Positions 1 to 42,703 of a DNA stretch of 42,703 nucleotides are shown one piece after another (position 1 is the stretch's first letter; every line of letters starts with the position of its first letter). Made by a program: the position numbers and the translations under genes. The notes beneath the pieces were generated by a model. It worked only from the letters and a program-made list of their open reading frames with translations. It searched no databases and was not told where the DNA came from. Source of the stretch: Arachidicoccus sp. (GTDB lineage Bacteria > Bacteroidota > Bacteroidia > Chitinophagales > Chitinophagaceae). The stretch spans positions 138,464 to 181,166 of the forward strand of contig JAPWKH010000034.1 of the NCBI GenBank assembly GCA_028283605.1. Direction: 5' to 3'.

Positions 1-99
1 AATGGCGCAGACATTATCCGTGTACATGATGTAAAAGAAGCAAGGGAAAATATTACTTTATATGAAATTTTAAAAAAAAATCAAAAAAACTTTTTTTAA
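1..99 (+). CDS. folP: Dihydropteroate synthase, C-terminal end (partial)
   Basis: The window opens inside this gene; 32 codons and a TAA stop are visible. The segment GADIIRVHDVKEA is the typical last strand and helix of the dihydropteroate synthase TIM barrel, where the RVHDV motif contributes to pterin/phosphate binding. The enzyme condenses p-aminobenzoate with the pterin pyrophosphate in folate synthesis in the cytoplasm. The tail is Lys/Asn-rich and ends in Phe-Phe, as is common for Bacteroidota copies. Later folate-pathway genes (thyA, folA) are in the same window but about 29 kb away. Identification rests on a short conserved motif only. Confidence 0.8.
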   Translation, partial: NGADIIRVHDVKEARENITLYEILKKNQKNFF

Positions 100-474
100 A
101 ACAAAATCTAATTATATTTGCATTAACTCTTATGCAATCGTTTGTTTTGTTATTCAAAAATAGATTTTAAACAACCCTATAAAAATTTTAAATAACCCAA
201 AGTAAAACAACCTTAAAAAAACCTATAAATAAAAGTACCAAAAACAAGTACCACTAAAATTTAAGTTGGTTTAATTATTGTCTGATGAAAAAGCAGCTTG
301 GTATGTTATTATGCACACATCCCTGAACGTGCAAATTAATCTTCGATAAATTTTTATTGTACTTACTCTAACATAACCTATCTGTAAAATAGGAAAATAA
401 TATCCTCATATAATTGTTGCAATTATTCAGAGGAATGAATATTCTATTTTTTAACCCCAAAATAAAACACCCCT
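100..474. other. Long AT-rich intergenic region / possible 5' leader
   Basis: No open frame of note lies in these 375 bases. The first part holds an exact TAnnTTTG box at 113-120. The middle (about 165-260) is a run of purine-rich A tracts with repeated aaacaacc and cctataaa words. A small perfect hairpin, ATAATTG-ttg-CAATTAT, sits at about 411-427, about 50 bases before the next start codon. If transcription begins just after 120, the following gene would have a leader of about 350 bases. Confidence 0.5.
113..120 (+). promoter_or_regulatory. Exact Bacteroidota -7 box TATATTTG
   Basis: The eight bases match TAnnTTTG exactly. No clear TTTG -33 box was found at 19-21 bases upstream, so this is a half-promoter match. 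Transcription would start near 125 and run toward the secreted protein at 475. Near matches closer to that gene (for example TATTTTTT near 445) are alternatives. Confidence 0.4.
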
Positions 475-2604
475 ATGAAGTACAAATTTACGCGTACTCT
501 CTTTACGACAACAGCATGTATAGCAATAATGTCCGGAACATCTATTGCGCAATACAAAAAAATTAACTTTGCATCAACGTATGTATCCGGCTCGGGTATT
601 ACAAATGGATCCGGAGCAGTTGGGTTTCATCCTACTTTTTCAGGAGCATTTACCGGAAGCGCGGCCAGTTTATCTGCTACAGGTAGTACAGTAGCTTATG
701 GTCAATACAGCTATGGAGTATCTGGCGTAGCAAACGATACTATTTATGTAAAAATAAATAGCAACAACAGAACGAGTCAATTTTCCATTCAGCCGTATTT
801 AGGTAATGCCGTTGCCGGTACAGGCGGAACTGCCAAAGATTTAACCTTGCCTTCAATTACCTCCAGTTCCTTAAGCGATGGTAAATTGATATATTTTATT
901 GCGACGGCGCCTTTTGATGGTGTAAAAATTTCCTTAGCCGGTGGAGGAAGTTTTGGCGTTATTCCATTAACCAATTCAGGAGAAATTTGGGAAACATTCT
1001 TTAAAAGCGCAAGCACACTATGGCCTCAGGATTGCGACAGGCCTTTTGAGAGTGTCCACAATGTAAGTGGATTAACTTTAGGAGGATTTTCAAATCCTTA
1101 TGATTTTATAGATTACGGCTCTAACTATTTAAGTACATACAGTTCAATGCTATATGTGGGAGGCAGCATAGCCGGTGTATATACGCAGGAAATTTATTTT
1201 CCGTCACAAGGATCCGGCTCGGATGAAATAAAACTGCAAGCGGGAAATCCTTCAAGTATCTTAGCCGCTATAGCTGCATGGGGCGGTACAATAGGAAATA
1301 GCGTAACCGTACAACCATATATTGATAATACACCATCGGCAGCTGCAGAGTCTTTGGATTATATCATTAGTTTACAATTTGGCCCAGCTACTACAATCGT
1401 AAATTTAATCGATGGCGACAATGTAAAACCGATCTATTACAAACCCGGCGTTCCTTTTAATAAGGTTGTTGTGAAATGGAATGTGCCGTTTGGTGTAGGT
1501 ACTCTTAATCAATTTGCATTTTACGATATTCGACGAGTTGCAGAAACACCCAAAATTTCAACAGCGGATTCACAGGCAGTGTGTATCAATACAACCGGAT
1601 TACAATTGAATGCAGCGTCCGTTACAGGAGAGCCTAATCTTACTTTCCAATGGTATGCAAAAAATCCAAATGGAAGTATAGATTCTACACCTATAGCAAC
1701 GGGAAATACTTTTACAATACCTGATTCTTATATAACAACTGCCGGACGCAAAGTCTTTTATGTTGCTGCAGTACGTTCCGTTTGCGGTACAGTATTATCA
1801 GATGCAGATTCTACTATAGTACAGGTGTATGCAAAACCTGTGTTTACTAATGCTGCACTTGCTTCTAGCGGAGCTGTAGGAGTGGCTTATCCTTCTACTG
1901 TTATCAAAACCGACAGTGCCGCTACTTATAGTGTTTCAGGATTGCCTGAGGGTTTAAGCTTCAATGCTTCAGCTGCAACTATCAGTGGTATTCCTACAAC
2001 TCCCGGCACTTATGATGTAACTGTAACAGCTACGCCAAAAAATGGCCCCGGTTGCCCTACGACAATTATATATCATGTAACAATTTCGCCGGTAAGTGTT
2101 ACCCCTGTAACAGTTACTAATTTCATCGGTGCTTTAATTAAGGGCACTGCTAATTTATCTTGGAATACGGGTGTTGAAAATAATTTCAATTATTTCATCA
2201 TTCAAAGAAGTACTGACGGAAAATCGTATAGCGAAATACCCAATTCCAAAATAGATGCTAAAGGCAATGGCAGCGCATATACATTTAGTGTGTTGCAAAC
2301 TGAACCTGATGCTTATTACAGATTAGTCGCAGTTGATAAAGACGGATCGAAAGTTACAGAAGATAAAGTGGTTTATCTTTCTCAGAAAATCGCTACACTT
2401 GAAATCTATCCTAATCCTACAAAAGATAATTTGTACATTACATCTCCAATAGCAGGTAAAGTAATTATTTATGATGCAGTAGGACATACTGTTATAACCC
2501 AAGATGTACAAGTTGGTTTGAATACGATCAAAGTAAGCACTTTAAGTGCAGGAGTCTATTTCGGCAAATTAGACAACAGCCAATTTAAGTTTATTAAAAA
2601 ATAA
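475..2604 (+). CDS. Secreted Ig-like protein with T9SS type A sorting domain
   Basis: A 709-residue exported protein. Residues 1-25 form a signal peptide with a cut after SIA. Residues about 26-355 are a beta-rich Ser/Thr/Gly-rich region that I do not recognise. Residues about 360-455 look like an Ig/PKD-like module (QWYAKNPNG, VCG). Residues about 460-540 are a putative Ig domain of the He_PIG type (LPEGLSFNASAATISG, PGTYDVTVTA). About 545-635 is another beta module. The last 70 or so residues are a type IX secretion sorting domain: it begins LEIYPNPTKDNLYI and ends with GVYFGKL and a basic tail. It is therefore likely carried across the outer membrane and anchored or released at the surface. 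The function is unknown; adhesion or polymer binding is a guess from the Ig modules. It is monocistronic, followed by a strong hairpin terminator. Confidence 0.85.
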   Translation: MKYKFTRTLFTTTACIAIMSGTSIAQYKKINFASTYVSGSGITNGSGAVGFHPTFSGAFTGSAASLSATGSTVAYGQYSYGVSGVANDTIYVKINSNNRTSQFSIQPYLGNAVAGTGGTAKDLTLPSITSSSLSDGKLIYFIATAPFDGVKISLAGGGSFGVIPLTNSGEIWETFFKSASTLWPQDCDRPFESVHNVSGLTLGGFSNPYDFIDYGSNYLSTYSSMLYVGGSIAGVYTQEIYFPSQGSGSDEIKLQAGNPSSILAAIAAWGGTIGNSVTVQPYIDNTPSAAAESLDYIISLQFGPATTIVNLIDGDNVKPIYYKPGVPFNKVVVKWNVPFGVGTLNQFAFYDIRRVAETPKISTADSQAVCINTTGLQLNAASVTGEPNLTFQWYAKNPNGSIDSTPIATGNTFTIPDSYITTAGRKVFYVAAVRSVCGTVLSDADSTIVQVYAKPVFTNAALASSGAVGVAYPSTVIKTDSAATYSVSGLPEGLSFNASAATISGIPTTPGTYDVTVTATPKNGPGCPTTIIYHVTISPVSVTPVTVTNFIGALIKGTANLSWNTGVENNFNYFIIQRSTDGKSYSEIPNSKIDAKGNGSAYTFSVLQTEPDAYYRLVAVDKDGSKVTEDKVVYLSQKIATLEIYPNPTKDNLYITSPIAGKVIIYDAVGHTVITQDVQVGLNTIKVSTLSAGVYFGKLDNSQFKFIKK

Positions 2605-2627
2605 AACATAGTAATACAAATAAGCGA

Positions 2628-2668
2628 AATAAAGCCCGGTAGATTAATGTTATCGGGCTTTATTATTA
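2628..2668 (+). terminator. Rho-independent terminator
   Basis: A perfect 11-bp inverted repeat, AATAAAGCCCG (2628-2638) and CGGGCTTTATT (2654-2664), flanks a 15-base loop and is followed by a short T-rich tail. It lies 24 bases after the stop of the T9SS cargo gene. Confidence 0.8.
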
Positions 2669-2765
2669 CAAAAAATATTAAGATAAGAAAGAAAGCTGTA
2701 TGATAATTTCCATACACAACAGCACGGATAATTTTTCAATTTCTTATCTAATATTTGCAATTCAT

Positions 2766-2773
2766 TACCTTTG
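2766..2773 (+). promoter_or_regulatory. Exact -7 box TACCTTTG just before kdsD
   Basis: TACCTTTG matches TAnnTTTG exactly and ends six bases before the ATG at 2780, which would place the transcription start at or within a few bases of the start codon. A second, looser box (TAATATTTG, 2750-2758) lies upstream and would give a conventional leader. Confidence 0.4.
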
Positions 2774-2779
2774 GTTTTT

Positions 2780-3745
2780 ATGAATACTTCAATTTTAGAA
2801 ACCGCAAGGCAAACCATATTTGCAGAGCAACAAGCTATAGCCGGATTGGCAAGGCAATTAAATCACAATTTCGAGAATGTCGTAAATATAATTCATCATT
2901 CGAAAGGAAGAATTATTATAAGCGGCATTGGCAAAAGCGCCATCATAGCGCAAAAGATTGCGGCCACTTTTAATTCAACGGGTACGCCTTCTTTTTATTT
3001 ACATGCCGGCGAAGCAACGCATGGCGATTTGGGTATGATTCAAAAAGATGACATCATTATTATTCTCAGTAAAAGTGGGGAAAGTTCAGAAATAAAAACA
3101 TTGGTTGCCCTTGTAAAAGGTTTGGGAAATATTATTGTAAGCATTACAGGATATTTGGATTCTTATCTTGCCAATCAATCTGATTTTGTAATAAATGCTT
3201 CTGTAGATAAAGAGGCTTGTATAAATAATCTTGCGCCTACATCATCCACAACAGCGCAAATGGTAATTGGTGATGCGATTGCAGTATGTGTGATGCAACT
3301 TAGAAATTTCTCTTCCGATGATTTTGCAAAGCTCCATCCGGGGGGAAATCTTGGCAAGAGATTGTATTTGAAAATAGAAGATATTTATCATCATAACGCT
3401 TGCCCTACAGTTTTTACAGATGCGGATATAAAAAGTATAATTTTAGAAATATCCAAAGGCAGAGTAGGAGCTGTAGCTGTTACAAGCGAAAATAATAAGC
3501 TGAAGGGAATAATTACGGACGGCGACATTCGGCGGTTGCTTGAAAAAGATGTAATATTATCAGATAAAAAAGCGCTGCAAATTCTTTCTCCTAATCCCAA
3601 AACTGCCACACCGGAAACGCTTGCTATTACTGCTTTGGAGACACTTAAACGATTTGACTTAAACCAATTAATAGTAATTGACAAAGATGAATCTGTTTTG
3701 GGATTTATTCATTTACATGATTTAATAAGAGAAGGAATTTATTAA
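2780..3745 (+). CDS. kdsD: KpsF/GutQ-type sugar-phosphate isomerase (arabinose-5-phosphate isomerase)
   Basis: A 321-residue cytoplasmic enzyme of the family that interconverts ribulose-5-phosphate and arabinose-5-phosphate, the first step toward Kdo of lipopolysaccharide. Residues about 35-175 form the SIS domain with GIGKSA at 49-54, HG at 81-82 and the Ser-rich phosphate loop SKSGESSE at 97-104. Two CBS domains follow at about 200-257 and 265-320 (GIITDGDIRR is the typical end of the first). Length is normal for KdsD (about 320-330). A TTG start at 2771 is possible, but ATG 2780 fits the family N-terminus. A GutQ-like role in sugar-alcohol use cannot be excluded, since the next gene is a sugar transporter. 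Confidence 0.88.
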   Translation: MNTSILETARQTIFAEQQAIAGLARQLNHNFENVVNIIHHSKGRIIISGIGKSAIIAQKIAATFNSTGTPSFYLHAGEATHGDLGMIQKDDIIIILSKSGESSEIKTLVALVKGLGNIIVSITGYLDSYLANQSDFVINASVDKEACINNLAPTSSTTAQMVIGDAIAVCVMQLRNFSSDDFAKLHPGGNLGKRLYLKIEDIYHHNACPTVFTDADIKSIILEISKGRVGAVAVTSENNKLKGIITDGDIRRLLEKDVILSDKKALQILSPNPKTATPETLAITALETLKRFDLNQLIVIDKDESVLGFIHLHDLIREGIY

Positions 3746-3838
3746 TTTTAAAAGACGGCCGAAACAAACAATCACTTTTGCAACTGATTGAAAAATATAT
3801 TATGTTCGTACTGTATTACAAATAAATCTATAATTACC

Positions 3839-5131
3839 ATGCCAAACAGCGCAAAAACCAACTACCGCAACAGTTACTTAATGCCGATAATTCTTATGGG
3901 TATTATATATTTTTCTCTCGGATTTATTACATGGGTAAACAGTACATTGATTCCTTATTTGCAATCTGCATGTGAGCTTTCGCCTTCTCAGGCTATACTT
4001 GTTACATTCGCTTCCTATATAGCTTACGCTGTAATGGCTTTCCCATCTTCAAGCGTCATGAAGGTTACAGGCTTTAAAAAAGGGATGATTATAGCATTAC
4101 TCATTATGGCAATAGGAGCGTTGATATTTATTCCCGCCGCATATACCCGCGCTTACTGGATATTTCTTACCGGTATTTTTGTAATAGGCATCGGAATGGC
4201 GCTTTTACAAACTGCTATAAATCCATATGTAACTATTCTCGGCCCGATTGAAAGTGCTGCAAAAAGAATCAGCATTATGGGTGTATGCAATAAGGCTGCC
4301 GGCGCTTTGGCTCCCGCAATTATGGGAACTATTTTATTAAACGGTATGGATAAATATACACCGGAAAAATTAAAGCTGTTGGATGCAGGTGTGAAAGAAA
4401 ATCTGCTGAATAAATTGTCCGGCCGTATTGTTCTTCCATATATCGTTATAGCCGTAGCATTTACGCTGGTTGCGGTTTTCATACACTTTTCAGCATTGCC
4501 TGATATTAAAAATGAAGAAGAAACAAATCCCGATCATGAGGTAAAAGACAGAGCGAGTATTTTTTCTTATCCATATCTATGGCTTGGGTTTATTACAATA
4601 TTCTTATATGTAGGAGTGGAGGTAATGGCAGGAGATTCGATTCAATTGTATGGACATTCCGGATTGCACATTCCTATAGAAACAGTAAAGCATTTCACAA
4701 GCTATACGATGATTGGCATGCTCGTGGGATATTTAACAGGTATTGCACTTATGCCGAAAATTATTTCACAATCTACAGCATTAAAAATAGCTGCTGTTTT
4801 AGGTATTATATTTTCTATTGGAGTAATATTTGCTCCCGGAGAATATTCTATATTATTTTTGGCATTGCTAGGATTTGCCAACGCCCCAATGTGGCCGGCA
4901 ATATGGCCATTAACGATTGATGGCTTGGGAAAATATTTAAAAACCGGATCTGCATTATTAGTAGTTGGTATTGCCGGCGGCGCTATTATTCCAAAAATAT
5001 GGGCGTCATTAGGCGAAAATGCTTCTATAGGAATGCAAAAAGCATTTTGGATATTAATTCCATGCTACGCTTTCATTTTATTCTTTGCAATAAAAGGGAA
5101 TAAAATAGGCAAGGATATAAAGATTAAATAA
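3839..5131 (+). CDS. FHS-family sugar:proton symporter (MFS)
   Basis: A 430-residue major facilitator of the fucose-galactose-glucose-GlcNAc (FHS) branch. About twelve membrane segments are visible, the first at residues about 11-30 (FSLGFITWVNSTLIPYL, a typical FHS start). The central loop (about 215-245, with NEEETNPDHEVKDR) is charged and cytoplasmic. ATG 3839 is preferred; an upstream TTG at 3788 would add 17 residues not expected for the family. The substrate cannot be read from sequence: Bacteroidota homologues are annotated as FucP, GluP or NagP. It follows kdsD on the same strand after 93 bases and may be cotranscribed. The end converges with the receptor gene on the other strand. Confidence 0.85.
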   Translation: MPNSAKTNYRNSYLMPIILMGIIYFSLGFITWVNSTLIPYLQSACELSPSQAILVTFASYIAYAVMAFPSSSVMKVTGFKKGMIIALLIMAIGALIFIPAAYTRAYWIFLTGIFVIGIGMALLQTAINPYVTILGPIESAAKRISIMGVCNKAAGALAPAIMGTILLNGMDKYTPEKLKLLDAGVKENLLNKLSGRIVLPYIVIAVAFTLVAVFIHFSALPDIKNEEETNPDHEVKDRASIFSYPYLWLGFITIFLYVGVEVMAGDSIQLYGHSGLHIPIETVKHFTSYTMIGMLVGYLTGIALMPKIISQSTALKIAAVLGIIFSIGVIFAPGEYSILFLALLGFANAPMWPAIWPLTIDGLGKYLKTGSALLVVGIAGGAIIPKIWASLGENASIGMQKAFWILIPCYAFILFFAIKGNKIGKDIKIK

Positions 5132-5169
5132 AACTAATTCGAGTAAGGAGTTTTGACTTAAGCTTATCT

Positions 5170-5226
5170 GGATAAATAATTTATCCGAAGTTGAATTATA
5201 AACAATGAACAATCGTGTTTATAATT
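5170..5226. terminator. Two AT-rich hairpins between convergent genes
   Basis: A perfect palindrome GGATAAAT-a-ATTTATCC occupies 5170-5186. A second perfect 11-bp stem, AATTATAAACA (5194-5204) and TGTTTATAATT (5216-5226), follows. They sit between the stop codons of the transporter (+) and the outer-membrane receptor (-) and probably end transcription from both sides, although neither has a long T-run. Confidence 0.5.
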
Positions 5227-5245
5227 ATTAATTAATAATTCTTAA

Positions 5246-7651
5246 TTACTTTAGCCTGCTTTTTTCATCGTCGTTGCTGTTTTCTACTTTATGCGATTGA
5301 AAGGCTTTGCCCAAATCGAAATTATACACAAAACCGAGTGTGAATTTTTGCCATTGCTGACGGTTTTGAAAATTCAAATTAAAATCGGTATAATAAAATG
5401 TTCCGCTTACTGTTTTTCCTGTATTGAAAACATCATCCGCAGAAGCTTTCAATATCAGGCGTTGTTTGAAAAATTTCTTCTGCAATCCGATACTTGTTCT
5501 CGTCAAATGGTCGATAACGGCATTGCCTTCAATAATTTTATTAACATAAAATGTGTGCAGGCTTGCCGTAAAATCTTTCGCCAAAGTGAACTGCATATTC
5601 GTGGAAAGCGTGATTAAATTTTTTGAAAAATTATATGCGCCCGGCGCATTCAAATGCTGATAATCATATTCTGCATAATTTCCCGTTGTCCACCATTTTG
5701 TAATCTTTATGGGAATGTATGCGTTGAACATCCATTTGCTCGAAGTGCCGGAATTAGTGGGTTGTTGCGTCATTTGGTCAGGGCTTCCGGCAACCGGATG
5801 AATGCCGTTTGTAATCACATCTGTTGCATAAAAATAGTTAGTCACAAACGTGTATTTATTTTTCAATGTATAAACCAATTCGTAGGAATTATCATACTCT
5901 GGCTGCAAGTAAGGATTGCCGCGACCTGTGGTATAATTATCAATATACACTACGTGCGGATTCAGATTATCAAATGAAGGACGGCTAAGTCTGCGTGTGT
6001 AAATAAAGGTTAAACTTTCATCGCCTGCTTTGTTTAATGTTCTTTTTAAAAACAAAGACGGAAATAATCCGAAATATTTTTTTCCATTTTCCGCATAAGA
6101 AGTATCGTATAATTTTCCCGTGTAATTTGTGTTTTCACCGCGCAAACCCGCTTGCACATCGGTGTTCAAAATCTTGCCTTGATAATTCATGTATCCTGCA
6201 ACAATGTGTTCATTATAATCATAAATAAAATTTTGTGGAATATTGTTCATCCATTCACTCCCATACGGGCTTTGGTATTGAAAACTTGCTTCATTGTCAA
6301 TACTTGTAGAACTTATTTTTGCGCCGAAGCTCAGGCTGTTCTTGGTATTGAACACTTTTAGATATTTTGCATCGGCAGTAAAAATTTTCGCGGTGGATGG
6401 CGTATAATTTTTGTAAGCAGTGTCTGTTGAAATACCGTTTGCGACAGTTGTGCTTGTAACGCTGTTGTTCACTTCACTTGAGTTGTGCGTGTAGTCTGAT
6501 AATAATGTAAATGTAGAACCAAGCGTATCTGTTTGCAAATGATAATTTAAACCAAAGTTGTTGTACTTGCCTTTCCCAACATTTGGAAACAATCCGCTCG
6601 AAGTGCTATTGTTGATTGGGTTTGAAGGATAATTGACGTTACTCAAAGCTGTCCAGTTTTCTACATCATTGCCAAAAGAGCCTGTGTAATCAATTGCCAA
6701 ATATTGCTTGCTCGTGATGTCGTAAGTCAGTCCTGTGCGGATGTCATGGTCCGATTCATGCTTAATAGCGTTGTCGGCTGCGGTATAAATTCCGCCATCC
6801 GTAAAGCTGCGGGTTTGCGATAAATTCTGATAATATTTTTGATAATAGTAATCGTAATTTGCAAACACTCCAATCTTACCTTTTTTAAAATTTAATTGCG
6901 CACCCTCGCTTGTTCCGGGATATTCTTTACCTTGAACAAAGTTGCCGTACACACTACCGTTCAAGCCGGCTTGCGTCTGGTGTTTTAAAATAATGTTGAT
7001 GATGCCGCCCGAACTTTCCGCATCATATTCTGCAGGCGGATGCGCCATTATTTCAATAGATTTAATATCCTCGCTGCGCAAAGAATTGAGATAATTGGTA
7101 AGGCTTTGCCCTGAAAGTTGCAGCATTTTACCGTTTACCATAATTTTGGAAATCGGAATACCGTTCAGCATAATCTGGTTGTTGAAAATCACTATTCCCG
7201 GCGCGAGTTCCATAGTTTCCATCGATGATTTTCCGGCGGTCAAAGGATTATTTTCCACATTCATCACAAGCCTGTCAATCTTTCTTTCTACAAAAGGTTT
7301 TTGCGAAGAAACAGAAACCTCGTGCAGATTATTTTCCGATTTTTTCATTGTAAGATTTATTTCTTCCGATGAATTATTTACAACAATCGTATCTCTTGTT
7401 TCTTCATACCCTACGGCCGTTGCATGTAAAATATAGTTGCCTTTTTCTTTTACCTCAAGGACATAATTTCCCGAAGAATCGGCAATCTTCGCAGCAACGG
7501 CCTTGCGAGAAGAATCATTTTGCAGCAATGTAATGAAAGCAAACGCAACGGGCGAGTTGTGACTATCCGTAAGTTTTCCTTTGATAATATTTTGAGAATA
7601 AGCAATGGAGCTAAATAAAATTGTAAAAATGGAAAGCAAAAAATATTTCAT
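5246..7651 (-). CDS. TonB-receptor-like outer-membrane beta-barrel protein
   Basis: An 801-residue outer-membrane protein. Residues 1-19 are a signal peptide ending AYSQ. Residues about 20-105 form a carboxypeptidase-regulatory-like beta sandwich (GKLTDSHNSPVAFAFITLL). About 110-215 is a plug domain (LNGIPISKIMVNGK; SIEIMAHPPAEYDAESSGG is typical of the plug end). The rest is a barrel with repeated aromatic Tyr/Asn strands, matching the outer membrane beta-barrel family 3 type found in Bacteroidota rather than a SusC. No SusD partner, sigma or anti-sigma gene is adjacent, so the ligand is unknown. The C-terminal residues are charged (NSNDDEKSRLK) and do not end in the aromatic residue of classical porins. 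Confidence 0.85.
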   Translation of the reverse strand: MKYFLLSIFTILFSSIAYSQNIIKGKLTDSHNSPVAFAFITLLQNDSSRKAVAAKIADSSGNYVLEVKEKGNYILHATAVGYEETRDTIVVNNSSEEINLTMKKSENNLHEVSVSSQKPFVERKIDRLVMNVENNPLTAGKSSMETMELAPGIVIFNNQIMLNGIPISKIMVNGKMLQLSGQSLTNYLNSLRSEDIKSIEIMAHPPAEYDAESSGGIINIILKHQTQAGLNGSVYGNFVQGKEYPGTSEGAQLNFKKGKIGVFANYDYYYQKYYQNLSQTRSFTDGGIYTAADNAIKHESDHDIRTGLTYDITSKQYLAIDYTGSFGNDVENWTALSNVNYPSNPINNSTSSGLFPNVGKGKYNNFGLNYHLQTDTLGSTFTLLSDYTHNSSEVNNSVTSTTVANGISTDTAYKNYTPSTAKIFTADAKYLKVFNTKNSLSFGAKISSTSIDNEASFQYQSPYGSEWMNNIPQNFIYDYNEHIVAGYMNYQGKILNTDVQAGLRGENTNYTGKLYDTSYAENGKKYFGLFPSLFLKRTLNKAGDESLTFIYTRRLSRPSFDNLNPHVVYIDNYTTGRGNPYLQPEYDNSYELVYTLKNKYTFVTNYFYATDVITNGIHPVAGSPDQMTQQPTNSGTSSKWMFNAYIPIKITKWWTTGNYAEYDYQHLNAPGAYNFSKNLITLSTNMQFTLAKDFTASLHTFYVNKIIEGNAVIDHLTRTSIGLQKKFFKQRLILKASADDVFNTGKTVSGTFYYTDFNLNFQNRQQWQKFTLGFVYNFDLGKAFQSHKVENSNDDEKSRLK

Positions 7652-7981
7652 GCAATTAGAGACGATTATGTTTTTATAATGACGATGAGGAACAGAAAAT
7701 GTTACAACTTATTATAATTTTTTATTTTTACGAAAAAACTGAAGTTTATCTTTATAAACACGACTGCCGGAACGCACCTTTATTTTTTCAGCGTTCCACA
7801 AATTTCTTGTGCAAATATTTACTTTACTCTCAATGCGAACAAGTCATTTTAGGTAAATGGTTGTTTTTGTTATATGAGCGGCAATAGCAGGTGCATAACT
7901 TTCACTTTTCTTTCCTCTTAATCTTTGCGATATTTGCACATTAAGGTTTTTACTTTTCACTTTCGAATTTTTACTTTTATT
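7652..7981. other. Divergent intergenic region between receptor gene and dnaE
   Basis: About 330 bases separate two divergent start codons. The part nearest dnaE holds TAATCTTTG (about 7919-7927) and GATATTTG (about 7930-7937), two imperfect -7 boxes for the plus strand. A short plus-strand frame inside the region has no family features and was not called. I see no strong hairpin or repeat here. Confidence 0.4.
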
Positions 7982-10900
7982 ATGCCCCAGTTTTCGCATC
8001 TACATGTTCATTCGCAATATTCATTATTGGACGGCGCCGCATCTATCGACAGTCTTTATAAAAAAGCAGAGAAAGATGGAATGAATGCCGTTGCATTGAC
8101 CGATCACGGCAATATGTTCGGTGCATTTGAATTTGTAGCGCAGGCATGGAAAAATACAAAAGTTGTAGGGAAAGATGCTAATGGAAAAGATATTCTTGAA
8201 CCGAAAATAAAACCTGTTGTTGGCTGCGAATTATATGTAGTAGAAGACCGGTTTCAAAAATCTTTTTCTAAAGAGAAAAAAGACAATCGTTTTCATCAGA
8301 TTCTTTTAGCGAAAAATGAATTGGGATATAAAAATCTTGTAAAACTTACTTCTCTTGGTTTTATAGAAGGCATGTACAGCAAGTATCCGCGCGTAGATAA
8401 AAATCTTATTGTACAATATCATGAAGGATTGATTGCTACTACTTGCTGCATCGGCGCTTCCGTGCCGCAGGCAATTTTGAACAAAGGTGAAGATGATGCC
8501 GAAAAGGAATTTAAATGGTGGCTCGATGTTTTCGGTGAAGATTATTATGTAGAATTACAACGGCATAATATGACGGAACAGAATAAGGTAAATGAAGTGT
8601 TGCTGAAATTTGCCAAAAAATATAATGTGCCTGTAATCTGTACAAACGACAGCCATTATACCGATAAAGATGATGCAAATGCACACGATATTTTGCTGTG
8701 TATTAATACGGGCGAAAAGCAGGCTACACCCGGCTTTGATGATTTTGTAAATGATGATGCTCAGGTAAAAAACCGCCGGTTTAAATTTCCGAATAATGAA
8801 TTTTATTTCAAGACGACAAGCGAAATGGAAAATCTTTTTAAAGACATTCCGCAGTCGTTGGAAAATACACAACACATTGTAGATAAGATTGAAGTATTAA
8901 ATCTTAAGAAAGATATTTTATTACCTGCATTTCCCATTCCTGCAGAGTTTAAAACAACGAGTGACGATAATATTAATCAATGGAATTTTTTGCATCATCT
9001 CACGTATGAAGGCGCGCGGCAAAGATATATTGATCTCACTCCGGAAATAAAAGAACGCATCGATTTTGAATTATTCACTATTAAAACAATGGGCTTTGCC
9101 GGATATTTTTTAATAGTAAGTGATTTTATTAAAGCCGGCCGCGATATGGGCGTTTTTATTGGCCCCGGTCGCGGTTCTGCCGCAGGCAGTGTTGTGGCAT
9201 TTTGTATTGGCATTACGAATATAGACCCGATAAAATATAATTTGCTTTTTGAAAGATTTTTAAATCCCGATCGTAAATCCATGCCGGATATCGATACGGA
9301 TTTTGATGATGAAGGAAGGCAAAAAGTAATTGATTATGTAGTGCAAAAATATTCCAAGCAGCAAGTTGCACAGATCATTACTTATGGTACAATGGCAGCA
9401 AAAATGTCCATCAAAGATGTAGCGCGTGTAATGGATTTGCCATTGGCAGAAGCGAATGCTTTGGCAAAATTAGTTCCCGATAAACCCGGTACAAATCTCG
9501 GTCGTGTATTGAAAGCGCCGTTCACAAATAAGGAAGCGAAAGAGGGCGAAAAATCTTTGGAAGATAAAGAAGGTTATGTCGCAGATGATATTGAAAATAT
9601 CAAAAAACTACGGGAGATATATAATGGAAATGATATGCGTGCGGCCGTTTTGCATGAAGCTGAAAGATTGGAAGGCAGTGTTCGTAACACGGGCATTCAT
9701 GCTGCAGGCATTATCATTGCACCGAAAGATTTAACCGAATTGATTCCTGTCGCTACGGCTAAAGATTCTGATTTGTGGGTAACGCAAATTGAAGGAAGCA
9801 GTATCGAAGAAGCCGGCGTTATCAAGATGGATTTTTTAGGTTTAAAAAATTTATCCGTTATTAAAACGGCGTTGCATCTCATTAAACAAAATCATGGAAA
9901 AGATATTAATATCGATGAAATTCCTTTGGATGATGAAAATACATTTAAGCTGTATCAGCGCGGCGAAACAAATGCAACGTTCCAGTTCGAAAGTGCTGGT
10001 ATGCAAAAGCATCTGCGCGATTTAAAGCCCGATGTATTTGCCGATTTGATTGCGATGAATGCCCTGTATCGTCCCGGCCCGTTGGCATACATTCCTAACT
10101 TTATCAAACGAAAACACGGTACCGAAAAAATAGAATATGATCTTCCGGAAATGGAAGAATATCTTGCAGATACTTACGGCATCACGGTTTATCAGGAGCA
10201 GGTCATGTTGCTGTCGCAAAAGCTCGCAGGATTTTCCAAAGGCGATGCGGATGTGCTTCGTAAAGCCATGGGTAAAAAAGACAGGAAGACATTGGATAAA
10301 ATGAAGAGTAAGTTTATCGACGGCGCAATGGCAAAAGGATTGCCACAAGATAAGCTTGAAAAAATCTGGACAGACTGGGAAGCCTTTGCACAGTATGCTT
10401 TCAATAAATCGCATTCAACCTGTTATGCATTTGTTGCTTATCAAACTGCTTATTTAAAAGCGCATTATCCAAGCGAATATATGTCTGCAGTACTGAATCA
10501 TGCGGGAGCGATTGAAAAGATTACGTTCTTCATGGAAGAGTGCAAGCGCATGGGCATTAAAGTGCTCGGTTGTGACATTAATGAATCACAAAAAGGCTTT
10601 GCTCCGAATAAAAACGGCGAAATACGATTCGGTTTCGGCGGGCTGAAAGGCGTAGGCGATGCAGCCATAGAAAGCATTTTGGAAGAACGGGAAAAGAACG
10701 GCGCATTCAAAGATATTTTTGATTTCATCAAGCGTGTAAACCAAAGAACAGTCAATAAAAAATCAATTGAAAGCCTAATATATTCCGGCGCTTTTGATTG
10801 TTTTGAAAATATGCACCGCGCACAATTTTTTGCTGTGCAACCCGGAGAATCCGTGAATAATCTTGAACGGATTATTAAGTTTGGGAATATCTATCAAAGC

Positions 10901-11656
10901 GGCGCTCAAAGTTTGTCTAATAGCTTATTCGGAGATACAGAAATGCCGGCAGTTGCAACGCCCAAAATTCTTGCATCGCAATCATGGTCGTTGGTCGAAA
11001 AACTGGAGTTTGAAAAAGAAGTTACCGGCATTTATATCAGCGGGCATCCTTTGGATAATTTTAAATTTGAACTGGAACATTACGGGTTTATTTCCGTCAA
11101 TCAATTTAATGAATTAAAAGAAAACCCTTCAGAAATCAAAAGCGGTACAACTTTTCGTTTAGCGGGATTAATAACCGATGCGCAACATCGTTTGACTAAA
11201 ACGGGAAAAGAATTCGGTTCACTCACCATAGAAGATTTTTCGGGAAAAACGGAGATTATGCTTTGGCGCGATGATTATATAAAGTACAAAACTTATCTCG
11301 AAAAAGGATTGACAGTTTCCATAAACGGCTACTTCAAACAACGGTATAACCAAGATACTTTTGATTTTAATGTAAGCAACATAATGCTTTTGGAAAGTGT
11401 AAAAACCGCATACACAAAGTCTTTGGAAATGGAATTTCCATTGGAGGCTGTTACCGATGACTTTGTAAATTTTCTTGAAGATAATTGCAAAAAAAATATT
11501 GGTAATACAGCGCTGAAATTTCGCATTGTAGACATGGCCGAAGATATGTCGGTAGGATTATACACTTTGGAAAAAGGAATTTCAATGAATGACGAATTGA
11601 TTTCTTTTATTGATAAAATTCCTGAAATAAACGTACAGGTTGGATTAGCTGTCTGA
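7982..11656 (+). CDS. dnaE: DNA polymerase III subunit alpha
   Basis: The replicative polymerase catalytic subunit, 1224 residues. The N-terminal PHP domain starts at once with FSHLHVHSQYSLLDGAAS. The palm motif GPGRGSAAGS lies at about residue 395, and the metal-binding aspartates PDIDTDF at about 435-442. The tandem helix-hairpin-helix region follows (FGFGGLKGVGDAAIE, about 880), then a C-terminal OB fold at about 1050-1130. ATG 7982 is chosen because the family N-terminus begins just after it; an in-frame start 57 bases upstream adds a hydrophobic run not seen in DnaE. The length is slightly longer than E. coli DnaE (1160). It has its own promoter region and is followed after 63 bases by mqnC. 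Confidence 0.97.
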   Translation: MPQFSHLHVHSQYSLLDGAASIDSLYKKAEKDGMNAVALTDHGNMFGAFEFVAQAWKNTKVVGKDANGKDILEPKIKPVVGCELYVVEDRFQKSFSKEKKDNRFHQILLAKNELGYKNLVKLTSLGFIEGMYSKYPRVDKNLIVQYHEGLIATTCCIGASVPQAILNKGEDDAEKEFKWWLDVFGEDYYVELQRHNMTEQNKVNEVLLKFAKKYNVPVICTNDSHYTDKDDANAHDILLCINTGEKQATPGFDDFVNDDAQVKNRRFKFPNNEFYFKTTSEMENLFKDIPQSLENTQHIVDKIEVLNLKKDILLPAFPIPAEFKTTSDDNINQWNFLHHLTYEGARQRYIDLTPEIKERIDFELFTIKTMGFAGYFLIVSDFIKAGRDMGVFIGPGRGSAAGSVVAFCIGITNIDPIKYNLLFERFLNPDRKSMPDIDTDFDDEGRQKVIDYVVQKYSKQQVAQIITYGTMAAKMSIKDVARVMDLPLAEANALAKLVPDKPGTNLGRVLKAPFTNKEAKEGEKSLEDKEGYVADDIENIKKLREIYNGNDMRAAVLHEAERLEGSVRNTGIHAAGIIIAPKDLTELIPVATAKDSDLWVTQIEGSSIEEAGVIKMDFLGLKNLSVIKTALHLIKQNHGKDINIDEIPLDDENTFKLYQRGETNATFQFESAGMQKHLRDLKPDVFADLIAMNALYRPGPLAYIPNFIKRKHGTEKIEYDLPEMEEYLADTYGITVYQEQVMLLSQKLAGFSKGDADVLRKAMGKKDRKTLDKMKSKFIDGAMAKGLPQDKLEKIWTDWEAFAQYAFNKSHSTCYAFVAYQTAYLKAHYPSEYMSAVLNHAGAIEKITFFMEECKRMGIKVLGCDINESQKGFAPNKNGEIRFGFGGLKGVGDAAIESILEEREKNGAFKDIFDFIKRVNQRTVNKKSIESLIYSGAFDCFENMHRAQFFAVQPGESVNNLERIIKFGNIYQSGAQSLSNSLFGDTEMPAVATPKILASQSWSLVEKLEFEKEVTGIYISGHPLDNFKFELEHYGFISVNQFNELKENPSEIKSGTTFRLAGLITDAQHRLTKTGKEFGSLTIEDFSGKTEIMLWRDDYIKYKTYLEKGLTVSINGYFKQRYNQDTFDFNVSNIMLLESVKTAYTKSLEMEFPLEAVTDDFVNFLEDNCKKNIGNTALKFRIVDMAEDMSVGLYTLEKGISMNDELISFIDKIPEINVQVGLAV

Positions 11657-11694
11657 CCTGAAAACATTGAAAATTTATTTTGAAATTCTATTCG

Positions 11695-11702
11695 TAAATT
11701 TG
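11695..11702 (+). promoter_or_regulatory. Exact -7 box TAAATTTG upstream of mqnC
   Basis: TAAATTTG matches TAnnTTTG exactly and ends 17 bases before ATG 11720, predicting a leader of about 13 bases. No -33 TTTG is found at the usual distance (the nearest TTTG leaves a gap of 12). Confidence 0.45.
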
Positions 11703-11719
11703 CACTCTAAACAATTGTG

Positions 11720-12844
11720 ATGGACTTAGCGGAGTTATATAAAAAGGCTTTAGACTTTCAATTTCTTTCGGTAGAGGAGGGTGTATTTTTATACCACAAT
11801 GCTGCGTTGGCAGATTTAATGTTTGTAGCCGATGAATTAAGAAAGAAGCAAGTGCCGCATGGAAAAGTTACCTGGCAGATAGATCGAAATGTAAATACGA
11901 CAAATGTGTGCGTAGCCAATTGTAAGTTCTGCAACTTCTTTCGCATTCCCGGTCATCCTGATGCGTACATTACCGATATGGAAACGTATCGGAAAAAGAT
12001 TTCGGAAACGCTGAAATACGGCGGCGATCAACTTTTACTGCAAGGCGGGCATCATCCTGATTTGGGTTTGCAATTTTATACAGATACTTTTCGTGCAATA
12101 AAAAATGAATTTCCTGATATTAAGTTGCATGCACTCGGTCCGCCCGAAGTAGCGCATATTTGCAAACTGGAAAATATGAGCCATCGCGATGTATTGATTG
12201 CGTTGAAAGAAGCCGGCTTAAGTTCTTTGCCGGGAGCAGGAGCGGAGATATTGGTGGACAGAGTTCGCCGGTTAATCAGCAAAGGAAAATGCGGATCGGA
12301 TGAGTGGCTCAATATTATGCGTGAAGCACATCAGTTGAATATAACTACAAGTGCAACAATGATGTTCGGGCATGTGGAAACGATAGAAGAGCGTTTTATT
12401 CATTTGGCAAAAATTCGTGAGGTACAGGCTGCAAAGCCGGAAAATGCAAAAGGTTTTCTTGCATTTATTGCATGGACTTTTCAGGATGTGGATACCTTGC
12501 TTACGCGTATTCGCGGCGTACATAATTTGACTACGGCGGATGAATATATTCGTATGGTTGCCTTAAGCAGAATTATGTTGCCGAATATTAAAAATATACA
12601 GGCAAGCTGGCTGACGGTTGGTAAACAAACGGCACAGATTTGCTTGCACGCTGGTGCGAATGATTTCGGAAGTATTATGATTGAAGAAAATGTGGTAAGC
12701 GCTGCAGGTGCGCCACATAGATTTACATACAGAACAATGCAGGCTGCCATTCGTGAAGCCGGTTTTGAGCCGCAATTGCGCAATCAGCAATATGAATGGC
12801 GTGAAATTCCGGAAGTGATTCAGGAGCAGGTGATTGATTATTAA
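11720..12844 (+). CDS. mqnC: Cyclic dehypoxanthinyl futalosine synthase (radical SAM)
   Basis: A 374-residue radical SAM enzyme of the futalosine route to menaquinone. It cyclises dehypoxanthine futalosine. The 4Fe-4S motif CVANCKFC gives Cys64, Cys68 and Cys71. The glycine-rich GGHHPDLG, the GAGAEIL stretch and MMFGHVET follow. The block ASWLTVGKQTAQ...GANDFGS with MIEENVVSAAG distinguishes MqnC from its paralogue MqnE, which has a different ending. ATG 11720 is preferred over the adjacent GTG at 11717. Its presence says this organism makes menaquinone by the futalosine pathway rather than the Men pathway; the UbiD-like gene at 33696 may act later in the same route. Confidence 0.92.
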   Translation: MDLAELYKKALDFQFLSVEEGVFLYHNAALADLMFVADELRKKQVPHGKVTWQIDRNVNTTNVCVANCKFCNFFRIPGHPDAYITDMETYRKKISETLKYGGDQLLLQGGHHPDLGLQFYTDTFRAIKNEFPDIKLHALGPPEVAHICKLENMSHRDVLIALKEAGLSSLPGAGAEILVDRVRRLISKGKCGSDEWLNIMREAHQLNITTSATMMFGHVETIEERFIHLAKIREVQAAKPENAKGFLAFIAWTFQDVDTLLTRIRGVHNLTTADEYIRMVALSRIMLPNIKNIQASWLTVGKQTAQICLHAGANDFGSIMIEENVVSAAGAPHRFTYRTMQAAIREAGFEPQLRNQQYEWREIPEVIQEQVIDY

Positions 12845-12851
12845 TTTTGAA

Positions 12852-12903
12852 TGACAAATTATAAATTATGAATGAAAATTTGTCAATTGATAATTTATAA
12901 TTT
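12852..12903. repeat. Overlapping, mutually exclusive inverted repeats
   Basis: A perfect 14-bp inverted repeat joins AAATTATAAATTAT (12856-12869) and ATAATTTATAATTT (12890-12903). Overlapping it, TGACAAATT (12852-12860) is the exact reverse complement of AATTTGTCA (12877-12885). The two pairings compete for the same left arm. The cluster lies between the mqnC stop and the tmRNA, followed by an A-run, so it could act as the mqnC terminator, or it may be a copy of an AT-rich intergenic repeat. Confidence 0.6.
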
Positions 12904-12943
12904 CAAAAAAAAGTTCTTTGATAATAAACATTATCCAAAACTT

Positions 12944-13318
12944 GGGGCTGTATTGGTTTTGACAGCATAAGTGGCGGTAGGTGTAAGCATGCAGCGCGTT
13001 GTGTAATTAGCGCTTTAATCTGAATACTCAAAATTCAAATGGCAACACTCAGTTTGCTATGGCTGCCTAATTAGTTAATTAGACATCCGTTTGGGCCGCG
13101 TTGAGCAGGTTGGTCTGCCGCCAAGCTCCGCCGCCGACTCAAAACAAAGTGCAGATTGCTGCAATCACAGGCTGTGCCGGTTGCAAAAGAAAAATTCAGC
13201 TACGCGATAGATTGGTTGGTTTATTTCCTGTCTTTCGCCGACAATTAATAATAAACTAAGCATGTAGAAAGCTTATGGCGACTATGTTTGGACGCGGGTT
13301 CGACTCCCGCCAGCTCCA
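12944..13318 (+). ncRNA. ssrA: Transfer-messenger RNA (tmRNA)
   Basis: Rescues stalled ribosomes by acting as tRNA-Ala and then as a short mRNA. The 5' acceptor strand GGGGCUG (12944-12950) pairs with CAGCTCC (13311-13317), with one G-U. The T arm is GCGGG-TTCGACT-CCCGC at 13294-13310. The 5' end carries the usual TATTGGTTTTGACAG segment. The tag reading frame is best placed at 13041-13070 (GGC AAC ACT CAG TTT GCT ATG GCT GCC TAA), encoding GNTQFAMAA, which resembles other Bacteroidota tags that start with Gly and end in AxAA. The CCA end is not encoded. The gene ends only six bases before the stop codon of the convergent SDR gene, and no intrinsic terminator is visible between them. Confidence 0.95.
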
Positions 13319-13324
13319 CAAAAA

Positions 13325-14155
13325 TTATTTCGATTCATCCAAAAATAAATCAGTATATAAATTTTTACCGGGATTTACGGCGTATTTGCTTAAATCGGTT
13401 ATGCTTTCTCTTGCCAGCACTTCTTCGTCTATAAAACTTTGACCGGTATATATATTTTTTTCTTTTGAAAGAATGTAATATGCGGCTTCTGCAAGAATAT
13501 CCGGTATGCGGCTCATTTGTGCAAGAGCCTCACCACCTAAGAGATTTCTTACTGCTGCTGTATCAATCGTAGTGCGCGGCCATAAAGTATTTGATGATAT
13601 CCCGTAGCTTTTAAATTCAGTAGCCCAGCCAATGGTCATAAAAGTCATGTTGTATTTTGCCAATGTATATGCAACATGCTGTGCAAACCATTTTTGGTTT
13701 AAATTAATTGGTGGTGAAAGCGTGAGTATATGCGGATTTGCAGATTTTTTTAAATAAGGAATGCAAGCCTGTGTAACAAAAAAAGTGCCTCGTACATTAA
13801 TATCAAACATTAAATCAAAACTCTTAACCGTTGTGGCTTCGGTATTGGTAAGCTCAATGGCAGAAGCATTGTTGATAACAATATCGATACCGCCAAATTT
13901 TTGTGCGCCTTGCTCAACGGCCTTCTTTATTTGTTCTTCAAATCTAATATCGCATTGTATGGGCAAACATTTTGCGCCGGCTTGTTCAATTTCTTCCGCA
14001 ACGGAATAAATGGTTCCGCCCAGTTTAGGATTTTCTTCTACGGATTTTGCTGCTAAAATAATATTCGCACCATCTTTTACAAGACGAAGAATAATTGCTT
14101 TGCCAATGCCTCTGCTTCCTCCGGAAATAAAGACGGTTCTGTTGGTAAATGACAT
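13325..14155 (-). CDS. HSDL2-like short-chain dehydrogenase/reductase
   Basis: A 276-residue NAD(P)-dependent SDR. The Rossmann motif GGSRGIG is at 12-18, NNAS at 95-98, Ser147 in LSPP, and the catalytic pair Tyr163/Lys167 in YTLAK. The run PKLGGTIYSVAEEIE and the segment ACIPYLKKS...HILTLSPPINLN are close to the N-terminal part of the eukaryotic HSDL2 (hydroxysteroid dehydrogenase-like 2); the C-terminal SCP2 domain of HSDL2 is absent. ATG at 14155 is chosen because the SDR fold begins right there; longer upstream starts would overlap the ACBP gene. It is the last gene of the lipid block, 10 bases after the ACBP gene, suggesting a substrate that is a fatty acyl or sterol-like compound. Substrate not known. 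Confidence 0.87.
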   Translation of the reverse strand: MSFTNRTVFISGGSRGIGKAIILRLVKDGANIILAAKSVEENPKLGGTIYSVAEEIEQAGAKCLPIQCDIRFEEQIKKAVEQGAQKFGGIDIVINNASAIELTNTEATTVKSFDLMFDINVRGTFFVTQACIPYLKKSANPHILTLSPPINLNQKWFAQHVAYTLAKYNMTFMTIGWATEFKSYGISSNTLWPRTTIDTAAVRNLLGGEALAQMSRIPDILAEAAYYILSKEKNIYTGQSFIDEEVLARESITDLSKYAVNPGKNLYTDLFLDESK

Positions 14156-14165
14156 CCAATTCTTT

Positions 14166-14426
14166 TTAAGTATTTTGTTTAAGTTTATCCACAAGCGCAA
14201 CATATTTATCCGTCGCATCTTCGGAGGACATTCCTTTCAATTTCAGCCACGCCGTATGTTTGGCTTTTGCTACAAAATCAAACATATTGTAATTGCCTTC
14301 CTCCGGCGCATCGCCCTCTTTGGCTTGTTTGTAAAAACTATACAATTCAAGCAAGGTTTCATTGTCCGGTTTTGCGGGAAGCTGCTTACTTTCCGCAACA
14401 GCTTTCTCGAGTTTTTCATTCATCAT
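14166..14426 (-). CDS. Acyl-CoA-binding protein (ACBP)
   Basis: An 86-residue four-helix protein that binds long-chain acyl-CoA esters in the cytoplasm. The hallmarks are LYSFYKQAKEGD near residue 27, AKHTAWLKLKGMSSEDA in the third helix and a final YVALVDKL helix. Size is exactly that of free-standing ACBP (about 86-90 residues). An alternative start one codon later (Met2) is possible. It sits six bases after the DUF2147 gene and ten bases before the HSDL2-like SDR, inside the fatty-acid block. ACBP is ubiquitous in eukaryotes but patchy in bacteria; the context supports a carrier role between the acyl-CoA ligase and beta-oxidation enzymes. Confidence 0.92.
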   Translation of the reverse strand: MMNEKLEKAVAESKQLPAKPDNETLLELYSFYKQAKEGDAPEEGNYNMFDFVAKAKHTAWLKLKGMSSEDATDKYVALVDKLKQNT

Positions 14427-14432
14427 ATCAAA

Positions 14433-14870
14433 TTAATTTGTGGTGCGTGTCCACACCGTTGTTCTGCCAAATAAAGAAATTCCGATATATCCTCTTATCG
14501 AAAGTGTATTATTATTTTTCGGAGTTATTTTACAACTATATGTCTTTCCGCTTTTAGGGTCATATATTGTCCCGCCGGAAAAAATATCGCCGTCTGCAGA
14601 AAAACTTTTTAATATTAATAAACCAACGAGCTCTCTGTTTCTCAGGCTTTCATCGCTATTTTTATCATCCAGTTTCGGCTTGCCATTTACTATCGGATCT
14701 TTTATCCAAATTAATTTGCCATAATATTTTCCGTCTTTCGCTTTATAAATTTCTATCTTACCGTCTTTCTCTTCATTAAACCATGTTCCTTCTATAGAAA
14801 CTTTTTGGGCGTAAGAATGAATCATCAACATTGTAAAAGACAACAACAAAAATATCTTTAAAGATTTCAT
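14433..14870 (-). CDS. DUF2147-family secreted protein
   Basis: A 145-residue exported protein with a signal peptide at residues 1-21 (ending SYAQ). The mature part shows the DUF2147 pattern: GTWFNEEKDGKIEIYK at the start, GKYYGKLIWIKDP, then a Gly-rich IYDPKSGKTYSC and a final GYIGISLFGRTTVWTR. The fold is a small lipocalin-like beta barrel in related proteins. The biochemical role of the family is not established. Its place between the SGNH lipoprotein and ACBP genes (gaps of 25 and 6 bases) suggests periplasmic binding of a lipid or a lipid-related compound, which is inference. Confidence 0.85.
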   Translation of the reverse strand: MKSLKIFLLLSFTMLMIHSYAQKVSIEGTWFNEEKDGKIEIYKAKDGKYYGKLIWIKDPIVNGKPKLDDKNSDESLRNRELVGLLILKSFSADGDIFSGGTIYDPKSGKTYSCKITPKNNNTLSIRGYIGISLFGRTTVWTRTTN

Positions 14871-14895
14871 ACAAAAATTATTTTATTAAAAAATA

Positions 14896-16371
14896 TTAAG
14901 GAAATACAACGCCGTTATAATTACTTGCATCAATCAATGGAATGGTAGAACCGTATTGTTTATTAATTGCCATGATAAACTGATTTGAGAGTAATGCATT
15001 TCCCAATGGTGTTAAATGTATTCCGTCCAAAGAAAACGCGCCGCCGGTTACAAATGTTGCATTGATGCTTCTGCCATCATACATAATGCCAGTTTTAGCG
15101 CTTGCTAAAAACGCATTTACATCTACATACGCGAGACCGGCTGTGGAAGCTGCGTTTTTCAATATAGAATTAAATCCTGTGGTTGCAGTTTGTATATTTC
15201 CTGCTTCCGTTTTAGTCAATACATATTGGTCATCCAACGGATAAGAAATGCCATAAACATTTATGGGTGATGGCACGTTTGGAACATTGGTACCTATCAC
15301 AGAACTTGTAGTAAGAAGAATATAATCATCTGCGGTAGTTTGCCTCGCTTGTCCAAAAACTTGCCCGAAAGCTGCTGCGTTGGCGGCTCCCAACGCCGGC
15401 GTTAATGCAATAGTAAGCTGAGCGGATAAATTGGTTAAAGAAACATCTTTGATTAAAACAGGATTTGCTGCTGTGGCAGAAAGTAGATTAATCCTATCGC
15501 CGGCGCCAAATGCTGTAAGCGCTTGTTTAAGCGGTCCGTACAAATTTGTATTGAGTTGTGTAATAGTATCTGCTCCAATAGCTCCAGTTGCAAGCGGAGT
15601 ATAAGGTATTGTAGTAAAATATGGCAGCGAAGTAATATCCGGAATATTTGCTACAGCACCTTGCTTTGCGGTAGACATCATTGTTTGGATAATAATACCA
15701 ATGCTGTATTGGAATAAAGATAGCGAAGAAATAGAATCCGAAGCGCCTCCGGCTAATGCATAAGCCAAGACATCATTATTGCCAATAAACATACTGAAAA
15801 AAGTAGGCTTTTGTGCAGCGGCATCACTCAACACAGATGCTGTTGCAGGATTGGTAGCCATGCGTGTAAAAAACGGATTGTAATTACCTGCGCCATTTGC
15901 TGGATTGCCGTAACCGGGGAAAATAGTTGTGATAGCTTTAGCACCCGGAACACCCATATTATTAAACGGACCTTGAGATGCAACACTTGTAGTGAATATA
16001 CTTAAGTCACCGGTGGCTGCTGCCGGAACGGGAGTTAATTGTCCATTCACAACCCCTAAAACTAATTTTGAATTTCCTGATGTGCCGATGCCTACAGAAT
16101 TTTCCGGAACCAAAGGCTGAACAAATGTAGCGCTACCGCCCACTTTGGCAAATTGCTGTGCAAGAAGATTCGGGTAAGATACTTGTTGCCCGGCATAATA
16201 TAGCGCAGCATCTGCAAAACCCGAAGTAATAGAATTTCCAATGGCCACATATTTAGATAAATCCAAACTTGCTTTCGACGGAGCAGGAACATCTGCCGTT
16301 GGCCTGCAAGAACAGAAAGAACCGATTATGATGACTGCAAATATTCCGTGTAAAATATTATATATTTTCAT
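14896..16371 (-). CDS. SGNH/GDSL-family lipoprotein hydrolase
   Basis: A 491-residue envelope esterase. The N-terminus is a lipoprotein-type signal with Cys at 20 and 22 (GSFCSCRP), so it is probably lipid-anchored. The SGNH blocks are AIGNSIT (Ser47), a GNND motif near residue 200, and DGIHLTP with Asp449 and His452 completing the triad. The long Ala/Thr/Pro-rich centre (about 90-400) is larger than in minimal GDSL enzymes (about 200-250 residues). It is followed 31 bases upstream on the strand by the FadL/OmpP1 gene, a pairing common in Bacteroidota. The likely job is to release fatty acids from esters at the cell surface or in the periplasm; the real substrate is not known. Confidence 0.87.
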   Translation of the reverse strand: MKIYNILHGIFAVIIIGSFCSCRPTADVPAPSKASLDLSKYVAIGNSITSGFADAALYYAGQQVSYPNLLAQQFAKVGGSATFVQPLVPENSVGIGTSGNSKLVLGVVNGQLTPVPAAATGDLSIFTTSVASQGPFNNMGVPGAKAITTIFPGYGNPANGAGNYNPFFTRMATNPATASVLSDAAAQKPTFFSMFIGNNDVLAYALAGGASDSISSLSLFQYSIGIIIQTMMSTAKQGAVANIPDITSLPYFTTIPYTPLATGAIGADTITQLNTNLYGPLKQALTAFGAGDRINLLSATAANPVLIKDVSLTNLSAQLTIALTPALGAANAAAFGQVFGQARQTTADDYILLTTSSVIGTNVPNVPSPINVYGISYPLDDQYVLTKTEAGNIQTATTGFNSILKNAASTAGLAYVDVNAFLASAKTGIMYDGRSINATFVTGGAFSLDGIHLTPLGNALLSNQFIMAINKQYGSTIPLIDASNYNGVVFP

Positions 16372-16402
16372 GTTTCTATAATTTGGGATGAGTTCTTAAT
16401 CT

Positions 16403-17656
16403 TTAAAAATTATACGTTATTGAAAGTCCGGGTATGTAAAGATTGAACAGGTATTCTCCGTTGATATCAGTCAATCTGTTTTCGCCTTTTCGTTTTATGT
16501 GTTCATACAAGAAACTTGCATCAATTCGCAGTTTCGAGCATGGATTATAACCGATACCGATGGATGGCGATAATCTGTTTGCGTCAGGTACATCCGGATT
16601 AACTAAATCATTAGGTATTGGAGATTTATCATATACAAATCCGATGCGTCCGTTGAACTGAGGCGTAAATTTATATTCCGCGCCTAATTTCAGAGAGTAT
16701 GCACGCATATATTTGCGAATCAATTTTGTATCTGTTAATGCAGCAGACGGTTGAGAATAATGAATCGTTATTGTGTCATAAGGTTTCCAATTTGCAGTAA
16801 CGCCATCTAAGTTAATTGTAAGTCTATTTGTGGGATTGTAAGAAAATCCTAAACTTAAATTATCCGGCAAAGGTAATTTCGCATTTATCTTTTGATCCAC
16901 AAATTCGCCTGATAAAGAAGCGGGAACAGTAAAATCTACTTTACCGCCTGAGGATTTCATTTTTAATGCCGAGCGATAAGTTAATGCAGCGGCGAATTGA
17001 TCGGAAAATTTGTAGTATGCCCCAACGTTAAACCCGAAACTATTGGCAGGTGTTTTTACTTCGGCATTTGCAAAACTTCCGTTTGACATTGTAAGCGGAA
17101 GATCTTGTCTTAAATCTATATGTCCGTAGCCGTACACAAAGCCTGCACCGATACCAAAGTTGTTGGTTACCTTGAAAGTAATCGTGGGCTGTACAGCAAC
17201 AGATTCCAAACTTATTTTTGTTATTTGAAAATGTCCGGTAAAATCGTTTCCCCATTGCATAACGCTGCCGTATGGCGTATAAACATCCACGCCATAGCGT
17301 ATTCTTCCCGAAGGGTTTCCGAAAATAGCTCCAACATAAAATGGTGTTACCGTTGGATTATCGGAATTAGACACATGTCCGGAGGAAGCATCTGCAAAAA
17401 CGCCTTTTGAAATCACCGGCAAAATTCCTCCGGTTACGCTATTCGTTTTTAAAAATGCGGCACTTCCCGGATTGAAAAATAAAGCGGACGCATCTTGAGG
17501 ATCGGCATCGCCGGTGCCGCCCATACCTGTTTGCCTTACGCTCTGCAAATTCAACTGATAACCTTGCGCAAAAACTATTATCGGGAAGAAAAATAATATA
17601 CTTATGATGATTTTTTTCACAAGCGATTTTTTATGTGTGATTGAATTTAAGTACAT
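16403..17656 (-). CDS. OmpP1/FadL/TodX-family outer-membrane transporter
   Basis: An outer-membrane barrel of the long-chain fatty acid/hydrophobic compound family. A signal peptide ends FAQG. The mature N-terminus YQLNLQSVRQTGMGGTGDA and the following ASALFFNPGSAAFL are the typical FadL hatch start. Gly/Tyr-rich strands fill the rest and the protein ends in ITYNF, the aromatic C-terminus expected for barrel assembly. ATG 17656 (418 residues) is chosen, but a GTG at about 17622 (VKKIIISILFFF) would give a more compact signal peptide, and a longer version to 17683 exists. In this locus it would be the outer-membrane entry point for the fatty acids used by the downstream enzymes. Confidence 0.87.
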   Translation of the reverse strand: MYLNSITHKKSLVKKIIISILFFFPIIVFAQGYQLNLQSVRQTGMGGTGDADPQDASALFFNPGSAAFLKTNSVTGGILPVISKGVFADASSGHVSNSDNPTVTPFYVGAIFGNPSGRIRYGVDVYTPYGSVMQWGNDFTGHFQITKISLESVAVQPTITFKVTNNFGIGAGFVYGYGHIDLRQDLPLTMSNGSFANAEVKTPANSFGFNVGAYYKFSDQFAAALTYRSALKMKSSGGKVDFTVPASLSGEFVDQKINAKLPLPDNLSLGFSYNPTNRLTINLDGVTANWKPYDTITIHYSQPSAALTDTKLIRKYMRAYSLKLGAEYKFTPQFNGRIGFVYDKSPIPNDLVNPDVPDANRLSPSIGIGYNPCSKLRIDASFLYEHIKRKGENRLTDINGEYLFNLYIPGLSITYNF

Positions 17657-17706
17657 GTTTTTTGTTTTAACACTTGCGAACAATTGTTTTAATTAGGGTA
17701 AATTTT

Positions 17707-18216
17707 TTATATCTTACTGTTCACTTTATTCCATGCTTTTATTTGCCAATTAGTTTTTCCTGTACAAATATGATTTCCATCGGTATCAAAAACTTCTGTC
17801 TGGAAAGTACAGAAGACTACATCATTTTCCTTTAATGGTTCAAGAATCTGATTGGATAATTCTTCATCTGATAAAGTCCATTTTACTTTTACGGATGACT
17901 TTGCCTGATAATGATATTCCATATTCAGATTTTTCATGATTAATCTATATTCGGTTTGCGAAATCCTGGTTAATAAATTAATACCGACCACATATTCGCA
18001 CAAAGCTGCCAGCACACAGGCATGAATTCCTTTGATATGATTTTCGTTAGATGAGATTAAATCGGCGCCGATGGTAATGCCGTCTTTTTCTACACGGATA
18101 ATTTTTAATTCGTGTGGTTTGTTGAACGGAACCATAGTCCAGAGAACATTATTAAGTTCCGACAATGCGGCATCTGAAGCTCCTGCTGAGTCAAGATATT
18201 TCGATAAGGGAATCAT
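17707..18216 (-). CDS. DUF4442 hotdog-fold protein (putative thioesterase)
   Basis: A 169-residue cytoplasmic protein resembling the DUF4442/YiiD C-terminal hotdog group. Helpful segments are NPHELKI-like FNKPHELKIIRV, the long hotdog helix HIKGIHACVLAALCEYVVG and a final strand CTGKTNWQIKAWN. Proteins of this type are related to PaaI thioesterases, but enzyme activity has rarely been shown. It directly follows (18-base gap) a second hotdog protein in the lipid operon, and both could hydrolyse or bind acyl-CoA. The start codon at 18216 is supported by the small gap to the preceding gene. Confidence 0.8.
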   Translation of the reverse strand: MIPLSKYLDSAGASDAALSELNNVLWTMVPFNKPHELKIIRVEKDGITIGADLISSNENHIKGIHACVLAALCEYVVGINLLTRISQTEYRLIMKNLNMEYHYQAKSSVKVKWTLSDEELSNQILEPLKENDVVFCTFQTEVFDTDGNHICTGKTNWQIKAWNKVNSKI

Positions 18217-18234
18217 CTCTATTATTCATTTTTA

Positions 18235-18669
18235 TTAATCATATTCTTCGTAATCTTCGGTGCGCGGCACAGATGAAAATTTTGCGCTCAATTCTTCCGG
18301 CAAATCAACTATTTTTCTTGTTTTTAAATTGAACCATGCGCCATCTGAATTTACAATGGCAGATTTTAATCCGTCTGCCCGGTAAATCACACTTCTGATA
18401 GAATACCTTGCATGGTCTTTTCTTCGTCTGGAAACTTCTGCCGTAACGATTACTTCTTCGCCTAAATGCAATTCTTTAAGGTATATCAATTCTTCCCGGA
18501 ATAAAACCGGCCCGATGCTCAGATTTTTAAATGCATCCATTAGATTGGATTTAAAGAGGAAATTCACTCTTGACTGAGCAGCAAAATCTGCATATACTGA
18601 GTGCCTTAAATGCCCGTTCAAATCTATCATAGACCAAATAATCTGTCCTTTATAATATACGTTTTCCAT
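18235..18669 (-). CDS. Acyl-CoA thioesterase, 4-hydroxybenzoyl-CoA thioesterase type
   Basis: A 144-residue hotdog enzyme. The 4HBT active-site helix is clear: WSMIDLNGHLRHSVYADF, with Asp16, Asn18, Gly19 and His20. The later strand HLGEEVIVTAEVSRRRKDHARYSIR is the usual sheet that packs on the helix. It hydrolyses acyl-CoA to free acid and CoA in the cytoplasm; chain-length preference cannot be told. It is nine bases from the acyl-CoA ligase gene, so the two opposing activities are almost certainly cotranscribed. It may recycle CoA when beta-oxidation intermediates build up. Confidence 0.88.
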   Translation of the reverse strand: MENVYYKGQIIWSMIDLNGHLRHSVYADFAAQSRVNFLFKSNLMDAFKNLSIGPVLFREELIYLKELHLGEEVIVTAEVSRRRKDHARYSIRSVIYRADGLKSAIVNSDGAWFNLKTRKIVDLPEELSAKFSSVPRTEDYEEYD

Positions 18670-18678
18670 AAGTATTTT

Positions 18679-20493
18679 TTAAGCATAAACAGATGCAGGT
18701 TCGCCATACATGCTGTTTATTTCTTTTTCGTATTTAGATACTATCACTTTTCTTTTAATTTTTACACTCGGCGTCAGCTCGCCTGTATTTACTGTCCATT
18801 CATTCGGAAGAAGCACGAATTTTTTAATTTGCTCAACATGATTAAATGAAGGATTATATTTATCAATAATGGACTGATAAAGCGCAATCACTTTGGAGTT
18901 GTTTATAATATCTTCATGCGTAGTAAACGGAATTTCGTTCTTGCTGCACCAATCTTCCAATATCTTAAAACTGGGAACAATAAGCGCCGATGTGAATTTT
19001 TTTCCTTCGCCGGTAACAATGATTTGCTCTATAAAAAAATCTTCTTTCAGCTTGCTTTCAATAGGTTGCGGTACAACAAATTTTCCGCCGGAAGTTTTGA
19101 ATATTTCTTTCTTTCTATCCGTTATTTTTAAATATTTCCCATCAATCAATTCACCTACATCGCCGGTATCGAACCAGCCATCATGCAATACATTGGCGGT
19201 CTCTTCCGGCTTTTTATAATAGCCCATCATTATATTATCGCCTTTGCAATAAATGACCCCGTCTTCATCAAATTTTACCTGTACATTTTTTAAAACCTTA
19301 CCGACAGTTCCTACTTTTCTTCCGTCTATATCCATCGTATTTACAGCTATCACAGGCGAAGTTTCGGTTAATCCATAACCTTCCAGAATAGTTATTTTTG
19401 CAGCGGTAAATATTCTTATCAGCCGAGGCTGGCAAGCGGCACCGCCCAAAATGATGTATTGCACATGACCGCCCAACGCTTCGCGCCATTTGCTGAAAAT
19501 AAGTTTATTCGCGATTGCCAGTTTGATTTTATAAGAAAAGGGGAGCTGCTTATCTAAATCATATTTAAGACCGAGCTTTACAGCCCAAAAGAAAAGATTC
19601 TTTTTAATGCCTGTAAGTTCTCTTCCTTTCTGAATAATTTTTTCATACACTTTTTCTAAAAGGCGGGGAACAGAAGTGAAAATGTTGGGCTGCACTTCCT
19701 TCAGATTTTCAGAAATAGTATCGATGCTTTCTGCAAATGAAATGGATGCATTGTTGAACAAATAAGTGTAGAGCAGCATCTTTTCAAAAATATGGCATAG
19801 CGGAAGAAAACTTAATGCTCTTAATTCTTTCAATTGTAAACCGGGCAATATATCGCTGGATACAATTTTTACATTAGACAAAATATTTTTGTGCGTAAGC
19901 ATTACACCTTTGGGCACGCCGGTACTTCCCGATGTGTAAATAATTGTGGCTATATCTTCAGTTTTAATTTTTGCCGCATTATTTAATACAACCTGTTCTT
20001 CTGATTGATTCAGTGGTTTAAGAATTGTGCGCCAATTGGTTTGTTCATCACAATCATCAAGAACAAAAACTTTTTTCAGAAACGGCAACTGGTCTTTTAC
20101 AGCAATAATCTTTTGATATAAATCCATATCGCTTACAAAACAGATGCTTAGTTCTGTTTCATTTAAGATTACTATAAATTCCTGCGTAGAAATATTGGGA
20201 TAAAAAGGAACCAGTAAAGCGCCTGTTAATTGTACAGCCAAATCCGTAACTACCCATTCCGGTTTGGAAAAACAAATCAGTCCGACTTTTCCTTTTTCTT
20301 CAGGTGTAGTTCCCTTTCCGTTAATACCTTCCTGCAACAGATAATGCGCTAAACTGAATGCCATGTTACGTATTTCTTTTGGCGTATAAAATTGCCATAG
20401 CCCATTCTTTTTGTAACGCAACAATTCATTTGGCAACTTATCAATTTTGTCTGGCATTAATATTTCAAATAACCGCTCAGTATCATATATCAT
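18679..20493 (-). CDS. fadD: Long-chain fatty acid--CoA ligase (AMP-forming)
   Basis: A 604-residue adenylate-forming ligase that activates fatty acids to acyl-CoA with ATP. The P-loop IIYTSGSTGVPKG is at about 185-197, the A5 motif EGYGLTETSP at about 370, DTGDVG at about 440 and the hinge DRKKEIFKTSGGK at about 455-467. Length and the C-terminal extension resemble the FadD15/ACSL group (about 600) rather than E. coli FadD (561). No signal peptide is present; it is probably associated with the inner membrane. It follows etfA by 70 bases and precedes the thioesterase gene. The symbol is by function, not strict orthology. Confidence 0.92.
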   Translation of the reverse strand: MIYDTERLFEILMPDKIDKLPNELLRYKKNGLWQFYTPKEIRNMAFSLAHYLLQEGINGKGTTPEEKGKVGLICFSKPEWVVTDLAVQLTGALLVPFYPNISTQEFIVILNETELSICFVSDMDLYQKIIAVKDQLPFLKKVFVLDDCDEQTNWRTILKPLNQSEEQVVLNNAAKIKTEDIATIIYTSGSTGVPKGVMLTHKNILSNVKIVSSDILPGLQLKELRALSFLPLCHIFEKMLLYTYLFNNASISFAESIDTISENLKEVQPNIFTSVPRLLEKVYEKIIQKGRELTGIKKNLFFWAVKLGLKYDLDKQLPFSYKIKLAIANKLIFSKWREALGGHVQYIILGGAACQPRLIRIFTAAKITILEGYGLTETSPVIAVNTMDIDGRKVGTVGKVLKNVQVKFDEDGVIYCKGDNIMMGYYKKPEETANVLHDGWFDTGDVGELIDGKYLKITDRKKEIFKTSGGKFVVPQPIESKLKEDFFIEQIIVTGEGKKFTSALIVPSFKILEDWCSKNEIPFTTHEDIINNSKVIALYQSIIDKYNPSFNHVEQIKKFVLLPNEWTVNTGELTPSVKIKRKVIVSKYEKEINSMYGEPASVYA

Positions 20494-20563
20494 AACATTT
20501 ATTTTAATAACTATCGTTCGTAATAAAATGAGCGCTTTTGGTGGCCAAACTATTCCTATTTCT

Positions 20564-21541
20564 TTAAATCCTTAGTTTTTTAATGGCTTCTGTAAGTTTT
20601 GGAACCACTTTAAACGCATCGCCTAAAATGCCATAATCTGCATTTTTGAAAAATGGCGCTTCAGGATCATTGTTTATTACTACAATTGTTTTGCTGCCAT
20701 TTACGCCTGCGAGATGCTGTATCGCGCCTGAAATCCCAATTGCGATATAAAGATTTGGTCTGATAGCTAAACCAGTTTGCCCTACATGCTCGTGATGCGG
20801 TCTCCAATCGGCATCCGCAACCGGGCGCGAACAAGCAGTTGCTGCGCCTAAAGCATGTGCTAAATCTTCTACTATACCCCAGTTTTCAGGGCCTTTCAAA
20901 CCGCGTCCGCCACTTACTACCAATTCGGCATCGGCTAATGGAATGCCGCCTTTAGCAATATCTTCGTCTATTTTGAAACTCTTTAATACTACGCCGTTGG
21001 CCGCATCAAAAGTTGGGGCAAAACTGATTACGTTGGGAGATCTTTTCGTGTTACTGATTTGAATAGAATTTGGAGTAAGGGTAATAATTTTAATCGCAGT
21101 ATCAACAGAATAAAGCGCTGTGGCTTTTCCTGAGAAAACATTTTTTTGAACAATAAGTTTATTGCCATCAATTATCGGGAAATCAATTGTGCCGGCAATA
21201 ATACCTGCCTTTTGTTTGGCGGCAACATAAGGCGCAACTGAAGAACCCGTTCCATCGGCAGCAAAAATTATGGTGGTTGCGTTTTCTTCTTTGATTGCGC
21301 TATTCACAACTTCTGCAAGCGCTTTGATGTTAGTGGCGGATAATGATTCATTATTTACTGAAAGAATTTTATCTGCGCCGGCGTTGGCAATCGCTTTTAA
21401 TCCTTCATCAGAAATATTGATTGCCAAAGCGGTTACATTCGAGCTTATAAGTTCAGCGAGTTTATTTGCATAAGATACTGCTTCGAGTGAAGTTTTTTTT
21501 ATATTTCCTTTGTGTGGTTCGATATATACTAAAACGCTCAT
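20564..21541 (-). CDS. etfA: Electron transfer flavoprotein subunit alpha
   Basis: A 325-residue subunit of the heterodimer that accepts electrons from acyl-CoA dehydrogenase and passes them to ETF:quinone oxidoreductase and the menaquinone pool. The C-terminal FAD domain shows VSGGRGLKGPENWG, the segment ACSRPVADADW, HVGQTG and IGISGAIQHLAG. The ending NNDPEAPFFKNADYGIL is also typical. It is 45 bases after etfB. No ETF:quinone oxidoreductase gene is seen in this window, so the electron route to the membrane must be encoded elsewhere. Confidence 0.95.
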   Translation of the reverse strand: MSVLVYIEPHKGNIKKTSLEAVSYANKLAELISSNVTALAINISDEGLKAIANAGADKILSVNNESLSATNIKALAEVVNSAIKEENATTIIFAADGTGSSVAPYVAAKQKAGIIAGTIDFPIIDGNKLIVQKNVFSGKATALYSVDTAIKIITLTPNSIQISNTKRSPNVISFAPTFDAANGVVLKSFKIDEDIAKGGIPLADAELVVSGGRGLKGPENWGIVEDLAHALGAATACSRPVADADWRPHHEHVGQTGLAIRPNLYIAIGISGAIQHLAGVNGSKTIVVINNDPEAPFFKNADYGILGDAFKVVPKLTEAIKKLRI

Positions 21542-21586
21542 GTTTGTTGTTGTGTTAATTAAATTTAAATTTCGATCTATTAATGG

Positions 21587-22330
21587 TTAAATAACTTTTG
21601 CTTTGGTATGAAGCAAATCCACCAATTCATCAATATTATCTTCGGAGATCATCACACAGGCTGTTCTTCCTTTTGCAGGTGTGTAAGATTCCACTTTTGT
21701 ATAAACAGGAAAATCCGTTGATGGCGTTACAACTTGTAACGGTTTTGTACGCGCAGCCATGATGCCACGCATATTCGGAATTCTTTGCAGAGCCATGCCT
21801 TTTGCAGCAGAAACAACGAGCGGCAAAGGAGATGAAAGCTGATTAACACCGCCATCCATTTCTTGTTCCAAAGAAATCGTATTTCCATTTACATCCAATT
21901 TTGTTGCATAAGGAACAAAATTCCAGTCAAGAAAACCTGCCACCAATCCTGCTGTAGCAGCGCTGTTGTAACTGATAGTTTCTTTGCCGAGCAGAATTAA
22001 TGAATAATCATTTTTTTGTGCATAATCTGCAATTTGTCCTGCAACGAAGCTGCTATCGCCATCGCCATCTATGCGAACAGCGTCATCTGCGCCTATTGCC
22101 AATGCTTTACGAATGGTGGGCTCGTTTTCTGTAGGTCCTACATGAATAACGGTTACTTTTTCTGCTTTGCCTGCTTCTTTTAGTTCCAAAGCTCTTACCA
22201 ATGCATACCATTCGTCATAAGGATTGATGATGAATGTAACGCCTGCATTATTAAATGTTGTATCGTTGTTTATAAAGCTGATTTTTGCTGTTGTATCCGG
22301 TACCTGACTTATCGGAACTAAAATTTTCAT
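21587..22330 (-). CDS. etfB: Electron transfer flavoprotein subunit beta
   Basis: A 247-residue ETF beta subunit. It begins MKILVPISQVPDT, has NPYDEWYALVRALELKE, the nucleotide-binding GADDAVRI segment and the family signature region around LVVSAAKGMALQRIPNMRGIM. It pairs with EtfA, encoded next. The gap to the upstream acyl-CoA dehydrogenase gene (98 bases) is the largest inside the operon core and carries a REP-like sequence. The length matches the family (about 250). Confidence 0.94.
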   Translation of the reverse strand: MKILVPISQVPDTTAKISFINNDTTFNNAGVTFIINPYDEWYALVRALELKEAGKAEKVTVIHVGPTENEPTIRKALAIGADDAVRIDGDGDSSFVAGQIADYAQKNDYSLILLGKETISYNSAATAGLVAGFLDWNFVPYATKLDVNGNTISLEQEMDGGVNQLSSPLPLVVSAAKGMALQRIPNMRGIMAARTKPLQVVTPSTDFPVYTKVESYTPAKGRTACVMISEDNIDELVDLLHTKAKVI

Positions 22331-22388
22331 TTACTATCTAATTTTCTTAATTTAATCTGCCGATTTTATTTATTGTTTATTTTAAAAA

Positions 22389-22410
22389 ATTGCTTCGCTT
22401 TACTTGCAAT
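22389..22410. repeat. Degenerate REP-like sequence
   Basis: The 22-base ATTGCTTCGCTTTACTTGCAAT begins and ends with the inverted pair ATTGC/GCAAT. It resembles the widespread intergenic repeat that reads roughly ATTGC-TTCG-...-GCAATGAC in Bacteroidota and Proteobacteria (recalled, not searched). It lies between the acyl-CoA dehydrogenase and etfB genes. Confidence 0.4.
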
Positions 22411-22428
22411 GAAAAGATTCTTTTTGAT

Positions 22429-24222
22429 TTAGAAATCGTATTTATTTTCATTAATCAATTTTAAAGCAATACGCTGACGAGCTTCTTTAATATTCAAAGG
22501 TTCTTGCTTGGTATAGCGTTTCAAACCCATCAGCATCATGCGCAATTCATCTCCATCAACAAAACTATTGAGTGCATCTTTACCGCTCTTCCAAATATTA
22601 TCTGTTGCCTCGCTTAAGTATACGCGGGCAATATCTATTTTTTCGCCGGCTGCTTGTTCGCCGAAAGTATCCACTACTTTTTCTACGCGGAGCAATGTTG
22701 ATTCTGCCACGTACACTTCAATTGCCATATCGGCAATATTCATCACGATTTCTTCTTCTTTAGTAAGGGTTTGCATCAGCTTTTGTACAGCTGCGCCAGC
22801 TACCAACAAAATAGCTTTTTTTAATTTTTTAATTTGTTCTTTTTCATAATCAAACAAATTATTATTTCCCAATCCGCCAAAATCGGGAACGGAAGTAAGT
22901 TCCTGCGCTACGGCTTGTGCGGGTCCCATCAAATCCAATTCTCCCTTCATGGCGCGTTTCAAAATCAAATCAACAATCAGCAAGCGATTGATTTCATTTG
23001 TACCTTCAAATATGCGATTAATGCGTGCATCGCGATAGGAGCGTTCCATTGGAGCTTCGGCGCTATAACCCATCCCACCATAAATTTGAACGCCTTCATC
23101 TGCTACATAATCCAAAGTTTCTGAACCATGTACTTTTAAAATGGCACATTCAACGGCAAACTGTTCAATGCCTTTTAGTTTTGCTTCTGCAAATTCCAAT
23201 CCTCCTTCCACTAAGCTGTTTACTGCATCATCAATGTTCTGAGAGGCGCGATACAAGGCGCTTTCGCTTGCGTATGTTTTAATTGCCTGTTCTGCTAATT
23301 TGTATCGGATAGCGCCGTATTTGGAAATTGCTCTTCCAAATTGTTCTCTTTCATTGGCGTATTTGATCGAATGTTGGATAATGGCTTTTGCTGCACCAAT
23401 GGCTGCGCCACCTAATTTTATACGGCCGATATTTAAAATATTTAAAGCAATCTTGAAACCGTTTTCTCTTTCGGATAAAAGATTTTCGACAGGCACTTTA
23501 CAATCATTAAAAAAGATTTGACGGGTAGAACTTCCTTTTATTCCCATTTTCTTTTCTTCGGTATTCAGTACCAATCCTTCGTAACCTCTTTCAACAATAA
23601 ATGCACTTAATTTTTTATCATCGTCAATCTTAGCAAAAACGGTATATACATCTGCAAAGCCTGCATTGGTAATCCACATTTTCTGGCCGTTCAAAATATA
23701 ATGTTTTCCATCTGCTGAAAGCGTTGCTTTTGTTTTCCCGCTATTGGCATCAGACCCTGCATTCGGTTCTGTAAGGCAATAACTTCCTTTCCATTCGCCG
23801 GAAGCTAATTTTGGAATATATTTCTTTTTTTGTTCTTCATTACCATAGTACAAAATCGGTAAAGTGCCGATGCCGGTATGCGCCATGATTGCAACAGCGG
23901 CAGAATGTCCGGCGCCCATCACTTCGCTGGTAAGCATGCCTGTTACAAAATCAAGATCGAGTCCGCCGTATTCTTCGGGAACATTCATGGCCAAAATGCC
24001 CAAGCCTCCGGCTTTCTCTACGATTGAAGACATAAGGCCTTCTTCTAAACTGTCGATTCTATCGAGATAAGGATAAACTTCCTGATTGAGGAAGTCTTCA
24101 CAAGTTTTCTTCAGCATCAGTTGTTCATCGTTCCATTGTTCCGGAATAAAAATATCTGCGGCTGCTGTTTCTTTTATTAAAAATTCACCGCCTTTAATTG
24201 ATTTTGTTTTTGTAGCTGCCAT
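22429..24222 (-). CDS. fadE: Acyl-CoA dehydrogenase (FadE / VLCAD-like)
   Basis: A 597-residue FAD enzyme for the first step of beta-oxidation, matching B. subtilis FadE (594) in length and order with fadN and fadA. Features: N-terminal helices about 30-140, SYCLTEPNAGSDANSG (about 150-165) next to the flavin, WITNAG, and the C-terminal core with QIYGGMGYSAEAPMER, then RINRIFEGTNEINR, where the Glu of EGT (about residue 405) is the expected catalytic base. The extra 170 or so C-terminal residues are the helical domain of the very-long-chain/ACAD9 type. It is 39 bases after the thiolase gene and passes electrons to EtfAB encoded downstream. Confidence 0.93.
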   Translation of the reverse strand: MAATKTKSIKGGEFLIKETAAADIFIPEQWNDEQLMLKKTCEDFLNQEVYPYLDRIDSLEEGLMSSIVEKAGGLGILAMNVPEEYGGLDLDFVTGMLTSEVMGAGHSAAVAIMAHTGIGTLPILYYGNEEQKKKYIPKLASGEWKGSYCLTEPNAGSDANSGKTKATLSADGKHYILNGQKMWITNAGFADVYTVFAKIDDDKKLSAFIVERGYEGLVLNTEEKKMGIKGSSTRQIFFNDCKVPVENLLSERENGFKIALNILNIGRIKLGGAAIGAAKAIIQHSIKYANEREQFGRAISKYGAIRYKLAEQAIKTYASESALYRASQNIDDAVNSLVEGGLEFAEAKLKGIEQFAVECAILKVHGSETLDYVADEGVQIYGGMGYSAEAPMERSYRDARINRIFEGTNEINRLLIVDLILKRAMKGELDLMGPAQAVAQELTSVPDFGGLGNNNLFDYEKEQIKKLKKAILLVAGAAVQKLMQTLTKEEEIVMNIADMAIEVYVAESTLLRVEKVVDTFGEQAAGEKIDIARVYLSEATDNIWKSGKDALNSFVDGDELRMMLMGLKRYTKQEPLNIKEARQRIALKLINENKYDF

Positions 24223-24261
24223 AATTTTTTTGTTTTGAATAATTTAATTTGAGATTTTTTA

Positions 24262-25440
24262 TTAATTTAATAATTCAAATACACCTGCTGCGCCTTGGCC
24301 TGTACCTACACACATTGTAACTACGCCGTATTTTTTATTTCTGCGCCTGAGTTCGTTCAATATTTGAACGGTTAATTTGGCACCTGTACAACCCAGCGGA
24401 TGACCCAAAGCAATTGCTCCGCCGTTGACGTTAATAATATCCTGATCGAGTTCTAACTGACGAATAACTGCCAAAGATTGTGAAGCAAATGCCTCATTCA
24501 ATTCAAATAAGTCAATATCATTCTTGTTCAATCCTGCTTTCTTCAACGCTTTTGGAATTGCTTCCACAGGGCCGATGCCCATAATCCTTGGCGGAACGCC
24601 GGCCACCGCATGAGAGATTAATCTTGCAATAGGTTTTAGATTATGATCTTTTAAAAACTGCTCGCTTACAACCATCACAAACGCAGCACCATCACTTGTT
24701 TGTGAAGAATTGCCTGCGGTAATGCTTCCGTTTGCGGCAAATACCGGTTTCAATTTTGCAAGCGCTTCTATCGAAGTATCTGCACGAGGTCCTTCATCTT
24801 TTTCAACAGTGTATTTTTTTGTTTCTCTTTTCTGATTTTGATTAAGAAAAACTTCTTCTACTTCAACCGGAACAATTTCATCTTTGAATTTTCCTTCATT
24901 AAGTGCATTAATTGCTTTCTGATGCGAATGAAAACTAAATACATCCTGGTCTTCGCGAGAAACATTATAATCTTTAGCAACAGCTTCTGCAGTCAATCCC
25001 ATTCCCCAATAATAATCCGGCGTAGCCTTTGCCACGCGCGGATTCGGAACTACTTTCCAACCGCCGAAAGGCATCAAGCTCATGGTTTCTACTCCGCCTG
25101 CAATGATACAATCTGCCAAGCCTGAATTGATTTTTGCAGAAGCAATGGCAATTGTTTCCAAGCCGGAAGCGCAATACCTGTTTACCGTCATTCCGGGAAC
25201 TTTATCGGTATCCAATGCCATTAAGGAAATCAATCTTCCGACATTTAATCCTTGTTCCGCTTCGGGCATTGCGTTGCCGACAATCACATCATCAATCAAT
25301 GTTGTATCAAAATCGGAAATGGATTTTATTAAATATTTAATTACATCCGCAGCCAAATCATCCGGTCTGTAAAACCTAAATAATCCTCTGGGAGCCTTGC
25401 CAACTGCGGATCTGTAACCTGCTACTATATATGCGTTCAT
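24262..25440 (-). CDS. fadA: Acetyl-CoA C-acyltransferase (3-ketoacyl-CoA thiolase)
   Basis: A 392-residue thiolase catalysing the last step of beta-oxidation. The catalytic residues are visible: nucleophile Cys90 in NRYCASGLE, His347 in ALGHPLG and Cys377 in TMCVGTGQG. The family length (about 390) matches. It lies 21 bases after the fadN-like gene, so the two should be translated from one message; their products usually work together as the bifunctional complex or channelled pair. Confidence 0.95.
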   Translation of the reverse strand: MNAYIVAGYRSAVGKAPRGLFRFYRPDDLAADVIKYLIKSISDFDTTLIDDVIVGNAMPEAEQGLNVGRLISLMALDTDKVPGMTVNRYCASGLETIAIASAKINSGLADCIIAGGVETMSLMPFGGWKVVPNPRVAKATPDYYWGMGLTAEAVAKDYNVSREDQDVFSFHSHQKAINALNEGKFKDEIVPVEVEEVFLNQNQKRETKKYTVEKDEGPRADTSIEALAKLKPVFAANGSITAGNSSQTSDGAAFVMVVSEQFLKDHNLKPIARLISHAVAGVPPRIMGIGPVEAIPKALKKAGLNKNDIDLFELNEAFASQSLAVIRQLELDQDIINVNGGAIALGHPLGCTGAKLTVQILNELRRRNKKYGVVTMCVGTGQGAAGVFELLN

Positions 25441-25461
25441 TATATTAAAATTGCTTTGTTA

Positions 25462-27867
25462 TTAATTTCTCAGTATTTTATTTCCCTGAATAAGACTTTG
25501 CATACGTTCCATACTTTTTTTCTCTGTACAAAGAGAAACGAAGGCTTTACGTTCCAAATCCAACAGATATTGTTCGGAAACGAATGTGGGTTGCGATATA
25601 TCGCCGCCTGCCATTACGTATCCTAATTTTTCTGAAATCTTTTGATCATGATCGGAAATGTAATTGCCGGAACGCATGGAATTTGCACCTACGTACACGA
25701 CACCTAAAGCCGAATTTCCTAAGACATAAATATCGTTGCGAGGAGCCGGTTGCACATAACCTTCATCGGCAAGTGCAAGGCAGGCAGCTTTGGCTTGTGT
25801 AAGAAGACGTTCGCACGAAACAACGATTTCATCAATGCCGGGTCTCAGATAGCCCAAATCGAAAGCTTCGGCTGCAGAAGTAGAAACTTTAGCCTGGCCT
25901 ATTGTTAAAAATCTTTCTCTGAAAATATTCAAATCGACATCGCCTTCCTGATGTGCATCACCCACACGCAAAGCAAATTCTTTTGTACCGCCGCCGCCGG
26001 GAATTACACCTACGCCAAACTCAACCAATCCCATATAAGTTTCTGCGTGCGCAACCACTTTATCGGCATGTAAACAAATTTCGCAGCCTCCGCCCAAAGT
26101 CATATTGTGCGGCGCAACCACAACGGGAATGGAAGAATAACGCAATCGCATGGTTGTTTTTTGGAAAAGATTGATGGTCATTTCCAATTCATCATAATCC
26201 TGTTCGGCAGCCATCATAAAAATCATACCGACATTTGCGCCGGCAGAAAAATTTGTCCCGTCATTATAAATGACAAGGCCGCGATAATCTTTCTCCGCAA
26301 TATCAATTGCCTTATTCACTCCTACAAGAACATCGCCGCCAATTGTATTCATCTTGGTATGAAACTCAACATTTAAAATTCCATCTCCAAGGTCGATAAT
26401 TGAAACACCTGTATTTTTCCAAATAGTATTTGTTTCGCGTAAATTATCTAAAGAAATAAGGTTCTCTGTTCCAGGAATTATCTTGTATGATTTTGAAGGA
26501 ATATCATAATATTTCGATTGTCCGTTTTCGCGAACATAAAAAGTTTTGAAACCGTTTGCAAGCATTTCATTTACCCATGCTGCGGGTTTTTTGCCTTCTT
26601 TTTCCATAATAGCGATCGCATCTTCCACACCAATCGCATCCCACACTTTGAACGGACCATCTTCCCAGCCGAAACCGGCTTCTATGGCATCATCAATCTT
26701 ATATAATTCATCAGAAATTTCAGGTATTCTATTAGATACATATTGAAACAAACCTGAAAAAGAAGCACGGTAAAATTCGCCAGCTTTATCTTTTCCATTT
26801 ACCAGAACTTTGAATCTATCCTTTACCTTGCCGATTGTTTTTGTAAGTTCGAGTGTGGGGAAATTTACTTTCTGCGAAGGCTTGTATCCTAAGGTGTTCA
26901 GGTCTAATGAAAGAATTTGCGACTTTCCTTTTTCATCTTTTATTTTTTTATAAAAGCCTTGCCCTGTTTTATCTCCAAGCCATTTGTTTTCATAAATTTT
27001 TTGTACATAATCCGGCAATACAAATAAATCGCGCGATTCATCATCGGGGCAATTGTCATACAAACCTTTTGCCACGTGTACCAAAGTATCTAAGCCAACC
27101 ACATCGCTGGTGCGGAAAGTTGCCGACTTTGGATGACCGATGACAGGACCCGTTAGCTTGTCAATTTCTTCAATGGTAAGATTTAATTTAGGAACAAGAT
27201 GCGCAATATCCATGATACCAAAAATACCTACACGATTGGCAATAAATGCCGGTGTATCCTTACAGACGACTGTTGTTTTACCCAAAAATTTTTGACCAAA
27301 ATCAGTTAAAAATTCTATTACTTCAGGATCAGTTGCCGGAGCAGGAATTAATTCTAACAAACGCAGATATCGTGGCGGATTGAAGAAATGTGTGCCGCAA
27401 AAATTTTTCTTAAAATCATCACTGCGTCCTTCTTCCAATAAATGAAGCGGAATACCGGAAGTGTTGGTTGTTATAAGAGTTCCGGGTTTTCTGTGCAATT
27501 CTACTTTTTCATAAACAGATTTTTTAATGTCAAGATTTTCTACTACAACTTCTATAATCCAATCTGCTTCGGCGACACGTTTAAAATCATCTTCAAAATT
27601 TCCGGTAGTAATCCTGTTTGCAAAAGATTTTTTATATAATGGAGAAGGGTTTGATTTAATGGCAAATTGTAGCGCATCATTTACAATGCGGTTACGTACA
27701 ATTTTTGAGTCCAACGATAATCCTTTTTTCAATTCAGTTTCATTTAAAGTTTTCGGAGCAATATCCAGCAAAAGCACTTGTATGCCTATGTTTGCGAAAT
27801 GACATGCTATCCGGCTTCCCATAATTCCTGAACCCAATACTGCTATCTTTTTAATATTTCGTTTCAT
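25462..27867 (-). CDS. fadN: 3-hydroxyacyl-CoA dehydrogenase / enoyl-CoA hydratase fusion (FadN-like)
   Basis: An 801-residue bifunctional beta-oxidation enzyme. The order is dehydrogenase first (NAD motif GSGIMGSRIA at residues 11-20; GTHFFNPPR near 160) and hydratase second (about 490-690). Crotonase features are FSAGANVGMIF near 545, GGGCEI with a Glu near 596, and GLVEFGVGVIPGGGGTKE with the second Glu near 616. This order and length follow B. subtilis FadN (789 residues) rather than E. coli FadB, where the hydratase comes first. It is the first gene of the minus-strand lipid block and its start lies 293 bases from the divergent Crp/Fnr regulator gene. Confidence 0.93.
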   Translation of the reverse strand: MKRNIKKIAVLGSGIMGSRIACHFANIGIQVLLLDIAPKTLNETELKKGLSLDSKIVRNRIVNDALQFAIKSNPSPLYKKSFANRITTGNFEDDFKRVAEADWIIEVVVENLDIKKSVYEKVELHRKPGTLITTNTSGIPLHLLEEGRSDDFKKNFCGTHFFNPPRYLRLLELIPAPATDPEVIEFLTDFGQKFLGKTTVVCKDTPAFIANRVGIFGIMDIAHLVPKLNLTIEEIDKLTGPVIGHPKSATFRTSDVVGLDTLVHVAKGLYDNCPDDESRDLFVLPDYVQKIYENKWLGDKTGQGFYKKIKDEKGKSQILSLDLNTLGYKPSQKVNFPTLELTKTIGKVKDRFKVLVNGKDKAGEFYRASFSGLFQYVSNRIPEISDELYKIDDAIEAGFGWEDGPFKVWDAIGVEDAIAIMEKEGKKPAAWVNEMLANGFKTFYVRENGQSKYYDIPSKSYKIIPGTENLISLDNLRETNTIWKNTGVSIIDLGDGILNVEFHTKMNTIGGDVLVGVNKAIDIAEKDYRGLVIYNDGTNFSAGANVGMIFMMAAEQDYDELEMTINLFQKTTMRLRYSSIPVVVAPHNMTLGGGCEICLHADKVVAHAETYMGLVEFGVGVIPGGGGTKEFALRVGDAHQEGDVDLNIFRERFLTIGQAKVSTSAAEAFDLGYLRPGIDEIVVSCERLLTQAKAACLALADEGYVQPAPRNDIYVLGNSALGVVYVGANSMRSGNYISDHDQKISEKLGYVMAGGDISQPTFVSEQYLLDLERKAFVSLCTEKKSMERMQSLIQGNKILRN

Positions 27868-27910
27868 TCGTATGTTTTTGTGTCTGCTGGTTCTCAGCGA
27901 ATTTTTTTGT

Positions 27911-27948
27911 TGAATGAAACACTATTTATACTATTGTCTGAATGAGAC
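27911..27948. promoter_or_regulatory. Direct repeats TGAATGAAAC / TGAATGAGAC upstream of fadN
   Basis: TGAATGAAAC (27911-27920) and TGAATGAGAC (27939-27948) are 28 bases apart and on the same strand. A third related copy, TGAACGAAAC, is at 28114-28123 before the Crp/Fnr gene. The positions suit operator sites for the divergent pair. Confidence 0.4.
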
Positions 27949-28115
27949 GCGTACATATGAGTGTTTTCAACTTGAAAAATATTTTGGCTGATAATGTTAT
28001 TTTATTTGTTTCCAAATATTGAATGCAATCTGCGAATTATATTTGTTATTAAATTTGATTTACATCAAAAAAAGAGAACAGTAGTTAGTATTTTGTAAGT
28101 TTTAACTTCTTATTG

Positions 28116-28134
28116 AACGAAACAATTTTTCGTT
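28116..28134. promoter_or_regulatory. Palindrome AACGAAA-N5-TTTCGTT before the Crp/Fnr gene
   Basis: A perfect 7-bp inverted repeat with a 5-base centre ends 26 bases before ATG 28161. The size and symmetry suit a dimeric helix-turn-helix regulator. Its left arm overlaps the TGAACGAAAC copy. It may be an autoregulatory operator; the sequence does not resemble the E. coli Crp or Fnr boxes (TGTGA, TTGAT). Confidence 0.4.
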
Positions 28135-28160
28135 ATAGAGTTATAATATAAAAATTAAAG

Positions 28161-28748
28161 ATGTCATTAATAGAAAGCATTAATAAAATATCGCAGGTGT
28201 CGAAAGAAGTTGAAGAGGAGATTTTAAATAAGTTCAAAGAAATATCTTTCCCGAAAAAAACCATAGTTGAAAAACAAGAATTGGTATGCGATCATTTGTA
28301 TTATGTAGAAAAAGGATTGGCAAGACTTTTCTATATAAAAGATGATAAAGATATAACAGGCTGGTTTGCTTCCGAAGGAAAATTTATAACCTGCAACGAT
28401 AGCCTTTTTCAGAGAAAAGTAAGCCATCTTAACCTCGAATTTTTGGAAGATTCAATCGCTTATTCCGTACATATCAACGACCTGAATGAGCTTTTGAAAT
28501 TCCCCGATATGGAACGTTTCGGATTGCTGATGGTTTACAACTCATTAAACGAACTATCCGAGCGGCTTTATTCTACTTTGTTTCAACCTGCGGAAAAAAG
28601 ATATCAATTAATGATGGTGCATCATCCTACCATTGCTCAGCGCGCTCCTTTGGGATATATCGCATCTTATCTTGGTATTACACAAGAAACATTAAGCAGA
28701 ATAAGAGCACAGCAAACGACAAAAGCCAAAGGCTCATTTGGTATTTAA
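28161..28748 (+). CDS. Crp/Fnr-family transcriptional regulator
   Basis: A 195-residue regulator. Residues about 15-115 are a cyclic-nucleotide-binding-like beta roll (KKTIVEKQELVCDHLYYVEKG, YSVHINDLNELL). A long dimer helix follows (about 118-150), then a short helix-turn-helix with IASYLGITQETLSRIRAQ near residue 168-185. No four-Cys iron-sulfur motif is seen, so it is not a classical FNR; Bacteroidota members of this class often have no known ligand. It is divergent from the fad block and separated from it by palindromic and repeated sites, which suggests local control but does not prove it. Confidence 0.88.
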   Translation: MSLIESINKISQVSKEVEEEILNKFKEISFPKKTIVEKQELVCDHLYYVEKGLARLFYIKDDKDITGWFASEGKFITCNDSLFQRKVSHLNLEFLEDSIAYSVHINDLNELLKFPDMERFGLLMVYNSLNELSERLYSTLFQPAEKRYQLMMVHHPTIAQRAPLGYIASYLGITQETLSRIRAQQTTKAKGSFGI

Positions 28749-28783
28749 TGATTAAGCAATAACTCTTGATATTATAGAAAAGA

Positions 28784-28820
28784 AAAAAGCCCTGAACATT
28801 TTTAGTTTTGGGCTTTGGTT
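28784..28820 (+). terminator. Hairpin after the Crp/Fnr gene
   Basis: AAAGCCC (28786-28792) pairs with GGGCTTT (28810-28816) around a 17-base loop, about 40 bases after the stop codon. The downstream T content is interrupted by G, so this is a weaker terminator than the next one. Confidence 0.45.
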
Positions 28821-28930
28821 GTTAGGTTAAGTTCTTTCTCTATGTTAAATGCAAAGCTATCTCACTCGATAATTATAGAAAGTAATATATAAGCTATTTG
28901 TATGTAGTTGTTTTACGACAGCGTATATTC

Positions 28931-28962
28931 AAAAAATGCTCATTATTACCTGAGCATTTTTT
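28931..28962. terminator. Bidirectional intrinsic terminator
   Basis: A perfect 12-bp stem, AAAAAATGCTCA (28931-28942) and TGAGCATTTTTT (28951-28962), with an 8-base loop. It carries a T-run on either strand and lies between the convergent Crp/Fnr and DUF2383 genes. Confidence 0.85.
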
Positions 28963-28985
28963 AAATCCTGTCATTAGTATAGGAA

Positions 28986-29432
28986 CTAAGCATTATCCCG
29001 CAATGCTTTAATTCTGTTGTGAATAACCATTTGTGCTGCTTGCTGTTCTAAAACGACATCTTTAACTTCAGCGGGCAAATCTTCAGACAGGGCTTCTTTA
29101 TAAGCTTTTTTGGCAGCATCTTCCCCGCCTTCGCAATTTGACAAAATGGTTTTTCTGTCGTGACCTGTAAATATTGCTTTAATATCCATCCACCCTCTAT
29201 AAATTTTGCCGCTCATTGTAGTTTCATCTTCTACGGGTTCATCAGTAAATCCTTGCAATTCACTTTTAAATGTTTCGCTTTGATGAATGATTTCGGCGAA
29301 TAAGGTTTCGAGGTCAAATTCATTTTTACCTTTTAATTCGTCTAATGCTTTTTGATAACCGGCAATACGATCATTATTGATTCTGATAAGATCATTAATT
29401 GTGTCTGTTGATACGGTTGAATAGTTTTCCAT
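28986..29432 (-). CDS. PA2169-family four-helix-bundle protein (DUF2383)
   Basis: A 148-residue cytoplasmic helical protein. The first helix is NDLIRINNDRIAGYQKAL, the second ETLFAEIIHQSETFKSEL, then a WMDIKAIFTGHDRKTILSNC segment with GEDAAKKAYKEAL and a final QAAQMVIHNRIKALRD helix. This is the pattern of the DUF2383 proteins, which have a ferritin-like four-helix bundle without the full di-iron ligand set. Function is unknown; in several bacteria relatives appear in stress regulons. It has no operon partner here: the neighbours are convergent crp and divergent thyA. Confidence 0.88.
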   Translation of the reverse strand: MENYSTVSTDTINDLIRINNDRIAGYQKALDELKGKNEFDLETLFAEIIHQSETFKSELQGFTDEPVEDETTMSGKIYRGWMDIKAIFTGHDRKTILSNCEGGEDAAKKAYKEALSEDLPAEVKDVVLEQQAAQMVIHNRIKALRDNA

Positions 29433-29647
29433 GGTTTTTTATTTTTATTGTTTGCAATAAAAAAACAGGTGCTATAAGTATGCCTGATTTTGTTAGTTTT
29501 TGAAACAATTCAGTAAATTAAGAATATTTTAATGTTGCCTTTATCCGGAAACATTTGTGCGAATTTTCCACTTATCAACATACAAAAATTCATTGCAAAA
29601 ACTTTTATAATTTAGCGGTTTAAATATTTACCTTTTCAATCTCTTAC

Positions 29648-30442
29648 ATGCAGCAGTATCTCGATTTTTTACAATACATTATGGATAATGGCGTGGATAA
29701 GCAAGACCGTACCGGCACGGGAACGCGAAGTGTTTTCGGTTATCAAATGCGGTTCGATTTGCAGAAAGGGTTTCCGTTAATTACCACAAAAAAAATTCAT
29801 CTTAAAAGCATTATTTACGAACTGCTTTGGTTTCTCAAAGGAGATACCAATATTCATTATCTTAAAGAACATAATGTTTCCATTTGGAATGAATGGGCAA
29901 ATGATGAAGGAGATTTAGGGCCGGTTTACGGAAAACAATGGCGAAGCTGGGAAGGCGCTGACGGAAAAATTTACGACCAGATAACCGATGCTATACATCA
30001 GATAAAAAACAATCCGGACAGCCGCCGTATTATCGTGAATGCGTGGAATGTTGCGGATTTGCCAAAAATGGCGCTGAGCCCATGCCACGCATTGTTTCAA
30101 TTTTATGTTGCCAATGGAAAACTAAGTTGCCAGCTATATCAGCGCAGTGCGGATTCGTTTCTTGGCGTACCCTTTAATATTGCTTCATACGCTTTGCTTA
30201 CTATGATGATAGCGCAGGTTTGTAACCTACAACCGGGAGAATTTATTCACACGTTTGGCGATGCACATATCTATAACAATCATTTTGATCAAATAGCTTT
30301 GCAATTAACGCGCAAACCTTTCCCTTTGCCAACCATGCGCTTAAATCCGGATGTAAAAAATATTTTTGATTTTAAATACGAAGATTTTACACTGGAAAAT
30401 TATCAGGCGCATCCACATATTAAAGGTATTGTAGCCATATAA
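29648..30442 (+). CDS. thyA: Thymidylate synthase
   Basis: Methylates dUMP to dTMP using methylene-tetrahydrofolate. The protein is 264 residues, exactly the E. coli length, and the nucleophile Cys146 in [10 protein letters not shown] lies at the E. coli position. RRIIVNAWN and [18 protein letters not shown], and the final KGIVAI, are conserved. A near-consensus -7 box, TACCTTTT (29629-29636), precedes the ATG by 11 bases. It is followed after 48 bases by folA, the usual pair: ThyA makes dihydrofolate and FolA reduces it. Confidence 0.97.
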
Positions 30443-30490
30443 AAAATGATTGTAAATGGAAAATTCTACACTTCAATAATTTAGTAATAT

Positions 30491-30991
30491 ATGAACATAA
30501 CCATGATCGTGGCGGCTGCGGAAAATAATGCGATTGGAAAAAATAATCAGATGTTGTGGAAAATGCCGAACGATTTTAAATATTTTAAGAATCAGACCTG
30601 GGGATTGCCTGTTTTAATGGGAAGGCGCACCTATCAGGCGCTGAAAAGTATAGCATTGGAAGGAAGGCTGAATATTATACTTACAAGAGATAAAAAATTT
30701 ACGGCAGAAGATTCTATTGTAGTTCAGAAAATTGAAGATGCATTGTTTTTTGCCAAAGAGCATGATTATAATGAACTGATAGTTATCGGCGGTGCAGAAA
30801 TATACAAACTCATGCTGCCAAAAACTACTAAAATATTGCTTACAAGAATCGCTGCAACATTTGAAGACGCCGATGCGTTTTTTCCGGAATTAAGTTCGAA
30901 AGAATGGAGAATGACAGGTGAGGAAAAGTTCTATAAAGATGAGAAGAATCCGTATGATTATAGCTTTCAGGTTTGGGAAAGAATAAAATAA
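30491..30991 (+). CDS. folA: Dihydrofolate reductase
   Basis: A 166-residue enzyme regenerating tetrahydrofolate. The N-terminal strand MNITMIVAAAENNAIGK, MLWKMPNDFKYF with Trp23 and the acidic Asp28 (substrate proton donor site), the MGRRTYQAL NADPH loop and VIGGAEIYKLMLP are all present. Length is near the bacterial norm (159-165). It is cotranscribed with thyA. Confidence 0.95.
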   Translation: MNITMIVAAAENNAIGKNNQMLWKMPNDFKYFKNQTWGLPVLMGRRTYQALKSIALEGRLNIILTRDKKFTAEDSIVVQKIEDALFFAKEHDYNELIVIGGAEIYKLMLPKTTKILLTRIAATFEDADAFFPELSSKEWRMTGEEKFYKDEKNPYDYSFQVWERIK

Positions 30992-31039
30992 CGCGTACAG
31001 TTTTATTCAGTATGAACAGCTGATTCTTTGTGTAAAAAA

Positions 31040-31243
31040 TTACATGGATGTTTCGTTTTCTATTTCCTGAAAATTTTCAACATCTCTTCCAAGCAAAAAT
31101 CTTGAAATTACAATACCTACAATACCGGCGCCAATACTGAAAATAGTTAAAGAAATGTACGGCTGCACATCAAATAAAATGGTAATTATAATTGCTCCTA
31201 TAATCATACCAATACCTGAAAGAAAAAATGTCCGACTGCTCAT
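31040..31243 (-). CDS. Small two-helix membrane protein, unknown function
   Basis: A 67-residue protein with two predicted membrane helices, about residues 6-24 (FFLSGIGMIIGAIIITILF) and 30-50 (SLTIFSIGAGIVGIVISRFLL). A short acidic tail follows (VENFQEIENETSM). Clear codon structure and an isolated position with its own 5' region argue that it is a real gene, but I recognise no family. It is convergent with folA. Confidence 0.55.
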   Translation of the reverse strand: MSSRTFFLSGIGMIIGAIIITILFDVQPYISLTIFSIGAGIVGIVISRFLLGRDVENFQEIENETSM

Positions 31244-31680
31244 ATAAATTTGTATTTATTAAATAATTGCCAAAATAATTCCACATTTTTTTAGGATGTT
31301 TTTCATAGGATAGGTATTATAAGACAAAGCTATTATGGCCACCATTTTTTATTTGTAATGATGTTTGTAATTGCTTGTAGAAAAAATTCTACATAATTTG
31401 CAAGGGACAAAAAAGTGGGAATAAGGCAAATGGATTAATACTATTTATAAAACATAGATAGTCTTTAATATTAGTATCGTCATGCCGAATTTAGTTCGGC
31501 ATCTCTTGGCACAAGACCCTGAAACAAGTTCAGGGTGACGGGTGAGTCCAAAACAATTTATCATAAAAGGCTATTTTAATAATATAAACTGTATAAAAAA
31601 TTGTATTAATGACTCTATAGCACAAAAATAAAAGCTGCACTTTTACAACATACTAAAAGATAAGTTTCAAAATTTTTGTC
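31244..31680. other. 437-base non-coding interval
   Basis: AT-rich and without a credible frame. It holds a perfect hairpin GTAGAA-aaaa-TTCTAC at 31377-31392 and a REP-like element at 31478-31540. The rest has no recognised features. It separates two minus-strand genes: the small membrane protein gene (start 31243) and mutL, whose stop is at 31681. Confidence 0.5.
31478..31540. repeat. REP-like element with two hairpins
   Basis: CGTCA at 31478-31482 and TGACG at 31536-31540 are an inverted pair that closes the unit. Inside are an imperfect hairpin around ATGCCGAATTTAGTTCGGCAT (stem GCCGAA/TTCGGC, 31484-31500) and a second, CCCTGAA-acaag-TTCAGGG (31518-31536). The layout resembles the intergenic CGTCATgCyGAA...TTCAGGrTGACG repeats found in many genomes (recalled, not searched). 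No second copy is seen in this window. Confidence 0.65.
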
Positions 31681-33555
31681 TTATTTCAAGCCAAATAATC
31701 CGTCTAAATAATTTTCTTTAAAATCTATAAAAGTCGGGCTGTTACCTGCTGGAGATAGATTGGGAATATCGCAAGCAAAAAGGTCTTCAACTAATTGCCT
31801 GATTTCTTCGTTGGTTAATGTTTTGCCGGCTTTAATGGCGCTTTGGCGTGCCAAGCACCGAACAATTTTTTCTCTTTTTGAAAATTTTACTTCGGTATTA
31901 AAATGCTTGTATTGTTCAATCAGCAATTCAATTACTTTGGTTTCGTTTCCCATCGACAGATCGGCAGGAATGCCGGAAACTGTGAAAGAGGTATTGTCGT
32001 ATTGCTGTAGCTGATAACCTACAAGTTGCAGCTCAGGCAACAGGCTTTCAAGCAAAACAGCATCCGGAGGAGATAGCGTTATTTGCGAAGGTAGAAGCAA
32101 TTGCTGAGATACGGCGCTATGCTGATGAACAACCTTTTCAAATCGCTCGTATAAAATTCTTTCATGCGCGAGTTGCTGATGAATGAGTATAAAACCCGTT
32201 TGTACAGGGGCAAGAATATAAGTGCGTAATATCTGCAGGAGAGGAGCATTGTCGCTTAAAGATATTTCTACATTCGAACTTTTTACATCAGATCGTTCAA
32301 AAGAAAAAACAGAATCGGAACTGCTATCAATTGGGAAAGCTTGTTGTGTGTGTTGAATATTTTGTTGCGAGGGCGTATAAAAATCTTTCCAATGTTTTAA
32401 ATCCGATTTATTTTCGGACTCGATAAAATGCGCCTGATTTTTTTGTGTAAAAGTTTTATATAAATCACTCGTTGCGGCAGCGTCTCTTTCTTCTTTATTA
32501 AAAGGCTTATTGATAGCATCCAGTTGTTGCATTTCTGCATTTAAAGAAAAATCCAATGAAGGAGAAACGCTTGCCTGTGCCAAAGAATGTTTAACGGCCG
32601 CTTTTACAAAAGCATAAATAATTTTTTCATCTTCAAATTTTATTTCCTGTTTTGTAGGATGTACGTTTATATCTACCTGCGCCGGATCGATTTCCAAAAA
32701 CAATACATACATCGGAAAATTTTCATTGGGTATCAGCTCGCTGTAAGCTCCTGTAATGGCATGATTCAGATAGTTGCTTTTGATAAAACGATTATTTACA
32801 AAAATATATTGATCACCTCTGGTTTTTTTGGAAACATCAGGCTTGCCGATAATGCCGTAAATATTTATATAATCGTTCTCATCCTTAACCGGAACCGTTT
32901 GTGCGTTTAGGTTATTTCCCAAAGCCTGTACCACACGCTGTTTGAGCGATCCAGGCTCTAAATGAAATACTTCTTGTCCATTATTAATTAAGGAAAATGA
33001 TATTTGCGGAAACGCTAATGCCACGCGCAGAAATTCTTCAATAATATGGCGCATTTCAGAAGCGTTGCTTTTTAAAAAATTTCTTCTTGCAGGCACATTG
33101 AAAAACAAATTTTTCATACTGATACTTGTACCAAACTCCATAGCACAAGGCTCTTGTTTAAGCACCGTGCTGTTTTGAATTTCAATGTACGTACCTAATT
33201 CATCTTCCTTGCGTTTCGTTTTTAATTCTACTTGCGCCACGGCTGCGATAGAAGCAAGTGCCTCGCCGCGGAAGCCCATGGTTTTTATATGAAATAAATC
33301 ATCAATTTTCCGTATCTTACTCGTAGCATGCCTTTCAAAAGACAACCGCGCATCTGTTGCGCTCATGCCTTTTCCATTATCAATCACTTGTATCAGCGCT
33401 TTGCCGGCATCTTGTACTATGAGTTGTATATTGGTCGCACCGGCATCTACGGCATTTTCCAGTAATTCTTTAACCGCGCTCGAAGGCCGCTGAATTACTT
33501 CGCCGGCTGCAATTTGATTAGCAATATTATCGGGCAATAATTGTATAATATCCAC
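31681..33555 (-). CDS. mutL: DNA mismatch repair protein MutL
   Basis: A 624-residue mismatch-repair ATPase. The GHKL motifs are plain: KELLENAVDAGATNIQ (Glu/Asn), DNGKGM and GFRGEALASIAAV, followed by a transducer domain to about 330 with FVNNRFIKS and VDINVHPTKQEIKF. The Ser/Gln-rich linker runs about 340-430. In the C-terminal dimer/nuclease domain the canonical DQHA(x)2E(x)4E is changed: it reads HQQLAHERILYE at about 459-470. The terminal metal-site motif reads CDIPNLSPAGNSP instead of a CxHGRP type. Whether it still cuts DNA is therefore uncertain. It is monocistronic and divergent from the UbiD-like gene. Confidence 0.95.
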   Translation of the reverse strand: MDIIQLLPDNIANQIAAGEVIQRPSSAVKELLENAVDAGATNIQLIVQDAGKALIQVIDNGKGMSATDARLSFERHATSKIRKIDDLFHIKTMGFRGEALASIAAVAQVELKTKRKEDELGTYIEIQNSTVLKQEPCAMEFGTSISMKNLFFNVPARRNFLKSNASEMRHIIEEFLRVALAFPQISFSLINNGQEVFHLEPGSLKQRVVQALGNNLNAQTVPVKDENDYINIYGIIGKPDVSKKTRGDQYIFVNNRFIKSNYLNHAITGAYSELIPNENFPMYVLFLEIDPAQVDINVHPTKQEIKFEDEKIIYAFVKAAVKHSLAQASVSPSLDFSLNAEMQQLDAINKPFNKEERDAAATSDLYKTFTQKNQAHFIESENKSDLKHWKDFYTPSQQNIQHTQQAFPIDSSSDSVFSFERSDVKSSNVEISLSDNAPLLQILRTYILAPVQTGFILIHQQLAHERILYERFEKVVHQHSAVSQQLLLPSQITLSPPDAVLLESLLPELQLVGYQLQQYDNTSFTVSGIPADLSMGNETKVIELLIEQYKHFNTEVKFSKREKIVRCLARQSAIKAGKTLTNEEIRQLVEDLFACDIPNLSPAGNSPTFIDFKENYLDGLFGLK

Positions 33556-33695
33556 TTTTAAATTCTCCTCTTTTTTCTACGGAACGAAGTTAAGCGTTTA
33601 ATCTTCCGTAATAAAATACACTGCATAAATTCTTTAAGATATTAAAGCTTTTACTAAACTTATTTACCGAATTTTGTCGCGTAAAAAATGAGTGA

Positions 33696-35513
33696 ATGCC
33701 TTACAGAAATATTGAGGATTGTCTTATCGATTTGGAAAAAAATGGAGAATTAATAAGGATTAAAGAAGAAATTGATCCGGAGTTAGAGGCGGCCGCAATT
33801 CAGCTTCGCATATTTGAACTGAGCGGAAAAGCCGTATTGTTTGAAAAAATAAAAGGTTCCAAATATCGTGCAGCCTGTAATATTTTCGGAACGGAAGAAA
33901 GATGCCGTTTTATTTTCAGGAACACATTGCCTGCCGTGAAAGAAATCATATCATTACGCAAAAATCCTCTGCAAGCTCTCAGGCATCCGATAAAAAATTT
34001 GAAAAATGGAATTGCCGCTTATAAAGCATTGCCGCAAAAAATATCTTCGGGCAATATCAATCAATTTGAGCAAATACACATCTCTGATCTGCCACAGATA
34101 AAACATTGGGAAAAAGACGGCGGCGCATTCATCACTTTGCCGCAAGTATATTCGGAAGATGTGAATCATCCGGGAATAATGCATTCAAATCTCGGCATGT
34201 ATCGCATACAGCTTTCAGGCAATGATTATATGCAGGATAAAGAAATAGGGCTTCATTATCAGATTCATCGCGGCATTGGCGTTCATCAGTCTTTGGCTAA
34301 TGAAAAAAATCAGCCGTTAAAAGTCAGCATATTTGTCGGCGGCCCGCCTGCGCATACGCTTGCCGCAGTAATGCCATTGCCCGAAGGATTGAGTGAGCTT
34401 ACCTTTGCCGGAATGCTTGCCGGCAGAAGATTTCATTATTTTTATCATGAAGGATATTGTATCAGTGCTGATGCAGATTTTGTAATTACAGGAGAAATTT
34501 TTCCCGGAGAAACAAAACCTGAAGGGCCGTTTGGAGATCACTTGGGTTATTACAGCTTAACACATCCTTTCCCCGTAATGCGCGTGCGGAATGTGTATGC
34601 GAAAAAGAATGCAATCTGGCCTTTTACTGTTGTAGGCCGGCCGCCTCAAGAAGACACGCTGTTCGGCAAATTAATACATGATATTACCGGCGATGCCATA
34701 GAGCAGGAAATACCCGGCTTAAAAGCTGTGCATGCCGTAGATGCTGCGGGCGTGCATCCGTTATTATTGGCAATCGGCAGCGAAAGATATACGCCGTTTA
34801 TGAATGAAAAACAACCGGCTGAAATATTGACTTTGGCAAACAGAATTTTAGGAACCGGACAATTAAGTTTAGCAAAATATGTATGGATAACTGCAAATGA
34901 TAATGATGTTCCTGACATTTATGATACGCAGTCTTTTCTTCAATACATTTTAGAAAGAATTGATTTTCGCAGGGACATTCATTTTCAAACGAATACAACG
35001 ATTGATACATTGGATTATTCCGGTGGCAATTTAAACCATGGAAGCAAAGTTGTTTTGGCAGCTTTTGGAGATAAAAAAAGAATTTTAGCCGCTACATTAC
35101 CTGCATGTTTACAGAAATTATCTTTTGCGAAAGCAAAGATGATATTTAATGGAGTTGCAGCAATAGAAACCAAGCCATATAGCGACTCGGAAAGGGGAGA
35201 AGCGGAAGTGAAAGAGTTGATTTCTTATTTGGAAAATAATACAGAAACACTACAAGGGATTCCTCTAATAGTACTTTGTGATGATGCGGATTTTATAGCG
35301 GAAAAACTGAATAATTTTTTATGGACAACCTTTACGCGAAGTAATCCGTCTAACGATATTTACGGCCTTCACGAATCCACACTTCATAAACATTGGAGTT
35401 GCGATACTTCACTGATTATTGATGCTCGTAAAAAACCGCATCATGCACCGGAGCTGGAAAAAAATGCTGCAGCAACCAAAAAAACGGAAGAGATTTTATC
35501 GAAGTATTTGTAA
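33696..35513 (+). CDS. UbiD-family decarboxylase (menaquinone-type)
   Basis: A 605-residue prenylated-FMN-dependent decarboxylase. Signatures are PQVYSEDVNHPGIMHSNLGMYRIQ near 150-170, GLHYQIHRGIGVH with a conserved Arg, VGGPPAHTLAAVMPLPEG, and ETKPEGPFGDHLGYYS carrying the acidic active-site residues. The C-terminal domain is longer than in E. coli UbiD (497), as in the group annotated as menaquinone biosynthesis decarboxylases. Since mqnC is in the same window, a role in the last futalosine-pathway step (MqnL) is likely; a general aromatic-acid decarboxylase is the alternative. No UbiX-type flavin prenyltransferase gene is nearby. Confidence 0.87.
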   Translation: MPYRNIEDCLIDLEKNGELIRIKEEIDPELEAAAIQLRIFELSGKAVLFEKIKGSKYRAACNIFGTEERCRFIFRNTLPAVKEIISLRKNPLQALRHPIKNLKNGIAAYKALPQKISSGNINQFEQIHISDLPQIKHWEKDGGAFITLPQVYSEDVNHPGIMHSNLGMYRIQLSGNDYMQDKEIGLHYQIHRGIGVHQSLANEKNQPLKVSIFVGGPPAHTLAAVMPLPEGLSELTFAGMLAGRRFHYFYHEGYCISADADFVITGEIFPGETKPEGPFGDHLGYYSLTHPFPVMRVRNVYAKKNAIWPFTVVGRPPQEDTLFGKLIHDITGDAIEQEIPGLKAVHAVDAAGVHPLLLAIGSERYTPFMNEKQPAEILTLANRILGTGQLSLAKYVWITANDNDVPDIYDTQSFLQYILERIDFRRDIHFQTNTTIDTLDYSGGNLNHGSKVVLAAFGDKKRILAATLPACLQKLSFAKAKMIFNGVAAIETKPYSDSERGEAEVKELISYLENNTETLQGIPLIVLCDDADFIAEKLNNFLWTTFTRSNPSNDIYGLHESTLHKHWSCDTSLIIDARKKPHHAPELEKNAAATKKTEEILSKYL

Positions 35514-35563
35514 TCGCCGTGAAATGATATTCTTTCAAATAAGTTATAGAATGCGGTAATTTT

Positions 35564-36292
35564 TTATTCCTTTTTTTGCAGCCATTGCCATCTTGGCCGG
35601 TGAGGTGAAATTGTATAATGCCGTTTGATATATTTTTGAATATGTTCCATTGCCTCATCAATATTATCGGTGACTAAGATCAGTCCGATATCATCAGGAG
35701 AAATGGTTCCGTTTTGCGCCATTACTTTCATCATATTTACGAGTTCTTTATAATATTCCACACCAAAAAGTATGACCGGATATCTGTCTGTCGATTTGGT
35801 TTGTATTAATGTAATGATTTCAAAAAACTCATCCATCGTACCGAAACCTCCCGGCATTATAATGAAAGCGTATGAATGTTTTACAAGAAAAACTTTCCTT
35901 GTAAAAAAATATTCGAATATAACGGAGTGTGTGAGATAGGGATTCTCATGTTGCTCATGGGGCAACACAATATTCATTCCGATAGAGCGGCCGCCGGCTT
36001 CAAAAGCGCCTTTGTTTGCCGCTTCCATAATTCCCGGCCCGCCGCCTGTAATGGTTGTGAAATTCATCCGCGCTATCCGCTTGCCGAACTCTTCGGCGGC
36101 ATTATAAAACACACTGTTTTCGGGCGTTCTTGCCGACCCGAAAACAGTAATTCCCGGACCGATATTGTGCAATTTGTAGTTATTATACATGAAGCTGTAA
36201 CCCACTTTCAATGCAAACCATATTTCTTTAATGCCCCTTTTGGGGCCGTCTAAATAAAGTGGTTTTTTGTTTGGTATTTTTTTTCCATGCAT
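35564..36292 (-). CDS. LOG-family nucleotide phosphoribohydrolase (TIGR00730)
   Basis: A 242-residue Rossmann-fold protein of the lonely-guy group, which releases a base from a nucleoside 5'-monophosphate. The motif PGGFGTMDEFFE is at 147-158, with FGSART at 51-56 and GGGPGIMEAANKGA at 83-96. It is longer than the plant-like LOGs (about 190) by an N-terminal basic tail. In bacteria the true substrate is often unclear (AMP, CMP and other nucleotides are known for relatives). It is the third of three minus-strand genes, after ribE and the DUF721 gene, with a 45-base gap. Confidence 0.9.
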   Translation of the reverse strand: MHGKKIPNKKPLYLDGPKRGIKEIWFALKVGYSFMYNNYKLHNIGPGITVFGSARTPENSVFYNAAEEFGKRIARMNFTTITGGGPGIMEAANKGAFEAGGRSIGMNIVLPHEQHENPYLTHSVIFEYFFTRKVFLVKHSYAFIIMPGGFGTMDEFFEIITLIQTKSTDRYPVILFGVEYYKELVNMMKVMAQNGTISPDDIGLILVTDNIDEAMEHIQKYIKRHYTISPHRPRWQWLQKKE

Positions 36293-36337
36293 ACTGTATT
36301 CAGGCTGGATTTATTTAGGATTAGAAATTTTTCCCGG

Positions 36338-36619
36338 TTAATTAATCACGACTTCAGTAACCGTGTTAGCTCCCATTTTTTCATTAATCAATTCTATGAT
36401 TTTAGTGCGCTGGTATAGCAATTCGTTTTTCAATGGCCCGTTGGAAGTTGTTATAAATAATTTCTGGTTAATAATCTGAATTTTATCTGTATATCTCGCA
36501 ATTACTTTACCCATAATTTCTTCCCATACATCTTTTAGCAATGCAGATTTCAATCCGTTTTTTGCACGGCTTTTATTGAGAAAATCCTTCATTGCTTCGG
36601 CTATCGAAAATTCTGACAT
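36338..36619 (-). CDS. DUF721 / DciA-like protein
   Basis: A 93-residue protein of the DUF721 family. The pattern is SIAEAMKDFLNKSRAKNGLKSALLKDVWEEIMGK, then a basic GKVIARYTDKIQIINQKLFI and the final LKNELLYQRTKIIELINEKMG. DciA is the helicase-loading factor that replaces DnaC in most bacteria; the short form seen here is what Bacteroidota carry. Annotation as the loader is by family only. It lies between ribE (29-base gap) and the LOG gene. Confidence 0.83.
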   Translation of the reverse strand: MSEFSIAEAMKDFLNKSRAKNGLKSALLKDVWEEIMGKVIARYTDKIQIINQKLFITTSNGPLKNELLYQRTKIIELINEKMGANTVTEVVIN

Positions 36620-36648
36620 ACCCTTTAATAAATTTATTATTATAAAAA

Positions 36649-37239
36649 TTATTTTAATGAACTGATCCGCGCAATATATTTTCCTATTACATCAAACTCA
36701 ATGTTTACGATACTTTCCGGGAACACATTTTGTATGCTCGTATGCTCGTAAGTATAAGGAATAATTGCAACGGTAAATAAATTGTCCGTTGTTACATTAA
36801 AACACGTAAGGCTTGTGCCATTTATACAAACGGATCCTTTTTCTATCAGCAAGTGTGCAAATTCTTCCGGATAGCGAAACGTGTATTCCCAGCTTCCTTT
36901 TAAATCTTTCCGCCCGGTACAAACCGCAGTTGAATCTACGTGTCCCTGAACAATATGCCCGTCGAGCCTTCCGTTCATAAGCATACATCTTTCGATATTA
37001 ACTATATCATTGATTTGCCTTGTGTTCAAGTTTGTTTTTTTCAGGGTTTCTTCGATTGCAGTTACTTTATAAATATTGTCTTTTATTTCTTCCACAGTAA
37101 GGCATACGCCGTCGTGCGATACACTCTGATCAATTCTTAATTCATGTGTAACAGCGCATTCAATCCAAAAAGATTTATTGGTTCCGCTTGAAGTAATATC
37201 CGTAATTCTTCCTGTTGCTTCTATAATTCCTGTAAACAT
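36649..37239 (-). CDS. ribE: Riboflavin synthase, alpha chain
   Basis: A 196-residue enzyme that converts two 6,7-dimethyl-8-ribityllumazines to riboflavin. It begins MFTGIIEATGRI, the invariant start of the family. Two similar lumazine-binding barrels can be seen, each with a [VI]xxGVCLTVE- or SVCINGTSLT-type segment (about 43-50 and 136-144). GRLDGHIVQGHVDSTA joins them near residue 91-106. Length is slightly shorter than the usual 200-215. No FMN riboswitch (RFN element) is visible in the 250 bases upstream. Confidence 0.95.
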   Translation of the reverse strand: MFTGIIEATGRITDITSSGTNKSFWIECAVTHELRIDQSVSHDGVCLTVEEIKDNIYKVTAIEETLKKTNLNTRQINDIVNIERCMLMNGRLDGHIVQGHVDSTAVCTGRKDLKGSWEYTFRYPEEFAHLLIEKGSVCINGTSLTCFNVTTDNLFTVAIIPYTYEHTSIQNVFPESIVNIEFDVIGKYIARISSLK

Positions 37240-37307
37240 TCTGCGAATTTATATCAATTCCTTATTAGGGTCAGCTAAAATATTATCCGAAAAAACCATA
37301 AAAAATA

Positions 37308-37340
37308 TTTGGCAGTTAGGAAACTATTTAAATACCTTTA
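37308..37340 (+). promoter_or_regulatory. Near-consensus Bacteroidota promoter for the candidate RNA
   Basis: TTTG at 37308-37311, a 21-base spacer and TACCTTTA at 37333-37340 match TTTG-N19-21-TAnnTTTG with one mismatch. The start site would be about 37345, the first base of the candidate small RNA. Confidence 0.5.
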
Positions 37341-37344
37341 CTAC

Positions 37345-37443
37345 AAATATCAGTGTGGAAATTTCTGCACTCTTACACAAGCCTGATATGTGGCTTGATA
37401 TTTAAAACGACAGCGATAGAATTTACGTTCTATCGCTTTTTTT
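37345..37443 (+). ncRNA. Candidate small structured RNA
   Basis: About 99 bases between the divergent ribE and pth genes, bounded by a promoter match and a strong terminator. AAATATCA (37345-37352) pairs with TGATATTT (37396-37403). Inside are two helices, GTGT/ACAC (37353-37356 with 37375-37378) and AAGCC/GGCTT (37379-37383 with 37392-37396), so a three-way junction is possible. An intrinsic terminator ends it. The only plus-strand frame here starts with TTG, overlaps ribE on the antisense side and has no coding features. I do not recognise an RNA family. The structure is a hand fold, and AT-rich sequence can produce some of these pairs by chance. Confidence 0.45.
37412..37443 (+). terminator. 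Strong intrinsic terminator not explained by any flanking gene
   Basis: A perfect 10-bp stem AGCGATAGAA (37412-37421) and TTCTATCGCT (37428-37437) with a 6-base loop, followed by an eight-base run of T to 37444. Its plus-strand orientation fits neither ribE (which runs left) nor pth (which starts after it). Confidence 0.85.
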
Positions 37444-37461
37444 ATTGCGAAGTATAACCGC

Positions 37462-37469
37462 TAATTTTG
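37462..37469 (+). promoter_or_regulatory. Exact -7 box TAATTTTG upstream of pth
   Basis: TAATTTTG matches TAnnTTTG exactly and ends 21 bases before ATG 37491, so pth appears to have its own promoter after the terminator at 37412-37443. Confidence 0.5.
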
Positions 37470-37490
37470 CGTATCAATTCATAAAAATGT

Positions 37491-38069
37491 ATGTCGAAAT
37501 TTTTATTAGCAGGCTTGGGAAATCCCGGCAGTGAATATACGCACACAAGGCATAATGCCGGTTTTGACGTAGTAAATGCTTTTGTAAATAAACACGGCGG
37601 CTCCTTTACAACGGAAAGGCTCGCCGAAGTTGCCGAAGTAAATTTTAAGGGTAAAAAAATAATTTGCATAAAGCCAACAACTTATATGAACTTAAGCGGA
37701 AAGGCTTTTAAATATTGGATGGACAAAGAAAAAATACCGCTTGAAAATACTTTAACCGTAGTGGATGACCTCGCGCTGCCGATCGATAAACTTCGGATAA
37801 GGGCCGCTGGCAGCGATGCGGGACATAACGGTCTGCGTGATATTCAAGCTGTTTTGGGTACAGACGCTTATCCGAAATTGAGATTCGGAATAGGCAATAA
37901 TTTTCCCAAAGGAATGCAGGTGGAATTTGTGCTTGGCAAATGGTTTCCTGAAGACAGGGAATTGATTCAAAAGAAAATAGCACAGACTGTTGAAGTGATT
38001 GAAGGTGTTTTTTCGATGGGCCTTACACGCGCCATGAACGAATATAATAAGCAAAGTTTCGGAAAATAA
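37491..38069 (+). CDS. pth: Aminoacyl-tRNA hydrolase (peptidyl-tRNA hydrolase)
   Basis: A 192-residue enzyme that recycles tRNA from drop-off peptidyl-tRNA. LAGLGNPGSEYTHTRHNAGF carries Asn11 and His21, the counterparts of E. coli Asn10 and His20. KPTTYMNLSG and VVDDLALP with Asp92 (or 93) complete the active site, and AGHNGLRDI is also conserved. Length is typical (190-194). It has a separate promoter and is followed after 30 bases by the FUSC gene. Confidence 0.96.
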   Translation: MSKFLLAGLGNPGSEYTHTRHNAGFDVVNAFVNKHGGSFTTERLAEVAEVNFKGKKIICIKPTTYMNLSGKAFKYWMDKEKIPLENTLTVVDDLALPIDKLRIRAAGSDAGHNGLRDIQAVLGTDAYPKLRFGIGNNFPKGMQVEFVLGKWFPEDRELIQKKIAQTVEVIEGVFSMGLTRAMNEYNKQSFGK

Positions 38070-38099
38070 ATTTTATCTCAGACTCATTCTATTGTTGCC

Positions 38100-40343
38100 A
38101 TGCAAATCAAAATGCAAAGCCTTACGGAAGTAAGAAAATTTATGAACGGATACTATTGGTACTTCGGTCTGAGGCTTGCATTTGCCGTATTGCTGCCGAG
38201 CTTTATTCTATATCATTACGGACTTCTGAACCAATATGCCATTATACCTTTCGGAACGTTGCAGATAGGATTGACAGATGTTGTGGGCGCGCTAAACAGA
38301 CGAGTAGGAGCATTGCTTATAGGAATAGGATGTTTCTTTTTCTGTGCAATAATTGCAGGTTATACACGTGATATTCTCTGGCTGCAACTGATTGTATTAT
38401 TAGTGCTGGCGTTCGTATTTTCTTTAATGGGAATTTACGGAACGCGTATGCTGAACATAGGCATGACTTCCATAGTTGCCGCGATTTTTTTTATGGATAA
38501 GCATTTTGTGTCCGGTAATATTTTGCATACAGCATTATGGATGTCGGTCGGATGTCTTATTTATTTATTCATTTTTTTTATATCCTATAAACTTCGTCCT
38601 TATAAATTAATTCAGCAAATGCTTGGCGAGCATATCATTGAAGTATCCAAATATTTAAAGGCGCGCAGCAATTTTTACAATAAGGATATGAATGAGCAAT
38701 TGCTTATGGATAAAATAATGCGCGAGCAAATTACTATAGGAGAACAGCAGGAGAGTTTGCGGGAGATAATCTTGAAGACAGATGTTTCTGCCGATAAATT
38801 TTCATCGAAGAGCAGGGGTTTGTTGCTGATGTTTGTAGATGTTATTGATTTATTTGAACTGATAATGACTTCGCAACAGGATTATAAAAAACTGCATAAT
38901 TCATTTGATAATACACGTATTCTTACCTATTTCGGAAAGTATATTTTAGTACTGGCAGATGAATTGCAACATATTGGATTCGCTGTGCAATCGGGTAGAA
39001 CGGCGATGCCTAAAAGAGATTTGAATGCGCTTTACAACAGGGTTTCAGCCGTTTTCTATTCGTTCAGGAAGGAAAATATGAACCATGATAATGTGGAAGA
39101 TTTTATTTCTTTACGGCAGATTTTATATACGTTGCAATCGCTTAATGAACGTATCAAAAAATTATATTCGATAGCCGCATTTAACAAAGATGTTTTACAA
39201 GCGTTTCATTCCACGCCCAACGATTATGCTTCCTTTATTCCTGTACAGAATTATGATTACAAATTATTCTTTGACAGCTTTTCATTTTCATCCGGAATGT
39301 TCCGTCATGCAATACGGCTTACGGTTGCAATACTTATCGGCTGGGTTATCGGGAATGTTTTTAAAATATACAACATAGGGCATATTTACTGGATATTAAT
39401 GACGATTGTAATTGTTGTAAAACCCGCGTACAGCCAATCAAGGAAAAAAAATATCGACAGAATTGCAGGTACATTGGTCGGCGGCATTATCAGCTTTTTT
39501 ATTGTAATGACTGTACGGAACGAGACTGCAATTTTTATTTTAGTAGTCTTGGCAACGTTGATTACCTGTTCTTTCTCAAAAATAAATTACCGGTTTTATT
39601 CCATAGGAATTACCATGTTGGTAGTATTGTCTTATTATTTTCTTGTGCCCAATGCCATTACTTTAGTGCTTAGAGAAAGATTGCTTAATAGTGTGGTAGG
39701 CGTCATCATCGGTTATCTGGTATCATTGTTTGTATTACCGAATTGGGAAAATAAATATGTGCGTAATTATTTGCACAACATGGTTCAGGAAAGTAAAAAT
39801 TATTTTTCTGAAGTTTCGAATGTGCTTATCAAAGGTTCTTACGATACAGTAAATATCAAGTTGGCGAGAAGAAAAACATTGATTGCACTGGCAAACCTGT
39901 CGGACAATTTTCAGCGAATGCAGTCAGATCCCAAAAAGCAGCAACACAAGGCAAGAATACTTTTTCGGCTGGTATCGCTGAATCATACGCTTACTTCTTA
40001 CATTGTGTCTTTAGCGCAATATGCGAAAGAATCTGATCATAAATATCCTGCTGAAGAGTTTGAAAATATCATCAGCCAGATAAAAAATAATTATGATATC
40101 GTTGCAGCCATTGAAGAGGATAAACTTCTTGTAACAAAATTAAAGCCAATGCTGCCGGACAATGAGCATTTGAATAAATTATTGCAGGAAGCAAGAGTAA
40201 GGCTCAAATCTGATGAGGAGAAAGAAAAAACAATTTCCATAAGAAAAACCGTTACGGATTTCCGCACAATTTACGAATTGTTCAGCCTTATCAATACATC
40301 GGTTTGCGATGAAGGCAAAGTGATAAATGATTTTGAATTTTAA
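38100..40343 (+). CDS. FUSC-family inner-membrane protein (YccS/YhfK-like)
   Basis: A 747-residue protein with the two-block architecture of the FUSC/YccS group. The first membrane cluster covers about residues 18-165 (six hydrophobic segments, e.g. LRLAFAVLLPSFILYHY and LLIGIGCFFFCAII). A soluble helical part follows to about 400. A second membrane cluster covers about 400-555, and a helical C-terminus rich in Lys/Glu ends the protein. Related proteins are putative exporters of aromatic acids or membrane-stress factors, but the substrate is not known. It follows pth by 30 bases. The start is ATG 38100; a second Met four codons later (38112) is possible. Confidence 0.82.
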   Translation: MQIKMQSLTEVRKFMNGYYWYFGLRLAFAVLLPSFILYHYGLLNQYAIIPFGTLQIGLTDVVGALNRRVGALLIGIGCFFFCAIIAGYTRDILWLQLIVLLVLAFVFSLMGIYGTRMLNIGMTSIVAAIFFMDKHFVSGNILHTALWMSVGCLIYLFIFFISYKLRPYKLIQQMLGEHIIEVSKYLKARSNFYNKDMNEQLLMDKIMREQITIGEQQESLREIILKTDVSADKFSSKSRGLLLMFVDVIDLFELIMTSQQDYKKLHNSFDNTRILTYFGKYILVLADELQHIGFAVQSGRTAMPKRDLNALYNRVSAVFYSFRKENMNHDNVEDFISLRQILYTLQSLNERIKKLYSIAAFNKDVLQAFHSTPNDYASFIPVQNYDYKLFFDSFSFSSGMFRHAIRLTVAILIGWVIGNVFKIYNIGHIYWILMTIVIVVKPAYSQSRKKNIDRIAGTLVGGIISFFIVMTVRNETAIFILVVLATLITCSFSKINYRFYSIGITMLVVLSYYFLVPNAITLVLRERLLNSVVGVIIGYLVSLFVLPNWENKYVRNYLHNMVQESKNYFSEVSNVLIKGSYDTVNIKLARRKTLIALANLSDNFQRMQSDPKKQQHKARILFRLVSLNHTLTSYIVSLAQYAKESDHKYPAEEFENIISQIKNNYDIVAAIEEDKLLVTKLKPMLPDNEHLNKLLQEARVRLKSDEEKEKTISIRKTVTDFRTIYELFSLINTSVCDEGKVINDFEF

Positions 40344-40376
40344 TCCTTCCGAAAAAGGAATTAACTTTAACATTCT

Positions 40377-40384
40377 TATTTTTG
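40377..40384 (+). promoter_or_regulatory. Exact -7 box TATTTTTG upstream of the HYC_CC_PP gene
   Basis: TATTTTTG matches TAnnTTTG exactly. It predicts a start near 40389, between the FUSC stop codon and TTG 40408. This supports the shorter TTG start for the next gene. Confidence 0.45.
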
Positions 40385-40407
40385 TCATATATTCTACCTT
40401 AGCCTTA

Positions 40408-40821
40408 TTGAAAAAGACGGTATCTATATTGTTTCTTTGTTTGTATGCGTTTACTACTTCAGGCGCATATATAAGCATGCATTATTGCGGCAGCATGTTA
40501 TCGTATGTGTCTGTCAATATTAAAGGAGATGATAATTTTAATAATTGTTGCGGAAAGAATATAGAGATATATAGAAAGGGGTGTTGTTCCACAAAAATTA
40601 TCCGCCCTCATGTTTCTAACGACAGGCAATTATTTTCCGGCGATTACAATTTACAATTTGTACTGCAAGACTTAATATCTTTAACTTCCAATCATTTTTA
40701 TACAGATTTTTTTTCTGTTGATGAGAGAAAGAAGATTGTTTTTTATACAAACGCGCCGCCCAGTTCATGGCGAAAAATACCGTTGTATAAGCTTCATCAT
40801 CGTTTCATTTATTATGGATAG
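40408..40821 (+). CDS. HYC_CC_PP-family small Cys-rich protein
   Basis: A 137-residue protein with a hydrophobic signal (KKTVSILFLCLYAFTTSGAY). The name-giving pattern is present in order: MHYCGSM at about residues 30-36, NNCCGKN, KGCCSTK and a C-terminal APPSSWRKIP. The family is confined to Bacteroidota as far as I know and has no tested function; Cys/His arrangement suggests copper or another soft metal. I choose TTG 40408 because the signal starts there and a -7 box lies upstream; an ATG at 40327 would add 27 non-signal residues and overlap FUSC. It is encoded upstream of the HMA and TonB-receptor genes. Confidence 0.75.
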   Translation: MKKTVSILFLCLYAFTTSGAYISMHYCGSMLSYVSVNIKGDDNFNNCCGKNIEIYRKGCCSTKIIRPHVSNDRQLFSGDYNLQFVLQDLISLTSNHFYTDFFSVDERKKIVFYTNAPPSSWRKIPLYKLHHRFIYYG

Positions 40822-40899
40822 TTTAATTTAACTATATAATATTTAGTTTAAAAAATTAATTAATCCATCTTTAAATTAGAATAATGAAATGAGCCATAA

Positions 40900-40907
40900 T
40901 AATTTTG
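40900..40907 (+). promoter_or_regulatory. Exact -7 box TAATTTTG upstream of the HMA gene
   Basis: TAATTTTG matches TAnnTTTG exactly and ends 39 bases before ATG 40947. No TTTG lies at the right -33 distance. The HMA gene and the receptor may therefore form a separate transcript from the HYC_CC_PP gene. Confidence 0.4.
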
Positions 40908-40946
40908 GCGAATTCCATTTGATAATTAAAAAAATAATAATAAACA

Positions 40947-41297
40947 ATGAAACATATTTTTAGTCTTTTGGCTTTACTTCTATTTATATCAAGCGTTTCT
41001 TTTTCACAAAACAAATCCATTAAGACAGATGAAATCAAGGTTGATGGCATGTGCGAAAAATGCAAGAAACGCATCGAAAACGCTGCATATATAAAAGGTG
41101 TAAAACACGCCGACTGGAATGTTCAAACAAAAGAATTGACGGTAATTTATTCTTCATCTAAAACATCGCTGAATGCAATAGAAGAAAGCATTGCTCATGC
41201 GGGACATAATGCCGGAGATATACAAGCTACCGACGAAGACTATAAAAAATTGCCTCACTGCTGCGCGTATAAAGATGCTGCGGGTGCAGGTAACTAA
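40947..41297 (+). CDS. Secreted heavy-metal-associated (HMA) domain protein
   Basis: A 116-residue exported protein. Residues 1-20 are a signal peptide ending SFSQ. The HMA ferredoxin-like fold follows at about 27-95 with the metal motif GMCEKCKKRIE (Cys36 and Cys39) and the typical TVIYSSSKTSLNAIEESIAHAGH ending. A second His-Cys-Cys cluster, PHCCAYKD (His104, Cys105, Cys106), lies after the domain. The cargo is probably Cu(I) or a similar ion, acting in the periplasm because of the signal. The TonB receptor starts one base after its stop, so the two are translationally linked. It differs from the cytoplasmic CopZ type by its export signal. Confidence 0.88.
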   Translation: MKHIFSLLALLLFISSVSFSQNKSIKTDEIKVDGMCEKCKKRIENAAYIKGVKHADWNVQTKELTVIYSSSKTSLNAIEESIAHAGHNAGDIQATDEDYKKLPHCCAYKDAAGAGN

Positions 41298-41298
41298 A

Positions 41299-42703
41299 TT
41301 GCATTTTAAATATTCTTTTTTAGCCAAAGGTTTGTTCTTTATAATGTCTATATTGGCTTTACATGTATCTGCGCAGGATACAGCTAAGCAAAATTTTATC
41401 CGCAGGATAAATGGAATAATATTAGACACGATAAACGAAACGCCGCTTGGCGGAGCAAGCATAAAACTATTTCCCGGTAACAAAGGTTTTCTCAGTAAAA
41501 GTGATGGTCGGTTTGGTATTGAATTACCAAACGGAACTACGAAATTAATCATAAGTTTTGTCGGATATATAACTGATACAATTTCTGTTCCTGCCGATTC
41601 TTCAGCATTGGTTATTCATTTAAAATTATCGTCACAGTTGAAAGATGTGCGTGTAAAATCTTCGCGTAATAGTTTAGACATAAGCTTGGCGGACTTGCAG
41701 AATACACAAAATATCGGTGTGAAAGAATTGCTGCATGCAGCTTGTTGCAACTTAAGTGAAAGCTTTGAAACAATACCCTCTGTTGATGTGAATTATACGG
41801 ATGCGATAAGTGGTTACAAGCAAATAGAAATGCTTGGTTTGGCAGGAACCAATACTTCTTTTACCCGAGAAAATATTTCCGATACAAGAGGTTTGGCGTC
41901 CGTTACAGGTTTAACTTTCACGCCGGGAACCTGGCTCGAAGGCGTGCAATTAAGCAAAGGTACAGGCAGCGTTGTGAATGGTTTTGAAGGTGCTGCCGGG
42001 CAAATTAATACAGAATGGCTGAAGCCTTTTGAATCAAATACGCCTAAACTGATTTTAAACGGTTATCAAAGCATTCAGGGACGCTCGGAAGGAAATCTTG
42101 TTTTAAGCCATACATTCAAAGACAGCGTAAGTTCCAATTTATTTTTATACGCGCGATCTGATTGGCGAAAAAATGATATGAATAATGACGGCTTTATGGA
42201 TAACCCTATCGGTAAATTATTTGTTGGCGGAAACCGATGGTTCTATTTCAATCCGAAAGGCTGGGAATTCCAGGCGGGAATAAAAGGCGTTTATCTCGAT
42301 AATACAGGAGGTCAGCTAAATTACCACCGAAATTCAAATGATGATTTATGGGGTTATCAGAACGATATAAAGCGCGCCGAAGGATGGGCAAAAATCGGTA
42401 AGGTATATTCAGATAAGCCTTACGAAAGTATGGGGCTTCAGCTATCGGGCGTTTATCATCAGCAAAAGAGTTTATACGGCTTGCGCAATTACGATGCAGT
42501 GCAGCATAGCTTTTATGCCAATTATATTTTTCAGACAAGGCTTTTTAATGATAGCAATGTGATTAAAACCGGAGCAAGTTTTCAGTTAGACAACTATGAA
42601 GAGCAATTTGTAAGTACTGCATTTAACAGGCGCGAAATTGTACCCGGAATTTTTATGGAATACAGTTACAATTCCGGAACAAAGTTTAATCTTACTGCCG
42701 GCT
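41299..42703 (+). CDS. TonB-dependent receptor with Cys-Cys plug (partial)
   Basis: The frame is open to the window end (468 codons seen). TTG 41299 is the probable start: it gives a signal peptide MHFKYSFLAKGLFFIMSILA ending VSAQ, and lies one base after the HMA stop. ATG 41344 is possible but would leave an eleven-residue signal. A carboxypeptidase-regulatory-like domain spans about 36-112, then the plug from about 140. There LLHAACCNLSESFE carries Cys149-Cys150, followed by DVNYTDAISG and IEMLGLAGTN. The barrel begins near 255. I recall this AACCNLSESFE plug from Bacteroidota receptors next to HMA proteins. The likely substrate is a copper complex; this is inference. Confidence 0.8.
   Translation, partial: MHFKYSFLAKGLFFIMSILALHVSAQDTAKQNFIRRINGIILDTINETPLGGASIKLFPGNKGFLSKSDGRFGIELPNGTTKLIISFVGYITDTISVPADSSALVIHLKLSSQLKDVRVKSSRNSLDISLADLQNTQNIGVKELLHAACCNLSESFETIPSVDVNYTDAISGYKQIEMLGLAGTNTSFTRENISDTRGLASVTGLTFTPGTWLEGVQLSKGTGSVVNGFEGAAGQINTEWLKPFESNTPKLILNGYQSIQGRSEGNLVLSHTFKDSVSSNLFLYARSDWRKNDMNNDGFMDNPIGKLFVGGNRWFYFNPKGWEFQAGIKGVYLDNTGGQLNYHRNSNDDLWGYQNDIKRAEGWAKIGKVYSDKPYESMGLQLSGVYHQQKSLYGLRNYDAVQHSFYANYIFQTRLFNDSNVIKTGASFQLDNYEEQFVSTAFNRREIVPGIFMEYSYNSGTKFNLTAG

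Follow-up and report, generated by a model that had tools for sequence, protein, structure and literature searches.

Copper-sensing nascent chains are known mainly from Pseudomonadota, where they are represented by CutF and CruR. A 2025 survey reportedly met copper-related leaders of the RAPP/RGPP type in a variety of lineages, with Bacteroidota among the exceptions. Among arrest leaders, the uA class is one that, judging by its name, precedes secA. CutF of Rhodobacter capsulatus is described as heading the cutFOG copper operon, in which an RNA stem-loop covers the start of the gene behind it and translation of the leader is required; Bacteroidota account for 19% of the CutF-like list D of the same report, or 40% after normalising (PMC9973294). 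CruR of Bordetella pertussis, a DUF2946 protein, is reported to act through Rho-dependent termination (PMC9426467). Arrest peptides described from Bacteroidota have a conserved leader end that reaches the stop codon, at which the ribosome stalls (PMC10987492). With regard to uptake, OprC of Pseudomonas aeruginosa is a TonB-dependent copper importer binding the metal by CxxxM-HxM (PMC8610252), CrtA of B. pertussis is an outer-membrane TonB-dependent copper transporter (PMC12914433), and a role in copper transport has been suggested for a receptor of Bizionia argentinensis, also a member of the Bacteroidota, by analogy with OprC (PMC11213822).

We analysed here a 42,703-nucleotide stretch of an Arachidicoccus sp. 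contig (the window), which ends in a gene for a HYC_CC_PP protein followed by genes for an HMA protein and a TonB-dependent receptor. A literature search by name found no paper on HYC_CC_PP, and nothing on copper responses of such Bacteroidota operons was recognised in the literature listings.

Gene organisation of the locus

The three adjoining plus-strand genes of the initial annotation were present as open reading frames in the order HYC_CC_PP, HMA, TonB receptor, and the profile scores and the conservation of the gene set in relatives indicated more than a chance arrangement. The HYC_CC_PP gene (40408-40821, plus strand) was assigned by profile NF047658 (40.7 bits; curated cut-off 28), by alignment with relatives and by motif spacing. 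Its frame is open upstream to an ATG at 40327, which would give 164 aa; the TTG at 40408, giving 137 aa, is the most likely start; it aligned with the start of the relatives and lies downstream of the promoter-like -7 box TATTTTTG (40377-40384, plus strand). The protein has an N-terminal helix (residues 2-17) in an apparently signal-like N-terminus, followed by the HYC (40480-40488), CC (40582-40587) and PP (40756-40761) motifs on the plus strand. The tail of 19 residues after PP ends in YYG-stop.

The gene for the putatively exported HMA protein of 116 aa (40947-41297, plus strand) lies 125 nt downstream. It matched PF00403 with 42 bits (cut-off 24.8), while CopZ- and MerP-type models matched below their cut-offs. 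The receptor gene (41275-42703, plus strand) runs off the contig, which ends where the window ends, and 476 residues of it remain if 41275 is taken as the start. A CarboxypepD_reg-like domain (CarbopepD_reg_2, 42.5 bits) precedes a plug carrying AACCNLSESFET; the Plug profile gave 19.1 bits for this partial copy, under the cut-off of 23.9. The cysteine motifs previously noted in the two proteins were all found, namely CxxC (41052-41063, present as MCEKC) and HCC (41256-41264) in HMA and Cys-Cys (41743-41748) in the receptor. The earlier statement that the last two genes are one base apart holds with a receptor start at TTG 41299, but the in-frame ATG at 41275 results in a 23-base overlap. Export was likewise retained in part, as a reading by eye of the signal-like N-termini.

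The Bacteroidota consensus for the -7 promoter box is TAnnTTTG. This motif was found within 150 nt before HYC_CC_PP in 85 of 117 loci, with 87 occurrences against 18.4 expected, 57 of which started 11-20 nt before the HYC start. The gap after HYC contained 6 occurrences against 9.9 expected, and the HYC-HMA gap of the window itself holds the motif at 40900. No matching -33 box was detected, as TTG stood at the right distance in just 18 of 90 cases.

The HYC_CC_PP family and its genomic neighbourhood

The initial annotation had made its reading depend on the recurrence of the three families, and HYC_CC_PP, HMA and receptors with a CC plug did occur together across Bacteroidota. Of 80 named Bacteroidota loci, 77 had a gene for an HMA protein in the neighbourhood of the receptor gene. 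In a class-wide sample of 90 strong receptors, a same-strand HYC_CC_PP match lay at most 5 kb upstream in 50 and was absent in 40, and none of the 90 had a match elsewhere nearby. All 117 clusters that included HMA or a receptor began with HYC_CC_PP, also when the order of the two genes behind it was swapped. The median gaps were 81 nt from HYC to the second gene and 16 nt from the second to the third. Another 19 clusters, some at contig ends, had HMA and receptor without a detected HYC, and 38 further HYC copies had neither partner within 600 nt on the same strand. The neighbours of 10 of the 19 solitary copies scanned were ACR_tran, HMBD, DUF3347, MbnP or HMA-MauE proteins; the ACR_tran protein resembled CusA.

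Among 153 unique HYC sequences, the distance between CC and PP was nearly constant (median 54, IQR 53-55, range 50-61), with an identity of only 0.126 in the linker. Constant spacing was not peculiar to this family, as the CxxC-CC distance in HMA proteins had an IQR of 64-65 (SD 10.7, owing to outliers). PP was absent from 10 of the 153 sequences. The residues after PP numbered at most 15 in 50 and at most 13 in 13 of them; the distance to the stop in relatives was mostly 15 or 16 residues (96/143), compared with 19 in the window. The tail was conserved as far as the stop codon, with variable final residues (FRI, FLI, YYG, FYA). C27, C47, C59 and C60 were invariant in 48 aligned sequences. Structure prediction modelled a hairpin around the HYC motif with good confidence and the C-terminal half with low confidence, and the best match to a solved structure had an E-value of only 0.92.

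When 48 HYC members were compared with Pfam, accepting any match at E up to 10 in a search that may filter out weak matches, DUF2946 was not among the best 25 of the 26 families matching, and recognisable membership in DUF2946 was thus rejected. DUF6769 was matched by five of the 48 (best E-value 6.9e-6). The published CutF-like filter demands fewer than 150 aa with a Sec signal peptide, PP at most 15 residues from the C-terminus and a same-strand gene within 1000 nt downstream. The window protein has such a neighbour in HMA, and an RNA structure over the next start is predicted; its length would fit with the TTG start (137 aa) but not with ATG 40327 (164 aa), and its PP lies too far from the C-terminus.

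Predicted pairing of the HYC_CC_PP end with the next start

A sliding test placed the 5' arm of a conserved mRNA helix around the last HYC codons. The predicted arm in the window is at 40802-40815 (plus strand), with a short extension at 40822-40826, and the predicted 3' arm lies within 40926-40953 (40926-40930, 40937-40943 and 40947-40953; plus strand), the last part covering the HMA start ATGAAAC. The duplex with the HMA start had -10.9 kcal/mol, and 30-nt segments beginning 30, 20 and 10 nt before the HYC end gave z values of -2.78, -2.82 and +0.82. The fold of 40795-40975 gave a z of -2.09, with 9 of 200 shuffles as good. A relative of the same genus had the helix at the same place with -15.4 kcal/mol.

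Over 108 loci, the 30-nt segment from 20 nt before the HYC end showed a mean z of -2.27 against the next start, with 54% below -2. Segments from 45-180 nt before the end gave means of -0.07 to 0.15 (2-6% below -2), and other gene pairs taken from these loci as controls gave 0.02 (18/291 below -2). A locus's own pair did better than mismatched pairs: none of 5000 permutations reached the observed value, and this held for all three arrangements (n = 36, 28 and 37). New independent loci agreed (15/26 below -2, mean z -2.15; control position 2/27), and the pairing was seen in 32 of 61 representatives sharing less than 40% HYC identity. Behind solitary HYC genes, the helix was not established. All 38 such pairs were screened, of which 26 had a gap of 45-330 nt and 12 were left out for gap length; 7 of the 26 were below -2 at the tested position (mean z -0.85) and 4 at the control position (-0.38). 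An earlier subset of 24 pairs had given 6 and 5.

The idea that every group has inverted repeats starting downstream of the HYC stop was rejected, as no overall difference from controls appeared (p 0.17); p <= 0.05 was reached in 10/25 HYC-receptor-HMA loci, 1/34 loci in the window's order HYC-HMA-receptor and 15/206 controls. Folds that retained no more than 15 nt of HYC predicted only slightly more pairing at the next start than in controls (0.524 vs 0.496, p 0.048), with a low value in the window (0.28). No Rfam family matched 40300-41500 at an E-value of 1 or below.

The initial annotation regarded the three proteins as carriers. A relay of HYC_CC_PP, HMA and the receptor that moves copper inward, starting at the receptor plug, agrees with their conserved co-occurrence and the cysteines in all three, and the hand-over between HMA and receptor is supported, because the two are fused as one protein in 12 loci. 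HYC_CC_PP as a carrier is not the preferred reading: it comes first regardless of the following gene, occurs in solitary copies, has a C-terminal half not predicted to fold and can pair at its gene end with the next start, which points to a regulatory leader. The three-carrier relay is quite improbable, and the carrier role of HYC_CC_PP probably needs changing. Another possibility is plain translational coupling, with HYC_CC_PP an ordinary exported copper-binding protein whose helix ties the amounts of HMA and receptor to its own without nascent-chain sensing. The helix requires just a ribosome reaching the HYC end, and the confidently predicted hairpin, the four invariant cysteines and the result for HYC genes heading other genes suit this explanation. 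Coupling alone, however, does not explain why HYC_CC_PP heads unrelated metal genes, why the CC-PP distance is fixed across so divergent a linker, or why the tail is conserved up to the stop, and we consider it rather unlikely.

Attenuation, in which HYC_CC_PP would govern Rho access or termination before the next gene with the helix being secondary, draws on the better folding of HYC-to-next-gene gaps (mean MFE z -2.04, n = 98) than control gaps (-1.17, n = 206; p 1.2e-7) and on its reported use by CruR (PMC9426467). The conserved pairing nevertheless spans the whole gap, joining the last part of HYC with the start codon behind it, a form that differs from a terminator, in which a hairpin is followed by a U run; we give attenuation very little chance.

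A candidate copper operon and its relation to known leaders

We therefore favour, at a probability of about 0.6, the reading that a sensor-like leader heads a copper operon here. Its design would be that of CutF and CruR, with a cysteine sensor, Pro-Pro towards the end and control over the gene that follows. Computation gave the gene set and order, the promoter-like motif, the CC-PP spacing and the helix with its covariation; we infer copper as the ligand, sensing, pausing or stalling, the direction of the response and import. Transcription would begin just upstream of HYC_CC_PP and continue through HMA and the receptor. With the last HYC codons paired to the HMA start region in the mRNA, HMA would be translated well only when a ribosome is at or passing the HYC end, and translation of the receptor may be tied to that of HMA through the overlap or close spacing. 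The HYC protein would be exported during synthesis and its HYC/CC cysteines would bind copper; in the manner of CutF and CruR, this would alter how long the ribosome pauses, whether at the stop codon or on the Pro-Pro tail. Points against this reading are the distance of PP from the stop, the sequences lacking PP, the variable final residues, the missing -33 box, the TAnnTTTG in the window's own gap and the clusters of HMA and receptor without a detected HYC. It is because its last codons can pair with the next start that HYC_CC_PP appears to be less a carrier than a copper-sensing leader.

The receptor with the Cys-Cys plug probably imports copper, which the periplasmic HMA protein would receive. 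Copper handling by the operon is plausible, and a copper-like metal is supported, at the level of sequence, by the other partners of HYC_CC_PP (ACR_tran, HMBD, MbnP, DUF3347, HMA-MauE). The predicted barrel of a full-length relative of the receptor matched TonB-dependent transporters including OprC, with siderophore and B12 receptors matching better than OprC; the plug was poorly modelled (pLDDT about 30-50 near the Cys-Cys pair), which made the location of the pair in the model unusable. OprC binds copper via CxxxM-HxM (PMC8610252), whereas the plug in the window has CCNLSESFET.

HYC_CC_PP, a family without a role in the literature searched, is thereby given a testable job as a regulator instead of a carrier, and a likely copper import operon is named in Bacteroidota. 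A wider proposal, that HYC_CC_PP proteins are phylum-wide copper-sensing nascent-chain leaders of Bacteroidota, stalling at or near their own stop with the helix controlling uptake (HMA-TonB) and perhaps efflux and storage operons, is tentative and falls somewhat short of even odds. If true, nascent-chain metal sensing of the kind found in CutF and CruR would also operate with another cysteine motif and another tail across the phylum, and the family would fill the Bacteroidota gap in RAPP/RGPP leaders with a different arrest tail.

CutF, as published, is a small Sec-exported leader whose features recur in the putative leader HYC_CC_PP: a cysteine motif, prolines towards the C-terminus, the first place in the operon and an RNA structure, predicted for HYC_CC_PP, over the next start. 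They differ in that CutF has CxxxC, with PP sought in the last 15 residues, and precedes CutO and CutG, whereas HYC_CC_PP has HYC...CC, with 19 residues after PP in the window, and precedes HMA and a TonB receptor; the predicted hiding arm, unlike that of CutF, falls within the final codons of the leader. The CutF-like list D may include some HYC proteins (PMC9973294). CruR, as reported, similarly precedes a TonB-dependent transporter (for copper in its case), keeps a fixed distance between its cysteine motif and Pro-Pro and belongs to a type heading many different copper operons, but it has CXXC, a spacing of 45 and RAPP 3 residues from the end, compared with a CC-PP spacing of 54 and PP mostly 15 or 16 residues from the stop. 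The Bacteroidota arrest peptides share with HYC_CC_PP the phylum and an end conserved up to the stop; those described end in proline, as in the uDF_NAP-stop preceding secDF (PMC10987492), whereas HYC_CC_PP mostly ends in FRI, FLI or YYG.

Three adjacent genes and their co-occurrence

The window, which lies at the end of contig C11 in a 3.59-Mb genome, bears out the claim of the initial annotation that three adjacent plus-strand genes encode HYC_CC_PP (hereafter HYC, a small exported Cys-rich protein), an exported HMA-domain protein and a TonB-dependent receptor. HYC matched NF047658 with 40.7 bits (cut-off 28), and the HMA protein, containing both CxxC and HCC, matched PF00403 with 42 bits. 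In the receptor, whose gene is cut by the contig end, a carboxypeptidase-regulatory-like domain precedes a plug-like region that scores 19.1 bits against Plug, short of the cut-off. TTG 40408 is the most likely HYC start, and ATG 41275 may be that of the receptor, whose gene would then overlap the HMA gene. The gene directly upstream of HYC (38100-40343, 747 aa) encodes what we take from its look to be a FUSC-type membrane protein, and its stop is followed by a short CCTT..AAGG repeat.

At E <= 0.001, HYC was matched in 137 of the 147 genomes from the window's family and, across its class, in 77 of 119. Many genomes had two to five matches, at times a few kb apart. Two sets of loci were collected: 79 neighbourhoods of better-scoring HYC matches with two short loci (one being the window), and 80 named loci found via the receptor alone, the best 80 of 585 confirmed stretches. 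As AACCNLSE was one of two seeds for the latter search, this motif is partly built in, while HMA and HYC are not. An HMA protein was present in 77 of these best 80 loci and HYC, by a profile built for this analysis, in 63; several others run into contig edges. In a class-wide sample of 90 receptor matches better than 1e-50, after exclusion of 11 with weaker scores (E 1e-20 to 1e-27), an NF047658 match lay within 5 kb upstream on the same strand for 50 receptors, and elsewhere nearby for none. The other 40 had no NF047658 match nearby, and for 31 of them the genome had no listed match at all. Divergent HYC copies escape the family model; inspection by eye of Cys-rich frames in the 1.3 kb upstream found an HYC-like frame for 29 of the 30 best class-wide receptors, which include some species shared with the other sets. 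MVC or MIC replaces HYC in six of these frames (L251, L252, L260-L263), and none was found by eye in the 1.3 kb at L258. HMA and receptor are fused into one protein in 12 loci, in the first set (L056, L077, L088, L109) and the receptor-found set (L138, L145, L154, L166, L172, L183, L191, L202). Conserved co-occurrence of the three families, whose absence would have refuted the initially proposed soft-metal module, is present.

In the alignment of 48 receptors (the window and 47 picked from 58 candidates), nearly all positions of AACCNLSESFET were invariant. The receptors of L160, left out of this alignment, and of the HMA-fused L183 belong to the group and lack the CC[NSD]L plug motif. Sequence alignment to 9gbc placed the CC motif at the NLSDAL stretch of the plug of ordinary receptors, and the barrel matched TonB-dependent transporters, OprC first appearing at rank 24. 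Judged by association only, the likeliest job of the receptor is copper import.

HYC as the leading gene

HYC looks like a leader gene. When both sets were pooled (161 loci; a few genomes, L110 and L126 among them, are in both) and clusters were defined as same-strand genes with gaps under 600 nt, HYC came first in all 117 clusters containing it with HMA or receptor. The order behind it was HMA-receptor in 38, receptor-HMA in 29, HMA-HMA in 21 and HMA alone in 18, besides smaller classes. HMA and receptor occurred together in 19 further clusters where HYC was not detected. The 21 HYC-HMA-HMA clusters (L054:8735-9277 and similar) form a second HYC operon type in the family of the window; the first HMA often has a Cys-rich tail, the second is about 181 aa, and the CC-plug receptor is not directly behind.

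The remaining 38 HYC genes had no HMA or receptor partner, and the longest nearby downstream frame was taken as their neighbour. Among 19 such neighbours scanned, 10 matched ACR_tran (CusA-like by eye), HMBD, DUF3347, MbnP or HMA-MauE; others were DUF305, beta-propeller, redoxin-like, Fe-S and sorting-domain proteins and one weak beta-barrel match, and in three the scan found no family. In L142 (Bacteroidales UBA12171), HYC genes at 2225-2596 (minus) and 2731-3114 (plus) stand back to back: one precedes a gene that by eye resembles a CusA-type pump and the other leads HMA and receptor, as though efflux and import each had a leader of their own.

In 85 of 117 loci TAnnTTTG, the Bacteroidota -7 consensus, stood in the 150 nt ahead of HYC (87 matches versus 18.4 expected), and 57 of the 87 matches begin 11-20 nt ahead of the HYC start. 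The gap after HYC had 6 matches versus 9.9 expected. A -33-like TTG accompanied the motif in only 18 of 90. The window has the promoter-like TATTTTTG at 40377, before HYC and behind the CCTT..AAGG repeat, and another match in the HYC-HMA gap at 40900.

Predicted pairing between the HYC end and the next start

Long inverted repeats were visible by eye in the gaps behind HYC. When pairing was tested only in the sequence behind the HYC stop, the receptor-first order was the only one to reach significance (10/25 loci), against 1/34 for the order of the window and 15/206 for controls. A 30-nt segment was also slid along the HYC end against the next start region (-25 to +15) in 108 loci. Segments starting 20 nt before the HYC end gave a mean z of -2.27, with 54% below -2, and those starting 45 to 180 nt before it gave -0.07 to 0.15, with 2-6% below -2. 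When the target was slid instead, the fraction peaked at the start codon (41%) and was 4-7% at 5 nt inside the next gene and beyond. In 291 control gene pairs from the same loci the mean z was 0.02, with 18 below -2.

Because shared sequence alone might let conserved tail codons pair with ATGAAA starts, own pairs were set against mismatched pairs of the same arrangement. The own pairs proved stronger in the order of the window (-12.5 versus -8.6 kcal/mol, n=36) and in two other arrangements (-9.2 versus -7.4, n=28; -9.5 versus -8.1, n=37), and 0 of 5000 permutations reached the observed value in each of the three, indicating that both helix arms change together between lineages. The z value was likewise below -2 in 15 of 26 additional pairs from class-wide searches and in 32 of 61 representatives sharing under 40% identity in HYC. 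The HYC codons of the window contain GTTTCAT at 40802-40808, which is predicted to pair with ATGAAAC at 40947-40953, the helix continuing to 40815, and L086, of the same genus, has a predicted helix of -15.4 kcal/mol. Support for the helix was weak behind solitary HYC genes (7/26 at the tested versus 4/26 at the control position; 6/24 versus 5/24 in a separate run). A wider accessibility test, whose folds held just 15 nt of HYC, showed a slight excess of pairing (0.524 versus 0.496, p 0.048; window 0.28).

The HYC protein and known leaders

Among 153 unique HYC sequences, PP lay near the end in 143, with 54 residues from CC to PP (IQR 53-55) and 72 from CC to the C-terminal end (IQR 71-73). 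As the folded HMA protein is also regularly spaced (IQR 64-65), the CC-PP spacing is supporting rather than decisive. Mean ungapped identity was 0.126 in the linker and 0.246 in the last 12 residues. A structure model from 48 sequences (mean pLDDT 68.4) had a signal helix, with HYC inside a hairpin and CC on a strand; from this strand to the end pLDDT was mostly 52-69. Pfam DUF6769 was matched by 5 of the 48 proteins (best 6.9e-6), suggesting from sequence that the two families may be related.

CutF is described as a copper sensor that is exported co-translationally, has a Cys motif and a proline-rich end and, on being translated, opens a stem-loop covering the next start (PMC9973294), and CruR as sensing copper via CXXC, stalling at RAPP and controlling a TonB transporter (PMC9426467). 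Copper-related RAPP/RGPP leaders are described in various lineages, some excepted such as Bacteroidota, and TonB-related leaders of this kind throughout Gram-negative bacteria (PMC12992588); arrest peptides exclusive to Bacteroidota are described as stalling while the stop codon occupies the A site (PMC10987492). HYC looks to be built like CutF, CruR and these arrest peptides. Among the listed profile matches HYC was not recognised as a member of DUF2946, the CruR family, and in the HYC of the window PP lies too far from the end for the published CutF filter; HYC would therefore be called a variant of such leaders, for which we infer sensing, arrest and the direction of the response.
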